Shown here: in pieces, positions 1 through 55,621 of the stretch | How positions within the stretch are numbered: position 1 is the stretch's first letter | Layout: each line of letters begins with the position of its first letter | Source of the DNA: a virus | Length of the DNA stretch: 55,621 bases | Virus record (IMG/VR): IMGVR_UViG_3300033153_013781 | Span: 1-55,621 of that record | Strand: one strand, 5' to 3' | Position numbers and translations under genes: made by a program | The notes under the pieces: generated by a model | Database searches by the model: none | What the model was told of the DNA's origin: nothing | Seen by the model: only the letters and a program-made list of their open reading frames with translations

Positions 1-31
1 TGATTGATAAATCTCCTTTTTTTAGAAAAAA

Positions 32-100
32 GGGGCGAAGGAGAATTGAACTCCTATTTTCAGGTTCAAAACCTGACGTAATACCGTTATACCATCGCCC
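32..100 (-). tRNA. tRNA-Gln(TTG)
   Basis: Cloverleaf on the minus strand. Acceptor GGGCGAU pairs with the 3' strand, the anticodon arm is UCAGG-UUUUGAA-CCUGA (anticodon UUG), and the T-arm is AGGAG-UUCAAUU-CUCCU. No CCA is encoded. It directly abuts two tRNA 5' stubs on its upstream side. Confidence 0.9.
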
Positions 101-130
101 TATAACGTGTTTCCACTACACCACTGCCCC
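101..130 (-). pseudogene. tRNA 5'-half stub
   Basis: GGGGCAG followed by a D-arm (GTGTAGTGGAAACAC) and then nothing tRNA-like: the sequence runs straight into tRNA-Gln. It has no anticodon loop, T-arm or matching 3' half nearby. It looks like the remnant left when a neighbouring tRNA was replaced or recombined. Confidence 0.7.
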
Positions 131-165
131 TAGTGAGACGCGTTAACCAGCTTACGCTATGGGGC
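131..165 (-). pseudogene. Second tRNA 5'-half stub
   Basis: Minus-strand GCCCCAT plus a D-arm (AGCGTAAGCTGGTTAACGC), broken off at the start of the anticodon stem. It lies in tandem with the stub at 101-130. No 3' half with a matching acceptor strand is visible nearby, so this is not read as a permuted gene. Confidence 0.65.
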
Positions 166-201
166 AAAGGATTTTTACAAATTTTGCGGTATAATATAAT
201 T

Positions 202-525
202 ATGAATGAACAAACCAAACAAAAAGTACTTGTTGGATTCTTAGCTGTTTTAATTATTGGAGCTGGCTCGTTTTGGTACATGGGACGAGATACATCTTCG
301 TCCAATGTTAACTATGCTTCTGGACCCACTCAACGGAGACAAAGAGTTGAAAAGGAAGTTGCAACAAAAGATATTCGCAAACGTAGTCGTAAGGAGCCAG
401 CAAGAGCAAAGGTTACCGAAAGACGTGAGCGTGCAGCTTCAGACAAAAAGAAAACATCAAGAAGAACTAGAAAAAGAAGCCAAGGCAAAAAAGTGAAGAA
501 AGAAAAACTGGTTCCTGCATCCTAA
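202..525 (+). CDS. Small membrane-anchored basic protein, leaderless
   Basis: 107-residue protein of unknown function. Residues about 8-27 form one hydrophobic transmembrane segment, and the rest is rich in Lys and Arg, so an inner-membrane anchor with a cytoplasmic, possibly nucleic-acid-binding tail is likely. It is the only rightward gene in the first 8 kb. There is no ribosome site. A TATAAT box at 190-195 places the expected transcription start on the A of the ATG, so the mRNA is probably leaderless. A longer reading upstream would run through tRNA stubs and is rejected. Confidence 0.6.
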   Translation: MNEQTKQKVLVGFLAVLIIGAGSFWYMGRDTSSSNVNYASGPTQRRQRVEKEVATKDIRKRSRKEPARAKVTERRERAASDKKKTSRRTRKRSQGKKVKKEKLVPAS

Positions 526-590
526 TTACCATTTAGGATCTCGTTTAAATTAGGTTCATTTATTGAAATATGCATTGTATTCCTGTCTAA

Positions 591-662
591 TGGAGCTACG
601 GGGATTTGAACCCCGGACTTCCGCGCTGCCAGCGCGGCGCTCTCCCGCTGAGCTATAGCCCC
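591..662 (-). tRNA. tRNA-Ala(GGC)
   Basis: Acceptor GGGGCUA/UAGCUCC, D-stem GCUC/GAGC, anticodon arm CCGCG-CUGGCAG-CGCGG (anticodon GGC), T-loop UUCAAAU. No encoded CCA. A sigma70-type promoter lies just upstream at 684-712. Confidence 0.92.
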
Positions 663-683
663 CAATAGGCTATGCTATACCTT

Positions 684-712
684 AATATAGCACAACCTGA
701 TAAAAATGTCAA
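684..712 (-). promoter_or_regulatory. sigma70-type promoter for tRNA-Ala(GGC)
   Basis: Minus-strand TTGACA (707-712), 17-nt spacer, TATATT (684-689). The predicted start near 677 is about 15 nt upstream of the tRNA 5' end, which is a workable position. Confidence 0.7.
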
Positions 713-945
713 GTCCTTCTTTCAAAGGTATTTTGTGGATTTTTTTCGCCTGGATAAAGCCATTCTAAAAACTTCTTTTGAGATCTACCCTTACACTGAG
801 GGCATCTCCAGACGTATTTTTTGCCTTTATATTGTTTCTTATTGTAACGAGGGACCAAAGACCATCCTGCTGTTTCTGGATCATCTGGGACATCATTACC
901 GCAAAATCGACATTGAGTGGCACCTAAATCATCATGCCGATCCAT
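709..945 (-). CDS. Small zinc-ribbon protein
   Basis: 78 residues with two Cys pairs (CRFC near residue 12 and CPQC near residue 49), the usual spacing for a zinc ribbon. The function is unknown. It starts 2 nt after the stop of the upstream gene (947-1342), so the two are probably co-translated. Its 3' end overlaps the -35 box of the tRNA-Ala promoter. Confidence 0.65.
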   Translation of the reverse strand: MDRHDDLGATQCRFCGNDVPDDPETAGWSLVPRYNKKQYKGKKYVWRCPQCKGRSQKKFLEWLYPGEKNPQNTFERRT

Positions 946-946
946 G

Positions 947-1342
947 TTAATACCTGGTGCTGATTTTTGTTGCTGCTCTCTGCGAATATCCCGAATTTGA
1001 AGTCAGGAATTGATCCATCCAAGACCAATCATCCATGACGTAATTCGCAAACTCCTGCTGAGTCAGTTTAACCTCATCATCAATGCTCATTTCAAGCATT
1101 TTGATGACGCGGCTATACTGTTTTGTTTGGTCTTGTGGTTGTTCCAAAGCAAAAATCAGACTCACTTTTTTGTTGTTGTTTTTGGCATCTTCAATTCTCT
1201 CTTGCAGAGCTTTAAGAGCAGCTTTGTGATAGCCATCTAAGGATTCTAGAAAAATACTACGATGCTCATCTCGATTTGCTCTGAGAATTTTAAGAAGTTT
1301 TGTCTTGTCAACCTTAACAACTTCCATACCATAATTTTGCAT
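947..1342 (-). CDS. Conserved phage protein, unknown function
   Basis: 131 residues, mostly alpha-helical, with no catalytic motif I can name. The pattern (EHR-x-IFLESLDGYHKAAL, then a helical region, then VIKMLEMSIDDEV...EFANYVMDDWSW) resembles a short protein often seen in large phage genomes. That resemblance is from memory and unverified. First gene of the leftward pair with 709-945. Confidence 0.65.
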   Translation of the reverse strand: MQNYGMEVVKVDKTKLLKILRANRDEHRSIFLESLDGYHKAALKALQERIEDAKNNNKKVSLIFALEQPQDQTKQYSRVIKMLEMSIDDEVKLTQQEFANYVMDDWSWMDQFLTSNSGYSQRAATKISTRY

Positions 1343-1378
1343 TATTCATCTCCATATTGCAATTGTTAATTTATCCAT

Positions 1379-1451
1379 TAGCCCGAGTGGGGATCGAACC
1401 CACATTCGCCTGTTTCGAAGACAGGTGCTGTTCCATTTCAGCTTCCGGGCT
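1379..1451 (-). tRNA. tRNA-Arg(TCG)
   Basis: Acceptor AGCCCGG/UCGGGCU, anticodon arm CCUGU-CUUCGAA-ACAGG (anticodon UCG), T-loop UUCGAUC. The upstream protein gene (1438-1662) reads into its first 14 nt and takes its TGA stop from the D-arm. Confidence 0.92.
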
Positions 1452-1662
1452 TTGTTTGAATTCCAATCTCATAAGCCAGTCCTAAGAGACTTGCCAAGTC
1501 TCCCAACTTTGCATCGGGATAACCTGACGATAATAATTCTTCCAGTTGTTTTATTAGCCTATTTTGATCGTCATTGCGTTCTTTTTTTGTGTGAGGTCCA
1601 TGTTTAGTGATATGCCAGATACCACACCAAAATTTTCCTTCTTCAGTGGTTGTTTTCTTCAT
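1438..1662 (-). CDS. Hypothetical protein ending inside tRNA-Arg
   Basis: 74 residues from the ATG at 1662, which follows an AAGG ribosome site and overlaps the end of 1643-1909. No family recognised. The last codons and the TGA stop lie in the acceptor and D-arm of tRNA-Arg(TCG), so cutting by RNase P would remove the stop codon from this message. Confidence 0.55.
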   Translation of the reverse strand: MKKTTTEEGKFWCGIWHITKHGPHTKKERNDDQNRLIKQLEELLSSGYPDAKLGDLASLLGLAYEIGIQTKPGS

Positions 1663-1909
1663 GTGGTTGCCTTTCACGTTCAGGTCTGGTACGCTCCCAA
1701 ACTTCATCGAATTCCTTATGAGTAATATCCATAGCAGCTTCATAATTGCCTTTGGATTTTTCTGCCAAATCTGATAATTGTTTTTCTACATGTTCTCCAC
1801 AACCCGCAGGAAAAGCTGTACCACACCAAAGAATGTCAACTTGTTCTTTATGAGTTAGAAGCGGAAAATGTTTTCTTACGGCTGTTCCACATGTGAGGCA
1901 CATTTTCAT
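1643..1909 (-). CDS. Small Cys-containing hypothetical protein
   Basis: 88 residues. N-terminal CLTC and later CG-x-x-FPAGC suggest a small metal-binding fold. No family recognised. Its end overlaps the start of 1438-1662 by 20 nt, as in a translationally coupled early operon. Confidence 0.55.
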   Translation of the reverse strand: MKMCLTCGTAVRKHFPLLTHKEQVDILWCGTAFPAGCGEHVEKQLSDLAEKSKGNYEAAMDITHKEFDEVWERTRPERERQPHEENNH

Positions 1910-1910
1910 G

Positions 1911-2180
1911 TTATCCGTCCTTATTCATTGGAAATTGGTCGGTATGTAATTCTCCTGAATCATCTACAAATCCGGTAACAATTTCACCACTGTTAAATGC
2001 TTGAGCGATTACTTCTCTGGCATGAGGATTATCAGCTTCTACTTGATCAGGAGTAATTCTTTGAAATCCGATGGTGTCAGGTTCTTCTTGGCATTGACTT
2101 CTTTGATTTCTTCCTATAGCAAATCCTATTACAAATGTTATAATTCCAGCTATCAGTGATATGATTAGAGTTTCGTTCAT
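1911..2180 (-). CDS. Single-pass membrane protein
   Basis: 89 residues. Residues about 4-22 are a strong N-terminal transmembrane segment followed by GRNQRSQ, which suggests Nout-Cin topology. The rest is acidic and soluble. It starts with an ATGA overlap at the end of 2177-2446. Function unknown. Confidence 0.6.
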   Translation of the reverse strand: MNETLIISLIAGIITFVIGFAIGRNQRSQCQEEPDTIGFQRITPDQVEADNPHAREVIAQAFNSGEIVTGFVDDSGELHTDQFPMNKDG

Positions 2181-2446
2181 TTTGTTTCCTCAGCCATTTT
2201 AACATCTTCACCTGTTACCACTTTTACGTATTCTTTGATGCCATCTTTTGTTCCATCAACTTGTTTGGGCGTTAGATTCCAAGAGCATCCTTCGCCTGCC
2301 ATGATTTTATCTACTGGAGCATTACCAAATACATTAGAAAGTAATTTATGCATGGCTTTGGCTTGTTTTCGTTGAGCCCGAGACATTCGTAGCCAACGCC
2401 AGTAGTATTGAGTAATAAACCATCGTCGTTTGATCCATTTTATCAT
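2177..2446 (-). CDS. Basic hypothetical protein
   Basis: 89 residues from the ATG at 2446, which overlaps the TGA of the upstream gene (ATGA). The N-terminus is aromatic and basic (MIKWIKRRWF...YYWRWLRM), possibly membrane-surface binding. A longer start at 2485 is less likely given the ATGA coupling. No family recognised. Confidence 0.6.
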   Translation of the reverse strand: MIKWIKRRWFITQYYWRWLRMSRAQRKQAKAMHKLLSNVFGNAPVDKIMAGEGCSWNLTPKQVDGTKDGIKEYVKVVTGEDVKMAEETK

Positions 2447-2637
2447 CGAAGTCCTCCAAGAGCTTTTTGTTTCCATTCTGGCCAATCGTCAACTATTTTC
2501 GAAGCTTCTTCTAAATGCTTCAAAAAGTTTTTTGATTGCTTGTCTCGAATTTTGTTAACAGCTTTTCTCAGAATCTTTTCTTCTTCTTCATCTAATTCAT
2601 TATGAGAGATAGGATCAATGATCCATTCAGCTTTCAT
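2443..2637 (-). CDS. Small acidic helical protein
   Basis: 64 residues, mostly charged helix (LDEEEEKILRKAVNKI...). No family recognised. Translationally coupled to 2177-2446. Confidence 0.55.
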   Translation of the reverse strand: MKAEWIIDPISHNELDEEEEKILRKAVNKIRDKQSKNFLKHLEEASKIVDDWPEWKQKALGGLR

Positions 2638-2701
2638 GTCGTCTCTTCCTAATGCGATCTATTTGTTTTGCCAAGAACCACTTTTTCGCGGAAAAATACT
2701 T

Positions 2702-3112
2702 TCATGCAATATTTTTAACGCCTTCATAATCCGCATTATTTATTGCTGCGTCGATTGCTTTGTCGGTCTTAGCAAGAGATTTTTCAACCTTTTGTCGCTC
2801 AGCATGCTTGCTTTTTGAATAATGTTCATGAGCTATGCTTCCATCTGCATTTAAGCCGACATTATCTGGTTTAATTTTATCAAGCTCTTTGGCTTGAACT
2901 TTTCGTTTTGCAAGAGCTTTTGCAAGCAACTCAGCTCGATTAGCAACTTCCTCTTCCACGAGGCTTTCCACAACACGTTTGCGTATCTCACCTGCTTTTT
3001 GTTGATCTTGAATAGACTCCTTAACATCAATTTGAAGTTTTACTGCTTCGGGATTAGCAGAAGGTTGAACTTCCTGTGTTAGATTTTCTGTTCCTTCAGT
3101 TACATCTGTCAT
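2702..3112 (-). CDS. Coiled-coil hypothetical protein
   Basis: 136 residues, rich in Glu, Lys and Ala, with long heptad-like stretches between residues 25 and 125 (ESIQDQQKAGEIRKRVVESLV). A coiled-coil or scaffold-like role is possible but not shown. The 64 bases between its stop and the next gene (2638-2701) hold nothing I can identify. Confidence 0.6.
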   Translation of the reverse strand: MTDVTEGTENLTQEVQPSANPEAVKLQIDVKESIQDQQKAGEIRKRVVESLVEEEVANRAELLAKALAKRKVQAKELDKIKPDNVGLNADGSIAHEHYSKSKHAERQKVEKSLAKTDKAIDAAINNADYEGVKNIA

Positions 3113-3160
3113 AATTTTCTCCGTTAATAGTTTAGGATAAATCGTTGTTCAAATACAGGT

Positions 3161-3331
3161 CTATTTCTTATACATTCTGGACATAATGGTTTCTACTTCT
3201 ATTTCGCGTCTTACCCAATGAAAGGAAGATTCTGTAAGTTGCAGTGCTCGTCGTACAACTTCTCCATTAAGCACTAATGCTTCTGCTTCTGCTTCAACTT
3301 CTTTAAAAATATCCTCAGCGATAGCTAACAT
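3161..3331 (-). CDS. 56-residue protein, tandem paralogue of 3325-3690
   Basis: Short gene whose ATG overlaps the TAG stop of the upstream gene (ATGTTAG). Its N-terminal half (AIAEDIFKEVE...LNGEVVRRAL) closely matches that of the upstream gene (AIAVDIFNEVD...LNGEIVRRAL), so the pair arose by tandem duplication. The C-terminal halves differ. Function unknown. Confidence 0.6.
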   Translation of the reverse strand: MLAIAEDIFKEVEAEAEALVLNGEVVRRALQLTESSFHWVRREIEVETIMSRMYKK

Positions 3332-3690
3332 AGTTGAGGCAAACTCCGAGGATATTTATTTGTTGGATTATAAAGATGTATACACGCCACACAAGGCCAA
3401 ATTTTTCTTAATTGTTTGCGTAAACTGGACGCCTCAGATTCATAATGAACCATTTGACCATATTCGGGTTTTGCATTGACACTATATATTTGCACATCTT
3501 CTCTTCCAAAGATTTTTATCGTTAAACGATGGATTTTTAGTCGATAATCGGTATATTCTCGCAGCATCAATCTAAAATTTCCCGGATTTTTTATAAAACC
3601 GCAACAACACCCATGCAAAGCTCGTCGTACAATTTCGCCATTGAGAGTCGTAACATTGGTATCAACTTCATTGAAAATGTCTACAGCAAT
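3325..3690 (-). CDS. Paralogue of 3161-3331 with its start fused to tRNA-Glu
   Basis: About 121 residues if translation starts at the ATT at 3690. No ATG lies near the conserved N-terminus. Where the paralogue has ATG-TTA-GCT-ATC-GCT, this gene has GGC-TATT-GCT running straight out of the tRNA-Glu 3' end, so tRNA sequence has replaced the start region. It may use ATT or GTA, may be translated after tRNA processing, or may be a decaying copy. The C-terminal part contains a CC-x-C cluster. Confidence 0.45.
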   Translation of the reverse strand: MAVDIFNEVDTNVTTLNGEIVRRALHGCCCGFIKNPGNFRLMLREYTDYRLKIHRLTIKIFGREDVQIYSVNAKPEYGQMVHYESEASSLRKQLRKIWPCVACIHLYNPTNKYPRSLPQLC

Positions 3691-3761
3691 AGCCTGGACG
3701 GGATTCGAACCCGCGTTACCACCTTGAGAGAGTGGCGTGCTAACCGCTGCACTACCAAGCC
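3690..3761 (-). tRNA. tRNA-Glu(CTC)
   Basis: Acceptor GGCUUGG/CCAGGCU, D-stem GUGC/GCAC, anticodon arm CCACU-CUCUCAA-GGUGG (anticodon CUC), T-arm GCGGG-UUCGAAU-CCCGU. The discriminator base is also the first base of a possible ATT start codon of the next gene. Confidence 0.88.
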
Positions 3762-3767
3762 GTATCA

Positions 3768-4715
3768 TTAGAGTAATCTCGCTCCATCATATTGCCAGTC
3801 ATAGAATAATGTTCCATTTCCAAAAAAGATTAGCGTCCTGATTTCATCTGAAGATGGTTCAACTGTTAAACAATCTGAAACACAAAGATTTTGACCATTG
3901 TAATCATAAACTCGTGCTTCATGAGCACCATTCATAAGCGTCATAATACGAGTAGCATCTCTTTCAATCGTATCACGAATATCTTTTTCTTGATCACTAC
4001 GAAGTCCATGGATACCAACATACTCATCTTCTGGGGTTTGATATAATACATGAAGTCCTTTCGGATTTGGACGACGTATGGGTCGAATTGTCAACTGCTC
4101 AACGCCTTCGTTTTTGCACCAACTGGCTACCTCGTTGACCTTGGCTGGATTGTCAATCATTCCGTCCATCATCATGACACAAAGACGAATGGAATAACCC
4201 AAATCATGTAAAAATCTTATCGTACGGTCAAGGGCAGGATATGGTTTACGATAAATACGCTCGTTATGTTCTTGAGCAATTCCAACTGTAGAAATAGCAA
4301 TGGTATTAAGTCCTAATTCTTTCCATTCTTCGAGATGCGTTTGGGTAGTACGGATATATTTTTCATATTTTTCAACCCCTATCTGCGTCGTCCCATGAAT
4401 TTTAGCCAAATACCCAATCTGAATCGCATTGGTCTGCAATTCAATGAATGGAAATTGATCTTTTAATTGATGGAGATAAAATTCAATCTCATCTGGATAA
4501 AGAGTTGGTTCGCCTTTGCCCGTAAGAAGGACGGTTGTTGTTCCGCACATTTTAGCAAGCTGTATTGCTTTGTTAAGGTTTTGGCTAAGGTTTGTATGAT
4601 TGATTCCTGGATTTTTGGGTAGATTTTCAAACTTTGTCATATGCGAAACACAAAATGGACATGCTGCATCACAAGCCGATGTCCCAACAACGATTGAAAA
4701 TGTTTGAATTTTCAT
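3768..4715 (-). CDS. Radical SAM enzyme
   Basis: 315 residues. C15-x3-C19-x2-C22 is the canonical radical SAM iron-sulfur motif, followed by a GEPTLYP stretch near residue 68 in the position of the SAM-binding GGE-like motif. The length and lack of a second Cys cluster suggest a single-cluster enzyme. The substrate cannot be read from sequence. It overlaps the H-protein gene by ATGA, so both are made together and a lipoyl- or H-protein-linked reaction is the natural hypothesis. It is not lipoyl synthase, which needs a second N-terminal Cys cluster. A cofactor-maturing or PFL-activase-like enzyme is an alternative. Confidence 0.8.
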   Translation of the reverse strand: MKIQTFSIVVGTSACDAACPFCVSHMTKFENLPKNPGINHTNLSQNLNKAIQLAKMCGTTTVLLTGKGEPTLYPDEIEFYLHQLKDQFPFIELQTNAIQIGYLAKIHGTTQIGVEKYEKYIRTTQTHLEEWKELGLNTIAISTVGIAQEHNERIYRKPYPALDRTIRFLHDLGYSIRLCVMMMDGMIDNPAKVNEVASWCKNEGVEQLTIRPIRRPNPKGLHVLYQTPEDEYVGIHGLRSDQEKDIRDTIERDATRIMTLMNGAHEARVYDYNGQNLCVSDCLTVEPSSDEIRTLIFFGNGTLFYDWQYDGARLL

Positions 4716-5089
4716 GTTAGCTCCAGTTTCATATACTCTTCAGCAGAAATCATGTTTTCAGAATCAATCGAATCAGCTTTCAATTTGACTAACCAACCTT
4801 TTCCAAATGCATCATCATTGATTAATTCTGGATGATCTATCAATTCTTCATTGATTTCGATAATTTCACCGGGCATAGCAGCAAAAATTTCTGATGTAGC
4901 TTTAACAGATTCTACTTCTCCAATGTTACCGTTGACATCTATTTGAGTGCCTACAGAATACAATTCAACGTATGTGATATCTGTGAGAGTATCAGCAGCA
5001 TATTGGGTAATCCCAATTGTTACCGTATCACCCTCAATAAGAAACCATTCGTGAGAATTACTGTATTTTCTGTCTGTTGGTGCATTCAT
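4712..5089 (-). CDS. gcvH: Glycine cleavage H-protein (lipoyl carrier)
   Basis: 125 residues, the normal GcvH length. It has the N-terminal SHEW motif and IGITQYA, and the lipoylation site GEVESVKA with Lys63. In cells GcvH carries the aminomethyl group between the P and T proteins and also takes part in lipoate relay. No P, T or L protein is in the window, so its phage role is probably a lipoyl-domain partner for the adjacent radical SAM enzyme or diversion of the host lipoate or one-carbon pathway. Both roles are inferred. Confidence 0.88.
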   Translation of the reverse strand: MNAPTDRKYSNSHEWFLIEGDTVTIGITQYAADTLTDITYVELYSVGTQIDVNGNIGEVESVKATSEIFAAMPGEIIEINEELIDHPELINDDAFGKGWLVKLKADSIDSENMISAEEYMKLELT

Positions 5090-5093
5090 AGTA

Positions 5094-5166
5094 TGGCCCT
5101 GGAGGGATTCGAACCCTCAACATTTACTTTAGAAGAGTAATGCTCGTCCGTTTGAGCTTCAGGGCT
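5094..5166 (-). tRNA. tRNA-Arg(TCT)
   Basis: D-stem GCUC/GAGC, anticodon arm UUACU-CUUCUAA-AGUAA (anticodon UCU), T-loop UUCGAAU. Acceptor AGCCCUG/CAGGGCC leaves an A1-C72 mismatch, which is odd for an elongator. A TTGACA/TACAAT promoter sits directly against its 5' end (5167-5195). Confidence 0.85.
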
Positions 5167-5195
5167 ATTGTACTGGATATGGCTAGAAATGTCAA
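5167..5195 (-). promoter_or_regulatory. sigma70-type promoter abutting tRNA-Arg
   Basis: Minus-strand TTGACA (5190-5195), 17-nt spacer, TACAAT (5167-5172). The predicted start (about 5160) lies inside the tRNA, so it more likely serves gcvH and the radical SAM gene downstream than the tRNA. Confidence 0.5.
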
Positions 5196-5209
5196 GCCTA
5201 AAATTACAC

Positions 5210-7354
5210 CTATACCTGGGCCAGATAGGCAGTTTTTTGAAACCAATTTCGGGCAGCAACAAGTTGGCGACTTGCTAATAATCTTTGTTGCTCCGCCCAG
5301 AAGTGCTGGACAGTAGTTTCGGCTAAGAGTTGCTCTTGTACCAAACTCCAATGTTCTTTTTGTGCTTCTGCTAATTCTTGACGGGTATTTTTGCCATCGC
5401 GAATTTTTTGAGCGTATTGCTCATCTATATTTTGAATCCGTTGTGCAATGTCCCTTTTCTTTTGAACCGTTTGATAAATTACAGCATCAGGAGTTTCATC
5501 TAAAACCATGTAATGAGTGGTAACAGGATTCTGACTGTTAACTCGAAATGCTCTACCTTCAACTTGATCAGCATCTTTGGGAGTCCATGAAATATCATTC
5601 ACAATAACATTGCCTACAATATTCGGCAAATCCAACCCAGTTCCAGATGAAAGAACTCCCAAAACAAAAACTTTTATAGGGGAGTTTGGGTCACGAAAAT
5701 TTTCAATCAAATTGCTTTTCATAGCTGTTCCAGTTCCCTCGCCCATAGTCATAGCAACTTCCATCCCATATGGTTGAAGTTGAGCTCTAAGTGAACTTTC
5801 TAATGCTTGAGCAGGTTCCACAAAGCAGGTGAAAATCAATACCTTTTCTCCCTGTTGTATCAACTGCATGGCTTTGTTTACAGAATGTGGGACTTTTTGA
5901 AGAGCCATTTCAATACGATAGGCGGTCAATGTAGTAAGCGGAGATTCAGGAGCATCTGTTTTTTTCATGTTATTTAAACGAGTTTGAACAGCTTCTGTCA
6001 AATTTGCCCTAATATTATCATCTGTGGGTAACATTTCTGGATTACGAAAATGATCAGGCAGATCAGGCTTAACTTGTTTCTTAGTTTTGCGCTGATAAAC
6101 ATCTGTTAAAATCAGCATAGCATGAAGACCAGTGACACTTTCTATTTGTTCGTCTACAACTGAGCGTAGGTTCTCTTCGGAAAGTTGTTTTACTATGTTT
6201 AGTTTGGAATTAAGATCTAATTCATCAAATCCCCCATACTCTTGTCTTGTGAAATTTAAGAAATCTTTGGCACTGGATGGATCAACTAAATATTCTCCTT
6301 GTTGTCCCCTTATTTTTTTAGTTTTCATGCCGGTGTATTTCTGATTAAAACGACGAGGAGTCATAGATCCCATGGAATTTCCAACCGCAAGCAACTGACG
6401 ATGTAAATCAGAAGGCTTGTTTGCAGAAACGGTTGCACTGGCTCCCCATTTAAAAGGAATTGTTTTGCCGATAATTTCTACATTTTTGGAAGTATTTGAT
6501 GTAGAATTTTTAACCATATGTGATTCATCCATAATCATTACATCAAAGTTTTGCAATCTAAGTTGTTGCATAAGAGCTTCAACTTGAGCTTGTCGTTGAA
6601 CTTTGTTACCTGCCATTTCAGCATCAACCATTTCACTGGCATCTTCTGCTTCTTCAGTATTCTCCATTTGATTCTCTTGTTGAGCTTGAGTTAAGACATT
6701 AATTTTACCATATGAAAGAACAAGCCATTTAGCATTGGGTTGACTCATGTCTTCGATGCGTAATTTAACGGGTGATTCTGGGCTCTGCAAAAATTCATCA
6801 GTATCAGGTAATCCAGCAACTTGTAAGATTCTTTTTGCGAATTGATTAATTACGCTTGCCAAGGTAAAGATAAGAATTTTTCCTGATGCCAGGGTAGATT
6901 TATGACCCTCTTCGGCGTCCCATAAATTTTTATCTTTAGTTCGCATATCTGCTGCAATAATCAATTGTTCTGTTTTCCCAACACCTGTTTCATCTCCCAG
7001 GAGAGCTGATTGTCGCGAATAAAGCCATTGAACTCCTTTCCCTTGTAAAGGGAAAAGTCGATAAGGATCTTGTCCTGTTTTTCGTATCCAATACTCATTA
7101 ACTTCTGCTTGAAATTTTTCTTCATCAGGAATAAACATCCCATGCTCATCTTTTAACCGTTGACGATTAGCCCGTGCTTTATAATATCCATCCAAAATTC
7201 CATTAACAATTCTGCCAAGTGTAACATGCTCGGAATTTCTTAACTCAGAACCCTTCATCAAAGCTTTTTGAAATAAATCTGTCGTATCGAATTTGCTCAT
7301 AGCAAGCAATTTTTGGAAATCTTGCCTTACTCTTTCCTTGCATGTAATATTCAC
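5210..7354 (-). CDS. SNF2/SWI2-type superfamily 2 helicase
   Basis: About 714 residues. Motif I GDETGVGKT lies at about 120-128, motif II MDESH at about 275-279, motif III GASATVS near 300, and motif VI DQVEGRAFR near 620, all typical of SNF2-like ATPases that translocate on double-stranded DNA. The insert after motif Ia is Glu-rich. Likely roles are replication or recombination remodelling or displacement of host proteins. The start is unsure: a GTG at 7354 or an ATG at 7300 (MSKFDTTD). Either way it overlaps the end of 7245-8372, suggesting coupled translation. Confidence 0.85.
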   Translation of the reverse strand: MNITCKERVRQDFQKLLAMSKFDTTDLFQKALMKGSELRNSEHVTLGRIVNGILDGYYKARANRQRLKDEHGMFIPDEEKFQAEVNEYWIRKTGQDPYRLFPLQGKGVQWLYSRQSALLGDETGVGKTEQLIIAADMRTKDKNLWDAEEGHKSTLASGKILIFTLASVINQFAKRILQVAGLPDTDEFLQSPESPVKLRIEDMSQPNAKWLVLSYGKINVLTQAQQENQMENTEEAEDASEMVDAEMAGNKVQRQAQVEALMQQLRLQNFDVMIMDESHMVKNSTSNTSKNVEIIGKTIPFKWGASATVSANKPSDLHRQLLAVGNSMGSMTPRRFNQKYTGMKTKKIRGQQGEYLVDPSSAKDFLNFTRQEYGGFDELDLNSKLNIVKQLSEENLRSVVDEQIESVTGLHAMLILTDVYQRKTKKQVKPDLPDHFRNPEMLPTDDNIRANLTEAVQTRLNNMKKTDAPESPLTTLTAYRIEMALQKVPHSVNKAMQLIQQGEKVLIFTCFVEPAQALESSLRAQLQPYGMEVAMTMGEGTGTAMKSNLIENFRDPNSPIKVFVLGVLSSGTGLDLPNIVGNVIVNDISWTPKDADQVEGRAFRVNSQNPVTTHYMVLDETPDAVIYQTVQKKRDIAQRIQNIDEQYAQKIRDGKNTRQELAEAQKEHWSLVQEQLLAETTVQHFWAEQQRLLASRQLVAARNWFQKTAYLAQV

Positions 7355-8372
7355 CAGCAGGTTGGAGTAATTTCTCGCGTTTTTTTGCTCTATTTTCTCT
7401 TGAACGATCAGAAATTACTGGAGCAACTGGAGCAAATTGAGCAAATTGTTGTACAGGTTGTTGTACAGGTTGCTGTGGTTGAATCCTTTCAACAGCTTCA
7501 CCTTTTACTGTAAATACCTTTTCAACGAGATCTATAAAGAGAGGTAATAAATTTGTTTGTTCGTGGGCTCCTCCAAATTGATTTAAATCAACGGCAAGAT
7601 GATAATTTGTAGTGGCAGATACATTATCAAATCTGATCAAAAACTTAGAGACGCTTTGACTTGATACTTCTCCTGATTCTATTCTTTGCATAGCAGCATC
7701 TATGGCAGAAGTATCGTATTGTAGTTCTGTAAAAATTTGTTTCAATTCAGGAATTTGTTCAGGATTCAATCCTACCACCAACCAGTCATTAGGCAAAAGT
7801 TTAGCGTTACGTTGTAATGCTATACCTAATCGAGTTTGTATAGCGTGCCGAATAGGATTGTAAGCTTTGGCATTAGCATCGAGACCAGAAAAAAGAAAGG
7901 CTCTTTGTTTTTCAGGAATGTGAGAAGTCCAACTGAGAGCATAATTAGTTATGTTTCCTTGCTGTGGCATCATCTCAAAACGGGTTACTTTTTGACCCTT
8001 AGCATGTCGTCGATTTACTTGTTCTTGTGCCTGTTGTTCTCGAAGTTGTTTTCGCTGATTCAATTCACCGTTAAGACGATTTGTTTCAGCTCGTAAATGT
8101 GGAGCCATATTTTGAATATTGGCCAAACAATCCTGAATCACTTTGGCGGATAATAAAGCCTGTCCATTATTCTGTAAAATTAAATTTGTACCAGGATCAT
8201 TTTGAATTGCGTTGAACCAATATACACGGGATGGATCTTGGGATGGATTGGCTAAAATCTGATTAATCATGGTTTGTAGGCTATTTATGTTGGAAACCCC
8301 AAAGGAAACAGCGATTTCGCCGCCGTGAGCAGCTTTTTTTTCCATTTGAAATAATCGAAGGAGCCAATTCAT
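7245..8372 (-). CDS. Hypothetical protein with Gln/Pro-rich C-terminus
   Basis: About 375 residues from the ATG at 8372, which follows GGAG at 10-11 nt. The middle is mixed alpha/beta. Residues about 295-330 are low-complexity Gln/Pro (QPQQPVQQPVQQ), then a basic tail. No family recognised. It lies directly upstream of, and overlaps, the SNF2-like helicase, so a helicase partner or single-strand-binding role is possible but not shown. Confidence 0.6.
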   Translation of the reverse strand: MNWLLRLFQMEKKAAHGGEIAVSFGVSNINSLQTMINQILANPSQDPSRVYWFNAIQNDPGTNLILQNNGQALLSAKVIQDCLANIQNMAPHLRAETNRLNGELNQRKQLREQQAQEQVNRRHAKGQKVTRFEMMPQQGNITNYALSWTSHIPEKQRAFLFSGLDANAKAYNPIRHAIQTRLGIALQRNAKLLPNDWLVVGLNPEQIPELKQIFTELQYDTSAIDAAMQRIESGEVSSQSVSKFLIRFDNVSATTNYHLAVDLNQFGGAHEQTNLLPLFIDLVEKVFTVKGEAVERIQPQQPVQQPVQQFAQFAPVAPVISDRSRENRAKKREKLLQPAGEYYMQGKSKARFPKIACYEQIRYDRFISKSFDEGF

Positions 8373-8416
8373 ACATGTATTTGCTCCACAAAAAAGCAAA
8401 AACCTGTTTTGTGTCC

Positions 8417-8445
8417 TTGACTATTTTAGGAAATTATGGTAGATT
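8417..8445 (+). promoter_or_regulatory. sigma70-type promoter for a leaderless gene
   Basis: TTGACT (8417-8422), 17-nt spacer, TAGATT (8440-8445). The predicted +1 is 8452, exactly the A of the downstream ATG. Confidence 0.65.
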
Positions 8446-8451
8446 AGAACC

Positions 8452-8685
8452 ATGGAGCTTTATAAAATCATATTACACAGTTGTGAGGCCGTAGATTTTG
8501 TTGTGGTAACATTTGCTTTACAAAAAGTGATGAACTGGGAATTTATTCGTGCATATCAATTCTGCCAAGAAGCAGATCAGAATGGCACCAGTGTACTCTG
8601 CATTGCTTCTTCTCAAAAAGCTCACGATTATATTTTAGAGCTAGAAGAAGAAGGTGGATTGCTTGTCGAACAAGTTCCAATTTAA
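8452..8685 (+). CDS. ClpS/L7-L12-fold-like small protein
   Basis: 77 residues. The order YKIILHS..DFVVVTFALQKVM..EFIRAYQFCQEADQNG..VLCIASSQKAHDYI..LEEEGG resembles the ClpS core: beta strand, helix, helix, G-x-x-V-x-x strand, AE-x-K-like helix. The N-degron-binding Asn-Asp pair and the His of ClpS are not conserved (HSCE and EADQ instead). If it has this fold it may be a decoy or modified adaptor of ClpAP. The L7/L12 C-terminal domain is an alternative. It is alone on this strand, with no ribosome site, and probably leaderless. Confidence 0.5.
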   Translation: MELYKIILHSCEAVDFVVVTFALQKVMNWEFIRAYQFCQEADQNGTSVLCIASSQKAHDYILELEEEGGLLVEQVPI

Positions 8686-8686
8686 T

Positions 8687-8761
8687 TCTGGGAGAGAGGA
8701 TTCGAACCTCTGACTTCCTGGTTCCGGGCCAGGTACTCTAACCGGACTGAGCTACACCCAG
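8687..8761 (-). tRNA. tRNA-Pro(CGG) with C33
   Basis: Acceptor CUGGGUG/CUCCCAG, anticodon arm CCUGG-CCCGGAA-CCAGG. Anticodon CGG is preceded by C at position 33, where nearly all tRNAs have U. T-loop UUCGAAU. All three well-formed Pro tRNAs in this window share C33. Confidence 0.85.
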
Positions 8762-8765
8762 TATG

Positions 8766-8789
8766 TGCGATGACGAGGATGTCATCGCA
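8766..8789. promoter_or_regulatory. 9-bp perfect hairpin between tRNA-Pro and 8826-9203
   Basis: TGCGATGAC and GTCATCGCA flank a 6-nt loop. There is no U-tract on either side, so it is more likely an RNA-processing or stability hairpin than an intrinsic terminator. Confidence 0.5.
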
Positions 8790-8825
8790 GAAATGCCAAT
8801 TCGTGCAAATTGACATATGGCAGGT

Positions 8826-9203
8826 TTACCACCACAAACCCCTGAAATTTTTGCCAAAAAGAGTCAAACCTTCCTGAAGTTTCTTGTAATAGATTTTCAC
8901 TTCTTCGTCTGTTAAATCATCAGGATGAATAAAGTCTCCGCCATTACTTTTGGCAATTTGCTCCATAGACCAAATCATCTTGTTGACCATTCGACACCAT
9001 TCTGCATTTCTTCCACAATTTGAACAATCATCGCGGAATTCGTTTTCGTGAAATCTTTTGAGACGTGGAGCTACAAATTTTGCTATTGTGAATTCGAGAC
9101 TGAAAGTATCTTCATCGATGAATCCTTGTTTGTGTCGTTGCTTCCATTCGCGCCAGAATGTTCGAGTAAAGATTCGTGGACGGTAAAAAGTAATCTTAAT
9201 CAT
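8826..9203 (-). CDS. Conserved phage hypothetical protein
   Basis: 125 residues, with an AGGAG ribosome site just upstream. It contains a CSNCGRNAEWC cluster and the segment RLKRFHE...MIWSMEQIA, a pattern I associate with an uncharacterised protein common in large phages (from memory). Function unknown. A 7-codon reading frame (MYRMTIF) with its own AAGGAG lies about 30 nt upstream of its start and may act as a translational leader. Confidence 0.65.
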   Translation of the reverse strand: MIKITFYRPRIFTRTFWREWKQRHKQGFIDEDTFSLEFTIAKFVAPRLKRFHENEFRDDCSNCGRNAEWCRMVNKMIWSMEQIAKSNGGDFIHPDDLTDEEVKIYYKKLQEGLTLFGKNFRGLWW

Positions 9204-9277
9204 GTTATTCTCCTACACAGCGTTGTTGCTGCTCAGAAAATTGTCATTCGATACATATTATTCTCCTTCTTATTAAA

Positions 9278-9352
9278 TCGGGATGAGAAGATTTGAACTT
9301 CCGCTCTCATGTTCCCCGAACATGCGCTTTTACCAGACTAAGCTACACCCCG
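9278..9352 (-). tRNA. tRNA-Pro(GGG) with C33
   Basis: Acceptor CGGGGUG/CAUCCCG, anticodon arm CAUGU-UCGGGGA-ACAUG (anticodon GGG, position 33 is C), T-arm GGAAG-UUCAAAU-CUUCU. Confidence 0.85.
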
Positions 9353-9355
9353 TAA

Positions 9356-9428
9356 TACCCTGGACGAGACTCGAACTCGCATTCTCCACCTTGAAGAGTG
9401 GCGACTTAACCAATTTGTCCACCAGGGC
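9356..9428 (-). tRNA. tRNA-Glu-like with 6-nt anticodon loop
   Basis: Acceptor GCCCUGG/CCAGGGU and T-arm GCGAG-UUCGAGU-CUCGU are intact. The anticodon arm CCACU-CUUCAA-GGUGG has only six loop bases, one fewer than normal. It resembles tRNA-Glu(CTC) at 3690-3761 and would read as UUC if one U is missing. It may be a decaying gene, a sequencing indel or a frameshifting tRNA. Confidence 0.6.
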
Positions 9429-9433
9429 AAAAC

Positions 9434-9505
9434 TACCCCATGCGAGTATCGATCTCGCTTCTTCTGCCTGAAAAACAGAAATCATAGCCAGTAGACCAAT
9501 GGGGC
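9434..9505 (-). tRNA. tRNA-Glu(TTC) with A54
   Basis: Acceptor GCCCCAU/AUGGGGU, anticodon arm UCUGU-UUUUCAG-GCAGA (anticodon UUC), T-stem GCGAG/CUCGC. The T-loop is AUCGAUA, so position 54 is A instead of U. Confidence 0.82.
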
Positions 9506-9513
9506 TTAAATAA

Positions 9514-9730
9514 ACATCGCGAAAGTTCTTGTTGCAAGGAATAAACGTAGAGCTCTATCCAATTGAGCTACAGCGGCGTAGTGCCACCGTGGGTATCCGA
9601 CTCTCCGAATATTTATGGATATGCCGTATTCCTGGTGGCGAAATAGAAAAGCCGCTGACAGGACTCGAACCTGTAACCTCTGGTTTAAAAGACCAATTGT
9701 TTGTATGCACCAAATGTAGGTCGCGATGTC
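9514..9730 (-). tRNA. Circularly permuted tRNA-Lys(TTT)
   Basis: The halves are in reversed order on the minus strand. The 3' half (9695 down to 9650) comes first: GGU-CUUUUAA-ACCAG, variable loop, T-arm ACAGG-UUCGAGU-CCUGU, acceptor CAGCGGC. A 72-nt spacer (9649-9578) follows, then the 5' half (9577 down to about 9549): acceptor GCCGCUG and D-arm GCUC...GAGC. Rejoined, the acceptor pairs 7/7 and the anticodon stem CUGGU/ACCAG 5/5, with anticodon UUU. The locus ends in 9-bp inverted repeats TCGCGATGT (9514-9522 and 9722-9730). The junction falls inside the 5' strand of the anticodon stem, ambiguous by one base. Confidence 0.88.
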
Positions 9731-9733
9731 TAA

Positions 9734-9804
9734 AGCGTCCGACGAGAATCGAACTCGTATTTTAACGTTGGCAACGTTATGTAATACCACTATACCACGG
9801 ACGC
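9734..9804 (-). tRNA. tRNA-Gly(GCC)
   Basis: Ordinary-order tRNA between the two permuted genes. Acceptor GCGUCCG/CGGACGC, anticodon arm UAACG-UUGCCAA-CGUUA (anticodon GCC), T-loop UUCGAUU. Confidence 0.92.
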
Positions 9805-9811
9805 ATATAAA

Positions 9812-9970
9812 ACATCGCAAAAGTTTTTAATGCTGAAATAAACTATGCGCTCTGCCAATTGAGCTATCTCCCGTGAAAACCGATTGTCGTAATCGGGAGA
9901 ACAGGATTCGAACCTATATCACATCCTCCGAATGGAATTGTTTGTATGCATTAACCATTGGTTGCGATGT
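9812..9970 (-). tRNA. Circularly permuted tRNA-Arg(TCG)
   Basis: The 3' half (9936 to 9893) comes first: UCC-AUUCGGA-GGAUG, T-arm AUAGG-UUCGAAU-CCUGU, acceptor UCUCCCG, discriminator A. A 19-nt spacer (9892-9874) follows, then the 5' half (9873 to 9846): acceptor CGGGAGA and D-arm GCUC...GAGC. Rejoined, the acceptor pairs 7/7, the anticodon stem CAUCC/GGAUG 5/5, and the anticodon is UCG. The outer ends are 9-bp inverted repeats ACATCGCAA/TTGCGATGT. The upstream flank carries GCATACAAACAAT and the downstream flank GTTTATTTC, both shared with the permuted Lys gene. It lies 1 nt after the stop of the HNH gene 9972-10685. Confidence 0.88.
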
Positions 9971-9971
9971 C

Positions 9972-10685
9972 TTAAATTATTTTATATTTTTTTGCCCATT
10001 TTCGAATAGTATTATCAGAAACTCCGTATTTCCGACCGATAGCACACCATGAAGAACTCTTTATCATCTTAGCCAAAGCTTGCTTTGATGGACGATCAAC
10101 TTTGCGAAAACGGCTGTTATCTATTCTAAAACATTTGTGACACATTCCAGTTTTTGCTTTACGGGATACTTCTCCATTACATTTTTTGCATTTGATCGGA
10201 GGTCTTTTATTTGCTCTTCCTGCGAATGTCGATTGTTGACTATTACAATTTGGACATAATAATCGTAAATTTTCTATTCTGTTGTCGTCTCTTGTTCCAT
10301 TTATATGGTCTAATACTAAAACTAACAATTTCCCTTTCCATATCGGTTTTTGACAACATGTTGAGCATATGTTCTTCAGAATGTTGTCATTTATAAGCCT
10401 TGTTTTTAAATGACCACGATCAAAGGTGGAATTTTTAACTAGCAATTGTTCGAGAGGCATTTTCTCTTTAGGAAATTTTCTACCTTTTACAGAAATTAAA
10501 ATATGAGAGAAATCAATTTTATCATCTGCGAGTCTCTTTTTTAAACTCCTAAATCGGCTTCCGCCATTCGAAGGACACAACCCTAGTTCAATAAGAATTT
10601 GGGAATATGTTTTGCTTCTTTTGACTGCTTCTTTCAAATGTTGTTTTGATATTGTCCATATTGGACTAGTTTTTATTTTATTCAT
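9972..10685 (-). CDS. HNH homing-type endonuclease with C-terminal HTH
   Basis: 237 residues. The HNH core at about 108-155 has a C-x-x-C pair (CSTCC), VLDHINGTRDDNRIENLRLLCPNC and a following N-x-QQ. A second zinc ribbon (CKKC...CHKC) lies at about 165-190, and the C-terminal 40 residues are a helix-turn-helix (WCAIGRKYGVSDNTIRKWAKKY). The same C-terminal module is on the HNH gene at 13582-14301. The gene ends directly against the permuted tRNA-Arg locus, so its cleavage target may be in or near that tRNA. Confidence 0.85.
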   Translation of the reverse strand: MNKIKTSPIWTISKQHLKEAVKRSKTYSQILIELGLCPSNGGSRFRSLKKRLADDKIDFSHILISVKGRKFPKEKMPLEQLLVKNSTFDRGHLKTRLINDNILKNICSTCCQKPIWKGKLLVLVLDHINGTRDDNRIENLRLLCPNCNSQQSTFAGRANKRPPIKCKKCNGEVSRKAKTGMCHKCFRIDNSRFRKVDRPSKQALAKMIKSSSWCAIGRKYGVSDNTIRKWAKKYKII

Positions 10686-10767
10686 ATGTTCTCCAATAAT
10701 GATTATACATTACTTAGAGACCACACTGGTAACACTCCTTTTTTATTTTTTGGAGTTCTGCCACTAA

Positions 10768-10838
10768 AGCATCTAGCGGGATTTGCACCCGCGCCGTCAC
10801 TTTGGAAGAGTGAAATGCAACTACTACACTATAGACGC
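10768..10838 (-). tRNA. tRNA-Gly(TCC)
   Basis: Acceptor GCGUCUA/UAGAUGC, anticodon arm UCACU-CUUCCAA-AGUGA (anticodon UCC), T-stem GCGGG/CCCGC. The T-loop UGCAAAU has G at position 55, normally the pseudouridine site. Confidence 0.88.
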
Positions 10839-10921
10839 ATAACGCACCCATTATACAATATCGCATAATGGGTGCGATTGTAGACATCCTAAATTAAACC
10901 CTATTCAATTTTTTATAACCG

Positions 10922-10997
10922 TTGTTTTGACCTTTTTGTTGACGTCAACAAAATGGTGTTAACCATTTTCCTGATGCCAGGAATATGGTCAAAACAA
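10922..10997. repeat. Cloverleaf-like nested inverted repeats
   Basis: Outer 11-bp inverted repeat TTGTTTTGACC (10922-10932) and GGTCAAAACAA (10987-10997). Inside are three perfect hairpins: a 20-bp palindrome at 10934-10953 (TTTTGTTGACGTCAACAAAA), AAAATGGT/ACCATTTT at 10950-10969 with loop GTTA, and TTCCTG/CAGGAA at 10968-10983 with loop ATGC. Neighbouring arms share 2-4 bases. It could be a DNA cruciform, a multi-operator site or an RNA four-way junction. It lies in the roughly 200-nt non-coding gap between tRNA-Gly and 11041-11238. It is not a tRNA: there is no anticodon or T-loop. Confidence 0.75.
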
Positions 10998-11040
10998 ATT
11001 AATGTCCACAGAGTCTTGCCGTAGCTCACTGCTTCTTCGG

Positions 11041-11238
11041 TTATCCTACTTTTGTTACTACCTTAACCACAGCTTTATAAATACCGTAGTAAGGACCTAA
11101 ATCTTTAGTTAATTGATCCAAATCTTCTTGTGCTTCTGATTTAGTCCAATGCATTTTCATGTTAATAGTTTTTTCAATGCCCGGAATTTTTTTATCTTTC
11201 CGATTGGTCATAATCAAAAAAACTTCTGTATCTTTCAT
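11041..11238 (-). CDS. Small hypothetical protein
   Basis: 65 residues from the ATG at 11238, preceded by GGAG at 5 nt. A longer reading would pass through tRNA-His and is rejected. Basic in the middle and hydrophobic at the C-terminus (YGIYKAVVKVVTKVG). No family recognised. Confidence 0.55.
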   Translation of the reverse strand: MKDTEVFLIMTNRKDKKIPGIEKTINMKMHWTKSEAQEDLDQLTKDLGPYYGIYKAVVKVVTKVG

Positions 11239-11249
11239 AATTACTCCAA

Positions 11250-11322
11250 TCCCGGCAGTGGGATTCGAACCCATCTCTTACTGTTCCACAGACAGTCGTG
11301 CTTCCATTTACACCTTACCGGG
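11250..11322 (-). tRNA. tRNA-His(GTG) lacking the G-1:C73 pair
   Basis: Acceptor CCCGGUA/UGCCGGG, anticodon arm ACUGU-CUGUGGA-ACAGU (anticodon GUG), T-loop UUCGAAU. Position -1 is A and the discriminator is A, so the encoded G-1:C73 identity pair of bacterial tRNA-His is absent. The preceding gene (11308-11637) ends inside its D-arm. Confidence 0.87.
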
Positions 11323-11637
11323 TTTTCTTAGATGTCCCTCGTCCCTCGTTAACATCGCCCATAATTCTAATTCAAGTTCAATAGCATCTTGAATCGGTTG
11401 AGGTATTTTAAGTTCTCTATTTACAAACGTTTCCTTCATACGTCGCAGATTAAATTTCAGTGAATCTATCGGTGTCATTCCCGGTGAATTCCCAATCGTT
11501 CTCATAATATTTGCAATTCGTTCTATTCCTTCTTTCGTACAACAAATCTTCAAATAGAGCCATTCAGAATATTCCGGACTCGTAATACGACGAGGTCTTT
11601 TTGTTTTTGCAAATACTTTTTTAATTTCTTCAATCAT
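11308..11637 (-). CDS. Hypothetical protein between two tRNAs
   Basis: 109 residues, helical, no family recognised. The ATG is 2 nt after the 3' end of tRNA-Met/Ile(CAT) and has no ribosome site, so tRNA 3' processing would create a near-leaderless message. The last codons and the TAA stop lie in tRNA-His. Confidence 0.55.
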   Translation of the reverse strand: MIEEIKKVFAKTKRPRRITSPEYSEWLYLKICCTKEGIERIANIMRTIGNSPGMTPIDSLKFNLRRMKETFVNRELKIPQPIQDAIELELELWAMLTRDEGHLRKPGKV

Positions 11638-11639
11638 AA

Positions 11640-11714
11640 TCGTGACGGAGGGATTCGAACCCGTCTGCCTCTCGCTTATGAAACGAGCGCTCTAACCAAT
11701 TGAGCTACGTCACG
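11640..11714 (-). tRNA. tRNA(CAT), Met or Ile2, weak T-stem
   Basis: Acceptor CGUGACG/CGUCACG, D-stem GCUC/GAGC, anticodon arm CUCGU-UUCAUAA-GCGAG (anticodon CAU). The T-stem has two mismatches (ACGGG/CCCUC), so function is less sure. Elongator Met and lysidine-dependent Ile2 cannot be separated by eye. Confidence 0.78.
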
Positions 11715-11763
11715 TCAAACCGCTGAGCGTTACTCTTGTCGGATTCCACCCTTATCCATAAGT

Positions 11764-11801
11764 TTGACCCGATACGGATTACACCAAGCAACTCGGGTCA
11801 A
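11764..11801. repeat. 9-bp hairpin in the tRNA spacer
   Basis: TTGACCCGA and TCGGGTCAA flank a 20-nt loop between tRNA-Thr and tRNA(CAT). The hairpin at 12028-12065 has the same design (CCCGA...TCGGG). The rest of the 11715-11827 spacer shows nothing else. Confidence 0.5.
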
Positions 11802-11827
11802 CGTTACTTGGAAGTGCTAACACTAAA

Positions 11828-11898
11828 AGCCTCCTGAGAGAATCGAACTCTCGTCCGCTGTTTACAAAACAGCAATTCTTCCATTGAACCAAGGAGGC
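11828..11898 (-). tRNA. tRNA-Thr(TGT)
   Basis: Acceptor GCCUCCU/AGGAGGC, anticodon arm GCUGU-UUUGUAA-ACAGC (anticodon UGU), T-arm GAGAG-UUCGAUU-CUCUC, discriminator U. Confidence 0.9.
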
Positions 11899-11942
11899 AC
11901 GATGGATACCCGAAAGTACCCAAAGCGATCCGGCAAACAAAA

Positions 11943-12020
11943 TGTAGTGAACGGGTGACGATCCCGCGTCTTCAGGGTCCGTCACCCTGATGATTTCTCC
12001 AAACCGTAATCTACCACCAC
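11943..12020 (-). tRNA. Atypical tRNA, anticodon unclear, A54/U58 T-loop
   Basis: Acceptor GUGGUGG/UCACUAC pairs fully (G-U allowed) and the D-stem is GAUU/AAUC. The anticodon arm UCAGGG...CCCUGA has an overlong stem or a 9-nt loop GUGACGGAC. Reading U33 gives GAC (Val), while a 7-nt loop gives ACG (Arg) with G33. The T-loop AUCGUCA swaps the usual U54-A58 pair to A54-U58. It may be functional or decaying. Confidence 0.55.
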
Positions 12021-12027
12021 AAATAGA

Positions 12028-12110
12028 GGTCCCGATTATTTCAACCCATTCAGCCGCTCGGGACCACACAGCTTCCGGAGTATCTGGAATCATAGAGAAT
12101 CGAACTCTAG
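12028..12110 (-). pseudogene. Rearranged tRNA-like remnants with an 8-bp hairpin
   Basis: A T-arm (TAGAG-TTCGATT-CTCTA) and acceptor-like TGATTCC follow the stop of 12111-12329. They are followed by a GGAAGCT start and a class II-like D-arm (CCGAGCGGCTGAA). GGTCCCGA/TCGGGACC (12028-12065) form an 8-bp stem with a 22-nt loop. Acceptor pairing between the pieces is only 5/7 and no anticodon arm exists, so this is not called a permuted tRNA. Confidence 0.5.
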
Positions 12111-12329
12111 TTAATTTTTCGTTGTCTCTTTGGTAACTTTATCAACCCAATGGCTACACCCATCATCTATTTTTACAAGAGGACGCTCCCAAGTCGAGTA
12201 AGTATTCTTCACTCGACCTTGATGTTCTACCGAAACAGGAGGATTTAGATAACACACATGTTTCCCTGCGCTCGTTGTTGTTTTCTCTTCTTCTATCTTC
12301 ATGTATTGACAATTTTCACATTTGTTCAT
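12111..12329 (-). CDS. Small Cys-rich phage protein
   Basis: 72 residues with CENC, then CYLNPP, then GCSHW, a four-Cys pattern consistent with a small zinc-binding protein. Function unknown. It stops where the tRNA-like T-arm remnant begins. Confidence 0.6.
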   Translation of the reverse strand: MNKCENCQYMKIEEEKTTTSAGKHVCYLNPPVSVEHQGRVKNTYSTWERPLVKIDDGCSHWVDKVTKETTKN

Positions 12330-12339
12330 AACAATTTCC

Positions 12340-12927
12340 TTATGTTAATTCCTTAATTTTGTTCCGTGGAGTTAAGACTTTGTAATCAAATATCCATACT
12401 CCATTCACTTTTTTCAGATGCCTAACAGCGTGACAACTGTAACAAACTACTTCTAAGTTAGACATTTTATTGTTTTTTCTATTACCATCTTTATGGTGAA
12501 CTACAAGTTTATATTTTTTCTTTTCGCAACATCCGACACATCCTTTTAAGAACTTTTTTTTGCATTTTTCTCGATATGAATATTCTCCATATCCGGTTCC
12601 ATAATGTGCGGGCTGTATTGCTTTGCAATCTCCTTCTAAACTTTGAGCAAAATCCTTACATTTTCTGCCACAAAAATAAACTCCATGTTTTGAATTTTTA
12701 AGTTTTGAAGGAGTTATTTGCTTGCTCTTTTTGCAAATCTCACATTTTACAATTACTTTGTTTTGTTTCGCTTTAGCAGCACATGCTGTGGTGCAGTATC
12801 TCTTTTTTCCGTATCCTGGATTCGGCTTAAGTCTACGAATAAATTCAATATTACAAATTCCACAATTTGCTTTTTCTCCTTTTCTTTTATGTCCGTCGTT
12901 CTCGCAAAAAAATACTATTTCATTCAT
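12340..12927 (-). CDS. HNH endonuclease with N-terminal zinc fingers
   Basis: 195 residues. Three zinc-finger-like Cys clusters (CGIC...C..AC, CEIC...C..KC, CVGCC) precede an HNH core VVHHKDGNRKNNKMSNLEVVCYSCH near residues 146-172. Typical of free-standing phage homing nucleases. It sits between tRNA remnants and tRNA-Ala(TGC). The 12928-13009 gap holds no recognised feature. Confidence 0.82.
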   Translation of the reverse strand: MNEIVFFCENDGHKRKGEKANCGICNIEFIRRLKPNPGYGKKRYCTTACAAKAKQNKVIVKCEICKKSKQITPSKLKNSKHGVYFCGRKCKDFAQSLEGDCKAIQPAHYGTGYGEYSYREKCKKKFLKGCVGCCEKKKYKLVVHHKDGNRKNNKMSNLEVVCYSCHAVRHLKKVNGVWIFDYKVLTPRNKIKELT

Positions 12928-13009
12928 AATGAATCCCCTAATAATCTATTAGAAGATTCGTTTAAATTTTGGAAGACTCCTCTTTTGCTCCAAAGATTTT
13001 ATATTCCAC

Positions 13010-13081
13010 TGGAAATATTCGGGTACGATCCGAAAATTTTGCCGTGCAAGGGCAATGTGATCCCAATTTCACCATATCCCC
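13010..13081 (-). tRNA. tRNA-Ala(TGC) with A54/U58 T-loop
   Basis: Acceptor GGGGAUA/UAUUUCC, D-stem GUGA/UCAC, anticodon arm UUGCC-CUUGCAC-GGCAA (anticodon UGC), 4-nt variable loop, T-stem UUCGG/CCGAA. The T-loop AUCGUAC has A54 and U58, a swap of the usual reverse-Hoogsteen pair. Confidence 0.82.
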
Positions 13082-13083
13082 TT

Positions 13084-13139
13084 AACCCGCAGTTCGAGAC
13101 CGTCTTGACCTGACCTGCGGGGACATCAGTCTCGGGACG
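13084..13139 (-). ncRNA. H-type pseudoknot between csrA and tRNA-Ala(TGC)
   Basis: On the minus-strand RNA, CGAGAC pairs with GTCTCG (6 bp) and CCCGCAG with CTGCGGG (7 bp), in interleaved order 1-2-1'-2'. CCGTC/GACGG offers an alternative to stem 1, so a switch is possible. It starts about 12 nt after the csrA stop and ends 3 nt before the tRNA. Function unknown: 3'-end protection of the csrA message or a processing signal are options. Confidence 0.6.
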
Positions 13140-13151
13140 GAAATTTGTTAT

Positions 13152-13349
13152 TCATTCTTCCTTTGAAAGCCGTGCAGCTCTTTCATTTTCTCGCATAATG
13201 GTTTCATACACTTCCTTGCGATGAACCGATATGTTTTTTGGAGCATTGATGCCGATACGAACTTTATCACCTCGTATATCGACTATCTTTATTTCGATAT
13301 TATCTCCAATCATAATTGTTTCTTCACGTTCTCTTGACAATACTAACAT
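13152..13349 (-). CDS. csrA: CsrA/RsmA RNA-binding regulator
   Basis: 65 residues matching CsrA throughout: [25 protein letters not shown], then [23 protein letters not shown]. Leu4 and Arg6 near the N-terminus and the VHRKEV segment with Arg44 (RNA contacts in CsrA) are present. CsrA dimers bind GGA motifs in leaders and block or stabilise mRNAs. A phage copy probably redirects host or phage translation. It is followed by a pseudoknot and tRNA-Ala. Confidence 0.95.
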
Positions 13350-13361
13350 TTTTGAATCCTT

Positions 13362-13565
13362 TCATTTTTCTGGCTCTTCCTTGAAAGCCTTGACTGCACT
13401 TTCGATCTTCTGAACGAAAGCGTTATGACATTTTGCACAAAGAAGACCTTTCCAGAGTCCTTTGTCCAGTATTAAATCACATTTCCAAACGAGTTCGAAA
13501 AAATTGATGAATCGCTTGGTTTTTGATGCTTTTAATGCTATGCCACATTTAGAACACTTGCTCAT
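13362..13565 (-). CDS. Small zinc-ribbon protein
   Basis: 67 residues with CSKC near residue 4 and CAKC near residue 43, a likely zinc ribbon. It lies just upstream of csrA and may be co-transcribed. Function unknown. Confidence 0.6.
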   Translation of the reverse strand: MSKCSKCGIALKASKTKRFINFFELVWKCDLILDKGLWKGLLCAKCHNAFVQKIESAVKAFKEEPEK

Positions 13566-13581
13566 TGGTCTTGTCCTTCGA

Positions 13582-14301
13582 CTAAATTATTTCATACTGT
13601 CGTGCCCATTTTCGAACGGCGTTGTCAGAAACTCCAAATTTACGACCAATGGCACACCAAGATTCTTCATCTATCATTTTTTTAAGCTGTTCCTTTGACG
13701 GTCTTTTGCATTTTCTCTTACTAATACTACAGCATTCTGGAGAGCAGTATCTAACAGAATGATATTTAGGCAAAAAAGTTTTTTTACAGTGAATGCATTT
13801 TTTCTTAACAATCTTATTTTGTTTTTCGCATTTTTTCAATGTTAACTCGCGATCTTTTGCATATGGTTTGTCATGAACTTCTGCATGACAATTTTGACAA
13901 AGCAAATCGCATTTATCAACTTCTTTCTTTACCACTTTCCACGATCTACAATGTCCATATCTGGAGATTGTAAAATCTTTTTGTTTTGGATCTCTGTGAT
14001 GGAATGCATATGCCCCAGGAACAGGTTTGTCATAACCGCACAAAATGCATTTGCCACCTTTATAAGCAAAAAGTTTAAGTTTCTGTTTTCTTCTCCATTT
14101 TGTTACACTTATTACCCATCGTTTTCTTTTGCGTTTTAATTTTTCCTCATTAGTATTGTCATCATTCAAAGCGGAACGAGTATTGTGCTTATTGAATGGA
14201 GAACAATCTAAGCAAAATTTTCGCTTTTGAAGGTTCCTGATTTTTCCGTCAATTTCAATCTTGTTCTTAAAATCTTTACTGCATTTTTTGCATGTTGGCA
14301 T
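13582..14301 (-). CDS. HNH endonuclease with C-terminal HTH
   Basis: 239 residues from the ATG at 14301, preceded by an AGGGG ribosome site. A longer reading would run into a tRNA and is rejected. N-terminal CKKC finger, HNH-type core (CILCGYDKPVPGAYAFHHRDP...CDLLCQNCHAEVH), another finger (CIHCKKTF...CSPEC), and a C-terminal helix-turn-helix nearly identical to that of 9972-10685 (WCAIGRKFGVSDNAVRKWARQY). A free-standing homing nuclease next to the atypical tRNA at 14368. Confidence 0.85.
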   Translation of the reverse strand: MPTCKKCSKDFKNKIEIDGKIRNLQKRKFCLDCSPFNKHNTRSALNDDNTNEEKLKRKRKRWVISVTKWRRKQKLKLFAYKGGKCILCGYDKPVPGAYAFHHRDPKQKDFTISRYGHCRSWKVVKKEVDKCDLLCQNCHAEVHDKPYAKDRELTLKKCEKQNKIVKKKCIHCKKTFLPKYHSVRYCSPECCSISKRKCKRPSKEQLKKMIDEESWCAIGRKFGVSDNAVRKWARQYEII

Positions 14302-14367
14302 ATGTATACCCCTTTCAGGGTTACATACGTCGAACTGTAGTCTAAAACCTTTAACAAAATTGTTAAC

Positions 14368-14455
14368 CTCCAAGGGCTGGATTCGAACCAGCGATGGGAC
14401 TTGCGTCACGCCTGATTAACAGTCAGGTGCCTGCTACCAACTCGGCTACCTTGGA
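14368..14455 (-). tRNA. tRNA with Asn anticodon (GTT) and class II variable arm
   Basis: 88 nt. Acceptor UCCAAGG/CCUUGGA, D-arm GCC...GGC, anticodon arm CCUGA-CUGUUAA-UCAGG (anticodon GUU), T-arm GCUGG-UUCGAAU-CCAGC. The variable region is 18 nt and can form GAC-GCAA-GUC. Bacterial tRNA-Asn has a 5-nt variable loop, and long arms belong to Leu, Ser and Tyr. The charging identity is therefore unclear. Confidence 0.78.
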
Positions 14456-14470
14456 TTAAGGGATTAATCT

Positions 14471-14490
14471 CTATTTAATTTTCAAAGAAC
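14471..14490 (-). promoter_or_regulatory. boxA-like element
   Basis: Minus-strand GTTCTTTGAAAATTAAATAG, close to the rRNA-operon boxA of many bacteria (TGTTCTTTGAAAACT), the NusB/S10 antitermination site. It lies just upstream of the tRNA at 14368-14455. Confidence 0.5.
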
Positions 14491-14499
14491 TATCAATTT

Positions 14500-14540
14500 G
14501 ATGGAAGAATTCGAACCTCCACCAATTGAACTATCTCGGA
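14500..14540 (-). pseudogene. tRNA remnant: D-arm fused to T-arm
   Basis: TCCGAGATAGTTCAATTGG runs straight into GGAGGTTCGAATTCTTCC, so the anticodon arm has been deleted. It is flanked on both sides by boxA-like sequences. Confidence 0.65.
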
Positions 14541-14541
14541 T

Positions 14542-14562
14542 CATATTTACTTTTCAAAAAAC
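14542..14562 (-). promoter_or_regulatory. boxA-like element
   Basis: Minus-strand variant GTTTTTTGAAAAGTAAATA of the motif at 14471-14490, upstream of the deleted tRNA remnant. Confidence 0.4.
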
Positions 14563-14796
14563 TTAATAGCCTAAAAAGTTAGCTATTTTCTTTTTGGTTC
14601 GTTCTGCTTTTCTTAATATTTCTCGCAACTCCCAGTCTGGTACAATTTTTACATTTTTTATGTTGTGCCATTCTGTTGAACCGTCATATATTCGTTCAGT
14701 TAGAATCAGATGTTCTTGTTGTTCTGAATATTTTTTTGCAAGAAATAAATCAGATCCATCACCATTAACTCTACAAATCGATCCGATTTCTATCAT
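14563..14796 (-). CDS. Small hypothetical protein
   Basis: 77 residues. An N-terminal beta-rich stretch (IGSICRVNGDGSDLFLAKKY) resembles small SH3-like or KOW folds, followed by a basic helix. No family assigned. Confidence 0.55.
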   Translation of the reverse strand: MIEIGSICRVNGDGSDLFLAKKYSEQQEHLILTERIYDGSTEWHNIKNVKIVPDWELREILRKAERTKKKIANFLGY

Positions 14797-15101
14797 GATC
14801 TATCCTTAATAAAAAATTCGTTACCGTCGCTATCACGGTCTACGGGCTCCGACGCGATTAAGCTTTAGCCCGCGTGCTTCCACTTCCTAACTTTCATATT
14901 CAGCATTGAGTCTTGTGAACTTGAGCCTGTCCAGACTTTCTTCTGGCTCACGGTTTTTTTAAAGCATAATCGCATGTTGCTCTTCTTAAGTTCTCGCCAC
15001 TATTTCGCAAATATTAATCGGTCATCTATCAATGATACATGACGTACTAATATTGCTTTTCCTGAATATATACTCGCTTCGGCATTACACTATAACGAAA
15101 A
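14797..15101 (-). ncRNA. 305-nt gene-free region with RNA-like structure
   Basis: No convincing gene lies between 14563-14796 and tRNA-Pro(TGG). The minus-strand RNA can form interleaved stems ACGCG/CGCGT and GGGCT/AGCCC (a pseudoknot near 14845-14885), hairpin ACCGT/ACGGT just downstream, and CCAGA/TCTGG within GAGCC...GGCTC near 14930-14957. I compared it with RNase P RNA and tmRNA and could not support either. Unknown structured RNA or 5' leader. Confidence 0.35.
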
Positions 15102-15176
15102 TCCGGGAGAGAGGACTCGAACCTCCAACCTCAGGCTTCCAGAGCCCGCCGTCTAGCCAATTGACATTACACCCGG
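15102..15176 (-). tRNA. tRNA-Pro(TGG) with C33
   Basis: Acceptor CCGGGUG/CUCCCGG, anticodon arm CGGGC-UCUGGAA-GCCUG (anticodon UGG, position 33 is C), T-arm GGAGG-UUCGAGU-CCUCU. The D-stem is weak (GUC/GAC). Confidence 0.85.
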
Positions 15177-15242
15177 TTATCGGAGTGACAGGATTTAATA
15201 ATTATTAAAAGGAATCCATCACGATTTTTCCTAAAGTACTAT

Positions 15243-15854
15243 ATGCAAAAAATACAATGCTTTCAATGTAAGAATAATTTCATTCCCAATAAAGATCATA
15301 AATATGATCACAAAACAAGAGGAATGCGTCGTTCATTTTGCACTCAAAAGTGCTACAGAGCCGCTCAAGATAGTCGAACCATTATTTCTTGTGCTAATTG
15401 CGGAAACAAAAAATCAATTACTGCCTCAGATCGTCGTCAATCCAAAAGTGGTCGATCTTTCTGCAACAAATCTTGTGCCGCTACTTACAACAATAAGCTG
15501 AAAAGAAAAGTTCGCAGATCAAAATGCGAAATAGCTCTATTTCAAATGCTCACTGATGCATTCCCAAAAATTACCGTCCTTCCTAACAACAAAACTATGC
15601 TTGATGGCTATGAAGTTGATATTGCTGTCCCTTCAATAAAATTAGCTATTGAGTGGAATGGAATAGTCCACTTTAAGCCTATCTACGGACAAATGAAACT
15701 TAATAAGATTCAACAGCGAGATGCTGAGAAACAAAAAATTGCATCAAATAAAGGAATAAATCTTATCATTATTTCTGATCTTGTTTCTACTCAAACTCGT
15801 GTTAATGAAGCTTTTGTAGAAATTCAAAAAATCATTAAGCAACTTACTATTTAA
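15243..15854 (+). CDS. PD-(D/E)XK-type homing endonuclease with zinc fingers
   Basis: 203 residues on the opposite strand to the tRNAs. Two N-terminal zinc-finger-like clusters (CFQC...C..KC, CANC...C..SC) are followed by GYEVDIAVPSIKLAIEWNG near residues 125-143, where Asp, Glu and the following N-G fit a PD-(D/E)XK or Vsr-like active site as found in phage homing nucleases. It lies between tRNA-Pro(TGG) and a degenerate Pro tRNA, its probable target neighbourhood. Confidence 0.72.
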   Translation: MQKIQCFQCKNNFIPNKDHKYDHKTRGMRRSFCTQKCYRAAQDSRTIISCANCGNKKSITASDRRQSKSGRSFCNKSCAATYNNKLKRKVRRSKCEIALFQMLTDAFPKITVLPNNKTMLDGYEVDIAVPSIKLAIEWNGIVHFKPIYGQMKLNKIQQRDAEKQKIASNKGINLIIISDLVSTQTRVNEAFVEIQKIIKQLTI

Positions 15855-15866
15855 TTTTCAAATAAC
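15847..15866 (-). promoter_or_regulatory. boxA-like element
   Basis: Minus-strand GTTATTTGAAAATTAAATAG, one mismatch from the copy at 14471-14490, just downstream of the degenerate tRNA-Pro at 15870-15943. It overlaps the 3' end of the nuclease gene on the other strand. Confidence 0.45.
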
Positions 15867-15869
15867 ACT

Positions 15870-15943
15870 CCGGGAGGAGAGATTTGAACTCTCAGTCTCA
15901 GCGTCCCAAACGCTGCGGATTAACCAGATTTTCCTATACTCCG
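15870..15943 (-). pseudogene. Degenerate tRNA-Pro(TGG) with U33
   Basis: Anticodon arm CAGCG-UUUGGGA-CGCUG (UGG, with normal U33) and T-arm GAGAG-UUCAAAU-CUCUC are intact. The acceptor 5' strand (CGGAGU) lacks one G needed to pair with CUCCCG. The upstream HNH gene overlaps its first 10 nt. Probably a non-functional copy next to the C33-type Pro gene. Confidence 0.65.
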
Positions 15944-16317
15944 TATCTTTCTTCCCAATGCAATATTCTGTGACATTTGCAACAGAGTGTTTCACACTTA
16001 GATATTTCCTTCTTGATTTTATCTATTGACATTCCTCTGCGTGAGGCATCTGCAATAGTAAAATCTTTTTCTCCTTTGTTATGGTGAAAATCCAGAACTC
16101 TAAAATCGTCTTCGCCACACTTTTTGCATATTAATTCTTTTTTGAATTCATTCAACCATATCCTAATTTTACGCCGTCTTATATTTTTCGTCTCTTGATA
16201 GCATTTTTGGCATTTCCATCTTCGATATTCTTTGCCTTTGACAATATTGGCTATCTCAAATTTCTTTATCGGACATCTGGTATTACAATACTTGCAAATT
16301 CTTGTTTTTGGTTCCAT
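15934..16317 (-). CDS. HNH endonuclease overlapping a tRNA
   Basis: 127 residues. N-terminal zinc finger CKYCNTRC...CQKC, then CKKCGEDDFRVLDFHHNKGEKDF and CETLCCKCHRILHW, an HNH-like His-Cys core. Its TAG stop is positions 8-10 of the degenerate tRNA-Pro, and a tRNA 5' stub lies about 110 nt upstream of its start, as if the gene was inserted into a tRNA and carried a replacement 5' end. Confidence 0.78.
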   Translation of the reverse strand: MEPKTRICKYCNTRCPIKKFEIANIVKGKEYRRWKCQKCYQETKNIRRRKIRIWLNEFKKELICKKCGEDDFRVLDFHHNKGEKDFTIADASRRGMSIDKIKKEISKCETLCCKCHRILHWEERYGV

Positions 16318-16405
16318 TGAAATTTACCTCCAATAGAATATTCCAAAACAATCACCTGTTCTCCTTTGGGATACCAGATCGTTTCCCCAAACATTTTTAT
16401 TTCCA

Positions 16406-16426
16406 CATATTTGATTTTCAAAGAGC
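16406..16426 (-). promoter_or_regulatory. boxA-like element
   Basis: Minus-strand GCTCTTTGAAAATCAAATATG, directly after the tRNA stub at 16427-16452. It also forms a short palindrome (TTTGA...TCAAA). Confidence 0.45.
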
Positions 16427-16452
16427 GGATTACCAAATTTTCCTACACCCGG
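16427..16452 (-). pseudogene. tRNA 5'-half stub
   Basis: CCGGGTGTAGGAAAATTTGG then TAATCC: acceptor 5' strand and D-arm close to those of the degenerate Pro tRNA at 15870-15943 (GGAAAATCTGGTTAATCC). The pair bracket the HNH gene 15934-16317. Confidence 0.6.
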
Positions 16453-16676
16453 TTTATTTTCTTTCTTCCTACATGCCAACCATTACAAAACCGACATCTA
16501 TAATGCTCCAATGAGTTTCTTGTGCTTTCCTTTGCATTCATTTCTTTTGCTGCTCTAATTGCAGAAGATTCTTTTGGATACATAATTTTTATTTCACAAG
16601 AATAATGCCAATCGATTATGGAGGTATATTTAATAATACATCGATAAATAAATTCCCATAACCATCGCATTTTCAT
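16443..16676 (-). CDS. Small protein with C-terminal CRFCNGWH finger
   Basis: 77 residues from the ATG at 16676, a few nt after tRNA-Ile and without a clear ribosome site. An internal ATG (MYPKESS) is an alternative start. The end YRCRFCNGWHVGRK is a treble-clef-like CxxC-GWH motif seen in small phage proteins. The TAG stop is provided by the tRNA stub at 16427-16452. Confidence 0.5.
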   Translation of the reverse strand: MKMRWLWEFIYRCIIKYTSIIDWHYSCEIKIMYPKESSAIRAAKEMNAKESTRNSLEHYRCRFCNGWHVGRKKINRV

Positions 16677-16682
16677 TCTCAA

Positions 16683-16755
16683 TAGGCTGAGTGGGACTCG
16701 AACCCACGATTTCTTCCTTATCAGGGAAGCGATTTTGCCACTAATCTACCAGCCC
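16683..16755 (-). tRNA. tRNA-Ile(GAT)
   Basis: Acceptor GGGCUGG/UCAGCCU, anticodon arm CUUCC-CUGAUAA-GGAAG (anticodon GAU), T-arm GUGGG-UUCGAGU-CCCAC. The gene 16721-16972 overlaps its 5' half. Confidence 0.9.
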
Positions 16756-16972
16756 TCTTTTTTACTATCACTGTCACTGCTAATGGTTGTTCATTTTCAT
16801 CAACATCGATACAGATTTCTCCCCAGTCTTCGATGTAAGCCAATTTTGTATGATGTGCTTCACCGATTTCAACTGGTTTAAATTCTGCATCATAAATCAT
16901 AAGCATAGAGTCATCGTTACCTTTTATTTCGGTAACAAATGATTTTGTATTATTAGTTATCATTTTGCACAT
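16721..16972 (-). CDS. Hypothetical protein ending inside tRNA-Ile
   Basis: 83 residues from the ATG at 16972 (GAGG ribosome site). A mixed beta-strand domain, no family recognised. The last 11 codons and the TGA stop overlap tRNA-Ile as far as its anticodon loop, so an RNA molecule can serve only one of the two functions. Confidence 0.5.
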   Translation of the reverse strand: MCKMITNNTKSFVTEIKGNDDSMLMIYDAEFKPVEIGEAHHTKLAYIEDWGEICIDVDENEQPLAVTVIVKKRAGRLVAKSLP

Positions 16973-16986
16973 TTTATTTACCTCAA

Positions 16987-17057
16987 TAACCCTGGCGAGA
17001 TTCGAACTCACACTAAAATCTTCGCAGGATCTCGTGCTTCCATTACACTACAGGGTT
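16987..17057 (-). tRNA. tRNA-Arg(GCG)
   Basis: Acceptor AACCCUG/CAGGGUU, D-stem GUGU/GCAC, anticodon arm AGAUC-CUGCGAA-GAUUU (anticodon GCG), T-loop UUCGAAU. Confidence 0.87.
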
Positions 17058-17061
17058 CTAA

Positions 17062-17135
17062 TGGGCGAGGTGGGACTCGAACCCACATAACACCTCCGTG
17101 TAAGAGAGGCACTTGGCCAATTAAGTTACACGCCC
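17062..17135 (-). tRNA. tRNA-Val(TAC)
   Basis: Acceptor GGGCGUG/CUCGCCC, D-stem ACUU/AAGU, anticodon arm CCUCU-CUUACAC-GGAGG (anticodon UAC), T-arm GUGGG-UUCGAGU-CCCAC. First tRNA of the leftward array. Confidence 0.9.
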
Positions 17136-17181
17136 TATTCTACACTACCTATGAAATTGTCAAAAAGCAAGGTTAATCCAT

Positions 17182-17227
17182 AAAAAAAGCCCCATGAATC
17201 CGTTGTCGGACTCATGGGGCTTTTTTT
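17182..17227. terminator. Strong intrinsic terminator, usable on both strands
   Basis: GCCCCATGA-ATCCG and CGGA-CTCATGGGGC pair around a TTGT loop, with A-run and T-run flanks. On the minus strand it closes the small unit 17242-17451. Confidence 0.88.
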
Positions 17228-17241
17228 GTCTTTCGACAGCC

Positions 17242-17370
17242 TTACAAGTCCGCACCTCCTGGCACGTTGCCTGTATTTTCGCTCATAGGCGCAATACGGG
17301 CTGCGGGGGATACTGTGGTCCCTTGATGCCGTTGCGATTGTGAGTTTGACTGTCTATTATTGATGAACAT
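17242..17370 (-). CDS. 42-residue peptide in its own transcription unit
   Basis: ATG at 17370 with AAGGAAATATA upstream. Polar peptide beginning MFINNRQSNSQSQ with a Pro/Gly-rich end. A promoter at 17424-17451 and the terminator at 17182-17227 bracket it, so it is a self-contained, possibly abundant short transcript. No family recognised. Confidence 0.5.
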   Translation of the reverse strand: MFINNRQSNSQSQRHQGTTVSPAARIAPMSENTGNVPGGADL

Positions 17371-17423
17371 TATATTTCCTTAAATTTCGGCTCAAAAATA
17401 CGTTAATTTGAGCTTGTTTTAGA

Positions 17424-17451
17424 AGTATACGATATTATACCGTAATGTCAA
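17424..17451 (-). promoter_or_regulatory. sigma70-type leftward promoter
   Basis: Minus-strand TTGACA (17446-17451), 16-nt spacer, TATACT (17424-17429). It faces left at the point where gene direction switches. Confidence 0.65.
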
Positions 17452-17546
17452 GTGGATTCTTCTATTTTTCTTTTATTTTTTCAAAAAATCTTTGAAGCAG
17501 GATTTTGGGGTCATTTTTCCCAAGTAGGAGATGGAGGTTGTTTTTC

Positions 17547-17744
17547 ATGCCACGCAAAAATAGAAAAGGACGCTGCGGTGAACGAATTGTTGATATTTTG
17601 GATTTGAGAGAATCGAATCTTTGCGATTATTTCAATGGCAAGCGAAAGAACAGTAAACCTTGTTGTCGAAACTGTATTCATTTTCATCTTTTGGAAGTTT
17701 GTAAGAGCGATAAGATAGATCGCGTTTCAAACGACGATAGTTAA
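17547..17744 (+). CDS. Small basic Cys protein
   Basis: 65 residues from the ATG at 17547 (GGAGG at 9-10 nt). Basic N-terminus (MPRKNRKGRCGERI) and a CCRNCIHFH cluster, possibly zinc-binding. First rightward gene of the middle region. Function unknown. Confidence 0.6.
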   Translation: MPRKNRKGRCGERIVDILDLRESNLCDYFNGKRKNSKPCCRNCIHFHLLEVCKSDKIDRVSNDDS

Positions 17745-17787
17745 ATTGGTCATGTTCATATCATATTAACGCCTTGAAGGAGATTCT

Positions 17788-18222
17788 ATGATGTATGATG
17801 TTTACCTTGGGGGCGTTACAGCGCCCGAATGGCGTAAAGAATTCAGAGATAATGTTAGTTCTGACATTTCTATTTTCGATCCTTATATCGAAACATTTAC
17901 GAAGTATAACAAGCACGATAAAGCAGAGCAAATTGCTCGTGAATTTCACTTCATGGAAGAATGTGATATTGTTGTTTTTTATTTTAATTCAAAAACAGCA
18001 AAATCTGCTCGACTTCAGCTTGGAGATGCCGTTGGACACGACAAACAAGTGATTGTTTGTTTGGACGGAAAAGTCCCTGGCAAAACGTTTATCAAACGAT
18101 ATTGTGAATTTCGTGGAATCATTATGGTTGATTCTGTGGAGGATCTCGTTGCTACTGTAGAAGAGTGTGCAGCTGAAGTAGAATTGTGTCAATTGTCAGA
18201 ATTTGACAACATTCACAAATAA
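17788..18222 (+). CDS. Nucleoside 2-deoxyribosyltransferase-like protein
   Basis: 144 residues. N-terminal VYLGGVTAPEWRKEF, then FDPYIE, then CDIVVFYFN...LQLGDAVGHDKQVIVCL follow the order of nucleoside 2-deoxyribosyltransferase-like proteins: glycine loop, hydrophobic strand, then a G-x-A-x-G helix preceding a VIV strand. These enzymes exchange or remove bases on deoxynucleosides. In a phage this fits nucleotide salvage or supply of a modified base. The TIR/SLOG-related fold makes an NAD- or nucleotide-cleaving role an alternative. Confidence 0.65.
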   Translation: MMYDVYLGGVTAPEWRKEFRDNVSSDISIFDPYIETFTKYNKHDKAEQIAREFHFMEECDIVVFYFNSKTAKSARLQLGDAVGHDKQVIVCLDGKVPGKTFIKRYCEFRGIIMVDSVEDLVATVEECAAEVELCQLSEFDNIHK

Positions 18223-18232
18223 ATCGTATAAT
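18203..18232 (+). promoter_or_regulatory. sigma70-type promoter inside the end of 17788-18222
   Basis: TTGACA (18203-18208), 18-nt spacer, TATAAT (18227-18232). The expected start near 18239 is followed by AAGGAG and the ATG at 18257. Confidence 0.7.
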
Positions 18233-18256
18233 CTGGTATCTAGAAGGAGTTATCGA

Positions 18257-18589
18257 ATGTTCGTTAAGGAACTAGAACTGGAAATATCGTTAGAATCCAT
18301 TCTTCAATATAAAGAAATAGCTGAAAAACATCTTGATGAGCAAAATTCGATTCTGGATGTTGCATTGGCAGGATTTGATTCCAATGGTGACGAAATATTT
18401 GGAATTCGTTTAATATCCGATGCTGGTGAAGAATGGTATGATCCTGAAGAAGATGGATTTGATTCTTTGGTAGGATGGAACGATAAGTCGGACGCTTATT
18501 TTGAATTAGAAAATAAAGTTTTACCCCAGATTGGTTATGCTATTTATCAAAAAGATTTGCAATTATTTCACAAATTCATGGGGAATTAG
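18257..18589 (+). CDS. Acidic hypothetical protein
   Basis: 110 residues from the ATG at 18257 with an AAGGAG ribosome site. Acidic, mixed fold (GFDSNGDEIFGIRLISDAGEEWYDP). No family recognised. Own promoter at 18203-18232. Confidence 0.6.
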   Translation: MFVKELELEISLESILQYKEIAEKHLDEQNSILDVALAGFDSNGDEIFGIRLISDAGEEWYDPEEDGFDSLVGWNDKSDAYFELENKVLPQIGYAIYQKDLQLFHKFMGN

Positions 18590-18598
18590 AAACTGAAT

Positions 18599-19630
18599 AT
18601 GAAACGACGCAGGTTGGTTGCAGGTGAAGAAGTTATTTTAATATTTGACATACAAGCTGGATTTATTCAGCAGTCTGCTAAATTTCAAGAATACCGTAGT
18701 ATAATCTATAATGAGAGAAAACATGAAATTCCGGTTTTCAAACGCAAGCATGACGAGATCACTGGATTGGAATGTTTTTGGATTAAGCCTTCAGATATAG
18801 ATGATGATGCTCGTATTGAACAAATTCAACGAGATCTGATTGAATTGCAATTGAAGGCATTTGAAGTGGGACAAATAACGAGTTCCAAAGTACCAGAAAA
18901 GATACGCGATAAAGAGATTCGTCAAATGGCAAATAAACATACAAAATTTAGAGATAAACTGATTGATAAATTAGGCTATGATCCACTTGATTATTCATGG
19001 GTGGAACGAGAATTGGCAGAAACGCCTATTGAACGTCTTTGGTTTAAATTCCAAAGAGAGCGAAAAGGTAGCTTTGATGACAATTGGGAGCTTACTGTAA
19101 GACACTTCCAAGATGCTCATCATAAGGTAGTAACTCCTGAAGATGCATTTGATCTTTCACGCAAATGGAAACGATATTTGATTGGTGCATGGAATACTAT
19201 AGCGGCTCAAAATGCTAATATAGAAGATTGGAAAACGGCTGCTAAACGATTTGAGAAATATCATCGTGAGATTGAGACTCGCATGATGGAATGGAGCATG
19301 AAATACCAGGAAAAATATCCCCTCGCTAAAGTCAAATCTCCTGTTAATTTTCAGCATGGTCCTTATTTTAATGAGTGCATAGAAAGAGTTCCAAAGCTTT
19401 TTACAGATGCAACGTGTTTTCGATTGCGTGAAGATGTAGTATTGGAAGTAGTGTCTTACGATCCAAAATTACGATATATAAGACTCGATTTTACTTCTGA
19501 TATTCGCGAAAAAATCAAACCAGGCATTCCTCAGAATGACCCTTGGCGACCGATGAGAGCAGATTATATTATATATGTTCCTCCTGAAAAAATTGATGAA
19601 CAATTAGAATTTTTAGGATCGCTTGATTAG
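18599..19630 (+). CDS. Hypothetical protein, 343 residues
   Basis: Largely helical and charged in residues 70-245, with a beta-rich C-terminal domain (residues about 260-335). No motif recognised. Its TAG overlaps the GTG of the cysteine dioxygenase-like gene, so the two are translationally coupled and may act together. Confidence 0.6.
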   Translation: MKRRRLVAGEEVILIFDIQAGFIQQSAKFQEYRSIIYNERKHEIPVFKRKHDEITGLECFWIKPSDIDDDARIEQIQRDLIELQLKAFEVGQITSSKVPEKIRDKEIRQMANKHTKFRDKLIDKLGYDPLDYSWVERELAETPIERLWFKFQRERKGSFDDNWELTVRHFQDAHHKVVTPEDAFDLSRKWKRYLIGAWNTIAAQNANIEDWKTAAKRFEKYHREIETRMMEWSMKYQEKYPLAKVKSPVNFQHGPYFNECIERVPKLFTDATCFRLREDVVLEVVSYDPKLRYIRLDFTSDIREKIKPGIPQNDPWRPMRADYIIYVPPEKIDEQLEFLGSLD

Positions 19631-20160
19631 TGGGTTTTTCTCTAAAAGAATTTTATACCTTATTAGATGGATACTTAGATAGAATCCCTATAAATGCTCT
19701 AAAAGTTCATCTCAATGAACTTGATATATCTCTTGATGATGTAAAAGAATTTGCACAATTTTCCGATCAATCTTATCGAAGAAATTTAATGCATGAGGGT
19801 AGCGGATACCAAGCTTTAATTATTTGTTGGAAGAATGGTCAACGCAGTCCTATTCACGATCACAAAGGATCAAGTTGTGGAGTAAAGATTTTAAAAGGGG
19901 TGGCCACAGAAACTCTTTTTGTAACTGCTCCGAATAATTTGATTTATCCAACAACTTCAGAATGGTTATTTGAAGGGGATGTTACAGGTTCTGAAAATAG
20001 TGATATTCACCAGGTTTCAAACCTTCAAGAGGGATCGCGAAAATTAGTGACGTTGCACGTTTATTTTCCTGCTTTGTTGAATATGAATTGTTATTCTTTA
20101 GAATCGAATGAAGTCACGAAAATTCATGATCCTGTCTCTGGTTGTGGAGGTGGAATTTGA
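19630..20160 (+). CDS. Cysteine dioxygenase-like cupin
   Basis: 176 residues. The cupin iron site is visible: PIHDHKGSSCGVKIL (His76, His78) and DIHQVSN (His127), in the order of type I cysteine dioxygenase, which oxidises cysteine to cysteine sulfinate. Bacterial CDOs are about 180-200 residues, so the length fits. GTG start overlapping the previous stop. A thiol dioxygenase in a phage may redirect host sulfur metabolism or act on another thiol substrate. Substrate specificity is not shown. Confidence 0.78.
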   Translation: MGFSLKEFYTLLDGYLDRIPINALKVHLNELDISLDDVKEFAQFSDQSYRRNLMHEGSGYQALIICWKNGQRSPIHDHKGSSCGVKILKGVATETLFVTAPNNLIYPTTSEWLFEGDVTGSENSDIHQVSNLQEGSRKLVTLHVYFPALLNMNCYSLESNEVTKIHDPVSGCGGGI

Positions 20161-20196
20161 TCTTGCAAATTATTTTTAAAAAATCCAGGAATCTGC

Positions 20197-20225
20197 TTGA
20201 CATTTGTGGTATAATGAAGTATAAA
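20197..20225 (+). promoter_or_regulatory. sigma70-type promoter of a short transcript
   Basis: TTGACA (20197-20202), 17-nt spacer, TATAAA (20220-20225). Expected start near 20232. Confidence 0.7.
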
Positions 20226-20231
20226 TTAAAC

Positions 20232-20396
20232 ATACGTCATTTTGACGTTTCGGGTGGCTTTCGGGCCATCTACTTTTTTGGAGAAAAATTATGCGTATTA
20301 CCCGAAAATCTATATTTAAGAAAAGGACTCGGGGATAAGGTACGCCTACATAAGGAATATCAACCCTCGATCACTTAGGTAGTCGAGGGTTTTTTC
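20232..20396 (+). ncRNA. Short structured transcript with a 15-codon frame
   Basis: About 165 nt bounded by the promoter at 20197-20225 and the terminator at 20362-20396. Hairpins ACGTCA/TGACGT and TGGC/GCCA lie in the first 45 nt. A 15-codon frame at 20291-20338 (MRITRKSIFKKRTRG) follows GGAG. It may be a small RNA, a basic peptide gene, or both. Confidence 0.5.
20362..20396 (+). terminator. Intrinsic terminator
   Basis: AACCCTCGA and TCGAGGGTT pair around a 12-nt loop, followed by TTTTTT. Confidence 0.88.
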
Positions 20397-20401
20397 GTGT
20401 T

Positions 20402-20608
20402 ATGGGCAAGAAAAAGGCTGAAAAGCTACGAGTAATGATGAAAACAGATGGGTTTTGGACGGTCTGGCGTTTTGAATTCGACGTAACAGACGGACGAGGC
20501 GTGGCTTGGCACAACGCACGTGGTACTGGATCTGAAAATTCAATTGAAAAAAGTACTGGACATTTCATCAAAAAGGGTTATGCTGTAATCCCGTGGGAAG
20601 ACGTGTAA
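20402..20608 (+). CDS. Hypothetical protein, paralogue of the next gene
   Basis: 68 residues. KLRVMMKTDGFWTVWRFEF...KKGYAVIPWEDV aligns with PKVMIKSENGLLLIKRQ...EHGYEIVLWDD of 20622-20879, so the two are tandem duplicates. It begins right after the terminator with no clear ribosome site. Function unknown. Confidence 0.55.
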   Translation: MGKKKAEKLRVMMKTDGFWTVWRFEFDVTDGRGVAWHNARGTGSENSIEKSTGHFIKKGYAVIPWEDV

Positions 20609-20621
20609 AGGAGATTAAAAA

Positions 20622-20879
20622 TTGGGAGAAGTAGAAGAAAAGCCTAAAGTTATGATTAAGAGTGAAAATGGACTCCTTCTTATTAAAAGACAAATGAAAA
20701 CTGCTGATGGCGATGTTTGGTGGCAATTTTCAAAAGGTCCTGGCGATGGAAAGGCTGTGCTTCCAGCTTCTAAAATTTTTGAAGAACACGGATATGAAAT
20801 CGTATTATGGGATGATAATCAAATAGCGTCTGATGGTAGTGCAATTTTTACAAACAATGATGAAGGTGAAAAAATCTAA
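20622..20879 (+). CDS. Hypothetical protein, paralogue of 20402-20608
   Basis: 85 residues from a TTG at 20622, which follows GGAG. Shares the small beta-rich fold of its neighbour and adds an acidic tail. Function unknown. Confidence 0.55.
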   Translation: MGEVEEKPKVMIKSENGLLLIKRQMKTADGDVWWQFSKGPGDGKAVLPASKIFEEHGYEIVLWDDNQIASDGSAIFTNNDEGEKI

Positions 20880-20880
20880 G

Positions 20881-20921
20881 GGGGCGTAGCTTAGTGGTTA
20901 AAAGGGACGGTAGGTTTTAAT
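20881..20921 (+). pseudogene. tRNA 5'-half stub
   Basis: GGGGGCG-TA-GCTTAGTGGTTAAAAGG is an acceptor 5' strand and D-arm. The following bases have no anticodon or T-arm. It stands 40 nt upstream of the intron-bearing tRNA. Confidence 0.65.
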
Positions 20922-20930
20922 TTTTCGTAG

Positions 20931-20950
20931 GTTCTTTGATAATTGAATAA
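20931..20950 (+). promoter_or_regulatory. boxA-like element
   Basis: GTTCTTTGATAATTGAATAA, on the same strand as and 9 nt before the intron-containing tRNA. It matches the four minus-strand copies in the tRNA array. Confidence 0.5.
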
Positions 20951-20959
20951 AAAAAGAAT

Positions 20960-21265
20960 GGGCTCCTAGCTCAATTGGTTAGAGCAAACGACTCATCTAT
21001 ATGGTGCGTTCATAAGGAAACTTTTGAAATGAACGGGATGAATTCAGGGGAACCTCAGCATGTAATGATGGTGGCAATCCTGAGCCAAGCCTGCGGTACA
21101 CCGCAGGAAGGTGCAGAGACTAGTGGAGAGGTATAGTCCTCTTAATAACCACATTAGCGTCCCGCGTTCTAACGTAAAGTCGAGGATGGTGATATAGTCC
21201 AGCGAGTCAAGAAATTGACATTAAGCTGAATCGTTAGGTTGTGGGTTCGAGTCCCACGGAGCCCA
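20960..21265 (+). tRNA. tRNA(CAT), Ile2 or Met, split by a group I intron
   Basis: Exon 1 (20960-20996) is acceptor GGGCUCC, D-arm GCUC...GAGC, anticodon stem AACGA and loop CU-CAU. Exon 2 (21229-21265) is AA-UCGUU, variable AGGUU, T-arm GUGGG-UUCGAGU-CCCAC, acceptor GGAGCCC, discriminator A. Joined, it is a perfect cloverleaf. The anticodon-loop pattern ACUCAUAAU and the location fit tRNA-Ile2(CAU), whose C34 needs lysidine, but elongator Met cannot be excluded. Confidence 0.93.
20997..21228 (+). ncRNA. Group I intron (IC3-like) in the anticodon loop
   Basis: 232 nt. The 5' exon ends in U, the intron ends in G (21228), and an internal guide GUG (21004-21006) pairs with exon CAU including the U-G wobble. 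Core segments GGCAATCCTGAGCCAA and GGTGCAGAGACTA match the P4-P6 and P7 regions of cyanobacterial and plastid tRNA introns, and GATATAGTCC is the 3' strand of P7. No nuclease is inside it. An HNH gene lies just downstream on the other strand. Confidence 0.93.
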
Positions 21266-21551
21266 GTTCTAGTAACTTGTTGTCGAATTCCCAATGGCAA
21301 TTTCGACAGAATAATAGTAAGTTACTGTTAGCGTTGACTTCAGCAATAGTAGCAATTGGAAGGAAATCGGAGATTGGTTTAATGTGACAGGTTTCTACGT
21401 GTTTATTGTAACTACAGTTGAAACATACTTGGGGACGCGATTTTGTCTTCTTGTAAATTAACCTTTGATAAGGAAGTGGGAAAACTTCTAAAAACCTGCT
21501 ATGATCAATGGGTAGCTTATTATCGAAATGAACGAATAGGAATTTATTCAT
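21234..21551 (-). CDS. HNH endonuclease antisense to tRNA exon 2
   Basis: 105 residues. CFNCSYNKHVETCHIKPISDF...NSNLLLFCRNCHWEFDN is a complete HNH core with two CxxC pairs. The last nine residues are read from the antisense of tRNA exon 2. Its position against the intron-bearing tRNA suggests a nuclease that cuts intronless copies and so spreads the intron together with itself. The N-terminal 40 residues overlap 21443-21673 and may not all be real. Confidence 0.72.
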   Translation of the reverse strand: MNKFLFVHFDNKLPIDHSRFLEVFPLPYQRLIYKKTKSRPQVCFNCSYNKHVETCHIKPISDFLPIATIAEVNANSNLLLFCRNCHWEFDNKLLELGSVGLEPTT

Positions 21552-21673
21552 CCCAAGAACAGGCTGTTCAAGTATGTTTCGATAGAGATATTCCTGAGTA
21601 TGAAATCTACGTTCGTCTTGTAGACGTTCAGACTGAATCTGTGCTTGGTTGCCGTCCCTTGGAATGGTGCTAG
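21443..21673 (+). CDS. DUF5678-like small protein, possibly truncated
   Basis: 76 residues if the TTG at 21443 is used. YDQWVAYYRNERIGIYSSQEQAVQ...EYEIYVRLV resembles short proteins of the DUF5678 type (WVAY..., then a helix, then a final strand). The start has no ribosome site and lies antisense to the HNH gene, so the true 5' end may have been lost when that gene arrived. Confidence 0.45.
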   Translation: MSSCKLTFDKEVGKLLKTCYDQWVAYYRNERIGIYSSQEQAVQVCFDRDIPEYEIYVRLVDVQTESVLGCRPLEWC

Positions 21674-21743
21674 ATCGTGGTTGAGTTGCTGGAATCCAGT
21701 CGCCCCCAGTTTGGAAATAATTTTAACTTTTAAGGAGAAACCC

Positions 21744-21809
21744 ATGTTTATTGATTTTACAAGTTTAATTACCGCGATTTTAGTAATAATTTTGTTCTTT
21801 TTGCAGTAG
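21744..21809 (+). CDS. 21-residue membrane microprotein
   Basis: MFIDFTSLITAILVIILFFLQ after a strong AAGGAG ribosome site at 7 nt. Almost wholly hydrophobic, a single transmembrane helix. One of several microproteins between 21.7 and 24.7 kb. A 22-codon acidic/basic frame at 21825-21893 lies behind it and overlaps the next gene. Confidence 0.55.
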   Translation: MFIDFTSLITAILVIILFFLQ

Positions 21810-21864
21810 TGTCGTGTATGTGGTATGGATGATCTCGATACAGGTAAGAGAAAGTTGAGAAAAA

Positions 21865-22386
21865 ATGACGAAGACGAGTTGGCCACCGATTAAAGATGGA
21901 ACGAAGGTTGTTACTACTAAAGCTAATCCCAAGATCGACGATTGGGCTAAGGAAGTAGTGGAAGCTCGTCAATGGGGAGTTAAAGCTATTGTGATCACGC
22001 ATTATGATTCACATGTTCTTAGTTATAAAGTTCGACATGAAGATGGGACTGATGGATATTACGATTCAAGCGAATTGCAGGTGGCTCAAGAAATGATTTT
22101 TATGGGTGCGGGTGAGCATAGCGAAGCTGAATGCAAAAAATTGCATGGAAGACTAGATGTAGGGCTTTCCCTGTTAGGTGGCATGCAGCAAATGGGGAGT
22201 TGCGGTGATGTTTTCGAACCTTGTACTCCTGAAGAGTTTAAGCGGCATATGGCAGAGGAAATGAATCAAGGCCATACAGTGATCATGGCAGTAATTGAAG
22301 ATATTGCTTCAGCTTTAGGAGCTAAAATTCGTCGAGATGATGATGAGATGCGTTTTATTTTGGAAGTGGAAATAAAGAGAGAATAG
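21865..22386 (+). CDS. Hypothetical protein
   Basis: 173 residues. An N-terminal segment (IKDGTKVVTTKANPK...GVKAIVITHYDSHVLSYKVRHEDG) looks like a small beta-barrel, and a helical region with a CKKLHG...CGDVFEPC Cys set follows. No family recognised. The TAG shares its last base with the first base of tRNA-Phe. Confidence 0.6.
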   Translation: MTKTSWPPIKDGTKVVTTKANPKIDDWAKEVVEARQWGVKAIVITHYDSHVLSYKVRHEDGTDGYYDSSELQVAQEMIFMGAGEHSEAECKKLHGRLDVGLSLLGGMQQMGSCGDVFEPCTPEEFKRHMAEEMNQGHTVIMAVIEDIASALGAKIRRDDDEMRFILEVEIKRE

Positions 22387-22458
22387 GGTCAATGGCGTAA
22401 TGGTTTGCGCGTTCGGTTGAAGCCCGAAAGGTGGCAGGTTCAATTCCTCCTTGGCCCA
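22386..22458 (+). tRNA. tRNA-Phe(GAA)
   Basis: Acceptor GGGUCAA/UUGGCCC, anticodon arm UUCGG-UUGAAGC-CCGAA (anticodon GAA), T-loop UUCAAUU, discriminator A. No CCA. Confidence 0.92.
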
Positions 22459-22497
22459 GTTGTTATTGGATAAATTATCTTAATTAAGGAAATTGAA

Positions 22498-22995
22498 ATG
22501 GACATTGCATTAATTTTCGCGGCTGTTGCAATAATTTTGGCTGTTATACTGTTTTTTGCAGGAGGAAAAAGTTCAGCGGAAGAGAATCAGCCTGGTACAC
22601 ATTTTTCTCCACAGGCTGCTGTTCCTCCGGATCAAATGCCAGTTCGAAAAAGGGCTAACAAACGTGGGTGGAAAGCACCTGCTGGTCATTATTTTAATGA
22701 ATTAGATGAACTTGTTACTATTACAGGTGATTTGGTTCTTGACTTGATCATAATTGCTCAACTTTGTGGTGAAGAGTATACTGAGCCAGCTCCAATTGAA
22801 GAGCCTGATCCAGCGTCAATGGAAGAACCTGTGGGTACAGAGACTATTGCGTCTCATCCTGAACCTGTTGAAGTAGCTTCGGATACGAAGACATCAAGTT
22901 ATTCGGATACATCAAGTTATGATTCGGGTGATAGTTATGATTCAGGTGGTGATAGCGGTGGCGGTGGTGGTGATAGTGGTGGTGGTGGTGATTAA
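22498..22995 (+). CDS. Membrane protein with Gly/Ser/Asp-rich tail
   Basis: 165 residues. Residues 3-22 form a transmembrane helix, residues 50-85 a short folded segment, and the last 45 residues are low-complexity Ser, Asp and Gly repeats (SYDSGDSYDSGG, GGGGDSGGGGD). Likely membrane-anchored with a flexible tail. Function unknown. Confidence 0.6.
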   Translation: MDIALIFAAVAIILAVILFFAGGKSSAEENQPGTHFSPQAAVPPDQMPVRKRANKRGWKAPAGHYFNELDELVTITGDLVLDLIIIAQLCGEEYTEPAPIEEPDPASMEEPVGTETIASHPEPVEVASDTKTSSYSDTSSYDSGDSYDSGGDSGGGGGDSGGGGD

Positions 22996-22996
22996 A

Positions 22997-23065
22997 ATGG
23001 TGTTTTATTATTTAATTGTCGGACTATTGGGATACGTATTGTTATCAAAGAATCAAATAGACTAG
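22997..23065 (+). CDS. 22-residue membrane microprotein
   Basis: MVFYYLIVGLLGYVLLSKNQ plus two residues, starting 2 nt after the previous stop. A single transmembrane helix. Confidence 0.45.
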   Translation: MVFYYLIVGLLGYVLLSKNQID

Positions 23066-23072
23066 GAAAATT

Positions 23073-23162
23073 GTGACCAGTGATTGGAAAATGTTTTTAT
23101 TCGCATTTGTAATGGTTGCTGTGGTACTCGTTATATCGCGAGATCCAAAAGGAAGAAAATAG
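23073..23162 (+). CDS. 29-residue membrane microprotein
   Basis: GTG start after AGGA. A hydrophobic centre (FLFAFVMVAVVLVIS) then RDPKGRK. A single-pass helix with a basic end. A 12-codon basic frame (MKYKQKQKFKRL, 23164-23202) follows with GGAAG before it. Confidence 0.45.
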   Translation: MTSDWKMFLFAFVMVAVVLVISRDPKGRK

Positions 23163-23228
23163 AATGAAATATAAACAGAAACAGAAATTTAAACGCTTGT
23201 GATGCGGGCTAAGCTATGCCTGTATTAT

Positions 23229-23303
23229 GGGGGTATAGCTCAGTCTGGTCAGAGCATCGCACTTTTAATGCGAGAGTCGTGAGTTCGAATCTCACTGCCC
23301 CTA
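23229..23303 (+). tRNA. tRNA-Lys(TTT)
   Basis: Acceptor GGGGGUA/UGCCCCU, anticodon arm UCGCA-CUUUUAA-UGCGA (anticodon UUU), T-arm GUGAG-UUCGAAU-CUCAC. Ordinary order, unlike the permuted Lys(TTT) at 9514-9730. Confidence 0.9.
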
Positions 23304-23316
23304 TTAAGGAACAAAA

Positions 23317-23601
23317 ATGGCAACAGCAATGAAAATGACGTTTAGTCCAGAAGATGCAGCTGCATATTTAAATATTTCTGTTGAGGAATTATCGAAGCGC
23401 GTTAAACGTGGTGATCTTCGATTGCATTCTCAAGGAAAAAGAAAGTACCATTTAGCTGGTGAGGTAGATGTTTTAAAATCTATGATTATTCATGAGAACA
23501 ATGCCAGGATTGAAGCTTCATGGGAATCGAAAAAAGCTAAAGATTCAGTAAAAAAGAAGAAAATTTATAACTATGTCCATTATGGACAATTTAGGGATTA
23601 G
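23317..23601 (+). CDS. MerR/excisionase-type HTH protein
   Basis: 94 residues. FSPEDAAAYLNISVEELSKRVKRGDLRLHSQGKRKYHL is a winged helix-turn-helix of the excisionase type (HTH_17): helix, turn with NIS, recognition helix, then a wing with GKRKYH. The basic C-terminus may add DNA contacts. A transcription regulator or a directionality-type factor. It starts 13 nt after tRNA-Lys. Confidence 0.65.
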   Translation: MATAMKMTFSPEDAAAYLNISVEELSKRVKRGDLRLHSQGKRKYHLAGEVDVLKSMIIHENNARIEASWESKKAKDSVKKKKIYNYVHYGQFRD

Positions 23602-23603
23602 AC

Positions 23604-23762
23604 ATGAAAACTTTAATTTGCGGAATTATTTTAGTTTGTTGTTGTTTTATTTTGGGTTGTCCGGCAATTGGCGTTTGCAATGCGGGCAATATTACGAATA
23701 GGACTATTCAATGCATGGCTGATTCGGATTGTCCTACTGAGATTACTTGTATTTTACCTTGA
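23604..23762 (+). CDS. Small Cys-rich secreted protein or lipoprotein
   Basis: 52 residues. N-terminal signal-like segment (MKTLICGIILVCCCFILGC) with a lipobox-like ILGC ending at Cys19. The exported part has four more Cys, suited to disulfides. Immediately upstream of tatA. Confidence 0.5.
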   Translation: MKTLICGIILVCCCFILGCPAIGVCNAGNITNRTIQCMADSDCPTEITCILP

Positions 23763-23770
23763 AGGATCGA

Positions 23771-23986
23771 ATGATGAATATTTTAGCGTTTGGAATGCCC
23801 GGTGGTATTGAGCTTGTAATGATAGCTGGAATTGGTTTGTTGATTTTTGGAAGAAAGCTTCCTGGAATTGCTCGAAGTTGTGGACAGAGTATTGTCGAGT
23901 TCAAGAAGGGCATTAAGGGTATTTCTGATGGTGCCGATGAAGTGAAAGCTGACTTGAAACAGATTGAGAATGACATTAAGATTTAA
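23771..23986 (+). CDS. tatA: Twin-arginine translocase subunit TatA/TatE
   Basis: 71 residues from the ATG at 23771 (AAGGA ribosome site). Order as in TatA: short N-terminal transmembrane helix GGIELVMIAGIGLLIFG, the FGRKLPGIAR hinge, and the amphipathic helix GQSIVEFKKGIKG, then an acidic tail. TatA polymerises to move folded proteins carrying RR signals across the membrane. The next gene encodes just such a signal, so the phage seems to bring a translocase part with its cargo. Confidence 0.9.
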   Translation: MMNILAFGMPGGIELVMIAGIGLLIFGRKLPGIARSCGQSIVEFKKGIKGISDGADEVKADLKQIENDIKI

Positions 23987-24016
23987 TTTCCGCGGAAAAT
24001 GAAAAGGACTGAAATA

Positions 24017-24469
24017 ATGATTAATAGAAGGAACTTTTTTGGAAGTGTTAGTGTGGCTGCTGTAGCGATTGGTTCTAAAGCAGTTTTGGGCAGAGATGTA
24101 ACTGCAAAACCTCAGCTCACTATGGACATTACTCCTGAGAATGCCTTGCATTATGCTGAATATCTAGTAAAAGCTCCATGTCCGGAATTAGAGGATATTA
24201 TAGCTCAAGATGCCCATTCTGCTTATAGATATGCAAGTTTTGTTCTTGATGGTCCCTTTACTTTGGGGGAAGTAGTCATAGCTCACTCTCGATGGGCTTA
24301 TTTTTATGCCACATTTGCTCTTAAAGGTCGCTTTCCTTTGGGAGAGCCAGCTATAGCTCAAGATGCAGATTATTCCAGGTGGTATGCAGAGTTTCTTGGG
24401 GGAACATTCTTGTTAAATGGAAAAATTATCTATTCAAAGGAAACAGGATTTAAAGGCATCGGGATATAA
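24017..24469 (+). CDS. Tat-exported repeat protein
   Basis: 150 residues from the ATG at 24017. The N-terminus INRRNFFGSVSVAAVAIGSKAVLG is a twin-arginine signal peptide (Arg4-Arg5, then a hydrophobic core), probably cleaved near residue 25-30. The rest is three or four copies of a roughly 25-residue motif (YA-x-x-VL-x-GPF-x-LGE-x-x-IA). I have seen this repeat in phage and bacterial proteins of unknown role. Directly downstream of tatA. Confidence 0.75.
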   Translation: MINRRNFFGSVSVAAVAIGSKAVLGRDVTAKPQLTMDITPENALHYAEYLVKAPCPELEDIIAQDAHSAYRYASFVLDGPFTLGEVVIAHSRWAYFYATFALKGRFPLGEPAIAQDADYSRWYAEFLGGTFLLNGKIIYSKETGFKGIGI

Positions 24470-24477
24470 TAATATCT

Positions 24478-24570
24478 ATGAGAACATTTAAAATATCACA
24501 ATTATTTAGTGGCATATGGAGATTTATTTGCGATTTTATAGCTGCATGTAAAACTTTGTTTCGGAAATAA
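24478..24570 (+). CDS. 30-residue microprotein
   Basis: MRTFKISQLFSGIWRFICDF then a basic end. Amphipathic with aromatic residues and probably membrane-associated. No clear ribosome site. Confidence 0.35.
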   Translation: MRTFKISQLFSGIWRFICDFIAACKTLFRK

Positions 24571-24572
24571 TT

Positions 24573-24704
24573 ATGGACAGAAAAATCAAAAGAAAGCTAA
24601 GGATGGCTACGCTCAAAAATATAGCAGCGGTTTTATGCACTATAATAAGTTTTTTCTTTTTTGCAGTATTATTAGTTGAAACAACCGGGTTTGCAACAGG
24701 GTAA
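24573..24704 (+). CDS. 43-residue membrane microprotein
   Basis: Basic N-terminus MDRKIKRKLRMATLK, then one transmembrane helix (IAAVLCTIISFFFFAVLLV), then a short polar tail. Positive-inside rule predicts Nin. The 24705-24789 gap holds only an A+T-rich leader of the sigma gene. Confidence 0.5.
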   Translation: MDRKIKRKLRMATLKNIAAVLCTIISFFFFAVLLVETTGFATG

Positions 24705-24789
24705 TATTTTCAAAACCAGAGTTTCCAGGCGTAATCAATTCCTTAAAAATAACACTTGATTTTCCATTAATGGTCATGTATAAACATAT

Positions 24790-25563
24790 ATGACTGTTAA
24801 TCAACTTTGGACAAAATATCAAAAGAAACGAACGGACAAGTATCGCAACGATCTTGTTTTGCACTACTCCTTTCTTATTAATTTTTACGTTAATAAAGTA
24901 TCTTGCAAAAATAAACATGTACAAGAAGAAGAATTATCTGGAGCAGCTTATTTGGGTTTAATCGGAGCTGTTGAAGCTTTTGATCCTGAAAGAAAAATAA
25001 AATTTGAAACCTTTTGTAAGCGACGAATTTATGGTGCGATTATAGATTGGTTACGTGAACTGGATTTACAATCTCGAACTGTTCGAATATTTGAAAAAAA
25101 GAAACAACAAGCAGAAGAGAATCTTTCTCACAATGGATATTATGGCGAGACTGATATCGCAGACAAAATGGATATTAACTATAAACGATATAGCATGTTA
25201 AATAAGCTTCTTTTTCACGGGAAAGAAGTTCGTATCAGTGCGTTGCAAAACAATAGTAAGTATGGAACCAATGCCAATTGGGCAGATTCCAATATTTTTG
25301 ATAATTGGGAAACCGAAGATACAAGAGAATCCGATCCTACGTCTTCGACTAATCAATGGCTTCTTAAAGAATTTATAACTGAAAAATTAGGATGTCTTGA
25401 ACGTAAAATTTTGGTTCTTTATTATTTTGAAGGTTTGATTATGCGTGAAATTGCACAAGAATTGGGCTATAGTGAGTCTCGAATTAGTCAGCTACATTCA
25501 GAGGCTATAGTTCGTGTTCGGAGCAATTTGAAAAAGAACGAATTATTGGCAGAAATATTTTGA
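24790..25563 (+). CDS. FliA/WhiG-type RNA polymerase sigma factor
   Basis: 257 residues. Region 2 is complete (ELSGAAYLGLIGAVEAFDPERKIKFETFCKRRI, then GAIIDWLRELD), region 3 is around 100-150, and region 4 ends the protein (LERKILVLYYFEGLIMREIAQELGYSESRISQL). The layout matches sigma28-family factors. It is likely to switch transcription to late phage genes, whose promoters in the second half of the window lack obvious TTGACA boxes. No ribosome site precedes the ATG, so the message may be leaderless. Confidence 0.88.
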   Translation: MTVNQLWTKYQKKRTDKYRNDLVLHYSFLINFYVNKVSCKNKHVQEEELSGAAYLGLIGAVEAFDPERKIKFETFCKRRIYGAIIDWLRELDLQSRTVRIFEKKKQQAEENLSHNGYYGETDIADKMDINYKRYSMLNKLLFHGKEVRISALQNNSKYGTNANWADSNIFDNWETEDTRESDPTSSTNQWLLKEFITEKLGCLERKILVLYYFEGLIMREIAQELGYSESRISQLHSEAIVRVRSNLKKNELLAEIF

Positions 25564-25574
25564 GAAACAAAACA

Positions 25575-26048
25575 ATGGCTTGGGTTTCATCTGAAGTAAC
25601 AAAAAGTATTACACTTGTCGAGGCGGTTTGCGGACATTGTCAAGCAATCAACTGGTTGGCTGATGAATGGAGTGAAGACCCATCTAAAGTAGATAACGAT
25701 GGTATGACCTGCTGGAGTTGTGAGCAGGAGAGTTATTTTCATCCTTATGTTTATAGCGTCGATACAGGTGTTCCAGAAGAAAACGAAGCTATCGAGTCGG
25801 GGGACGGCAAAAAAAGTATTTTAGATGCAAATTATATAAAGGGGATGAGAATTGGACGTCGTGAAACTACAGATGAGTACAAGAATTTAGGAGCCTGGGA
25901 AGCCCAGATTATAGGTCTGCCTCAAGCTCGTTGTTATGGAAACTCAGATCCTGAAGCAGTAGGAAAATTGATCCTTACTTTTAGAAAAGAATATCCTGGT
26001 GATATTGAATTTTGTGATCCTTCTGAAATGCAGGATCAGAGAATTTGA
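25575..26048 (+). CDS. Zinc-ribbon hypothetical protein
   Basis: 157 residues from the ATG at 25575. CGHC near 20 and CWSC near 47 form a likely zinc ribbon. The middle is acidic. The C-terminal part has an LGAWEAQIIGLPQARCYG segment. No family recognised. Confidence 0.58.
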   Translation: MAWVSSEVTKSITLVEAVCGHCQAINWLADEWSEDPSKVDNDGMTCWSCEQESYFHPYVYSVDTGVPEENEAIESGDGKKSILDANYIKGMRIGRRETTDEYKNLGAWEAQIIGLPQARCYGNSDPEAVGKLILTFRKEYPGDIEFCDPSEMQDQRI

Positions 26049-26111
26049 CTTTTTATTTTTTGTTACCGATAATGAAGTGTGTAATGAATCCGTATCCAAA
26101 GGAGCGCGGGC

Positions 26112-26207
26112 ATGCAAAAACAATCTCATCGCTGGCTATGCGAACGCCTGGACGTGCCAGCTTGCAGGAAGGCGCAGAATCGCAACCTGTGGCTCTGGAG
26201 ACCGTGA
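26112..26207 (+). CDS. 31-residue basic peptide
   Basis: ATG with AAAGGAG upstream. Basic and aromatic (MQKQSHRWLCERLDVPACRK...). Its G+C content is visibly higher than its neighbours, which hints at separate origin. Weakly supported. Confidence 0.35.
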   Translation: MQKQSHRWLCERLDVPACRKAQNRNLWLWRP

Positions 26208-26255
26208 TGGTTGTGCTCCTTTGAGTGCGGATTCAATTTTAGAAGGAGAAACAAA

Positions 26256-26495
26256 ATGGAAATAGATCCTACACCATATCTTGGAGTCGTTGGAGCTATT
26301 ATTATGTGGTTTGGGCTAATTTTTGTAATTAGCATTATCAAAGGTTTTATCGTTCAGGGTACATCTATTGCGATTTCAGAATGGTTGTTAAAAGTTGGTG
26401 ATGAAAACTCTCAGGAGCGAATTTGTCGTTGGCTCGGAGATAAAGAGAAGATTCTTGCACATTTAAAAGAAATAAAAGCCAAGGAAAACTCTTGA
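26256..26495 (+). CDS. Single-pass membrane protein
   Basis: 79 residues from the ATG at 26256 (AAGGAG at 7 nt). Transmembrane helix at about 9-32 (VVGAIIMWFGLIFVISIIKGF), then a soluble helical tail. Function unknown. Confidence 0.6.
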   Translation: MEIDPTPYLGVVGAIIMWFGLIFVISIIKGFIVQGTSIAISEWLLKVGDENSQERICRWLGDKEKILAHLKEIKAKENS

Positions 26496-26519
26496 CATTT
26501 TGACGAAACGTGGTATAAT
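26492..26519 (+). promoter_or_regulatory. Consensus sigma70 promoter
   Basis: TTGACA (26492-26497), 16-nt spacer, TATAAT (26514-26519), overlapping the end of 26256-26495 and serving 26541-27020. Confidence 0.85.
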
Positions 26520-26540
26520 GACGAAAATTGGAGAAAAATC

Positions 26541-27020
26541 ATGAAAATGACGCTTTCAAAAGCTATGAAACACAAAAATCGGGTTGCCCAGAAAATCTCA
26601 AAGATTTCGGGAGAGATCCAAAGTCACAACAGCATTCTTAATGTGAATGAACCCGAAGTGAACGTATTGAAGCTAAACAAAGCAAGGACCATTCTCGTAG
26701 AGTATTTGGTGAATCTAAAAACAGCCATTCACAGGGCATCGGATAAAGTTCGTCATGACATCTTCACAATGTCTGAATTGCGACAATCGATATCTTTTTA
26801 TCGTTCAATCAATACTCAACATGGCAAAATTCAGTCTCATAGTTTTGGGTCTGGAGATGATTTTATTGAGTACAGAGCAGCTATACGCAGAGATACAGTT
26901 GAAAGCTCTGTAAATCTATTAGAAGCTTCGATAGATGAAATTCAAGATAAGCTTGATGCATTTAACGCGACTGAAATAATCGATATCAATGTTCCAGAAG
27001 AGATGTCTCGTCCTATTTAG
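26541..27020 (+). CDS. DIP1984-like coiled-coil protein
   Basis: 159 residues, long amphipathic helices (LSKAMKHKNRVAQKISKISGEI; TMSELRQSISFYRSI). The layout resembles the DIP1984/septicolysin-like family of bacterial helical proteins, whose role is unclear. It has its own strong promoter and a GGAG ribosome site. Confidence 0.55.
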   Translation: MKMTLSKAMKHKNRVAQKISKISGEIQSHNSILNVNEPEVNVLKLNKARTILVEYLVNLKTAIHRASDKVRHDIFTMSELRQSISFYRSINTQHGKIQSHSFGSGDDFIEYRAAIRRDTVESSVNLLEASIDEIQDKLDAFNATEIIDINVPEEMSRPI

Positions 27021-27289
27021 GGTGCGGACTTTTGGGAGTGTTGAAGCGAACGGAATAATGTGGCGTTGTTTGATGAAAATCATACAATGAAACCTATGCA
27101 ATGGGTCAACCTATATCGTGATCTGAATTCAAAATTCACGATTTAAGGATGCAAAATTCAGGGCATACCAGCCGACATCAATATGCAAAATTCCATTCTG
27201 CTACAACTTTTCGAGTCGCTTCGGCGGCTAGCTTCAACCTCCCTCTTCTTTTTCTCCTTCTATGTATAATTAAGAGAAAGGAGATTGTT
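27021..27289 (+). other. Intergenic gap with tiny reading frames
   Basis: 269 nt without a convincing gene. Two very short frames (10 codons, and a 19-codon MKPMQWVNLYRDLNSKFTI linked by ATGA) are present. A TATAAT at about 27264-27270 may be the -10 box for 27290-27682. Nothing else seen. Confidence 0.35.
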
Positions 27290-27682
27290 ATGGGAGAAAG
27301 CATTATTTTTCCGTCATTAACGGATCAGATGGTTTTGGGGGTATTCAAATATCTTGTTGAAGCGGAGTTGCGTAAAAGCGTCCCTGGCCACACAGATTTT
27401 CGATTTGGTTGTCAAGAAGGAATGATAGCCTCAATGGTCATTATGTTTGGACAAGCAGACGACGCTGTTGCGGAAAAGGCGTATGATCAAGGTGTTTCTT
27501 GGTCACACATAATTGGTGACATCAAAAAAGATTTACAAACTTGGGAAAATGCACTCGAAAATATGGAAAACCATACGCAGGTTGATTTCGAAAGTTTGCA
27601 AGATGCTGTAGACAAAGCTGTAAATGATTATGCTCTAAAGCATCCCAAGAAGCTTGGAGATGCTCTACGAGTAAACCTCTAG
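27290..27682 (+). CDS. Hypothetical protein
   Basis: 130 residues from the ATG at 27290 (AAGGAG at 6 nt). Helical and acidic, no family recognised. Upstream in-frame codons are rejected because the ribosome site fits this ATG. Confidence 0.6.
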   Translation: MGESIIFPSLTDQMVLGVFKYLVEAELRKSVPGHTDFRFGCQEGMIASMVIMFGQADDAVAEKAYDQGVSWSHIIGDIKKDLQTWENALENMENHTQVDFESLQDAVDKAVNDYALKHPKKLGDALRVNL

Positions 27683-27692
27683 GAGCAAGATA

Positions 27693-28820
27693 GTGTTAAG
27701 CCCAATTGGTAATCGACGCATTAAAGCTAAAAAAGATGCGTTTGTTAAATTAGTAAATGAACACAAAGAGAAAAAATGGGTTATTTGTAGTCACGATAAT
27801 CCTGATCCAGATTCAATTGCCTCATGTTTAGGCATGTCTCATATATTAGGTTTTCTCGGCGTTGAAGACACTGTTGTAACTTATTGTGGAGAGATTAGTC
27901 ATCCTCAAAACAGGGCAATGATTAATGTTCTGCAATTAATAATTACCAAATGGGAGGATTTAGAACCTCCTGACAACGAGGCAATTTATGTTTTCGTAGA
28001 CTGTTCTTTTGGACAAAAGAATATGTCTATTAAACAACAGATGCCTAAAATTGTGATTGACCATCATAAAATACCCACGAATAATAAAGAGGTTCTTTTT
28101 TTGCACGATGAAGTTGGAGCGTGTTCTACTCTTGTTTTGGATTTAGCGTTATCAGTAACGCAAGAGGCAGAGGCAGAGGCAGAGGCAGAGGCAGAGGCAG
28201 AGGCAGAAGATAAAGAAGAATTGCAATGTTTCGATCCTGACGAGGATGGTACTAAAGAATTAGCTACAGCGTTGGCTATTGGGATAAAGACGGATACGTT
28301 GGATTTTTTAAATGAGACGACAACGCCAGATGATTTTCAGGCGTTTCGCTTATTGGGTAGACATCTGAGTGATGAGAAATTTGGAAGAATAGTTAATTAT
28401 GAATTTCCTCCTTATGTGCTTGACTATGAGCAGACGGCATGGGAGAATAAGAGACCTGAATTCCAGCCTCATTTTATCACTGGTTTGGGATATATCGACG
28501 CAGCTCAGTCGGATTGTATTCCAACGATTGCCGATAAATTTATGCGTATTCAGGGCGTACAAACGGTTGTCGTTTATGGAGTTGTAGAAAATGGAATAAG
28601 AGCGAGTGTACGAACTTCAAGTGCATCTTTGGATTGTCAAACGCTTTGTGATGATGTTTTTGGAAAAGGAAATGGCGGCGCAAAACATGGAATTGGCGGG
28701 GCGTACGTCGCGTTTAATGTATTTTTTCCGCAAGAAATGAGTGATGAGGATCGTAAATCGCTGTGGATTTTAATAAAATCTCAAGTCGAAGGTCGATTTG
28801 AGAGAGCAACTAATAAATAG
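27693..28820 (+). CDS. DHH-DHHA1 phosphoesterase
   Basis: 375 residues from a GTG with AGGAG. HDNPDPDS (residues 34-41), the DHH box VIDHHK (122-126) and a C-terminal DHHA1-type GG-x-x-H-GIGGAYVAF mark the NrnA/GdpP-like DHH family, manganese-dependent phosphodiesterases that degrade short oligoribonucleotides, pAp or cyclic dinucleotides. A phage copy may recycle nanoRNA or destroy cyclic nucleotide alarm signals of host defence. Between the two domains lies a (Glu-Ala)n linker from a 6-bp repeat. Confidence 0.82.
   Translation: MLSPIGNRRIKAKKDAFVKLVNEHKEKKWVICSHDNPDPDSIASCLGMSHILGFLGVEDTVVTYCGEISHPQNRAMINVLQLIITKWEDLEPPDNEAIYVFVDCSFGQKNMSIKQQMPKIVIDHHKIPTNNKEVLFLHDEVGACSTLVLDLALSVTQEAEAEAEAEAEAEAEDKEELQCFDPDEDGTKELATALAIGIKTDTLDFLNETTTPDDFQAFRLLGRHLSDEKFGRIVNYEFPPYVLDYEQTAWENKRPEFQPHFITGLGYIDAAQSDCIPTIADKFMRIQGVQTVVVYGVVENGIRASVRTSSASLDCQTLCDDVFGKGNGGAKHGIGGAYVAFNVFFPQEMSDEDRKSLWILIKSQVEGRFERATNK
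28164..28205 (+). repeat. 6-bp tandem repeat (GAGGCA)7
   Basis: Seven perfect copies inside the DHH gene, encoding a Glu-Ala linker. Length changes keep the frame, so this is a tolerated microsatellite. Confidence 0.92.
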
Positions 28821-28862
28821 GAGAATCCTAAAAAAGGACGTATGTAATTAGGGAGAAAAATT

Positions 28863-30609
28863 ATGTCAGTATTAAATAATGACGTTTTATGGCTTACCAA
28901 ATCATGGTTAGCTCATGATTCGAAAACTGTTGAAGATTCATTCAAGACAGTCTGTTCGGATCGTGGACGCTTTCTGGACAAGGATTATACCCCTTATGAT
29001 ATTGGAAGCTGGATTAATCTCCCTGTTGAAGACGGAAAAGAATTCATTCAACTTTCTCGTACGCGAATTAGGGTTCCGGAAATTATGTTATTGGCGAACT
29101 ATAATCACATTCCAGTAAGGACTGTGGTATTTTGTCGTAGAAATATTTGGCGTCGAGACAGAGGGCGTTGTTTTGTTCCAGAGACTCTAATCTTGATGGA
29201 AAATGGAGGATTTCAACCAATAAACTCCATTGAAGTAGGTGATAGAGTTTTAGATGCAGAGGGGAATGTGCAAGATGTTGATTTTGTTTTTTCTAAGCAC
29301 ACAAATGATGACCTCGTTGTTTTGCGTCATCGAGGCAATGGAGATTATCTAACTTGTACTTCAGATCATAGGATTTTAGTTTCTGATAAAAATTTCAACA
29401 CCAAATGGGTAGAAGCTGGAGATATTACTACTAATGATTACTTGTTTGAGTTGAGTCAAGTCCCTCATCTCCAAAATATCCAAAATGGCAGAATTCCTCG
29501 TCCTTTGGATTTAAACATAATTTGTAATGCTCTGAAGAATTTAAAATATACTGATCATACTGTTAGAGATTATAATCGAAAGACGGTACATCGTCATGTA
29601 TCTATAGATGAAAAATTAGGACGTTTTGTCGGATACTTTCTTGCTGAAGGAAATGTATTTGATAACCGTGTTACTTTCTCTTTGCATATTGATGAAGACG
29701 ATTTTGCAAGTGATATACAGAAACTTATAAAATCTATTTTTGATGTAGATGTTTCTCTGAAAAAGTTCCCGGACAAACACTTACAGCAGGTAATTTGTAA
29801 TTCTTCTATTATCGCCGAATTTGTAAGAAATTGGTGTTTTCACAATGCCGAAAAAAGAGTTCAATCAAAAGATCTTCCAAGAAACTATTTAAAAGGTATT
29901 CTCTATGGGATATTACGAGGGGACGGAACTTTTAATGAAGATCAGTTCCGCGCGACTTTGATGATGAAGACAGAAAATTTAATTCGTGATATTTATCTGG
30001 TATCACATTTATGTGGTATTAGAGCAACTTTGTCAAAAACTGGACGCCGAAAGGATGGTCGCAGTTATAAAAGTGTTATATATAATGCTCAAGAATTTAA
30101 CAAAATAGCACAAGTTTGTATGTTAGAAAAAAAACAGTACACTAGAAATAGCAAAGTTTATATCTAAAGTAACTTCTGTAGCTCGTATGCCATATAGCGG
30201 ATTAGTCTATGATTTGCAAGTTAGTGGATCACACACTTATGTGGCTGATTTTGTTTGTGTTCATAATTGTCAATATTGTGGTTTTGAACCAAGGGTTGAC
30301 GATGTAACGATGGATCATGTCCACCCAAGATCAAAGGGTGGCTTGTCTACGTTTGACAACGTGGTTCTATGTTGCACCGCTTGTAACCTTAAAAAGGGCA
30401 GCAGATCGCTTGCGCAAGCTGGTATGCGACTTCAAAAGTTGAAGAGGTATTCTAACGGAGAATGGGGTACGATTCACTATGACATTCCTAAACGTCCTAT
30501 GTGGAATCCTCTGTATGCTTTGAGGCGTAGGACGTATCCGAAATCTTGGGGAGCGTTTTTGAAGCATTTTGATGAGTCCCTATATTGGGAAGTAAAACTG
30601 GAGGAATAG
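28863..30609 (+). CDS. HNH nuclease interrupted by an intein, frameshifted
   Basis: Exteins: residues 1-102 end ...IWRRDRGR, and after the intein CQYCGFEPRVDDVTMDHVHPRSKGG...CCTACN continues (30268-30609). Joined they make an HNH protein of about 216 residues with two CxxC pairs. The intein sits exactly before the first zinc Cys, so the nuclease is inactive until splicing. The frame breaks inside the intein: a run of eight A at 30127-30134 puts the end of the intein and the C-extein one base out of phase. A sequencing error, a real mutation or slippage could explain it. Confidence 0.82.
29169..30267 (+). other. Intein with LAGLIDADG nuclease in the HNH gene
   Basis: Starts CFVPETLILMENGGFQPINS (block A, Cys1), block B with TCTSDHRI, two LAGLIDADG motifs (GYFLAEG and GILRGDGTF), and ends YVADFVCVHN before Cys+1. 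Length 1,099 nt, which is 366 codons plus one, so exactly one surplus base fits the A8 run. All splicing residues (Cys1, block B T-x-x-H, His-Asn, Cys+1) are present. Confidence 0.88.
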
Positions 30610-30821
30610 TGGAAGCGATTATTGATTTTTTAATTTCCAGCAAAGCGATTATTGGTGCTGTTGTTGGTCTCTTAGAAGGCGTAGTCGTTCTGATTAATCT
30701 CTGGCGTAAATTGACTGTAAAAAATGAGGGAGAAGTCGATGTAATGTCGGCTTCTCCTTCTAAATTTAAGGCTTTTATATGGGTTTGCAATCCTGTTAAT
30801 GTTTTTCGTAAACCCAAATAG
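30609..30821 (+). CDS. Small membrane protein
   Basis: 70 residues from the GTG at 30609 (overlapping the previous TAG, GGAGG 4 nt upstream). Hydrophobic segment EAIIDFLISSKAIIGAVVGL then LEGVVVLINLW, i.e. one or two membrane helices. Function unknown. The 30822-30870 gap holds a TATAAT box and the leader of the deformylase. Confidence 0.55.
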   Translation: MEAIIDFLISSKAIIGAVVGLLEGVVVLINLWRKLTVKNEGEVDVMSASPSKFKAFIWVCNPVNVFRKPK

Positions 30822-30870
30822 TTTCCTTGTATAATATGCTCTCAACGAGAATATTATTAAGGAAACTGAA

Positions 30871-31602
30871 ATGCCCGAAATTGTTACTGATCATGAAGTC
30901 CTGCGTCGAAAATCTGAGCCTGCCAATGATTTAGAAATTGGCGATCTTATCCAACAATTATCTATTAGCATTCCTGCCCATGCTCTGGGACTTGCTGCCC
31001 CTCAAATTGGTATTCATAAGCGCATCTTCCTGGCGAATCTTTCGTCTGGTTCATTTGCTTTTATTAATCCTGAAATAACATGGACAAGTCCCGATAAAAT
31101 TCCATCTGAGGAATCTTGTTTATCATTACCGGGAATAAATCGTTGCGTAGAAAGACATTCACAAGCAACTGTGTCATGTTATAAGCTTATAGACATGAAA
31201 ACTGGAGATGTCGTATTCGATCCAGAGCCAATGAGATTAAAAAATCGTGATTCATTTATTGTTCAACATGAAAACGATCATTTGAATGGTGTGTTAATAA
31301 TAAATTTACCTCTTGTGATGACAGTTGAAGCAAAGCGATTAGCAAAAGAAGAAAACAGGAAGAAAAGAATACAAAAATCCCGCCTTAATAAACCTCCCCC
31401 AAAGCCTCCCAAAATGAGCACTTCGAATTTAATTAAGAAGAAACGTAAAGCAAAAAAAACAAAGAGAGAGCAACGTACTGCAAAACGGCAAGATAAGATC
31501 CGTGTCGAGATTCAAGAACGTTTCAATGCGGAGAAAAAAGGTCTTTTTTCTAAGAGTGAATCTTCTACATCTGACGCTGCAAATGAGGTTAAGCAAGACT
31601 GA
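30871..31602 (+). CDS. def: Peptide deformylase with basic C-terminal extension
   Basis: 243 residues. The three PDF motifs are present: GLAAPQIG (40-47), ESCLSLPG with Cys83, and QHENDH with His133, Glu134 and His137, so a catalytic metal site is complete. PDF removes the N-formyl group from new proteins, and phage copies are known, especially in cyanophages. The extra 95 residues after 148 are Lys/Arg-rich, unlike usual PDFs, and may bind the ribosome or RNA. Confidence 0.92.
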   Translation: MPEIVTDHEVLRRKSEPANDLEIGDLIQQLSISIPAHALGLAAPQIGIHKRIFLANLSSGSFAFINPEITWTSPDKIPSEESCLSLPGINRCVERHSQATVSCYKLIDMKTGDVVFDPEPMRLKNRDSFIVQHENDHLNGVLIINLPLVMTVEAKRLAKEENRKKRIQKSRLNKPPPKPPKMSTSNLIKKKRKAKKTKREQRTAKRQDKIRVEIQERFNAEKKGLFSKSESSTSDAANEVKQD

Positions 31603-31698
31603 TAATATGTTTTTGCCGAGCTCGAAAACAGAGGCAGGAAATGACCTTGCTTTGGACAATTTATACCACTGCGAAATTGATAATTATAGGAGATGCCC

Positions 31699-34600
31699 AT
31701 GTCGCCATTGACGCCCGTTGCTCAACAAGTGTGTGAAAAACGTTACTTTCAAAAAGATAAAGATGGAAAAATAATAGAGGATTGGAGCCAATTGGCTTCA
31801 CGCGTAGTTAGCCATGTTTGTAAAAATGAAGACGATGATTTTCAGAAGAATATTTATGATCTAATATATAAGACAGAATTTTTACCCAATTCACCCTGTT
31901 TAGTAAATGCTGGAACTACTACCAAAAGCAAAGGTTTAATGGCATGTTTTGTCACTAAAGCACCAGAAGATTCGTGGATAGGAATGTTGGAAAATATTGG
32001 TAACTTTGGACATATTGCCAGACAGGGTGGTGGTTGCGGGGTAGATTTTAGTAAAATCCGTCCTGAAAATGATCCTGTTTTTGGTTCAACCCATGCCAAA
32101 GCATGTGGACCCATTGAACACATGAGAATGATTTCTGAAGTTATGAGTTCTATTACTCAATCTGGATTTCGTGGCATGGCCTGTTGCTCATATGATACAT
32201 TGATTAGCACGGACTCTGGATTTATTCAATTGGGAGAAATCGTCGAACAAAGCATGATTGGGCTTGGCATTCATACTCAATTTGGACCTGCCACAATTAC
32301 TAATGCTTGGTGCAATGGAGAGAAAGAAGTTTTTGAAATAATTACTGAAAAGGGTAATAAAATAAAACTTACTGGCGATCATAAAGTCTATGTAATTGAT
32401 AGATATAACGGAAAAAATCATGGAAAACTTACCAAAAAAATAAATCAAATTGGGGTGTGGAAAGAAGTTAAAAATATTGATCTGCAAAATGATTGCTTAG
32501 TTCTGAATCTAGATGAAAAACCTTTTGCAGCCAAATATCAATATGTCAATGGAATTAAAGTGGATGAACAATTATCATCTTTAGTATCTTATACGAAGTG
32601 TGATGGGCTCTTCAAAAGGTACAATAGTTGCCAAAGATTGGAACTGGCGCTAGATTCTAAAGAATCCATTGATTATTTTATGATGACTGAACATGTTCAT
32701 TTTAATCAACTTCCCGAACGAAGCAATGGAATAACAGTTTTAAGAAAAGAAGGCAAATCCGTAGAGTTTTTGAAGTATTTTGGAGAATTCGGAACATATC
32801 ATTGCGATATTCCTTCTGTTATATTTAAATCTCCCAAAACTGTTGTATCGTCTTTTATTCAAGCTGCATTCGACGCAGAAGGCACAGTGGATGTAAGCGA
32901 TGATAGGTGTCGTATTATAACTGGTATGACTAGCATTGAATTTGTTGAAGATTTACAAATTCTTTTAGGCATGTTCGGTATTCAAAGCCAACTAAGACGA
33001 GATGTAGTACATGTGAATAAAGATGGAATCACCCGTCATAATATGCATTATCTAAGCATTAGTAATAAATGGCACGTTAAAAGATTCATGGAAGAAATTG
33101 GATTTTTGTCGAATCGCAAAAATGAAGCTGCAAGAAAAGCATTAGAAAAAATGAATTTTGATAAAATTGGACGTGGCAACACTCCTTCTGCCAAAATTAT
33201 TCACCGAATTGCTCGGATAGATTCTTTGGGAGAAATGCCCGTTTATGATATATCTACTTCTAATGAAACTTTTTTGGCAAACAATTTAACTGTTCACAAT
33301 TGTATGTCGTGTTTACGTGTTGATCATCCGGATATTCTGAAGTTTATTATTTGCAAACAGCGTGATAGAGCTTTAAAAACTTTGTTAAAAGAAGATATTT
33401 TCAATCATTATGATGCCCTAAAAGGGAATACGGATGAACAACTGAATGTAGTTCTAGATAAATTTATTTCTAATTTTAATATTAGTGTGTTTACAACTGA
33501 TGATTTTATGCAAAAAGTAGAAAATGATGAAGAGTATGATTTGGCATTCAATGACAAAATCTATCAAACAGTTAAAGCTCGCGATATTTTTGATATGATT
33601 GTTAAAAATGCTTGGCAAAATGGCGATCCAGGCATGTTGTTTCATAATACTATTAATGACGGTCCTTATAAATATTCTAAACAAAAAATTACAGCTACAA
33701 ACCCGTGCGTTGTTAAAGGCTCTTTAGTTGCTGGAGCACTTGGATGGGAGCCTGTTGAAGATATTAAAGTTGGGGATAAAATTTTCTCCCAAGGTCGTTT
33801 GGTCCCGGTTACAAGCATAGAAGTAAATGAAGACCACAAGGTTTTCCGTGTTGAGTTTACTGATGGTGATTATATCGATGCGACTGCTGCACACCGATTC
33901 AAGTGTGTAGTTGATAAACAGTACCAATATCTTCGGTTGGACGAAATAGGAGAAGGACACCGAGTTGTTGTGGAACCTATTGATATTGACCAAATGGAAT
34001 ATAGAGGCATAGGATACTTGACATCTTATGCTCTGAATAACAAAGAAGAGTGCAAAGGTAACGACGAATTTTGGTCGCAAAGAGATTTAGGATTGCTTGT
34101 AGGAGCTGTCTTAGGGGATGGCTGTTTTACAGAACGCAAGACAAATCGAAAAATGGTTGATGTTTCCTTTGGAAGAGCAGAGTCTGATTGGCAGTCGAAA
34201 TACTGCGAGCTTTTAAAAAAATATGGTGTTTCGTATTACAATGAAACTACCAACCAAACTATCAGAGTTCGAAGTAATTATCTTCTGGAAATACTTGAAC
34301 ATGCGGGAGTGCAACGTAATAAAGCTCCTAAAAAGAAAATTCCAGATAAATTTATGCATTCTAACGATAAAGAATTGCTGGCGGGAGTATTGGATGGACT
34401 GTTTAGTACAGACGGGAATATGTCTCTCAAAAAAGACAATCCGATGCTTCGACTGACTAGTTCTAGCTACGAAATGTGTCGTCAGGTACGACGTGTCTTA
34501 CTGTCGTTTGGAATCCATGCAAAAATATACAAAACAGAGAGAACGTCACATATTTACGACGATCCGAATTGTGGTCCTCGGGAAATATCTTCTGAAAATC

Positions 34601-36165
34601 CCAAATATGATGTAGTCATAATGAACGTTGGCATTAGGAGATTTGCAGACAAAATAGGACTGACTCATCCTCAGAAAAATGAGAAACTTCAAAAATGTGC
34701 CAAAAATTATCACTATATTGGCGATGCAGGTGTCTCGAAGATAAAATCCATAACTGAATTGCCTGGGTTGCATACCGTATACGATCTTTTCGCTGAAGAA
34801 ACAGACGAATGGAACGTTAATGGGTACATACAACAGGGGTGCGGGGAACAACTTCTTCCTTTTTTTGGCAGCTGCAACCTCGGAAGTGTCGATGTTTCTA
34901 AGTTTTATAATGAAGACAGAGAAGTGATGGAATGGACTCGTTTGGGGAATGCCATAGAAACAGCAATGCAATTTTTAGACAATGTTATTGACGTTAATAA
35001 ATTCCCTACGCCAGATTTTGCAAAATGGGCAAAAGAAAATAGACCTGTGGGTCTTGGAATTATGGGTTGGGCTGATTTATTACTCAAAATGAAAATCACT
35101 TACGGCAATGAAGAGTCTTTTAAATTTGCTCAAAAAATAGGACGATTTTTTGAAAAAACTGCTCATGAAAAATCAGTCCAATTAGGAGAAGAAAGAGGTA
35201 CTCCTAAGTCATGTAAATTTAAAGAATTAGATTTTCGTCGGAATGTAACGACTTTGTCTATTGCTCCAACGGGCACTATTAGCTTATTAGCAGGATGTTC
35301 AAGTGCGATAGAGCCCGTGTTCAGTGCCACTATTTATCGATATGACAATACGGGAGCGAAGGAGATGAAACACCCTTATGCGAAAAAATCATGGTTTCGC
35401 TGTGCTTCAGATTTAACATGGGAAGAGCACGTAGGCATGCAGGCTGCATTCCAAACTTATATCGACTCTGCAATAAGCAAAACGATCAATCTTCCTAATT
35501 CTGCAACAATTGAAGACATCTCTAATGCATATATGATGGCTTGGAAAAGTAAATGCAAAGGCATTACGGTCTATAGAGATGGATGCAAATCAACACAAGT
35601 TCTTAATACTTCCAAAAAAGGAATGATGGGTAGCAATAATGCCAAACCTCGTCCTAAAGAAGTTGAAGTTGATATATTTAAAACAAAGGCAGATGGATAT
35701 GATTGGCATGTTATAGTGGGAAAAGTCGATGACGTTCCTTATGAAGTATTTGCTGTTAATGGGAAGCAGGAGCTTCCTAGTTCCGCAAAAGTAGTTAAAC
35801 GAAAGAAGCTTCATTATTCTCTCATGACAGATAAAGATGAAATTATTATAGATAATCTTGGAATGGAAGAAGATGAAATCCATCCTAGAATTGGAGCAGA
35901 AACGCGACGATTTAGTTTAGAATTACGTCATGGTATCGATCCTAAAAACATTGTAACTGCGATAGATAAATCTTCAGAGGTAGTAACCAGTTTTACTAAG
36001 GCAGTGGGACGGATACTCAAAAATAAATACATTAGTGCCGAAGATCTTCGCGAGATTTCAGGCATCCCGTGTTTTGATTGCGCTAAAAAGGGTAAAAATG
36101 TTGAAATGATTTCGGAAGCAGGGTGTTGGAAATGTCCCGTATGCTTTTCGAGTAAATGTGGCTAA
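31699..36165 (+). CDS. nrdJ: Class II (B12-dependent) ribonucleotide reductase with two inteins
   Basis: 1,488 residues including two inteins. Exteins show LPNSPCLVNAG, RQGGGCGVDFS, FRGMACMSCLRVDHPDI (after splicing), NPCGEQLLPF..GSCNLGS with the radical-site Cys, and PTGTISLLAGCSSAIEP, then a C-terminal Cys cluster (CFDC...CWKCPVC...KCG) typical of NrdJ. It reduces ribonucleotides to deoxyribonucleotides using adenosylcobalamin and needs no oxygen. The start is the second ATG, which lies 6 nt after AGGAG. Both inteins sit at highly conserved substrate or active-site positions. Confidence 0.93.
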   Translation: MSPLTPVAQQVCEKRYFQKDKDGKIIEDWSQLASRVVSHVCKNEDDDFQKNIYDLIYKTEFLPNSPCLVNAGTTTKSKGLMACFVTKAPEDSWIGMLENIGNFGHIARQGGGCGVDFSKIRPENDPVFGSTHAKACGPIEHMRMISEVMSSITQSGFRGMACCSYDTLISTDSGFIQLGEIVEQSMIGLGIHTQFGPATITNAWCNGEKEVFEIITEKGNKIKLTGDHKVYVIDRYNGKNHGKLTKKINQIGVWKEVKNIDLQNDCLVLNLDEKPFAAKYQYVNGIKVDEQLSSLVSYTKCDGLFKRYNSCQRLELALDSKESIDYFMMTEHVHFNQLPERSNGITVLRKEGKSVEFLKYFGEFGTYHCDIPSVIFKSPKTVVSSFIQAAFDAEGTVDVSDDRCRIITGMTSIEFVEDLQILLGMFGIQSQLRRDVVHVNKDGITRHNMHYLSISNKWHVKRFMEEIGFLSNRKNEAARKALEKMNFDKIGRGNTPSAKIIHRIARIDSLGEMPVYDISTSNETFLANNLTVHNCMSCLRVDHPDILKFIICKQRDRALKTLLKEDIFNHYDALKGNTDEQLNVVLDKFISNFNISVFTTDDFMQKVENDEEYDLAFNDKIYQTVKARDIFDMIVKNAWQNGDPGMLFHNTINDGPYKYSKQKITATNPCVVKGSLVAGALGWEPVEDIKVGDKIFSQGRLVPVTSIEVNEDHKVFRVEFTDGDYIDATAAHRFKCVVDKQYQYLRLDEIGEGHRVVVEPIDIDQMEYRGIGYLTSYALNNKEECKGNDEFWSQRDLGLLVGAVLGDGCFTERKTNRKMVDVSFGRAESDWQSKYCELLKKYGVSYYNETTNQTIRVRSNYLLEILEHAGVQRNKAPKKKIPDKFMHSNDKELLAGVLDGLFSTDGNMSLKKDNPMLRLTSSSYEMCRQVRRVLLSFGIHAKIYKTERTSHIYDDPNCGPREISSENPKYDVVIMNVGIRRFADKIGLTHPQKNEKLQKCAKNYHYIGDAGVSKIKSITELPGLHTVYDLFAEETDEWNVNGYIQQGCGEQLLPFFGSCNLGSVDVSKFYNEDREVMEWTRLGNAIETAMQFLDNVIDVNKFPTPDFAKWAKENRPVGLGIMGWADLLLKMKITYGNEESFKFAQKIGRFFEKTAHEKSVQLGEERGTPKSCKFKELDFRRNVTTLSIAPTGTISLLAGCSSAIEPVFSATIYRYDNTGAKEMKHPYAKKSWFRCASDLTWEEHVGMQAAFQTYIDSAISKTINLPNSATIEDISNAYMMAWKSKCKGITVYRDGCKSTQVLNTSKKGMMGSNNAKPRPKEVEVDIFKTKADGYDWHVIVGKVDDVPYEVFAVNGKQELPSSAKVVKRKKLHYSLMTDKDEIIIDNLGMEEDEIHPRIGAETRRFSLELRHGIDPKNIVTAIDKSSEVVTSFTKAVGRILKNKYISAEDLREISGIPCFDCAKKGKNVEMISEAGCWKCPVCFSSKCG
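32182..33300 (+). other. RNR intein 1
   Basis: 373 residues. Cys1 in CCSYDTLIST, block B TGDHKVY, block E FIQAAFDAEGTVDV, C-terminus TFLANNLTVHN followed by Cys. The first LAGLIDADG motif is degenerate (SYTKCDGLF), so the nuclease may be weak or dead, but splicing residues are intact. Removal gives FRGMA-CMSCLRV, the length expected for the RNR motif. Confidence 0.9.
33706..34839 (+). other. RNR intein 2 with Gln-Gly C-terminus
   Basis: 378 residues between ATNP and CGEQLL. Cys1 in CVVKGSLVAG, block B ATAAHRFK, two good LAGLIDADG motifs (LVGAVLGDG and LAGVLDGLFSTDG). The end reads VNGYIQQG before Cys+1, where inteins normally have His-Asn. Without the terminal Asn, cyclisation cannot occur in the usual way. 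Confidence 0.88.
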
Positions 36166-36172
36166 TGTTCCA

Positions 36173-36199
36173 AAAAGAGGAATCCCCCTCTTTTTTTGT
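36173..36199 (+). terminator. Intrinsic terminator after nrdJ
   Basis: AAAAAGAGG and CCTCTTTTT pair around a short loop, with a T-run. It separates the metabolism genes from the virion module. Confidence 0.85.
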
Positions 36200-36212
36200 C
36201 TAATGTGTGTGT

Positions 36213-38096
36213 ATGGCAGAAACAGGCAGTTTAGGGTTTGCCCCGACATTACATCAGATAACTCCGGAGAGAGTTGCGTTTATTTATAACACGAATGATC
36301 CTGACTCTTTGGAGGTAGCTCAATATTATCGTGATAAACGATCAATTCCCAACGCGAATCTAATTGGGCTCGCTATTACTGTACCTACCCAAGGAGCCAC
36401 TGGAACAACTTGTGAAACTGTTTCTCTCAATGAAACAACTTATTTATCCCAAATAGAAACCCCCTTATTATCTGCCCTCGAAACTTTAGGAGCTGATTTT
36501 TCAACAGATGGATCAAGCCCTATTTGGGTTATTGTATTAGGATTTGGAATACCCCTGACTTACAATGATGGGGGAGAATTAATAGCTATTGCTAGTCGCC
36601 TCCATCGTCTTGGTCATTCTGTTAGTCATAAATTTTCCAATCATACCTATGATCGTCGTGGATCTTTTAAATTTTTTGATGACACTGACGCAACTGAACT
36701 TTTCATCACCGCAGTTTTAGATGGACCTACTAAAGAAGTTGTTAAAAAATTAATTGATAGATCTCTTGATGTAACTAATCAAACTTTCATTACTGGAGAT
36801 CTTTTCATTGATCCATATGGAAGAAAAACCACAAGTGCGGATACAGAATACGAGCAGGACATACTGGATTTCGTCAATAATGAAATTCCTAATTTAGGAA
36901 TCGAAAGTCAGTTGACGACAGATATAGATGACCCATACCAAGAGCCCACTGTAAAATCTTTGTCTCAAGATTCATTTTATTGGGGATGGTTTAATCCTAC
37001 ATTTTCTCAACAGTTATTTTTGAACCAAAATGAAAGAAGAGCATTTTTATATAATGCAGATGATAGATCCGCATGTAATATTCACTTTTTAAACAATAAT
37101 TCTGCATTTGATGAAAATGGAAGTGATTTTTGGTGTAACCTGGCTATCAATGTTGAACCAGGATATGCTTCATGTGCCGGGTCAATAGATGAACCAGGCT
37201 CAGATGCATTTTTGCGTCCCACCCCTTTCTTTCAAGCTTTGCATCAAGGAGCTACTCTGGGAGAAGCATATTTGTTCGCTTCTAAATTTGTTAGTTGGAA
37301 AACGGTCTTAATTGGTGATCCACTTATGACGGTGAATTTTCCTGTAGACATTCCTTCTGATCAAGATGTTGTTTTTCAACTTATTCCGAATAATGAAGCT
37401 ATATTATTAGAAAAAAATGTCATAGAAGAATCATTGGCTTGGGGTTCTCGTCAAACACGAGTGCTCAATGAGATACTTGACAAAGTTGTGGTTAGTGAAG
37501 ATTTTAATGAAGAACTAAGTTTGCTTATTCCTGCAAATAGGTGGTTTAATCTTAAAAATACTAAATCTCAAACAGATATTCACTTCATTTTAGTGTCGCG
37601 TTGGCTGAGATATATTCAAGCAACAACTAATCTTTCTGTTAATCAGTGGTTAGAGGAAAATTTACACAAAGTTACTCAACGGCTAAAAGATGTAATTCAA
37701 GAGACTGGGGTAGCCACAATTCCTGCAAGCTCAGTTTATGATTCAGGATTTTGGGAATTCACATTTAATTTTGTTCATCAAGAATTGACGTTAGAAGACA
37801 TTTTCTTTAAATTAGAGATTTCTCGCGATGAATCATTTAGCCCTAAATTAATGGATATAAGTTCAGCAGGGAATACTACTGGTTGGAAATACGAAGGACA
37901 ACCCTTCTTATTTATTCAAATGCCAGATAGTGGATTCCCCTCAAATTTCAGTGGAAGAAGAGTGAGGTTTTCGTCCCCAGAGGTGAATTTTCTCAGAAGT
38001 ACTGAAGTGTATTATGTAAGATGGACTGCCACAGATAGTACTGGGGCTTCTTTTCCAGGAGCTACAGCAACGCAAAGAATAATAATTGGGACCTAA
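36213..38096 (+). CDS. TIGR03790-like protein in the virion module
   Basis: 627 residues from the ATG at 36213. The N-terminal third (ERVAFIYNTNDPDSLEVAQYYRDKRSIPNAN) and the GDPLMTVNF segment near residue 370 match the pattern of TIGR03790 proteins, found mostly in environmental bacteria and of unknown function. The C-terminal third is beta-rich (fibronectin-like). Position before terminase suggests a virion or packaging-related role, but no direct evidence exists. Confidence 0.6.
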   Translation: MAETGSLGFAPTLHQITPERVAFIYNTNDPDSLEVAQYYRDKRSIPNANLIGLAITVPTQGATGTTCETVSLNETTYLSQIETPLLSALETLGADFSTDGSSPIWVIVLGFGIPLTYNDGGELIAIASRLHRLGHSVSHKFSNHTYDRRGSFKFFDDTDATELFITAVLDGPTKEVVKKLIDRSLDVTNQTFITGDLFIDPYGRKTTSADTEYEQDILDFVNNEIPNLGIESQLTTDIDDPYQEPTVKSLSQDSFYWGWFNPTFSQQLFLNQNERRAFLYNADDRSACNIHFLNNNSAFDENGSDFWCNLAINVEPGYASCAGSIDEPGSDAFLRPTPFFQALHQGATLGEAYLFASKFVSWKTVLIGDPLMTVNFPVDIPSDQDVVFQLIPNNEAILLEKNVIEESLAWGSRQTRVLNEILDKVVVSEDFNEELSLLIPANRWFNLKNTKSQTDIHFILVSRWLRYIQATTNLSVNQWLEENLHKVTQRLKDVIQETGVATIPASSVYDSGFWEFTFNFVHQELTLEDIFFKLEISRDESFSPKLMDISSAGNTTGWKYEGQPFLFIQMPDSGFPSNFSGRRVRFSSPEVNFLRSTEVYYVRWTATDSTGASFPGATATQRIIIGT

Positions 38097-38479
38097 TGAT
38101 TACTGACAAATTTCAATTTTATAGTGATTATTATGCTTTCGCAGCGGAAGCAGGCATTAACAGGGCCCGCGCAATATTTCCGGGTATTACCACATCTACT
38201 CTTGTAGATGTTTCTACTGTTATCAACCGACCGAATTCTGATGTAGCAACGGCTAATATGACCCGTGCTTTTGATACTGCTTATGAATATTTATGGTCAG
38301 ATGGACAAGAACGCGGATCATTACAAGATTCTTTTTTTGCTTTATCTCGATACATCTTGCTAACTGAAGAAGTTGATATAAATACTTTTCTTACGAACCA
38401 TATTTTGCAAGTTGAACCACTTTACGCCACACTAGCAAACATCTTCGGAGAATCGATTATAAGTGGCAATATAAAGTAA
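38096..38479 (+). CDS. Hypothetical protein before terminase
   Basis: 127 helical residues. Start and stop overlap both neighbours by single bases (TAATGA junctions). The position is that of a small terminase subunit, but no HTH can be seen, so the role is open. Confidence 0.55.
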   Translation: MITDKFQFYSDYYAFAAEAGINRARAIFPGITTSTLVDVSTVINRPNSDVATANMTRAFDTAYEYLWSDGQERGSLQDSFFALSRYILLTEEVDINTFLTNHILQVEPLYATLANIFGESIISGNIK

Positions 38480-40371
38480 TGACAATTAAAATGACAAAAT
38501 ACAAAGAACAAAACACCTCTGAAGAGTTGGTCTCGTTACTGGAAAAAATCAAAACGGTAGTTAAGGCGAAAAGCAATGAACAATATATTCCGAATATTAT
38601 TGAGTTTTGTAACTCTCCTTATTATTTGAATCTTCCTGGAAACAACGTCACACTTTACCCTATGCAACAGATTATCTTAAAAGTATTTTATAAAGGTCAA
38701 CCAGGTAATGAAAAAATTGAGTTGACTGAAGAAGAAATACAACTTTTATTTGAATTAAAATTAGATAATGTTTTAGAAAAATATCATGGTGAAGATTTAT
38801 TCCGTGAATTAGTTTTAGTTTTAGGACGTCGAAGCGGAAAGGACTTTTTAGTTTCTCTAATGGCTCTTTATGAAGTTATGCGTCTTTTAGAAATTCCTGG
38901 TGGATCACCGTTTAAATATTACAATATAGCTGAGGGTAACCCTATCTTTATTTTAACAGTCGCTAACTCAGCAGACCAAGCTCGTATTCTTTTTACCGAA
39001 ATTAAAGAGAAAATGACTTCATCAGAATATTTCCGGGATAAAGTAGGACATATTGAAGCAGATAAAATTTCTCTACGTACTCCTCAAGACATAACTAAAC
39101 AAAAAGATCTACTTGAGGATGGTCTGGATAACGCTGCCTCTAAAATCAAAGGTTCAGTGGTTATTATGTCAGGTCACAGTAATAGTGAATCTTTGCTTGG
39201 TAAAAGAATTTATGCACTCCTGCTGGACGAGGTGGCATCGTTTAAATCAACAGGCGGGAAAACGTCTGGTGACCGTATTTATTCAGCCCTTAGTCCTGCT
39301 ACTGCCGACTTCGTACGAAAGACAGGAAGAATAGATGAAAACGGCGATGAGATCGCAGTAATGGATTCCAAAATCATTAGTATTTCTTCTCCACGATCTG
39401 AAGAAGGTATGCTGTTCAAATTGTATAATGATACTCCCAATGCGATAAGTAGAGTGGCGTTTAAGTTGCCAACTTGGAAAGTAAGTAAACAATGGAAAGA
39501 ATCTATGCTTCGTCAAGAATTTAAATTTATGAGCATAAATGATTTTAACATGGAATTTGGAGCAGAATTCTCCGGCACAGCTGGAGAAAAATACATACCT
39601 GATCACTATGTAGATGAGGCTATAGAAATTGGAGCAGAGTTAAAATTATCTCAAGCTATCTCTGGAGTTCCCGGAATGGTATATTATGCCCATCTTGATC
39701 CTGCATCCACAAGTCATAATTACGCATTAGTAGTTCTTCATACAGAAGAAAGAATGAGGTTAGCCGAACGTAATGGGCAGATTATAAAAGAAAAAGCCAA
39801 AATGTTTATTATAGATCATCTAAAATGTTGGCAACCTTCAGGCGGACAATCTATTAATGTTCATGAAGTGGATCAATATGTAGTTGATTTAGCCAGACGT
39901 TTTCGATTCGCTATGGTGTCATATGATAACTGGAATTCTCAAGCCAGCGTTCAACTTTTGAGACGGAAGGGTATTCCAACGAAGATTACGCCATTTCGTC
40001 GTGAATATAAGATGAAAATCTATAGTCAACTAGAAGATTTGTTGGTTAATCATCAGCTTGCTATACCTCGTAAAAATCCATATTCAGAAACAATGGAAAT
40101 GGAACTAAAATGTCTAAAACGCATTTTCTTGCCAACAGGGTTTAAAATAGAACCTAATCCAGAAGCTCAGATTACGACCGATGATTTTGCGGATGCTCTC
40201 GCAGGAGCTTGTGGATCGGCATCTGAAAGTATGTATACCGGATATCCTCAAGGAGGACTTGTAAATATGCCTCAATCTCCATCTACGGGGTCGAATAGCC
40301 AATGGAGAATCGGGAATGCCAGTTATAGTGACCAGCAATGGCGTCTCTGGAATCGTAAATTTGGAATCTAA
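38479..40371 (+). CDS. terL: Terminase large subunit
   Basis: 630 residues. ATPase domain: GRRSGKD Walker A (116-122), LLLDE Walker B (247-251), motif III-like SISSPRS near 303. Nuclease domain: YAHLDPAS near 405 (first acidic residue), SYDNWNS near 480 and TTDDFADALAG near 565, as in RNase H-fold terminases. It cuts concatemers and pumps DNA into proheads. This is the firmest marker that the window is a tailed phage. Confidence 0.93.
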   Translation: MTIKMTKYKEQNTSEELVSLLEKIKTVVKAKSNEQYIPNIIEFCNSPYYLNLPGNNVTLYPMQQIILKVFYKGQPGNEKIELTEEEIQLLFELKLDNVLEKYHGEDLFRELVLVLGRRSGKDFLVSLMALYEVMRLLEIPGGSPFKYYNIAEGNPIFILTVANSADQARILFTEIKEKMTSSEYFRDKVGHIEADKISLRTPQDITKQKDLLEDGLDNAASKIKGSVVIMSGHSNSESLLGKRIYALLLDEVASFKSTGGKTSGDRIYSALSPATADFVRKTGRIDENGDEIAVMDSKIISISSPRSEEGMLFKLYNDTPNAISRVAFKLPTWKVSKQWKESMLRQEFKFMSINDFNMEFGAEFSGTAGEKYIPDHYVDEAIEIGAELKLSQAISGVPGMVYYAHLDPASTSHNYALVVLHTEERMRLAERNGQIIKEKAKMFIIDHLKCWQPSGGQSINVHEVDQYVVDLARRFRFAMVSYDNWNSQASVQLLRRKGIPTKITPFRREYKMKIYSQLEDLLVNHQLAIPRKNPYSETMEMELKCLKRIFLPTGFKIEPNPEAQITTDDFADALAGACGSASESMYTGYPQGGLVNMPQSPSTGSNSQWRIGNASYSDQQWRLWNRKFGI

Positions 40372-40426
40372 AAAGGAATTAACCTAAGATTTAAGAATAT
40401 ATAAGTGTTCTATTGTGGAGAAAAAC

Positions 40427-41137
40427 ATGTTTAACATGAAAAAACATACAAAATCGGCTCAGGCACCCTATGAAAAATACCATCGGGATGAGAATTTGGG
40501 ACCAAAAGCAAATGATGATGCCCCAATTTCGGAAAAACAACTCCCACATCGCGATGGGTTTGAACAAAAAATAACTGAAGATCAAATGAAAGATAAGCAT
40601 GAATGGGGCGACAAAGAAAAAGCAAAACCCATTGAAAAATTATTGGAATCTGCTACGTCAGCCTATGTTAAGCATCGAAGTGATGCTGGAGATTTGACTG
40701 TTCCCCCAATAAACGCTCTAGTTGAAAAAATCCGCCAAAAAAGATTGGCTGAAGATTATAAAGTAGATAAAAAATCTCACTGGAGCCATACGTTTAACGA
40801 AAAGAAACAACAGGGTTCTTTGCCTGCATGGAGTAAAAATGCTCCGCAACATGGTAACCATTCTCTATGCAACGATCCTGATCGTTTTTCTGGAACTAAC
40901 GATGATCCAGTTAATTTCCATAAAGATAATATTCACCCATTAGTGGGCAACATTACAACGGCAGATGTGGATAAAGTTGTAACTAATATTAAAACCGGAA
41001 AATCCACTGAATATGATAGTGCAATGATGGCGATACTGCGGTTGGCACATAATGAAAAACGAGAATTGTCCGATGTGGAACGAAAAACAATTGTTGATTT
41101 AAAAATTGCCCGAACAGAACAAATGATGCAAAAATAA
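40427..41137 (+). CDS. Virion-type protein with FN-x-x-xH N-terminus
   Basis: 236 residues from the ATG at 40427 (GGAG at 6 nt). Begins MFNMKKHTKSAQAP, a motif repeated in several other proteins of this module, possibly a maturation-protease or assembly signal. Hydrophilic throughout. Function unknown. Confidence 0.6.
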   Translation: MFNMKKHTKSAQAPYEKYHRDENLGPKANDDAPISEKQLPHRDGFEQKITEDQMKDKHEWGDKEKAKPIEKLLESATSAYVKHRSDAGDLTVPPINALVEKIRQKRLAEDYKVDKKSHWSHTFNEKKQQGSLPAWSKNAPQHGNHSLCNDPDRFSGTNDDPVNFHKDNIHPLVGNITTADVDKVVTNIKTGKSTEYDSAMMAILRLAHNEKRELSDVERKTIVDLKIARTEQMMQK

Positions 41138-41658
41138 TGCAAAAATTCACGAGCAAAAAAGTTGTTGCTATTGGAATTAATCCAAGAATTGATGAATATA
41201 AAAGAGATCTAATCCAAGAATTCCTCGATGGAACTCACCCTCTAAGCCCCGCTCGCAAAACCGAAGATAGCGGATCTAGAAGAAAAGTATTTTTAGAACA
41301 ATCCCCCGCTGGACCCAATGAAACAGGAGGAGCGGGAGATCGCACTTCTCATGATAATGTCGGATCAGGGTATGATAAAGGCTTAAATCCCGGAGGAAGA
41401 GCAGATGACGAAATTGGTCCAGGAAATACTCCTAACAGAGATCCAGAACAAGAATGGACCAGTCCCGAAACGACCAACCGCATTTTTGGCAATGATGACG
41501 ATCTTTCAGATAAATTTTCCCCTTTAAATGAGGGGAGTAGACAACGAGACCAAAACGTCACTAATCATCTCAGAAGATTGCATAGCCGACCACAACCAGT
41601 TCAAGCTCTTCCCAAACGAGCCCCAGTAGATGAACTTGCTAAACGCTACCATAGTTGA
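41137..41658 (+). CDS. Hydrophilic virion-type protein, 3' end altered by IS605
   Basis: 173 residues, rich in Gly, Asp and Pro. The IS200/IS605 element starts inside the penultimate codon: with the element the end reads RYHS-stop, without it the flanks would join to RYHR-stop. The insertion therefore barely changes the product. Confidence 0.58.
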   Translation: MQKFTSKKVVAIGINPRIDEYKRDLIQEFLDGTHPLSPARKTEDSGSRRKVFLEQSPAGPNETGGAGDRTSHDNVGSGYDKGLNPGGRADDEIGPGNTPNRDPEQEWTSPETTNRIFGNDDDLSDKFSPLNEGSRQRDQNVTNHLRRLHSRPQPVQALPKRAPVDELAKRYHS

Positions 41659-41687
41659 ACTACCCCTCCCACAAGGGGAGGGGATTC

Positions 41688-42857
41688 CTACTTCAATGAC
41701 TCAACTTGCTCAAAAGCACAATACTTCTGAGTAGAGGTCGAATCTCCATAGGCGTAACTTGGGGTAGTCCCTACCCTACTTATATTCAAAGCAGCATTCA
41801 AATCTCTATCAATCTCTAAATCACAATGAGGACAAGAGTGAATTCTATCTGCTAATGTTTTTGGAACAATCTTTCCACAACCTGAACACATTTGAGTTGT
41901 ATTCTTGGGGTTGACTAATCTAACTTCCACACCAGCTTCTTCCGCTTTGTATTGAGTATATTCAATTAGTTTTCTCCAAGCACAATCACTAATATGCTTT
42001 GCTAAATTATGGTTACGAACCATTCCTCTTATGTTTAATTGCTCAAAAGATATACTTCCGTAATTCTCAACCAATTCTCTACTCAACTTATGTAAGAAAT
42101 CTTCTCGTTGATGTCTTATGGTTCTATATACTTTTGCCAATGTAATACGCTGTTTATTTCTATTTGCACTGCCCTTTACTTTTTTAGATAATCTACGTTG
42201 TTTCAATTTGAGTTTGTCCTCTGATTTCAACAAGTGACGTGGATTCTCAAACGACTTACCATCGGAGAGAAAAGCAAAGGTTTTAATGCCTAAATCTACT
42301 CCTATGGCTGGTTTTGAGGACTTGACTGGAGATGTATTCTCTTGCTCACAAGTAAGGATTACAAACCACTGGTCAACGTCTCTGACTATTCTACAGGTTT
42401 TTATTGCTCCTTCTGTGGGTCGTGAGTATTTGAGTTTTACATCACCAATTTTGCTCAGTTTAATTCTCCTACAATCATTCGTTAATCTGAACCCCGATTG
42501 AGGAAAACAAAAAGAGTTGTAACGATGCTCAGATTTGAAGCGAGGAAAACCTGCTTTTACTTTCTTTCCTGTCTTACGTTCTTTTATTCTCCGAAAGAAA
42601 TTTGTGAATGATGTTTCAATTCGTTTAAGAGTATTTTGAAGCACCTGAGAGTGAACTTGTTTTTGATAATCGTTCTTGTTTTGTTTAAGGGCATTTGCTT
42701 GGTCACAATAAGATGTAGATTTTTTAGTTTCTTTATAGGAGTTTATTCGTTCTGATAAGGCATTATTGTACAAATATCTACAGGTAGTTAGAGTTTGGTT
42801 TAGAACAGACTCTTGTTTACGAGTAGGATATATTCTGTATTTGAATGCTTTAATCAT
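41688..42857 (-). CDS. tnpB: TnpB RNA-guided nuclease
   Basis: 389 residues, full length. RuvC catalytic residues are visible: GVDLG (Asp188), SFEQLNI (Glu272) and DRDLNAALN (Asp352), with the zinc finger CSGC...CPHC at 324-345. TnpB cuts DNA guided by an omega-RNA made from the element's right end, here the region around 41655-41800. It appears active and protects the element from loss. Its start overlaps the end of tnpA by 8 nt. Confidence 0.95.
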   Translation of the reverse strand: MIKAFKYRIYPTRKQESVLNQTLTTCRYLYNNALSERINSYKETKKSTSYCDQANALKQNKNDYQKQVHSQVLQNTLKRIETSFTNFFRRIKERKTGKKVKAGFPRFKSEHRYNSFCFPQSGFRLTNDCRRIKLSKIGDVKLKYSRPTEGAIKTCRIVRDVDQWFVILTCEQENTSPVKSSKPAIGVDLGIKTFAFLSDGKSFENPRHLLKSEDKLKLKQRRLSKKVKGSANRNKQRITLAKVYRTIRHQREDFLHKLSRELVENYGSISFEQLNIRGMVRNHNLAKHISDCAWRKLIEYTQYKAEEAGVEVRLVNPKNTTQMCSGCGKIVPKTLADRIHSCPHCDLEIDRDLNAALNISRVGTTPSYAYGDSTSTQKYCAFEQVESLK

Positions 42858-43257
42858 TATGTTTTTGATTTTCTATATACTTTTTGATAGTCGAGGAACT
42901 AACTGTGCCAGCACTGCCGTAATAGCACCCTCTACTAAATAAGCCACTTCCCCAGAAATGAGCCTGTTTGAGACTTTGAAACTTTTTGAACACATCAACT
43001 GTCAAGATAGACTTAATTGTTGTAGCAATAGTCAGTGGAGCCACTTTAGGTGGTGCAGAAACGAATAAGTGAATGTGGTCACTCATCACTTCTAAAGCGA
43101 GTTGTTCCCACTGATACTGATTACAGATACTTTCAATTTGTTCTTTCACATAAGTCTCGATTTCTCCTGATAATACCTTGTGTCTGTATTTTGTTACAAA
43201 CACAATGTGGTAATTCAGGTTGTAGACAGCGTGTTTAGTTTTCTTGTTTTTGCTCAT
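42850..43257 (-). CDS. tnpA: IS200-type transposase TnpA
   Basis: 135 residues from MSKNKK. HUH motif HIHLFVS (His61, His63), catalytic Tyr127 in IKKYIENQ, LNYHIVFVTKYR near the N-terminus. A single-strand peel-and-paste transposase. It overlaps both neighbours. Confidence 0.94.
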   Translation of the reverse strand: MSKNKKTKHAVYNLNYHIVFVTKYRHKVLSGEIETYVKEQIESICNQYQWEQLALEVMSDHIHLFVSAPPKVAPLTIATTIKSILTVDVFKKFQSLKQAHFWGSGLFSRGCYYGSAGTVSSSTIKKYIENQKHND

Positions 43258-43417
43258 CAGTCTCATCTGGCAAAGGATATGTATTTAGAATAGCTTCACG
43301 GATGAGGTCTGAATGAGTTAAATCTTGGTCACGCTCAAGAGATAGAAAATGAGCCATACGTTTAACGTGTTTGACGTATTTTGGTTCTAATCTTACGCTG
43401 ATTACAGTAGACTCCAT
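43235..43417 (-). CDS. Ribbon-helix-helix protein inside the IS605 element
   Basis: 60 residues. VISVRLEPKYVKHVKRMA...LTHSDLIREAILNTY has the strand-helix-helix layout of Arc/CopG repressors. It is the first gene of the element and overlaps tnpA, so it likely controls transposase expression. Such a partner is not part of the classic two-gene IS605. Confidence 0.72.
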   Translation of the reverse strand: MESTVISVRLEPKYVKHVKRMAHFLSLERDQDLTHSDLIREAILNTYPLPDETDEQKQEN

Positions 43418-43613
43418 TGTTAATATCTCCTTACAAGGTTGTTTACAGATATATTATACAACAAAGTTTACGAAACTCCTTTATTATTTTTGTAGAGGCT
43501 TTTGTGGCAATTCATCCCCTTCCACAAGGGAAGGGGTTTTCTTGCCACTTCCCTATAAACTGTTCTCACTTATCTCATATTTATGTATAATGAATTTATA
43601 AGGAGATTTGATC

Positions 43614-44405
43614 ATGATTACTATTAAAGGTACTAGTAAAATTAAAGGGGCTTTGGATTTAGGTGGTATTAATCAGCAATTAAAAACAGGTGACTGTATT
43701 CCATTGACAGATGAAGATTTTTCAGATCACACAGTCCAGTTAGCCATTAGTATGGGATTTATTACTTATGAAAAAGGTGGCATATTGGATGTAGATTACA
43801 CATCTTCATCAATTAAACTTCGAAATTCTTCTGATCGAGATCTGCTAATCAATGCATTAGAAGATACTATACGACCAGGACAAACATTCACTCTTACTAA
43901 CGATCAGGTTAATAGTGGTGATATTCGCGGAGCATTAGGTAAAGGAATGTTGCAAATAGTTTCTTCAGCAAAACCAAGTCAAGATATAGAAGAATCTGAT
44001 GTTCGTATAGGCAATATTTTTGATGAAAAAGATAAAATCCAGGAAGAGTCTACTTCAAAATCCGAAGACGCTCCAAGATATTTAGAAACAAACGAAGAAA
44101 TACTAGAAGTAGGAGTAATAGACACAGAAGACCCCAAGCCTGTTGAAAAGAAAGATATTCCTGATCCCAAAGGAAAAACTGTGGTTTGGAATCCTACTCA
44201 CGATCCATTGGTCCATACGAAAACCCGGACACAAATGGAAGCTGTTTCTATAGATAAAGAAGGAGTTTCCGATCCAATGGAAACAAATGTAGATGTGAGT
44301 GAAATTAGCTTTGTAGATGCAGAGCTAGACCAACAAAGGAAAGAATCACATCCTATTTTGAAGGATAAGATTAGTTCAGGGGAAGATGGAATCGATTTCT
44401 TATAA
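43614..44405 (+). CDS. Hypothetical virion-module protein
   Basis: 263 residues from the ATG at 43614 (AAGGAG at 8 nt). N-terminal half looks like two short repeats about a GGI..LK.GD and a TI.PGQTF motif (residues 14-30 and 82-100). The C-terminal half is acidic and disordered with a KTVVWNPTHDPLVHTKTR patch near 190. Function unknown. Confidence 0.58.
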   Translation: MITIKGTSKIKGALDLGGINQQLKTGDCIPLTDEDFSDHTVQLAISMGFITYEKGGILDVDYTSSSIKLRNSSDRDLLINALEDTIRPGQTFTLTNDQVNSGDIRGALGKGMLQIVSSAKPSQDIEESDVRIGNIFDEKDKIQEESTSKSEDAPRYLETNEEILEVGVIDTEDPKPVEKKDIPDPKGKTVVWNPTHDPLVHTKTRTQMEAVSIDKEGVSDPMETNVDVSEISFVDAELDQQRKESHPILKDKISSGEDGIDFL

Positions 44406-44580
44406 TCCAATAAGATTAGGACCAAAACACTGGATTTATGTCTTCGCAAAACTAACTAACAAGGATAAAACGGTTCTAAAGAAGTACTATAGCACACTGT
44501 ATCCACGCAGCTACGTGCGAAAATTGGTAGCATTTTTAGACAAAAACAATGTTCAATTTAAAAAGTCACAACATCACTGA
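44386..44580 (+). CDS. Small basic protein with YP-x-x-YV motif
   Basis: 64 residues, overlapping both neighbours. DKTVLKKYYSTLYPRSYVRKLV resembles the C-terminus of 51150-51908 (DEKEWFRSFWRTMYPEAYVEDMV), so the two share a small domain. Confidence 0.55.
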   Translation: MESISYNPIRLGPKHWIYVFAKLTNKDKTVLKKYYSTLYPRSYVRKLVAFLDKNNVQFKKSQHH

Positions 44581-45313
44581 CGAAACAGAGCTTCTAAAGG
44601 CAGAATTAAGAGCCTTTGATATAATAAATAGTAGTGATGGGTATCAAATTTGTATTGGCGATTCAGTACTATCATCCCCTAATCTTTCAGAATGTTCCAA
44701 ACTTATTGATTCAGGAATTTCGGAACTAAAAAATCAAACACTAGAAACATGGCACGATCTTCAGCATATCGCTCAAAAAATGCTGCGTGAAGATGGGAAA
44801 AATACCGGCAGTTTAGACAATCTGCTATTTCTTAATGCAGTCAAAAAAACCTTCGAATTGTCCAGCATTTTCACAGATCTCAAACCAATAACTGAAACTA
44901 TACGACAGCTTTTAGATACAGATATTGCATCCTCCGAAGGTCGATTAATACTCTATTTTAATGACAATCATCTTCGAATTCAATGTTTGCATAGACTCAT
45001 AATGATAGAGCTATATCGCAAACACCTTATTCACCATTACATGTCTATAACAAAACAAGCTCAAATCTCTGGACCATGGGCAAATTTGGATTTACCCATG
45101 GAAGAGAGAGTATGGGAATGGGATGAAGGTGAAGAAGAATATTTTGCAAATAGAAAAAAATCTCGTAGAGAACAAGTGCGATACAATCCTGAGAATCAAA
45201 CTAAGAGTGGATTTTATTATGTTTGGCAAGATTTGTCACGCGATCCATATAGATTCGAAGACATGAAGGAAGATAGCCCTTATAAAAGTCGCCATCTTTT
45301 AACTGTGCCATGA
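44549..45313 (+). CDS. Virion-module protein, end duplicated by the neighbouring homing nuclease
   Basis: 254 residues, mostly helical, starting MFNLKSHNITD. It ends ...SRHLLTVP-stop. The same eight residues end the downstream nuclease gene with different codons, showing that the nuclease gene was inserted at the end of this one. Function unknown. Confidence 0.6.
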   Translation: MFNLKSHNITDETELLKAELRAFDIINSSDGYQICIGDSVLSSPNLSECSKLIDSGISELKNQTLETWHDLQHIAQKMLREDGKNTGSLDNLLFLNAVKKTFELSSIFTDLKPITETIRQLLDTDIASSEGRLILYFNDNHLRIQCLHRLIMIELYRKHLIHHYMSITKQAQISGPWANLDLPMEERVWEWDEGEEEYFANRKKSRREQVRYNPENQTKSGFYYVWQDLSRDPYRFEDMKEDSPYKSRHLLTVP

Positions 45314-46287
45314 ACCGAAAATACTCTATACAAGACATGCATATTTGGGCAAAATCAAAGGATTTGCTATTTTTATCGCAAATATACACATCTTGTTCTC
45401 AAAAACATGAATGGGAATGTAATAAATGTCAACATATTTGGTTTGCCACTCCTTCGAATATAAGAAAACAACGAGGCTGTCCGAATTGTGCAGGTCAATG
45501 TCAGTCAGTTGAAACTATGCATAAATTAGCTAAATCATGTGGTTTAGAATTTTTGTCTAACTACTATAAAACAATGAAAACCAAATATAAGTGGAAATGC
45601 CAAAACGGTCATGTATCATTAATAGGAGCAGATAGTGTTAAAAATGGAGTTAGGTGCTCTTATTGTCATAGAGGCATTAAAGAAGAAGAATGTAGATTTA
45701 TTATAGAACACTTGACCGGACATAAATTCCCAGTAGGACGCATAGAAAACTTAGAATTAGATGGGTACTGCCATGTTTTAAACACTGCGTTTGAATATAA
45801 TGGGAAACAGCATTATGAATTTATGAGTTATTTTCATAAATCATATGTGGACTTTGAAAAACAAATAGAGAGAGATAATAAAAAAACAAAAGCATGTCAA
45901 AAGTCCAACATTAATAAGATCGATATTTCTTATTTAGAAGCGGTCAGTAGAAAACGATTAACAGAATATATAATAAATTCATTGAAATCTATAAATAATA
46001 TTGTAATCCAAAAATTTGATATAAAATGGGAAAATTTTCATGGAAAAAGAAAGTTCCTAAAAGAAACTATCGAGAATGCAGAGCGAATAAATGCTGATTG
46101 TTTGAGTAAAGTCTATATGACAGCCAAAACTAAATTGCAATTTCAGTGTAAAACTTGTCAACACATATGGTGGTCTACGCCCTCTAATGTTAAGACTGGA
46201 TATGGTTGTATAAAATGTTCCTATAATCATAAAAGATGGGATACTCGTCGGAATAAGGAATCAAGACATTTGTTGACGGTGCCATAA
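45310..46287 (+). CDS. PD-(D/E)XK-like homing endonuclease with zinc ribbons
   Basis: 325 residues. Two copies of a zinc ribbon C-x-x-C-x-H-x-W-x-x-x-PSN...GC-x-x-C (residues about 36-60 and 283-308), a third at about 97-118, and a nuclease core LELDGYC...AFEYNGKQHYEF near 150-175 (Asp, Glu and Gln-His). It overlaps its upstream neighbour by ATGA. Its last residues (SRHLLTVP) copy that gene's end with synonymous changes, a typical sign of a nuclease cassette that recodes its own target. Confidence 0.78.
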   Translation: MNRKYSIQDMHIWAKSKDLLFLSQIYTSCSQKHEWECNKCQHIWFATPSNIRKQRGCPNCAGQCQSVETMHKLAKSCGLEFLSNYYKTMKTKYKWKCQNGHVSLIGADSVKNGVRCSYCHRGIKEEECRFIIEHLTGHKFPVGRIENLELDGYCHVLNTAFEYNGKQHYEFMSYFHKSYVDFEKQIERDNKKTKACQKSNINKIDISYLEAVSRKRLTEYIINSLKSINNIVIQKFDIKWENFHGKRKFLKETIENAERINADCLSKVYMTAKTKLQFQCKTCQHIWWSTPSNVKTGYGCIKCSYNHKRWDTRRNKESRHLLTVP

Positions 46288-46505
46288 TGATATACACAGC
46301 TGGACAACCAAGAAAACCTCTCACTGCTTCAGAAGCCGTATATGGCTTCGGAGGCTGGTTGACTTCAAGAGATGATCCAGTCACCATGGGTTCTTGTCAT
46401 GAATGTTCTATTGTTGCTGAATTAATAGATAAATTTTGCAAAGAAAATCATCTTGAAGATCCAAGAGATCACTGGGAAAAAAATTTAAATCATCCCAAGG
46501 ACTAA
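46287..46505 (+). CDS. Small conserved phage protein
   Basis: 72 residues. LTASEAVYGFGGWLTSRDDPVTMGSCHECS..AELIDKFCKEN resembles a short protein I associate with large phages (from memory, unverified). It starts at the TAATG end of the nuclease gene. Confidence 0.6.
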   Translation: MIYTAGQPRKPLTASEAVYGFGGWLTSRDDPVTMGSCHECSIVAELIDKFCKENHLEDPRDHWEKNLNHPKD

Positions 46506-46506
46506 A

Positions 46507-47337
46507 ATGCCAGATAAAAACGAAATTATTAATAAGCAACTAGTGATCAAAGAAGTTATTGCAAAGCTTAAACACTTTACAAAACTCTATGGCATTAAAT
46601 CTATTTTTGTAGTAGGTGGATATACTCGTGAACACTATTTAGGAAAGATATGGAGAGTTAAAGATATAGATGTAGCTTCAGCTTATCATGATCAAGCAAG
46701 ACAATTAGGAGGATTATTTGCTTCAGAAATTTTGCATTCTGCTCCAAAATTTTATGAAAGAACCGGAACTGCGGCAATAGAATATCCATCTGAGTTTGGA
46801 TTCATTCGGGTTGAATTTCAAGGTGACAGCATTAATACATATATGCATAATCAAGAAGTTAGAACATGGATGCAATCTCAAGGCATAGATGACGTTCCTT
46901 TAATGAATAATATCTATGGACGTGATTTTACTATCAATTCTCTTATTTATTCTCTTCACAACGAAACCATGTATGATCCTACTGGACAAGGAGTTCGTGA
47001 CCTAGATCGAGGAAGAATTCGTTCTCTTTTACCGGCTCCTATGCTTATTAAATACAATCCATTAGCTGCATTGCGAGCTATCAGATTTGCTATTCAATAC
47101 GATTATCATATCGATTCTGACCTTAGACTGGCTATTAAAGACGCTGGAATTGACAATTTATGCAACTCTTTATCTAAAGAAAGAATTGTGAAAGAAGTGG
47201 TTAAAGTTCTAAAAACTAATGGCCCAGAGGCTCTGGATTTACTAAAAAGGTTTAATTTAGATAGGATTTTGCTGCATCCCGACGTAAAGAAGTATGTATA
47301 TTTAGGATCAGAGGACGAAAAAAATGCTAAAAATTAA
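46507..47337 (+). CDS. cca: CCA-adding tRNA nucleotidyltransferase
   Basis: 276 residues. The class II nucleotidyltransferase core is visible: VVGGYTREHYLG with GG at 37-38, KDIDVAS with Asp53 and Asp55, GRDFTINSLIY near 140 and PLAALRAIRFAIQY near 190. This enzyme builds or repairs the CCA end of tRNAs. None of the phage tRNAs encodes CCA, so a phage copy makes sense. It is placed oddly, among virion genes, and is shorter than bacterial enzymes. Confidence 0.85.
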   Translation: MPDKNEIINKQLVIKEVIAKLKHFTKLYGIKSIFVVGGYTREHYLGKIWRVKDIDVASAYHDQARQLGGLFASEILHSAPKFYERTGTAAIEYPSEFGFIRVEFQGDSINTYMHNQEVRTWMQSQGIDDVPLMNNIYGRDFTINSLIYSLHNETMYDPTGQGVRDLDRGRIRSLLPAPMLIKYNPLAALRAIRFAIQYDYHIDSDLRLAIKDAGIDNLCNSLSKERIVKEVVKVLKTNGPEALDLLKRFNLDRILLHPDVKKYVYLGSEDEKNAKN

Positions 47338-47548
47338 ATCAGCTCAAGACGCAGGGATTAGCCATCTTATGGGTGTTTTGTCGAGTACACAAAATTATGC
47401 AGCTCAAGCTTCTCAAATAATAGAGCAATCCGCGTTGGAGAATCAATATTTCGGATTAAAAGAAATTCAAGCAAATCAAGAACTAATGTACGCACTAGAC
47501 GGAGCATTAGGAAATAACTGGATAAAAATTGTGACTGGGGAATTATGA
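47324..47548 (+). CDS. Small virion-module protein
   Basis: 74 residues starting MLKIKSAQDAGIS, which carries the K-[ST]-A-Q motif found across this module. Helical. Overlaps both neighbours. Confidence 0.55.
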   Translation: MLKIKSAQDAGISHLMGVLSSTQNYAAQASQIIEQSALENQYFGLKEIQANQELMYALDGALGNNWIKIVTGEL

Positions 47549-48000
47549 ACAAAGAAAACCAATCACTCATAGATTTTTTACAGGTATTACCATTCTCTTC
47601 TTTTATGGTCCCTCGATCTCCCATTTCAAACAAAGAAGCTCAAGCTCTTTATGATATTTGGGAATATGGAGAAAAGGATGAATATGGAAAATATATTGTT
47701 CCTATAGACGTAGATTCCATGCATATAACATCTTTGACAAGCAAAGGATACATGAGTAATCATGCCAGTCGATTTGCTACAAGAGGTGGAAATAACCCGA
47801 CATGTGATTTTACTAATAAAGGAAAAGATGTCATCCAGAAGATTATTCTTTTCAAAGAAAAATCAGCTTTTGAAAAATCATCTGGAATTATAGATTATGA
47901 ATCGATTTGCCGAGCTGAAATAAAATCCCCTAAAACAGCTGACAAAATAGCATCTAAACGCAAACAACCACGTAATTGGCTGGAAAGAGTATGGAAGTAA
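47545..48000 (+). CDS. Hypothetical protein
   Basis: 151 residues. A winged-helix-like segment (SMHITSLTSKGYMSNHASRFATRGG...FTNKGKDVI) is possible. Function unknown. ATGA overlap with its predecessor. Confidence 0.55.
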   Translation: MNKENQSLIDFLQVLPFSSFMVPRSPISNKEAQALYDIWEYGEKDEYGKYIVPIDVDSMHITSLTSKGYMSNHASRFATRGGNNPTCDFTNKGKDVIQKIILFKEKSAFEKSSGIIDYESICRAEIKSPKTADKIASKRKQPRNWLERVWK

Positions 48001-48434
48001 TTCTAAAATCAACTCTGAAAAGGATCAAGAAAAAGATTATTCGAGACCTTTACTGGTATGATCATGTAACTCAAAAGCAACTTCATGGACGTGGAGGTCG
48101 TATGATTTTTGTTTATGATCGGGTTAACAAAAAACAAGTGCCTCGAATTGTAGATTCGGAAGAATGGGTTCATGAACCTAATTATGAAGATATACTTGAT
48201 TGGGTTAAAAAAAATCCAATGCATGTTCAGTCAGTTACAAGTAAAGCTGTTAATAATCATGTAACCATTGATGTTGACGCCAATTCGTTTTCAACTATAG
48301 AAGATGAACTTAGGCTATACGGTATTCAGTATGATTACGATACTGAAGATTTTCGACGAGAAGTTGATGATAAGAGAGGAAAGAAAAAATGGCAAAACTC
48401 ACAATCGAAGTGGCCGATACGCCTGCCGCATTAG
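47991..48434 (+). CDS. Hypothetical protein
   Basis: 147 residues from the ATG at 47991, which overlaps the previous stop. Basic N-terminus and a beta-rich end (SKAVNNHVTIDVDANSFSTIEDELRLYGI). It overlaps the DUF192 gene by 46 nt. Confidence 0.55.
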   Translation: MEVILKSTLKRIKKKIIRDLYWYDHVTQKQLHGRGGRMIFVYDRVNKKQVPRIVDSEEWVHEPNYEDILDWVKKNPMHVQSVTSKAVNNHVTIDVDANSFSTIEDELRLYGIQYDYDTEDFRREVDDKRGKKKWQNSQSKWPIRLPH

Positions 48435-48742
48435 CTCATGGACTTATGTATCGAAAAAATATGCCCAATGATGAAGGTATGCTGTTTAAATTCCCCAGCA
48501 TTAGAGAAGCTAATTTTTGGGGCAAAAATACTTATATCCCATTAGATATCGCTTTTATTGATAAAAATAATCGTATCATAGAAATAAAAAAAATTACTCC
48601 CATGTCTACCAAAGTTGTTCGCAGTGAGGGATTGTGTGCAATGGCTCTTGAAACAAATGCAGGATTTTTTAACTCAAATGGTGTTTCCGTAGGACACACC
48701 ATTAATATAGACAATAATATGATAGAATTTAAGGAATGTTAA
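48389..48742 (+). CDS. DUF192 protein
   Basis: 117 residues. VADTPAALAHGLMYRKNMPNDEGMLFKF, then FWGKNTYIPLDIAFID and the MALETNAGFF end are the standard DUF192 blocks. A small beta-barrel of unknown biochemical role that occurs in bacteria and large phages. Confidence 0.85.
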   Translation: MAKLTIEVADTPAALAHGLMYRKNMPNDEGMLFKFPSIREANFWGKNTYIPLDIAFIDKNNRIIEIKKITPMSTKVVRSEGLCAMALETNAGFFNSNGVSVGHTINIDNNMIEFKEC

Positions 48743-49293
48743 AAATAATAACAGCAGAACTTTATAGACTTGGACAATCCTTCCTTGACGAAATAGAGGA
48801 CGTGGATTGGGGAGACAATGCGCAATCAGAAACTGGACGTATAACTCCTCATGGTCCACAAGGAGTTATCAATGAAGGGAATTTTGAAGATTACGAGCCT
48901 ACAGATATAGAAGATTCTATAGAACGGCTCCCGCAAGAGACTCCTGATTATCAACAAGAAATTCCCATGGGCAATGAATTGCTCGGAATCCCAGAAGGAA
49001 CGCAAGAAGTAGAATATGATAATTCTCAACAACTTGTGTATGATGGAATAGACCGAGATGATGTTATTAGTTTTGATTATACTAATCGACATGGTCAATA
49101 CGCAGGAACAAGAACTGTTGAACCGCATTACACATTCATGGCTCAATCTACAGGTAATGAGATTTTAGTGACGTTTGACAGAGATCAGAATGATATAAGA
49201 GCATTTATAGTAGGAAATATCCACCCATACGGGGTAAGATATGAAGATGTAAAGTTTGAGCCTAAAGGCGAAATTATGAAAGGCATATACTAA
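48736..49293 (+). CDS. Protein with WYL-like C-terminal domain
   Basis: 185 residues. N-terminus MLKIITAELYRLG matches the module's recurring motif, and the middle is acidic. Residues 110-180 (VISFDYTNRHGQYAGTRTVEPHY...IRAFIVGNI) follow the WYL layout: strand with Y, R-x-V-x-P, then IRAF, a ligand-sensing domain often tied to defence regulators. No HTH is present, so it is not a classic WYL repressor. Confidence 0.55.
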   Translation: MLKIITAELYRLGQSFLDEIEDVDWGDNAQSETGRITPHGPQGVINEGNFEDYEPTDIEDSIERLPQETPDYQQEIPMGNELLGIPEGTQEVEYDNSQQLVYDGIDRDDVISFDYTNRHGQYAGTRTVEPHYTFMAQSTGNEILVTFDRDQNDIRAFIVGNIHPYGVRYEDVKFEPKGEIMKGIY

Positions 49294-51110
49294 TGAACAA
49301 AATACCGGAACAGCTAATTAAACTGTCCGACAAACTTGATCAAGCTGGCAAAACTAAGTGCGCTAACACTATTGACGAACTTATAGAGCACCAATCACTC
49401 ACAAAGGTTGCTCAATATGTTGGAGTCATTGGTTATGTTTTGAAGCAAAATCGAGCTATGGGCAATTGTATTCGTAAAAAAAGAGCTTCTTCTGATGCAT
49501 CTACGTCTATGCAAGAAGTAGTTTTGGGATGTTTATCAGAATACCAGGATGGTCAGCAATATGATAATAACGAATGGACATCTAAATACGCTCAAGTGGT
49601 TCAGCAATGTCCTGATCAATTTTTATCATCTCATGTAGATTTTTTGGAAGCTCTAGCTGAAGAAAATGATATGAATCAACATATAGCCCGAGTCAAAACC
49701 GCACACAACATGCTAATGCAAGAAAATATTCAAGATGATTTTCTAAATCGAATAGCATTTGATGTAGAAAATTTAGAAAAAGTATTAAAGGAGGGTGACG
49801 GCGATCACCGCCCTTTTAAAGTAGCCGCTCCGGAATCCCAAAGAAGCCGTTGGAGTCGTTTTTGGTCTCCAAGTTGGTCTCGGGGCGGCAAAGATAAAGA
49901 TACTCAATTTGAAATGGATGCTGTTATTGAATCATTAATGAATATCCAAGGTGATATTCAGCAAATTAGAAGTGGAATATCGCAACTGCGCTATCAAAGC
50001 AGATCAACACAAGATCCAAACATCCACCAAAATCTTCAATCTCTTTCTGATACAAATTGGGAGCAAACAACTAATGGAATACACCAATTAAAACAATCTT
50101 TAGTTGCTTTGCAACAAAATAATCCCAATGATGGAGTAGCACTTAATTTAGTTCAAGCCTCCAGTCTGATAGAAGAAAATATTGAACAAGTTTTTGATGA
50201 ATTAAAAAATGTTCAACAAAACATGTATAATCTACGGTTGCGAGATCCAGTAAAAGGAAGAGGGAACTTGAAATCAGCCACAGAAGAATATTCTGACTTA
50301 GCCCGAGCGTTAGATCGCCTCTATATTAATCCATTAGATGAACGAGCTTTGCATTATTCATTAAAGCTTCATGGTAGATTAGAAGACACACTAAATGAAC
50401 GAGCAGGAGCTCAAGATCCCACTTATAATGAATGGGTTAATTCTCCTGAATCTGAATTAGGGCAGAGTCGAGTAAATCCCGATCCAAGGGATCAATCTGT
50501 TCAATCTGAACCATCAATGACAATGAATGCTGAACCATCAATGACAATGGATTCTGATCCTATTGCAGAAAGTTTAAAACAACTAATGTCAGATCCTAAT
50601 GCTTTATCTTCTTTTGTTAACTGGTTAAAGCAAATGCGAACAGTATCAATGGACCCAGAAAAAAAACAATCAGTTCTAAATATGTATGATTTGCTAACAG
50701 AAAAACAAAATAATCTCAACGCTCCTGTTCCTGGACAAGATCCAAATTTACAATCCAATGTTGTGCAAACAGAAACCGCAGCTAACGCAGATGGTCCGTC
50801 TGCGGATGAACTTCTTGATATGGCTAGCGATCCTAATTCTGATTGGAGAGACATTTTTAAAGATATAGAAAATCTGCGAAATTCGGGAAAAACGGGAATT
50901 TCAGCTTCTTCTCTTAAAAAAATTATGAAAGTTGCTGATTCATTAGATGGTTGGGACAGTGATTTGGCGAAATTATTAAGAGATTACATAGAAGAGGAAG
51001 AATATCAGTTGCCAGAATTCCCTTCTATGTCCTCAATAATAAAGGAGCATGAAGCTTCAAAGCAGAAAATAAGAGAGAAAAAAGCAGGAGCGGTAGCTCT
51101 AAGCACATAA
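49293..51110 (+). CDS. Large helical virion-module protein
   Basis: 605 residues, mostly helical with coiled-coil stretches (residues about 205-310) and a Gln/Ser/Pro-rich linker near 390-420 holding a short repeat (EPSMTMNAEPSMTM). The N-terminus (IPEQLIKLSDKLDQAGKTKCANTIDEL) resembles start domains of structural proteins in large phages. Possibly a tail or internal virion protein. Confidence 0.55.
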   Translation: MNKIPEQLIKLSDKLDQAGKTKCANTIDELIEHQSLTKVAQYVGVIGYVLKQNRAMGNCIRKKRASSDASTSMQEVVLGCLSEYQDGQQYDNNEWTSKYAQVVQQCPDQFLSSHVDFLEALAEENDMNQHIARVKTAHNMLMQENIQDDFLNRIAFDVENLEKVLKEGDGDHRPFKVAAPESQRSRWSRFWSPSWSRGGKDKDTQFEMDAVIESLMNIQGDIQQIRSGISQLRYQSRSTQDPNIHQNLQSLSDTNWEQTTNGIHQLKQSLVALQQNNPNDGVALNLVQASSLIEENIEQVFDELKNVQQNMYNLRLRDPVKGRGNLKSATEEYSDLARALDRLYINPLDERALHYSLKLHGRLEDTLNERAGAQDPTYNEWVNSPESELGQSRVNPDPRDQSVQSEPSMTMNAEPSMTMDSDPIAESLKQLMSDPNALSSFVNWLKQMRTVSMDPEKKQSVLNMYDLLTEKQNNLNAPVPGQDPNLQSNVVQTETAANADGPSADELLDMASDPNSDWRDIFKDIENLRNSGKTGISASSLKKIMKVADSLDGWDSDLAKLLRDYIEEEEYQLPEFPSMSSIIKEHEASKQKIREKKAGAVALST

Positions 51111-51149
51111 CTGATAGTTAGGTTAGTCTATTTAGATAGGGGAGAAACG

Positions 51150-51908
51150 ATGAATTTCTTTTCCAATAAAATTGTAAATCCAACGGGTAGTGATACCACT
51201 TGGAACGAATGGTTAGAAAACCATTTAAAAACAGCTGAAGGAAAACAAGCTTCAGAAGCAAAGCCAGAGTGCGATGATGATCCGAGAGGACAATGTCGTG
51301 GTCAGGAAATCAACAACGATAACGAAGAAGGCGCACATTCCTATCAGGAAGGTGAGTCTGTTGATGGTAAACCTGATCAAGGTGAAGGCAAAGGTGGATC
51401 AAAAAAAGAAAAAGAAGCCAGTGTTGAAACCGCAACCAAAGAAGCCGATTGCGGTAAGGACATGGGTGAATGCAGCAAGGCTGGCGATGTAACTGAGGAA
51501 CACTCAGATGCTGGCAATGCGGATGTTGGTGAAGCTGCTGTTGAGCAAAACATCAACAATGATCCCAATTACCAAAAGGGTGAATCTACAAACCCTGGCA
51601 AAGTCGATGGAAAAAACAAGAAAGAAAAGGGAGCCGAAGCTTCTGCGAAAGCAGCCACTAAGACTGCTGAGAAGAAAGGTTTCAAAAAAGTTGCTTGTTT
51701 AAATCGCCAAGAAAAGTTAGAACTTTTTGCTGATATGACACGAAAGCAAAATAAGTCAGGTGCTCCTGCTTATCCTATTCAGTACATAGAAGCAATGGTT
51801 GGCTTTAAATTCTCGAACATGAAGGATGATGAAAAAGAATGGTTCCGCAGTTTTTGGAGAACCATGTATCCTGAAGCTTATGTCGAGGATATGGTCGCAG
51901 ATCGCTAA
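51150..51908 (+). CDS. Virion-module protein with repeated acidic linker
   Basis: 252 residues. Between residues 35 and 165 a low-complexity region carries repeats of the kind N-x-D-x-x-x-x-x-Y-x-x-GES-x-x-GK. The C-terminal 75 residues are folded and share the YP-x-x-YV motif with 44386-44580. Contains LKTAEGK and FKKVA, both like the module's motif. Confidence 0.58.
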   Translation: MNFFSNKIVNPTGSDTTWNEWLENHLKTAEGKQASEAKPECDDDPRGQCRGQEINNDNEEGAHSYQEGESVDGKPDQGEGKGGSKKEKEASVETATKEADCGKDMGECSKAGDVTEEHSDAGNADVGEAAVEQNINNDPNYQKGESTNPGKVDGKNKKEKGAEASAKAATKTAEKKGFKKVACLNRQEKLELFADMTRKQNKSGAPAYPIQYIEAMVGFKFSNMKDDEKEWFRSFWRTMYPEAYVEDMVADR

Positions 51909-51928
51909 TCTGAAAGGATGAGAGATAT

Positions 51929-52540
51929 ATGATTGTTCCTGCTGGTAAAAGGAAAGCACAAGTTGCTCAAGGTCCTTTGCAAAATCAAAGTATCTTAGAT
52001 AGCGTTCTGTTCAACAAGTTTGGACAAGGAGCTGGAGCACTTGTAGATAATAATCCTAACAAACCAAAACCTTCTGATGATTTACAGCAAACAATGAATG
52101 ATGGTGCCTTAGGCCATGATCAAATGGCTGATCAATTAGAACAAGATAGAATGCCTCCTCCAGAGGCAACGCAAGATCAACAACCTGCCATAGCTCCTGC
52201 TGGAGGTGCTCCAGCAGATCAATTCTTAGGACCTGCTCCCGTAGATGATGCTCAACAAGTAGGCAACCCCTATGATGCTGAAGTTCAAAAAATTAGACAA
52301 TATATTGGATATCAAAATTACGGTTTTGAAGCTACTCCTCAAAAAGATGGCAGTTTGGAAATTACTGTAATACCTCCTCCAGGACAACCCGTAGATATTG
52401 GTCAACTGATGAACGGTCTTAAGCAAGTATCTCAAGGAGAGTGGAAGGGTGAATCAACCCCTTCTATGTCTCAAGGTGGACCCGTAAAATTAAAATATGT
52501 TCCGCAGGGATTGGGAACTCAGAAAATAGAAAAAAGGTAG
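51929..52540 (+). CDS. Virion-module protein, Pro/Gln-rich
   Basis: 203 residues, with a disordered Pro/Gln/Ala middle and a beta-rich C-terminal domain (YGFEATPQKDGSLEITVIPP). Function unknown. Confidence 0.55.
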   Translation: MIVPAGKRKAQVAQGPLQNQSILDSVLFNKFGQGAGALVDNNPNKPKPSDDLQQTMNDGALGHDQMADQLEQDRMPPPEATQDQQPAIAPAGGAPADQFLGPAPVDDAQQVGNPYDAEVQKIRQYIGYQNYGFEATPQKDGSLEITVIPPPGQPVDIGQLMNGLKQVSQGEWKGESTPSMSQGGPVKLKYVPQGLGTQKIEKR

Positions 52541-52548
52541 AAATAACT

Positions 52549-53442
52549 ATGAAACTATCAGGACATAACTTCGAAAATGACGTTTTCAGCAGCTTGCTTA
52601 ATGGGATCTCCCAGGATGTTGAGCTCAAAAAAACAGCTCAAACTAAGACAGAAACTGATGTTTCAGGCTTTTTCTCCACAGCAACTGCCGCTGACTTGGC
52701 AAACATCCAAGAAGAAGAGTTAGAGTTTATGGCTGGTGAATTAGCATTCGCTGCGGAAAGAGCATGCGTTGCTGTAACTGCTGAAGATTTAGTCAAATTT
52801 GCTTGTCAATCACGTATTGACGGGCTACGTGGAAAAGCTCTTGAAAGAGCGGCTCAAAAATATTGTAACAGATTAGATGAATCCTGCAATTTAAGCGGCA
52901 CCACAAAAATATCCGCAAATGATCTAATTAATCAATTGGCATCACACAAAGTAGTTCCTGCCGGTTATAACCCCCAACATGGATCAAATGACAGTGCTAC
53001 TGGCAAATTTATGGGATCAAGCAAAAATCCTAATACCATTTGGGATACAGGAGCACTAGAAAAACAAGCTCAGGTAGCTCTTGGTGATGAAAAAATCAAA
53101 GCCAGCAAAAAGGCAGAAGAAGATCACAGACATCAAATGAAAACTGCTCAGTGGCAAGAATTACAAGACAAACATTCTGATCCAGAGTTAATTCATAAAG
53201 GTATTACCAATGCTGGAACTGCTCAAGAAAAGCCAATTACAGGTCAAAAACTTCCAGCTAATACTATGAGTATTTTTAGCGATAATCGAGAATTCGAAAA
53301 TATTCCCAATCAAACGGTTGGAGAAGAAATCGTTGCCCAAGCAGAAGCTCGTGCTAACAAGAAGGTAGAATCTAACGACGAATCTCGCGACATTCAGAAG
53401 CCTAAAAACACGAAAACTGCCATAGATAGCCTCTTTAACTAA
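52549..53442 (+). CDS. Virion-module protein
   Basis: 297 residues, helical first half, polar second half. Contains LKKTAQT near 30, MKTAQWQ near 203 and TKTAIDSLFN at the end, i.e. three copies of the K-T-A motif. Function unknown. Confidence 0.58.
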   Translation: MKLSGHNFENDVFSSLLNGISQDVELKKTAQTKTETDVSGFFSTATAADLANIQEEELEFMAGELAFAAERACVAVTAEDLVKFACQSRIDGLRGKALERAAQKYCNRLDESCNLSGTTKISANDLINQLASHKVVPAGYNPQHGSNDSATGKFMGSSKNPNTIWDTGALEKQAQVALGDEKIKASKKAEEDHRHQMKTAQWQELQDKHSDPELIHKGITNAGTAQEKPITGQKLPANTMSIFSDNREFENIPNQTVGEEIVAQAEARANKKVESNDESRDIQKPKNTKTAIDSLFN

Positions 53443-53455
53443 TAGAAGGGGTAAC

Positions 53456-55621
53456 ATGTTTAATTTGTCGAAACATGCTCAAGGCACCTTAGATGGTGCC
53501 ATAGAAGGTTTGGGACAAGCAACGGATGGAGCTTCTGATCTCGTAGATTTTAACAAACAAACTGATTTGAGTTCGGACGATTTGTCCCAGGGACTCACAG
53601 AAGATCAAGAAGGGGCAGTATATGATGCTGCCCGCGTTGCTAAATGGAATAAGATAGTTTCTCAAATAGGTGAGATGCCGTCAGAAGTTCTGAGTGCCAT
53701 TGAAAGAATGCCAGAATTTCAGAAATGGCAGCCTAAAGTAGACAATGCTTCAACCATCGCTCCTGAAATGTTGGAAAATGAAGGCATGCAAGGAGCGGAA
53801 ATCCCGCTTGGGGAAGCCGTAGACTTTGATCCAATGGAGCAAATTATTGTAGGAAGAGCGCGTGAATTAAAACGCAAAATTGATGAAAATCAATATCAAC
53901 AAGAAATATGGAACCAACAGGCGTATTCACGAGCTGCTTTTAATCTGAGGCGACATAAAAAAGCCCAAATGCAACCTATGCCTCAGGCTATGCCTCAAAT
54001 GCCGATGCAAATGCCGATGCAAATGCCGATGCAAGAGCCGATGCAAGAGCCGATGCAAGAGCCAGCAGAACGTTTTCCTGTTGCCAATGAGGGCGATTTT
54101 ATTTCTAAGTTTGCTGATGATTTATTGGCATTTAATAATGAGCCTGGAACTCAAGAATATGAAAGAGCTCGAATAGCGGCAGAAGAAATTCGAGCAGCAG
54201 TAAGCCCTGGATTCGAAGAAGAAGCTAACAGTATTATTGAATCCGTAATGCAACTAGATGCTACACAAAGGGATTTAGCTTCAAATTATCTAATTAAGAT
54301 GTATGAGGTTTTAATTCCTCCTGCGTTTACAAGTGATCAAGCTGGATCACAAATGGAGCCAGTTATGAGCGAAAAGAACAAAGACGCAATCGATGGTATT
54401 GTAAGATACAGTCTTACTGATAGCGTTCTTAACAACAATAAAGATGCAATGATGAAAACGGCTGCGGATCAATTTGGTCAGCAGTATCTGCTTTATGGTC
54501 CTACCGAAAAACGAATTTGTCCAAAACTGCGTGGTAAAAATTTGAGTGTAGGAGATGTAGTGTCAGAATACACCTGCCGACATCATTGTGTTGATGGAGT
54601 AGTTATAGATGATAATAAAACAATTTGTGGTGAAGCTTTGTGGCGTGCAAACGCTATGGATAAGTTTTCTCGTGAATACGTGAATGAAAATGGAGATATT
54701 GAAGGGGGCTACATTAACAAGCGATTTGAGGTGAATCGTAACGTTCAAGAAGAAAATAAAATGAGACTTAAGCCGGGAGAGACTCGCAAACCTCGTCCAG
54801 CTGCTTGGGGAAATACTGAGTCTCGTTTACAAGACATGAGATCTAAGGAGGGGCAAACCCGTGATTATCGTCCTAAAACTAATACCGGCGATCCTTTTGA
54901 ATGGTGCCATGATGCTGATCAAAATAACGTCGAAGTAAGTCAGACAGAGCGTGACCGAAGAGAAGAAGCTGCTGGACATAAAACAGTTCAGTATACCAAT
55001 CGTGATCAAGGTGAAAACAATCCTAAAAAAGCCTTTAATATGAAGAATTTTAAAACAGCCCAAACTCCTGTGGCTTATTCTCCACGAGATACACATCAAA
55101 CAGCTGTAAGCCCGTTTGCAGCCGGAACGATTCCTCCTGCGGATATCGAAACCGGACATCAAACTTTTGATTCTGGCAAACCGATGGTTGCTCCGTCTAA
55201 ACCTATGTCACTCGAAGATATGGAAACCGAAAAATATAACTTTGAAGAAGGTCAAGCAAAAGTAAAATCTATGAGCAACATATCTATTTTGTATACCTTA
55301 AAGGACTTGAATGAAGTTGTTAATACACAAGAAGCATCCTCAAAAAGAGGAGCATCAACTCCTAAATTAGGATATTACAATGATGCGCTACACACTCTTG
55401 GAGATGAAATTCGTCAACGTGGTGGTTTGGAAAAAGTACAAGCTTTGGCAGAACAAGAACATCAGCAAAGAAATCAAGGTGTTATTCCAACCGCATCTGG
55501 ATTCAATCTCAAAAATCATAAAAAAGCTGAAAATCCTCAGCCACATACAGTCGCTTTGCCTGATCATGATTATTGGCAACAGCAGCAACCCCAAGATGGA
55601 CACAACCCAGATATGAAACCA
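53456..55621 (+). CDS. Large virion-type protein, runs off the window
   Basis: At least 722 codons, open from the ATG at 53456 (AAGGGG upstream) to the last base. It begins MFNLSKHAQGTL and repeats this kind of signal internally (FNLRRHKKAQ, FNMKNFKTAQ, FNLKNHKKAE), each after a disordered stretch. A Met-Gln/Pro repeat is at 54004-54063. Residues about 345-420 hold a Cys-rich fold (ICPKLRG...YTCRHHCVDG...ICGEALW). Possibly a polyprotein-like virion component cut at the repeated signals. Function unknown. Confidence 0.7.
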   Translation, partial: MFNLSKHAQGTLDGAIEGLGQATDGASDLVDFNKQTDLSSDDLSQGLTEDQEGAVYDAARVAKWNKIVSQIGEMPSEVLSAIERMPEFQKWQPKVDNASTIAPEMLENEGMQGAEIPLGEAVDFDPMEQIIVGRARELKRKIDENQYQQEIWNQQAYSRAAFNLRRHKKAQMQPMPQAMPQMPMQMPMQMPMQEPMQEPMQEPAERFPVANEGDFISKFADDLLAFNNEPGTQEYERARIAAEEIRAAVSPGFEEEANSIIESVMQLDATQRDLASNYLIKMYEVLIPPAFTSDQAGSQMEPVMSEKNKDAIDGIVRYSLTDSVLNNNKDAMMKTAADQFGQQYLLYGPTEKRICPKLRGKNLSVGDVVSEYTCRHHCVDGVVIDDNKTICGEALWRANAMDKFSREYVNENGDIEGGYINKRFEVNRNVQEENKMRLKPGETRKPRPAAWGNTESRLQDMRSKEGQTRDYRPKTNTGDPFEWCHDADQNNVEVSQTERDRREEAAGHKTVQYTNRDQGENNPKKAFNMKNFKTAQTPVAYSPRDTHQTAVSPFAAGTIPPADIETGHQTFDSGKPMVAPSKPMSLEDMETEKYNFEEGQAKVKSMSNISILYTLKDLNEVVNTQEASSKRGASTPKLGYYNDALHTLGDEIRQRGGLEKVQALAEQEHQQRNQGVIPTASGFNLKNHKKAENPQPHTVALPDHDYWQQQQPQDGHNPDMKP
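54004..54063 (+). repeat. 12-bp tandem repeats in the terminal gene
   Basis: About five units of GATGCAAATGCC or GATGCAAGAGCC, encoding a Pro-Met-Gln-Met/Glu repeat linker. Confidence 0.85.

What the first reader, a model, noticed from the sequence alone, without database searches (positions are those of the whole stretch)
9812..9970. Circularly permuted tRNA-Arg gene in a phage
The 3' half of a tRNA precedes its 5' half. Rejoined, the acceptor (CGGGAGA/UCUCCCG) pairs 7/7 and the anticodon stem (CAUCC/GGAUG) 5/5, giving a normal tRNA with anticodon UCG. The stem is completed only if both halves are used, which chance juxtaposition of stubs would not give. Permuted tRNAs are established in red algae and some archaea. 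I do not know of a described phage case.
Basis: partly seen in the sequence, partly recalled or inferred. Interest (0 to 1): 0.97.

Follow-up and report, generated by a model that had tools for sequence, protein, structure and literature searches.

The report
Permuted tRNA-like RNAs in phages
This phage fragment carries two RNA genes in which the back half of a tRNA precedes the front half; they belong to a widespread group of such phage RNAs that look more like tRNA look-alikes related to bacterial Y RNAs than like tRNAs cut and rejoined for protein synthesis, but their complete anticodon arms appear to be undescribed and are not yet explained.

Summary
On the minus strand, 9970-9812, a tRNA 3' half precedes its 5' half; rejoined, ARAGORN calls tRNA-Arg(UCG). 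In both, the flanks pair with each other (9 bp with one compensatory change, then 7-8 bp).

It is not unique. About 160 candidate permuted modules turned up in other viral contigs and some bacterial genomes, with strong covariation. One set lies near Ro60/TROVE genes, so it is Y RNA. Another shares a CAGCAA bulge and lacks TROVE. Some members have no anticodon arm; others have a genuine one, completed across the split.

Body and anticodon do not match: isotype prediction agreed in 9 of 70 permuted cases versus 331 of 500 ordinary tRNAs, and the discriminator base is mostly non-cognate. Some acceptor stems are capped by tetraloops, and no strict BHB motif is visible in the window's copies. I therefore favour Y-RNA-like tRNA mimics with anticodon arms (0.6) over spliced tRNAs (0.27). 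For the window's own copies, with perfect rejoined cloverleaves and long spacers, splicing is not excluded. RNA data would decide.

The parts
9936..9970 (-). 5' flank of the permuted Arg element (ACATCGCAACC...GCATACAAACAATT): 5' strands of basal helices P1 (9970-9962) and P2 (9954-9948)
   Evidence: sequence; fold
9893..9935 (-). tRNA-Arg 3' half: positions 30-31, anticodon loop UCG, 39-43, variable loop, T arm, 3' acceptor strand, position 73 (A)
9874..9892 (-). rest of the intervening spacer (20 nt including position 73), with a possible CCGATT/AATCGG hairpin that uses the end of the acceptor
   Evidence: sequence
9845..9873 (-). tRNA-Arg 5' half: acceptor 5' strand, D arm, positions 26-29
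9812..9844 (-). 3' flank of the Arg element (AGTTTATTTCAGCATTAA...TTGCGATGT): 3' strands of P2 (9833-9827) and P1 (9820-9812)
9734..9804 (-). ordinary tRNA-Gly(GCC) lying between the two permuted elements
   Evidence: ARAGORN, Rfam 67.3 bits
9695..9729 (-). 5' flank of the permuted Lys element (ACATCGCGACC...GCATACAAACAATT)
   Evidence: fold
9650..9694 (-). tRNA-Lys 3' half: positions 29-31, loop CUUUUAA, 39-43, variable loop, T arm, 3' acceptor strand, position 73 (U)
9578..9649 (-). rest of the 73-nt spacer of the Lys element, with an internal GCCACC/GGTGGC hairpin
   Evidence: fold
9549..9577 (-). tRNA-Lys 5' half: acceptor 5' strand, D arm, positions 26-28
9514..9548 (-). 3' flank of the Lys element (ACGTTTATTCCTTGCAACAAG...TCGCGATGT); P1 3' strand 9522-9514

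Best explanation
Both elements are Y-RNA-like (YrlA-type) tRNA mimics that still carry a complete anticodon arm. Shown in sequence: the transcript can fold with its 5' and 3' ends in a long interrupted basal helix topped by a circularly permuted tRNA body (T arm, acceptor stem with a spacer, D arm), and the anticodon arm is completed at the junction by bases from both sides. Inferred: the RNA is not cut and rejoined. The basal helix would bind a protein (Ro60/TROVE in one related class; unknown in the CAGCAA class and here), while the tRNA face engages tRNA-handling enzymes such as modification enzymes, PNPase or anticodon nucleases, with the anticodon arm displayed as bait or contact surface during infection.
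For: Two copies with shared, mutually pairing flanks. A covariance model of the related CAGCAA class finds both window copies at 58.4 and 53.9 bits (E 2.8e-9 and 2.4e-8), next window hit 26 bits. YrlA model matches the Arg copy at E 3.5e-4, below the gathering score. Permuted modules near TROVE genes in phages and bacteria, including L378, which has anticodon arms. Elements with and without anticodon arms share flanks within one contig, L396. Tetraloop-capped acceptors. Body isotype agrees with anticodon in 9 of 70 permuted versus 331 of 500 ordinary tRNAs; N73 cognate frequency 0.34 versus 0.82; Lys copy has U73, seen in 4% of ordinary Lys tRNAs. Ordinary Arg(UCG) and Lys(UUU) genes also exist in the window.
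Against: The anticodon loops are well formed (U33 93%, R37 100%, A38 98%), which a pure mimic need not keep. Both window copies rejoin to perfect cloverleaves and have long, removable-looking spacers. No TROVE gene in this 55.6-kb fragment and none in the CAGCAA-class contigs searched. YrlA score is far below the gathering score (29.4 against 69). The window's flank motif was not found elsewhere, so its partner is unknown. The isotype test is coarse.
Confidence: 0.6

Rival explanations
1. True circularly permuted tRNA genes: an unknown endonuclease or ribozyme-like activity cuts at the flank/exon borders, a ligase joins the ends into a circle, and RNase P, 3' processing and the phage's CCA-adding enzyme (46507-47337) open it into functional tRNA-Arg(UCG) and tRNA-Lys(UUU).
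For: Rejoined sequences are called tRNA-Arg(tcg) and tRNA-Lys(ttt), swapped halves are not; anticodon arms in the related class are genuine and completed only by own halves (46 of 121 versus 7 in shuffles); spacers of 20 and 73 nt resemble those of algal permuted tRNAs (1-74 nt, PMC3978253); the sequence next to the junction is nearly identical in the two copies; the window encodes a tRNA nucleotidyltransferase.
Against: By inspection no strict bulge-helix-bulge motif; relatives with the same layout lack an anticodon arm or have capped acceptors; bodies and N73 do not fit the anticodons; no RtcB or RNA_ligase hit in the fragment, though it is incomplete; both decoding functions are already covered by ordinary tRNA genes.
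Confidence: 0.27
2. Two-piece RNA: RNase P and 3' processing open the acceptor, the flanks stay base-paired, and the two pieces act together without ligation, as in two-piece tmRNA.
For: P1 and P2 would hold the pieces together; spacers are long enough to be removed.
Against: A long helix leaving the anticodon stem would probably hinder decoding (inference); no direct evidence.
Confidence: 0.08
3. Non-functional debris: tRNA pieces rearranged by homing endonucleases or recombination in the tRNA array.
For: HNH genes are scattered through the tRNA array, one directly beside the Arg element.
Against: Two copies with different tRNA bodies but shared, mutually pairing flanks and a compensatory change; about 160 similar modules with strong covariation; 0 hits in 60 Markov windows.
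Confidence: 0.05

Closest known systems
YrlA-type bacterial Y RNA (Rfam RF02553), partner of Rsr/Ro60 (TROVE) and PNPase
   Same: Ends paired in a basal stem; circularly permuted D, T and acceptor arms (PMC8394870); some relatives of the window elements lie near TROVE genes.
   Different: Score well below the gathering cut-off (29.4 against 69); full anticodon arm; different flank motifs; spacers of 20 and 73 nt; no TROVE in the fragment.
Circularly permuted tRNA genes of red and green algae and Thermoproteota archaea
   Same: 3' half before 5' half, intervening spacer, cloverleaf completed on rejoining.
   Different: By inspection no BHB motif; body and N73 do not match the anticodons in the related phage class; many relatives lack an anticodon arm.
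Two-piece (permuted) tmRNA
   Same: Permuted gene order with base-paired pieces.
   Different: Split lies in the anticodon stem; no tag reading frame; ARAGORN reports no tmRNA here.
Unannotated Y RNAs of Streptomyces phage TunaTartare and relatives
   Same: Permuted tRNA-like modules at about 68.4 kb and 69.5 kb, just before a TROVE gene at 70.3-71.2 kb; the first is conserved in 32 phage records.
   Different: Flank motifs differ from the window's; the presence of an anticodon arm was not examined there.

Membership tests
Circularly permuted tRNA gene (algal/archaeal type) | 3' half encoded upstream of 5' half, together completing one cloverleaf | tested here: met
   Both copies; ARAGORN on rejoined and swapped halves
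Circularly permuted tRNA gene (algal/archaeal type) | Bulge-helix-bulge motif (3-nt bulge, 4 bp, 3-nt bulge) at the junction | tested here: not met
   Inspection of the flanks: a possible AAAC/GUUU helix is flanked by 4/1-2 nt and 3-4/6 nt loops, not 3-nt bulges; definition from PMC3978253
Circularly permuted tRNA gene (algal/archaeal type) | Identity elements that fit the anticodon | tested here: inconclusive
   Arg copy A73 fits (61% of Arg), Lys copy U73 does not (4% of Lys); nearest-neighbour isotypes Pro and Asn
Circularly permuted tRNA gene (algal/archaeal type) | Circular intermediate and mature tRNA in cells | not testable with these tools
   needs RNA
Circularly permuted tRNA gene (algal/archaeal type) | tRNA-splicing endonuclease (PF01974) in the genome | not tested
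   only RtcB and RNA_ligase were searched; the genome is a fragment
YrlA-type Y RNA | Permuted D, T and acceptor arms | tested here: met
YrlA-type Y RNA | Long basal stem formed by the 5' and 3' ends | tested here: met
   P1 and P2 in both copies
YrlA-type Y RNA | Rfam RF02553 at or above the gathering score | tested here: not met
   29.4 bits against 69; TROVE-linked relatives also fall short (45.9 and less), so this test is insensitive
YrlA-type Y RNA | Linked Ro60/Rsr (TROVE) gene | tested here: inconclusive
   none in the 55.6-kb fragment; the record is incomplete
YrlA-type Y RNA | Binding to Ro60/Rsr | not testable with these tools
   needs protein
CAGCAA class of phage permuted tRNA-like RNAs (defined here, model R1) | Covariance-model match over the whole model | tested here: met
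   58.4 and 53.9 bits, model positions 1-136
CAGCAA class of phage permuted tRNA-like RNAs (defined here, model R1) | P1-(T)ACAGCAA bulge in the 5' flank | tested here: not met
   flank reads GCATACAAACAATT; a separate flank type

The most novel reading that the evidence does not exclude
Phages, here and perhaps in dozens of other lineages, encode real circularly permuted tRNAs that are excised from a paired flank by an unknown activity, circularised and matured into working tRNAs, an RNA-splicing route not known in bacteria or phages.
Probability: 0.24. Interest if true: 0.95.

Novelty: new variant of a known kind. Interest (0 to 1): 0.66.

Why it matters
Y RNAs with tRNA-like domains are known, but forms with a complete, well-formed anticodon arm in many phages appear undescribed. 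If they are mimics, they are candidate decoys for anticodon nucleases and other tRNA-directed host defences; the Salmonella RNA-repair study already proposed that the YrlA tRNA-like domain could inhibit an anticodon nuclease competitively (PMC7790460). If they are spliced, they would be a new RNA-processing pathway. Either way they connect permuted tRNAs and Y RNAs in sequence, and one RNA-seq experiment on an infected culture would separate the readings.

Tried and rejected
Known Rfam ribozymes or introns at the flanks: no hit; the only group I intron in the window is at 20984-21221. Exact 14-mer flank search in IMG/VR: 120 matches in a truncated scan, none of them a permuted tRNA. Targeted searches for the window's own flank type found no further member. 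The relative G001/L359 (terminase 71% identical) has no such element and only one tRNA call in its 65.8 kb. RtcB and RNA_ligase are not universal in carrier contigs. BLAST of two class A elements against named phages gave no full-length hit but led to the TunaTartare elements. Partial model hits in Tunturi_5 and LR745208 were not confirmed as permuted by the scanner. Key Y RNA papers (PMC4201824, PMC6047535, PMC6281776, PMC10870794) were not held.

Full report
What is there. On the minus strand at 9970-9812 the order is flank, tRNA 3' half, 20-nt spacer, tRNA 5' half, flank. The acceptor pairs 7/7 and the anticodon stem 5/5, with three bases from the 5' half and two from the 3' half. ARAGORN reads the rejoined sequence as tRNA-Arg(tcg). 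Swapping halves between the two gives no tRNA call. An ordinary tRNA-Gly lies between them. The scan for permuted modules gives 2 hits in the window and none in 60 Markov windows.

The flanks. Both elements share ACATCGCRACC...GCATACAAACAATT upstream and A(C)GTTTATTYC...GCGATGT downstream. These pair with each other: 9 bp of P1, with a compensatory A-T to G-C change between the copies, then 7-8 bp of P2. Single-strand folds recover P1, P2, the acceptor stem and the T and D arms (z -2.8 and -3.1). By inspection, the junction does not form the 3-nt/4-bp/3-nt bulge-helix-bulge described for permuted tRNAs in algae and archaea (PMC3978253).

Relatives. Pattern scans of viral and bacterial contigs and a script gave 165 candidate modules, a minority of which look like spurious matches in coding sequence. 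The majority class (121) has P1-(T)ACAGCAA on the 5' side; P1 of at least 7 exact pairs occurs in 106 of 121, against 3.4% in shuffles. The retrieval patterns included CAGCAA or GTTTATT, so the frequency of those motifs is not evidence. A 37-sequence alignment shows a covariation score of 0.765 against 0.213 shuffled and 0.09-0.18 when slid. Its members were chosen for anticodon-stem pairing, and the scan required T-stem and acceptor pairing, so those helices are favoured by selection; for P1 the pairing was used only to place the 3' end of each extracted stretch. A covariance model from it finds both window elements at E about 1e-8 to 1e-9, with the next window hit at 26 bits. The window's own flank motif was seen nowhere else, so the window has a separate flank type.

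TROVE-linked class. A second class lies near Ro60-family (TROVE) genes. Comparing coordinates, TROVE is within roughly 0.3-3 kb in L342, L331, L245, L290, L378, L492, L536, L524 and L504, and further away in L370 (about 11 kb) and L242 (about 45 kb). In the cultured Streptomyces phage TunaTartare two unannotated modules precede a TROVE gene, and the first is conserved in 32 records. These are Y RNAs by linkage. L378's TROVE-linked modules carry full anticodon arms. None of the CAGCAA-class contigs searched had TROVE, and none is in the window; most of these records are fragments.

Real anticodon arms, wrong identities. In the CAGCAA class 46 of 121 complete the anticodon stem across the split, against 7 when halves are shuffled; their loops have U33 93%, R37 100%, A38 98%, against 25/79/56% in the unpaired rest. 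So the anticodon arms are genuine where present. Yet the tRNA body does not match the anticodon: nearest-neighbour isotype agrees in 9 of 70, against 331 of 500 for ordinary tRNAs from the same loci, and N73 has a mean cognate frequency of 0.34 against 0.82. Some acceptor stems are closed by UUCG, UACG, GCAA or GUAA loops, and elements without an anticodon arm share the flanks of those with one in the same contig (L396). This is what a tRNA mimic would show, not a charged tRNA. The reference set is 966 tRNAs and the classifier is only 66% accurate, so the test is informative but coarse. Short spacers alone are not decisive, since archaeal permuted tRNAs can have 1 nt (PMC3978253).

Window-specific weighing. 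For the mimic: the model match, the basal helix, U73 on the Lys copy, and ordinary Arg(UCG) and Lys(UUU) genes elsewhere in the window. For splicing: perfect rejoined cloverleaves, long spacers, and junction-proximal sequence conserved between the copies. I put the mimic at 0.6 and splicing at 0.27. The host and the rest of this phage are unknown; the record is a 55.6-kb virus fragment with a terminase whose best matches among named phages, at about 25% identity, include Streptomyces, Microcystis and other large phages.

Known and new. YrlA Y RNAs mimic the D, T and acceptor arms of tRNA and work with Rsr and PNPase (PMC8394870). A jumbo-phage survey notes TROVE proteins in some phages (PMC7824862), and a Vibrio phage paper says YrlA has been reported in several phages (PMC7765460). 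The idea that the tRNA-like domain could competitively inhibit an anticodon nuclease is in PMC7790460. Searches of the held literature found no report of anticodon-bearing forms or of permuted tRNAs in phages, but the main Y RNA papers and preprints were not held, so novelty is provisional.

Noticed in passing
9355-9429 (-): ARAGORN gives an undetermined tRNA with a two-base anticodon call (tc), an unusual anticodon loop next to the permuted elements.
   Followed up: no
20984-21221 (+): Group I intron (Rfam RF00028, 94 bits); interrupted gene not identified.
   Followed up: no
31693-36165 (+): A 1490-aa ORF that reads like a ribonucleotide reductase interrupted by two intein-like insertions (judged from the sequence, not tested).
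   Followed up: no
41688-43266 (-): Adjacent ORFs that read like IS200/IS605 TnpB and TnpA within the structural region (judged from the sequence, not tested).
   Followed up: no
L492 4604-5235; L536 66-703: Tandem arrays of three or more permuted tRNA-like (Y) RNAs beside TROVE genes in Chitinophaga genomes, matched by Rfam YrlA only below the gathering score.
   Followed up: partly
L581 (NC_070784.1, about 68.41 kb and 69.49 kb): Two unannotated permuted tRNA-like RNAs next to a TROVE gene in cultured Streptomyces phage TunaTartare; the first is conserved in 32 records.
   Followed up: partly
L396 5852-6477 (-) and 187-276 (-): The same viral contig also carries ROOL RNA and a partial OLE RNA match.
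   Followed up: no
G002 TROVE 283459-284490 and RNA ligase 286605-287027; G005 TROVE 102507-103172 and weak RNA ligase 97345-98028: TROVE and RNA ligase genes lie within about 2-5 kb of each other in two large viral contigs.
   Followed up: no
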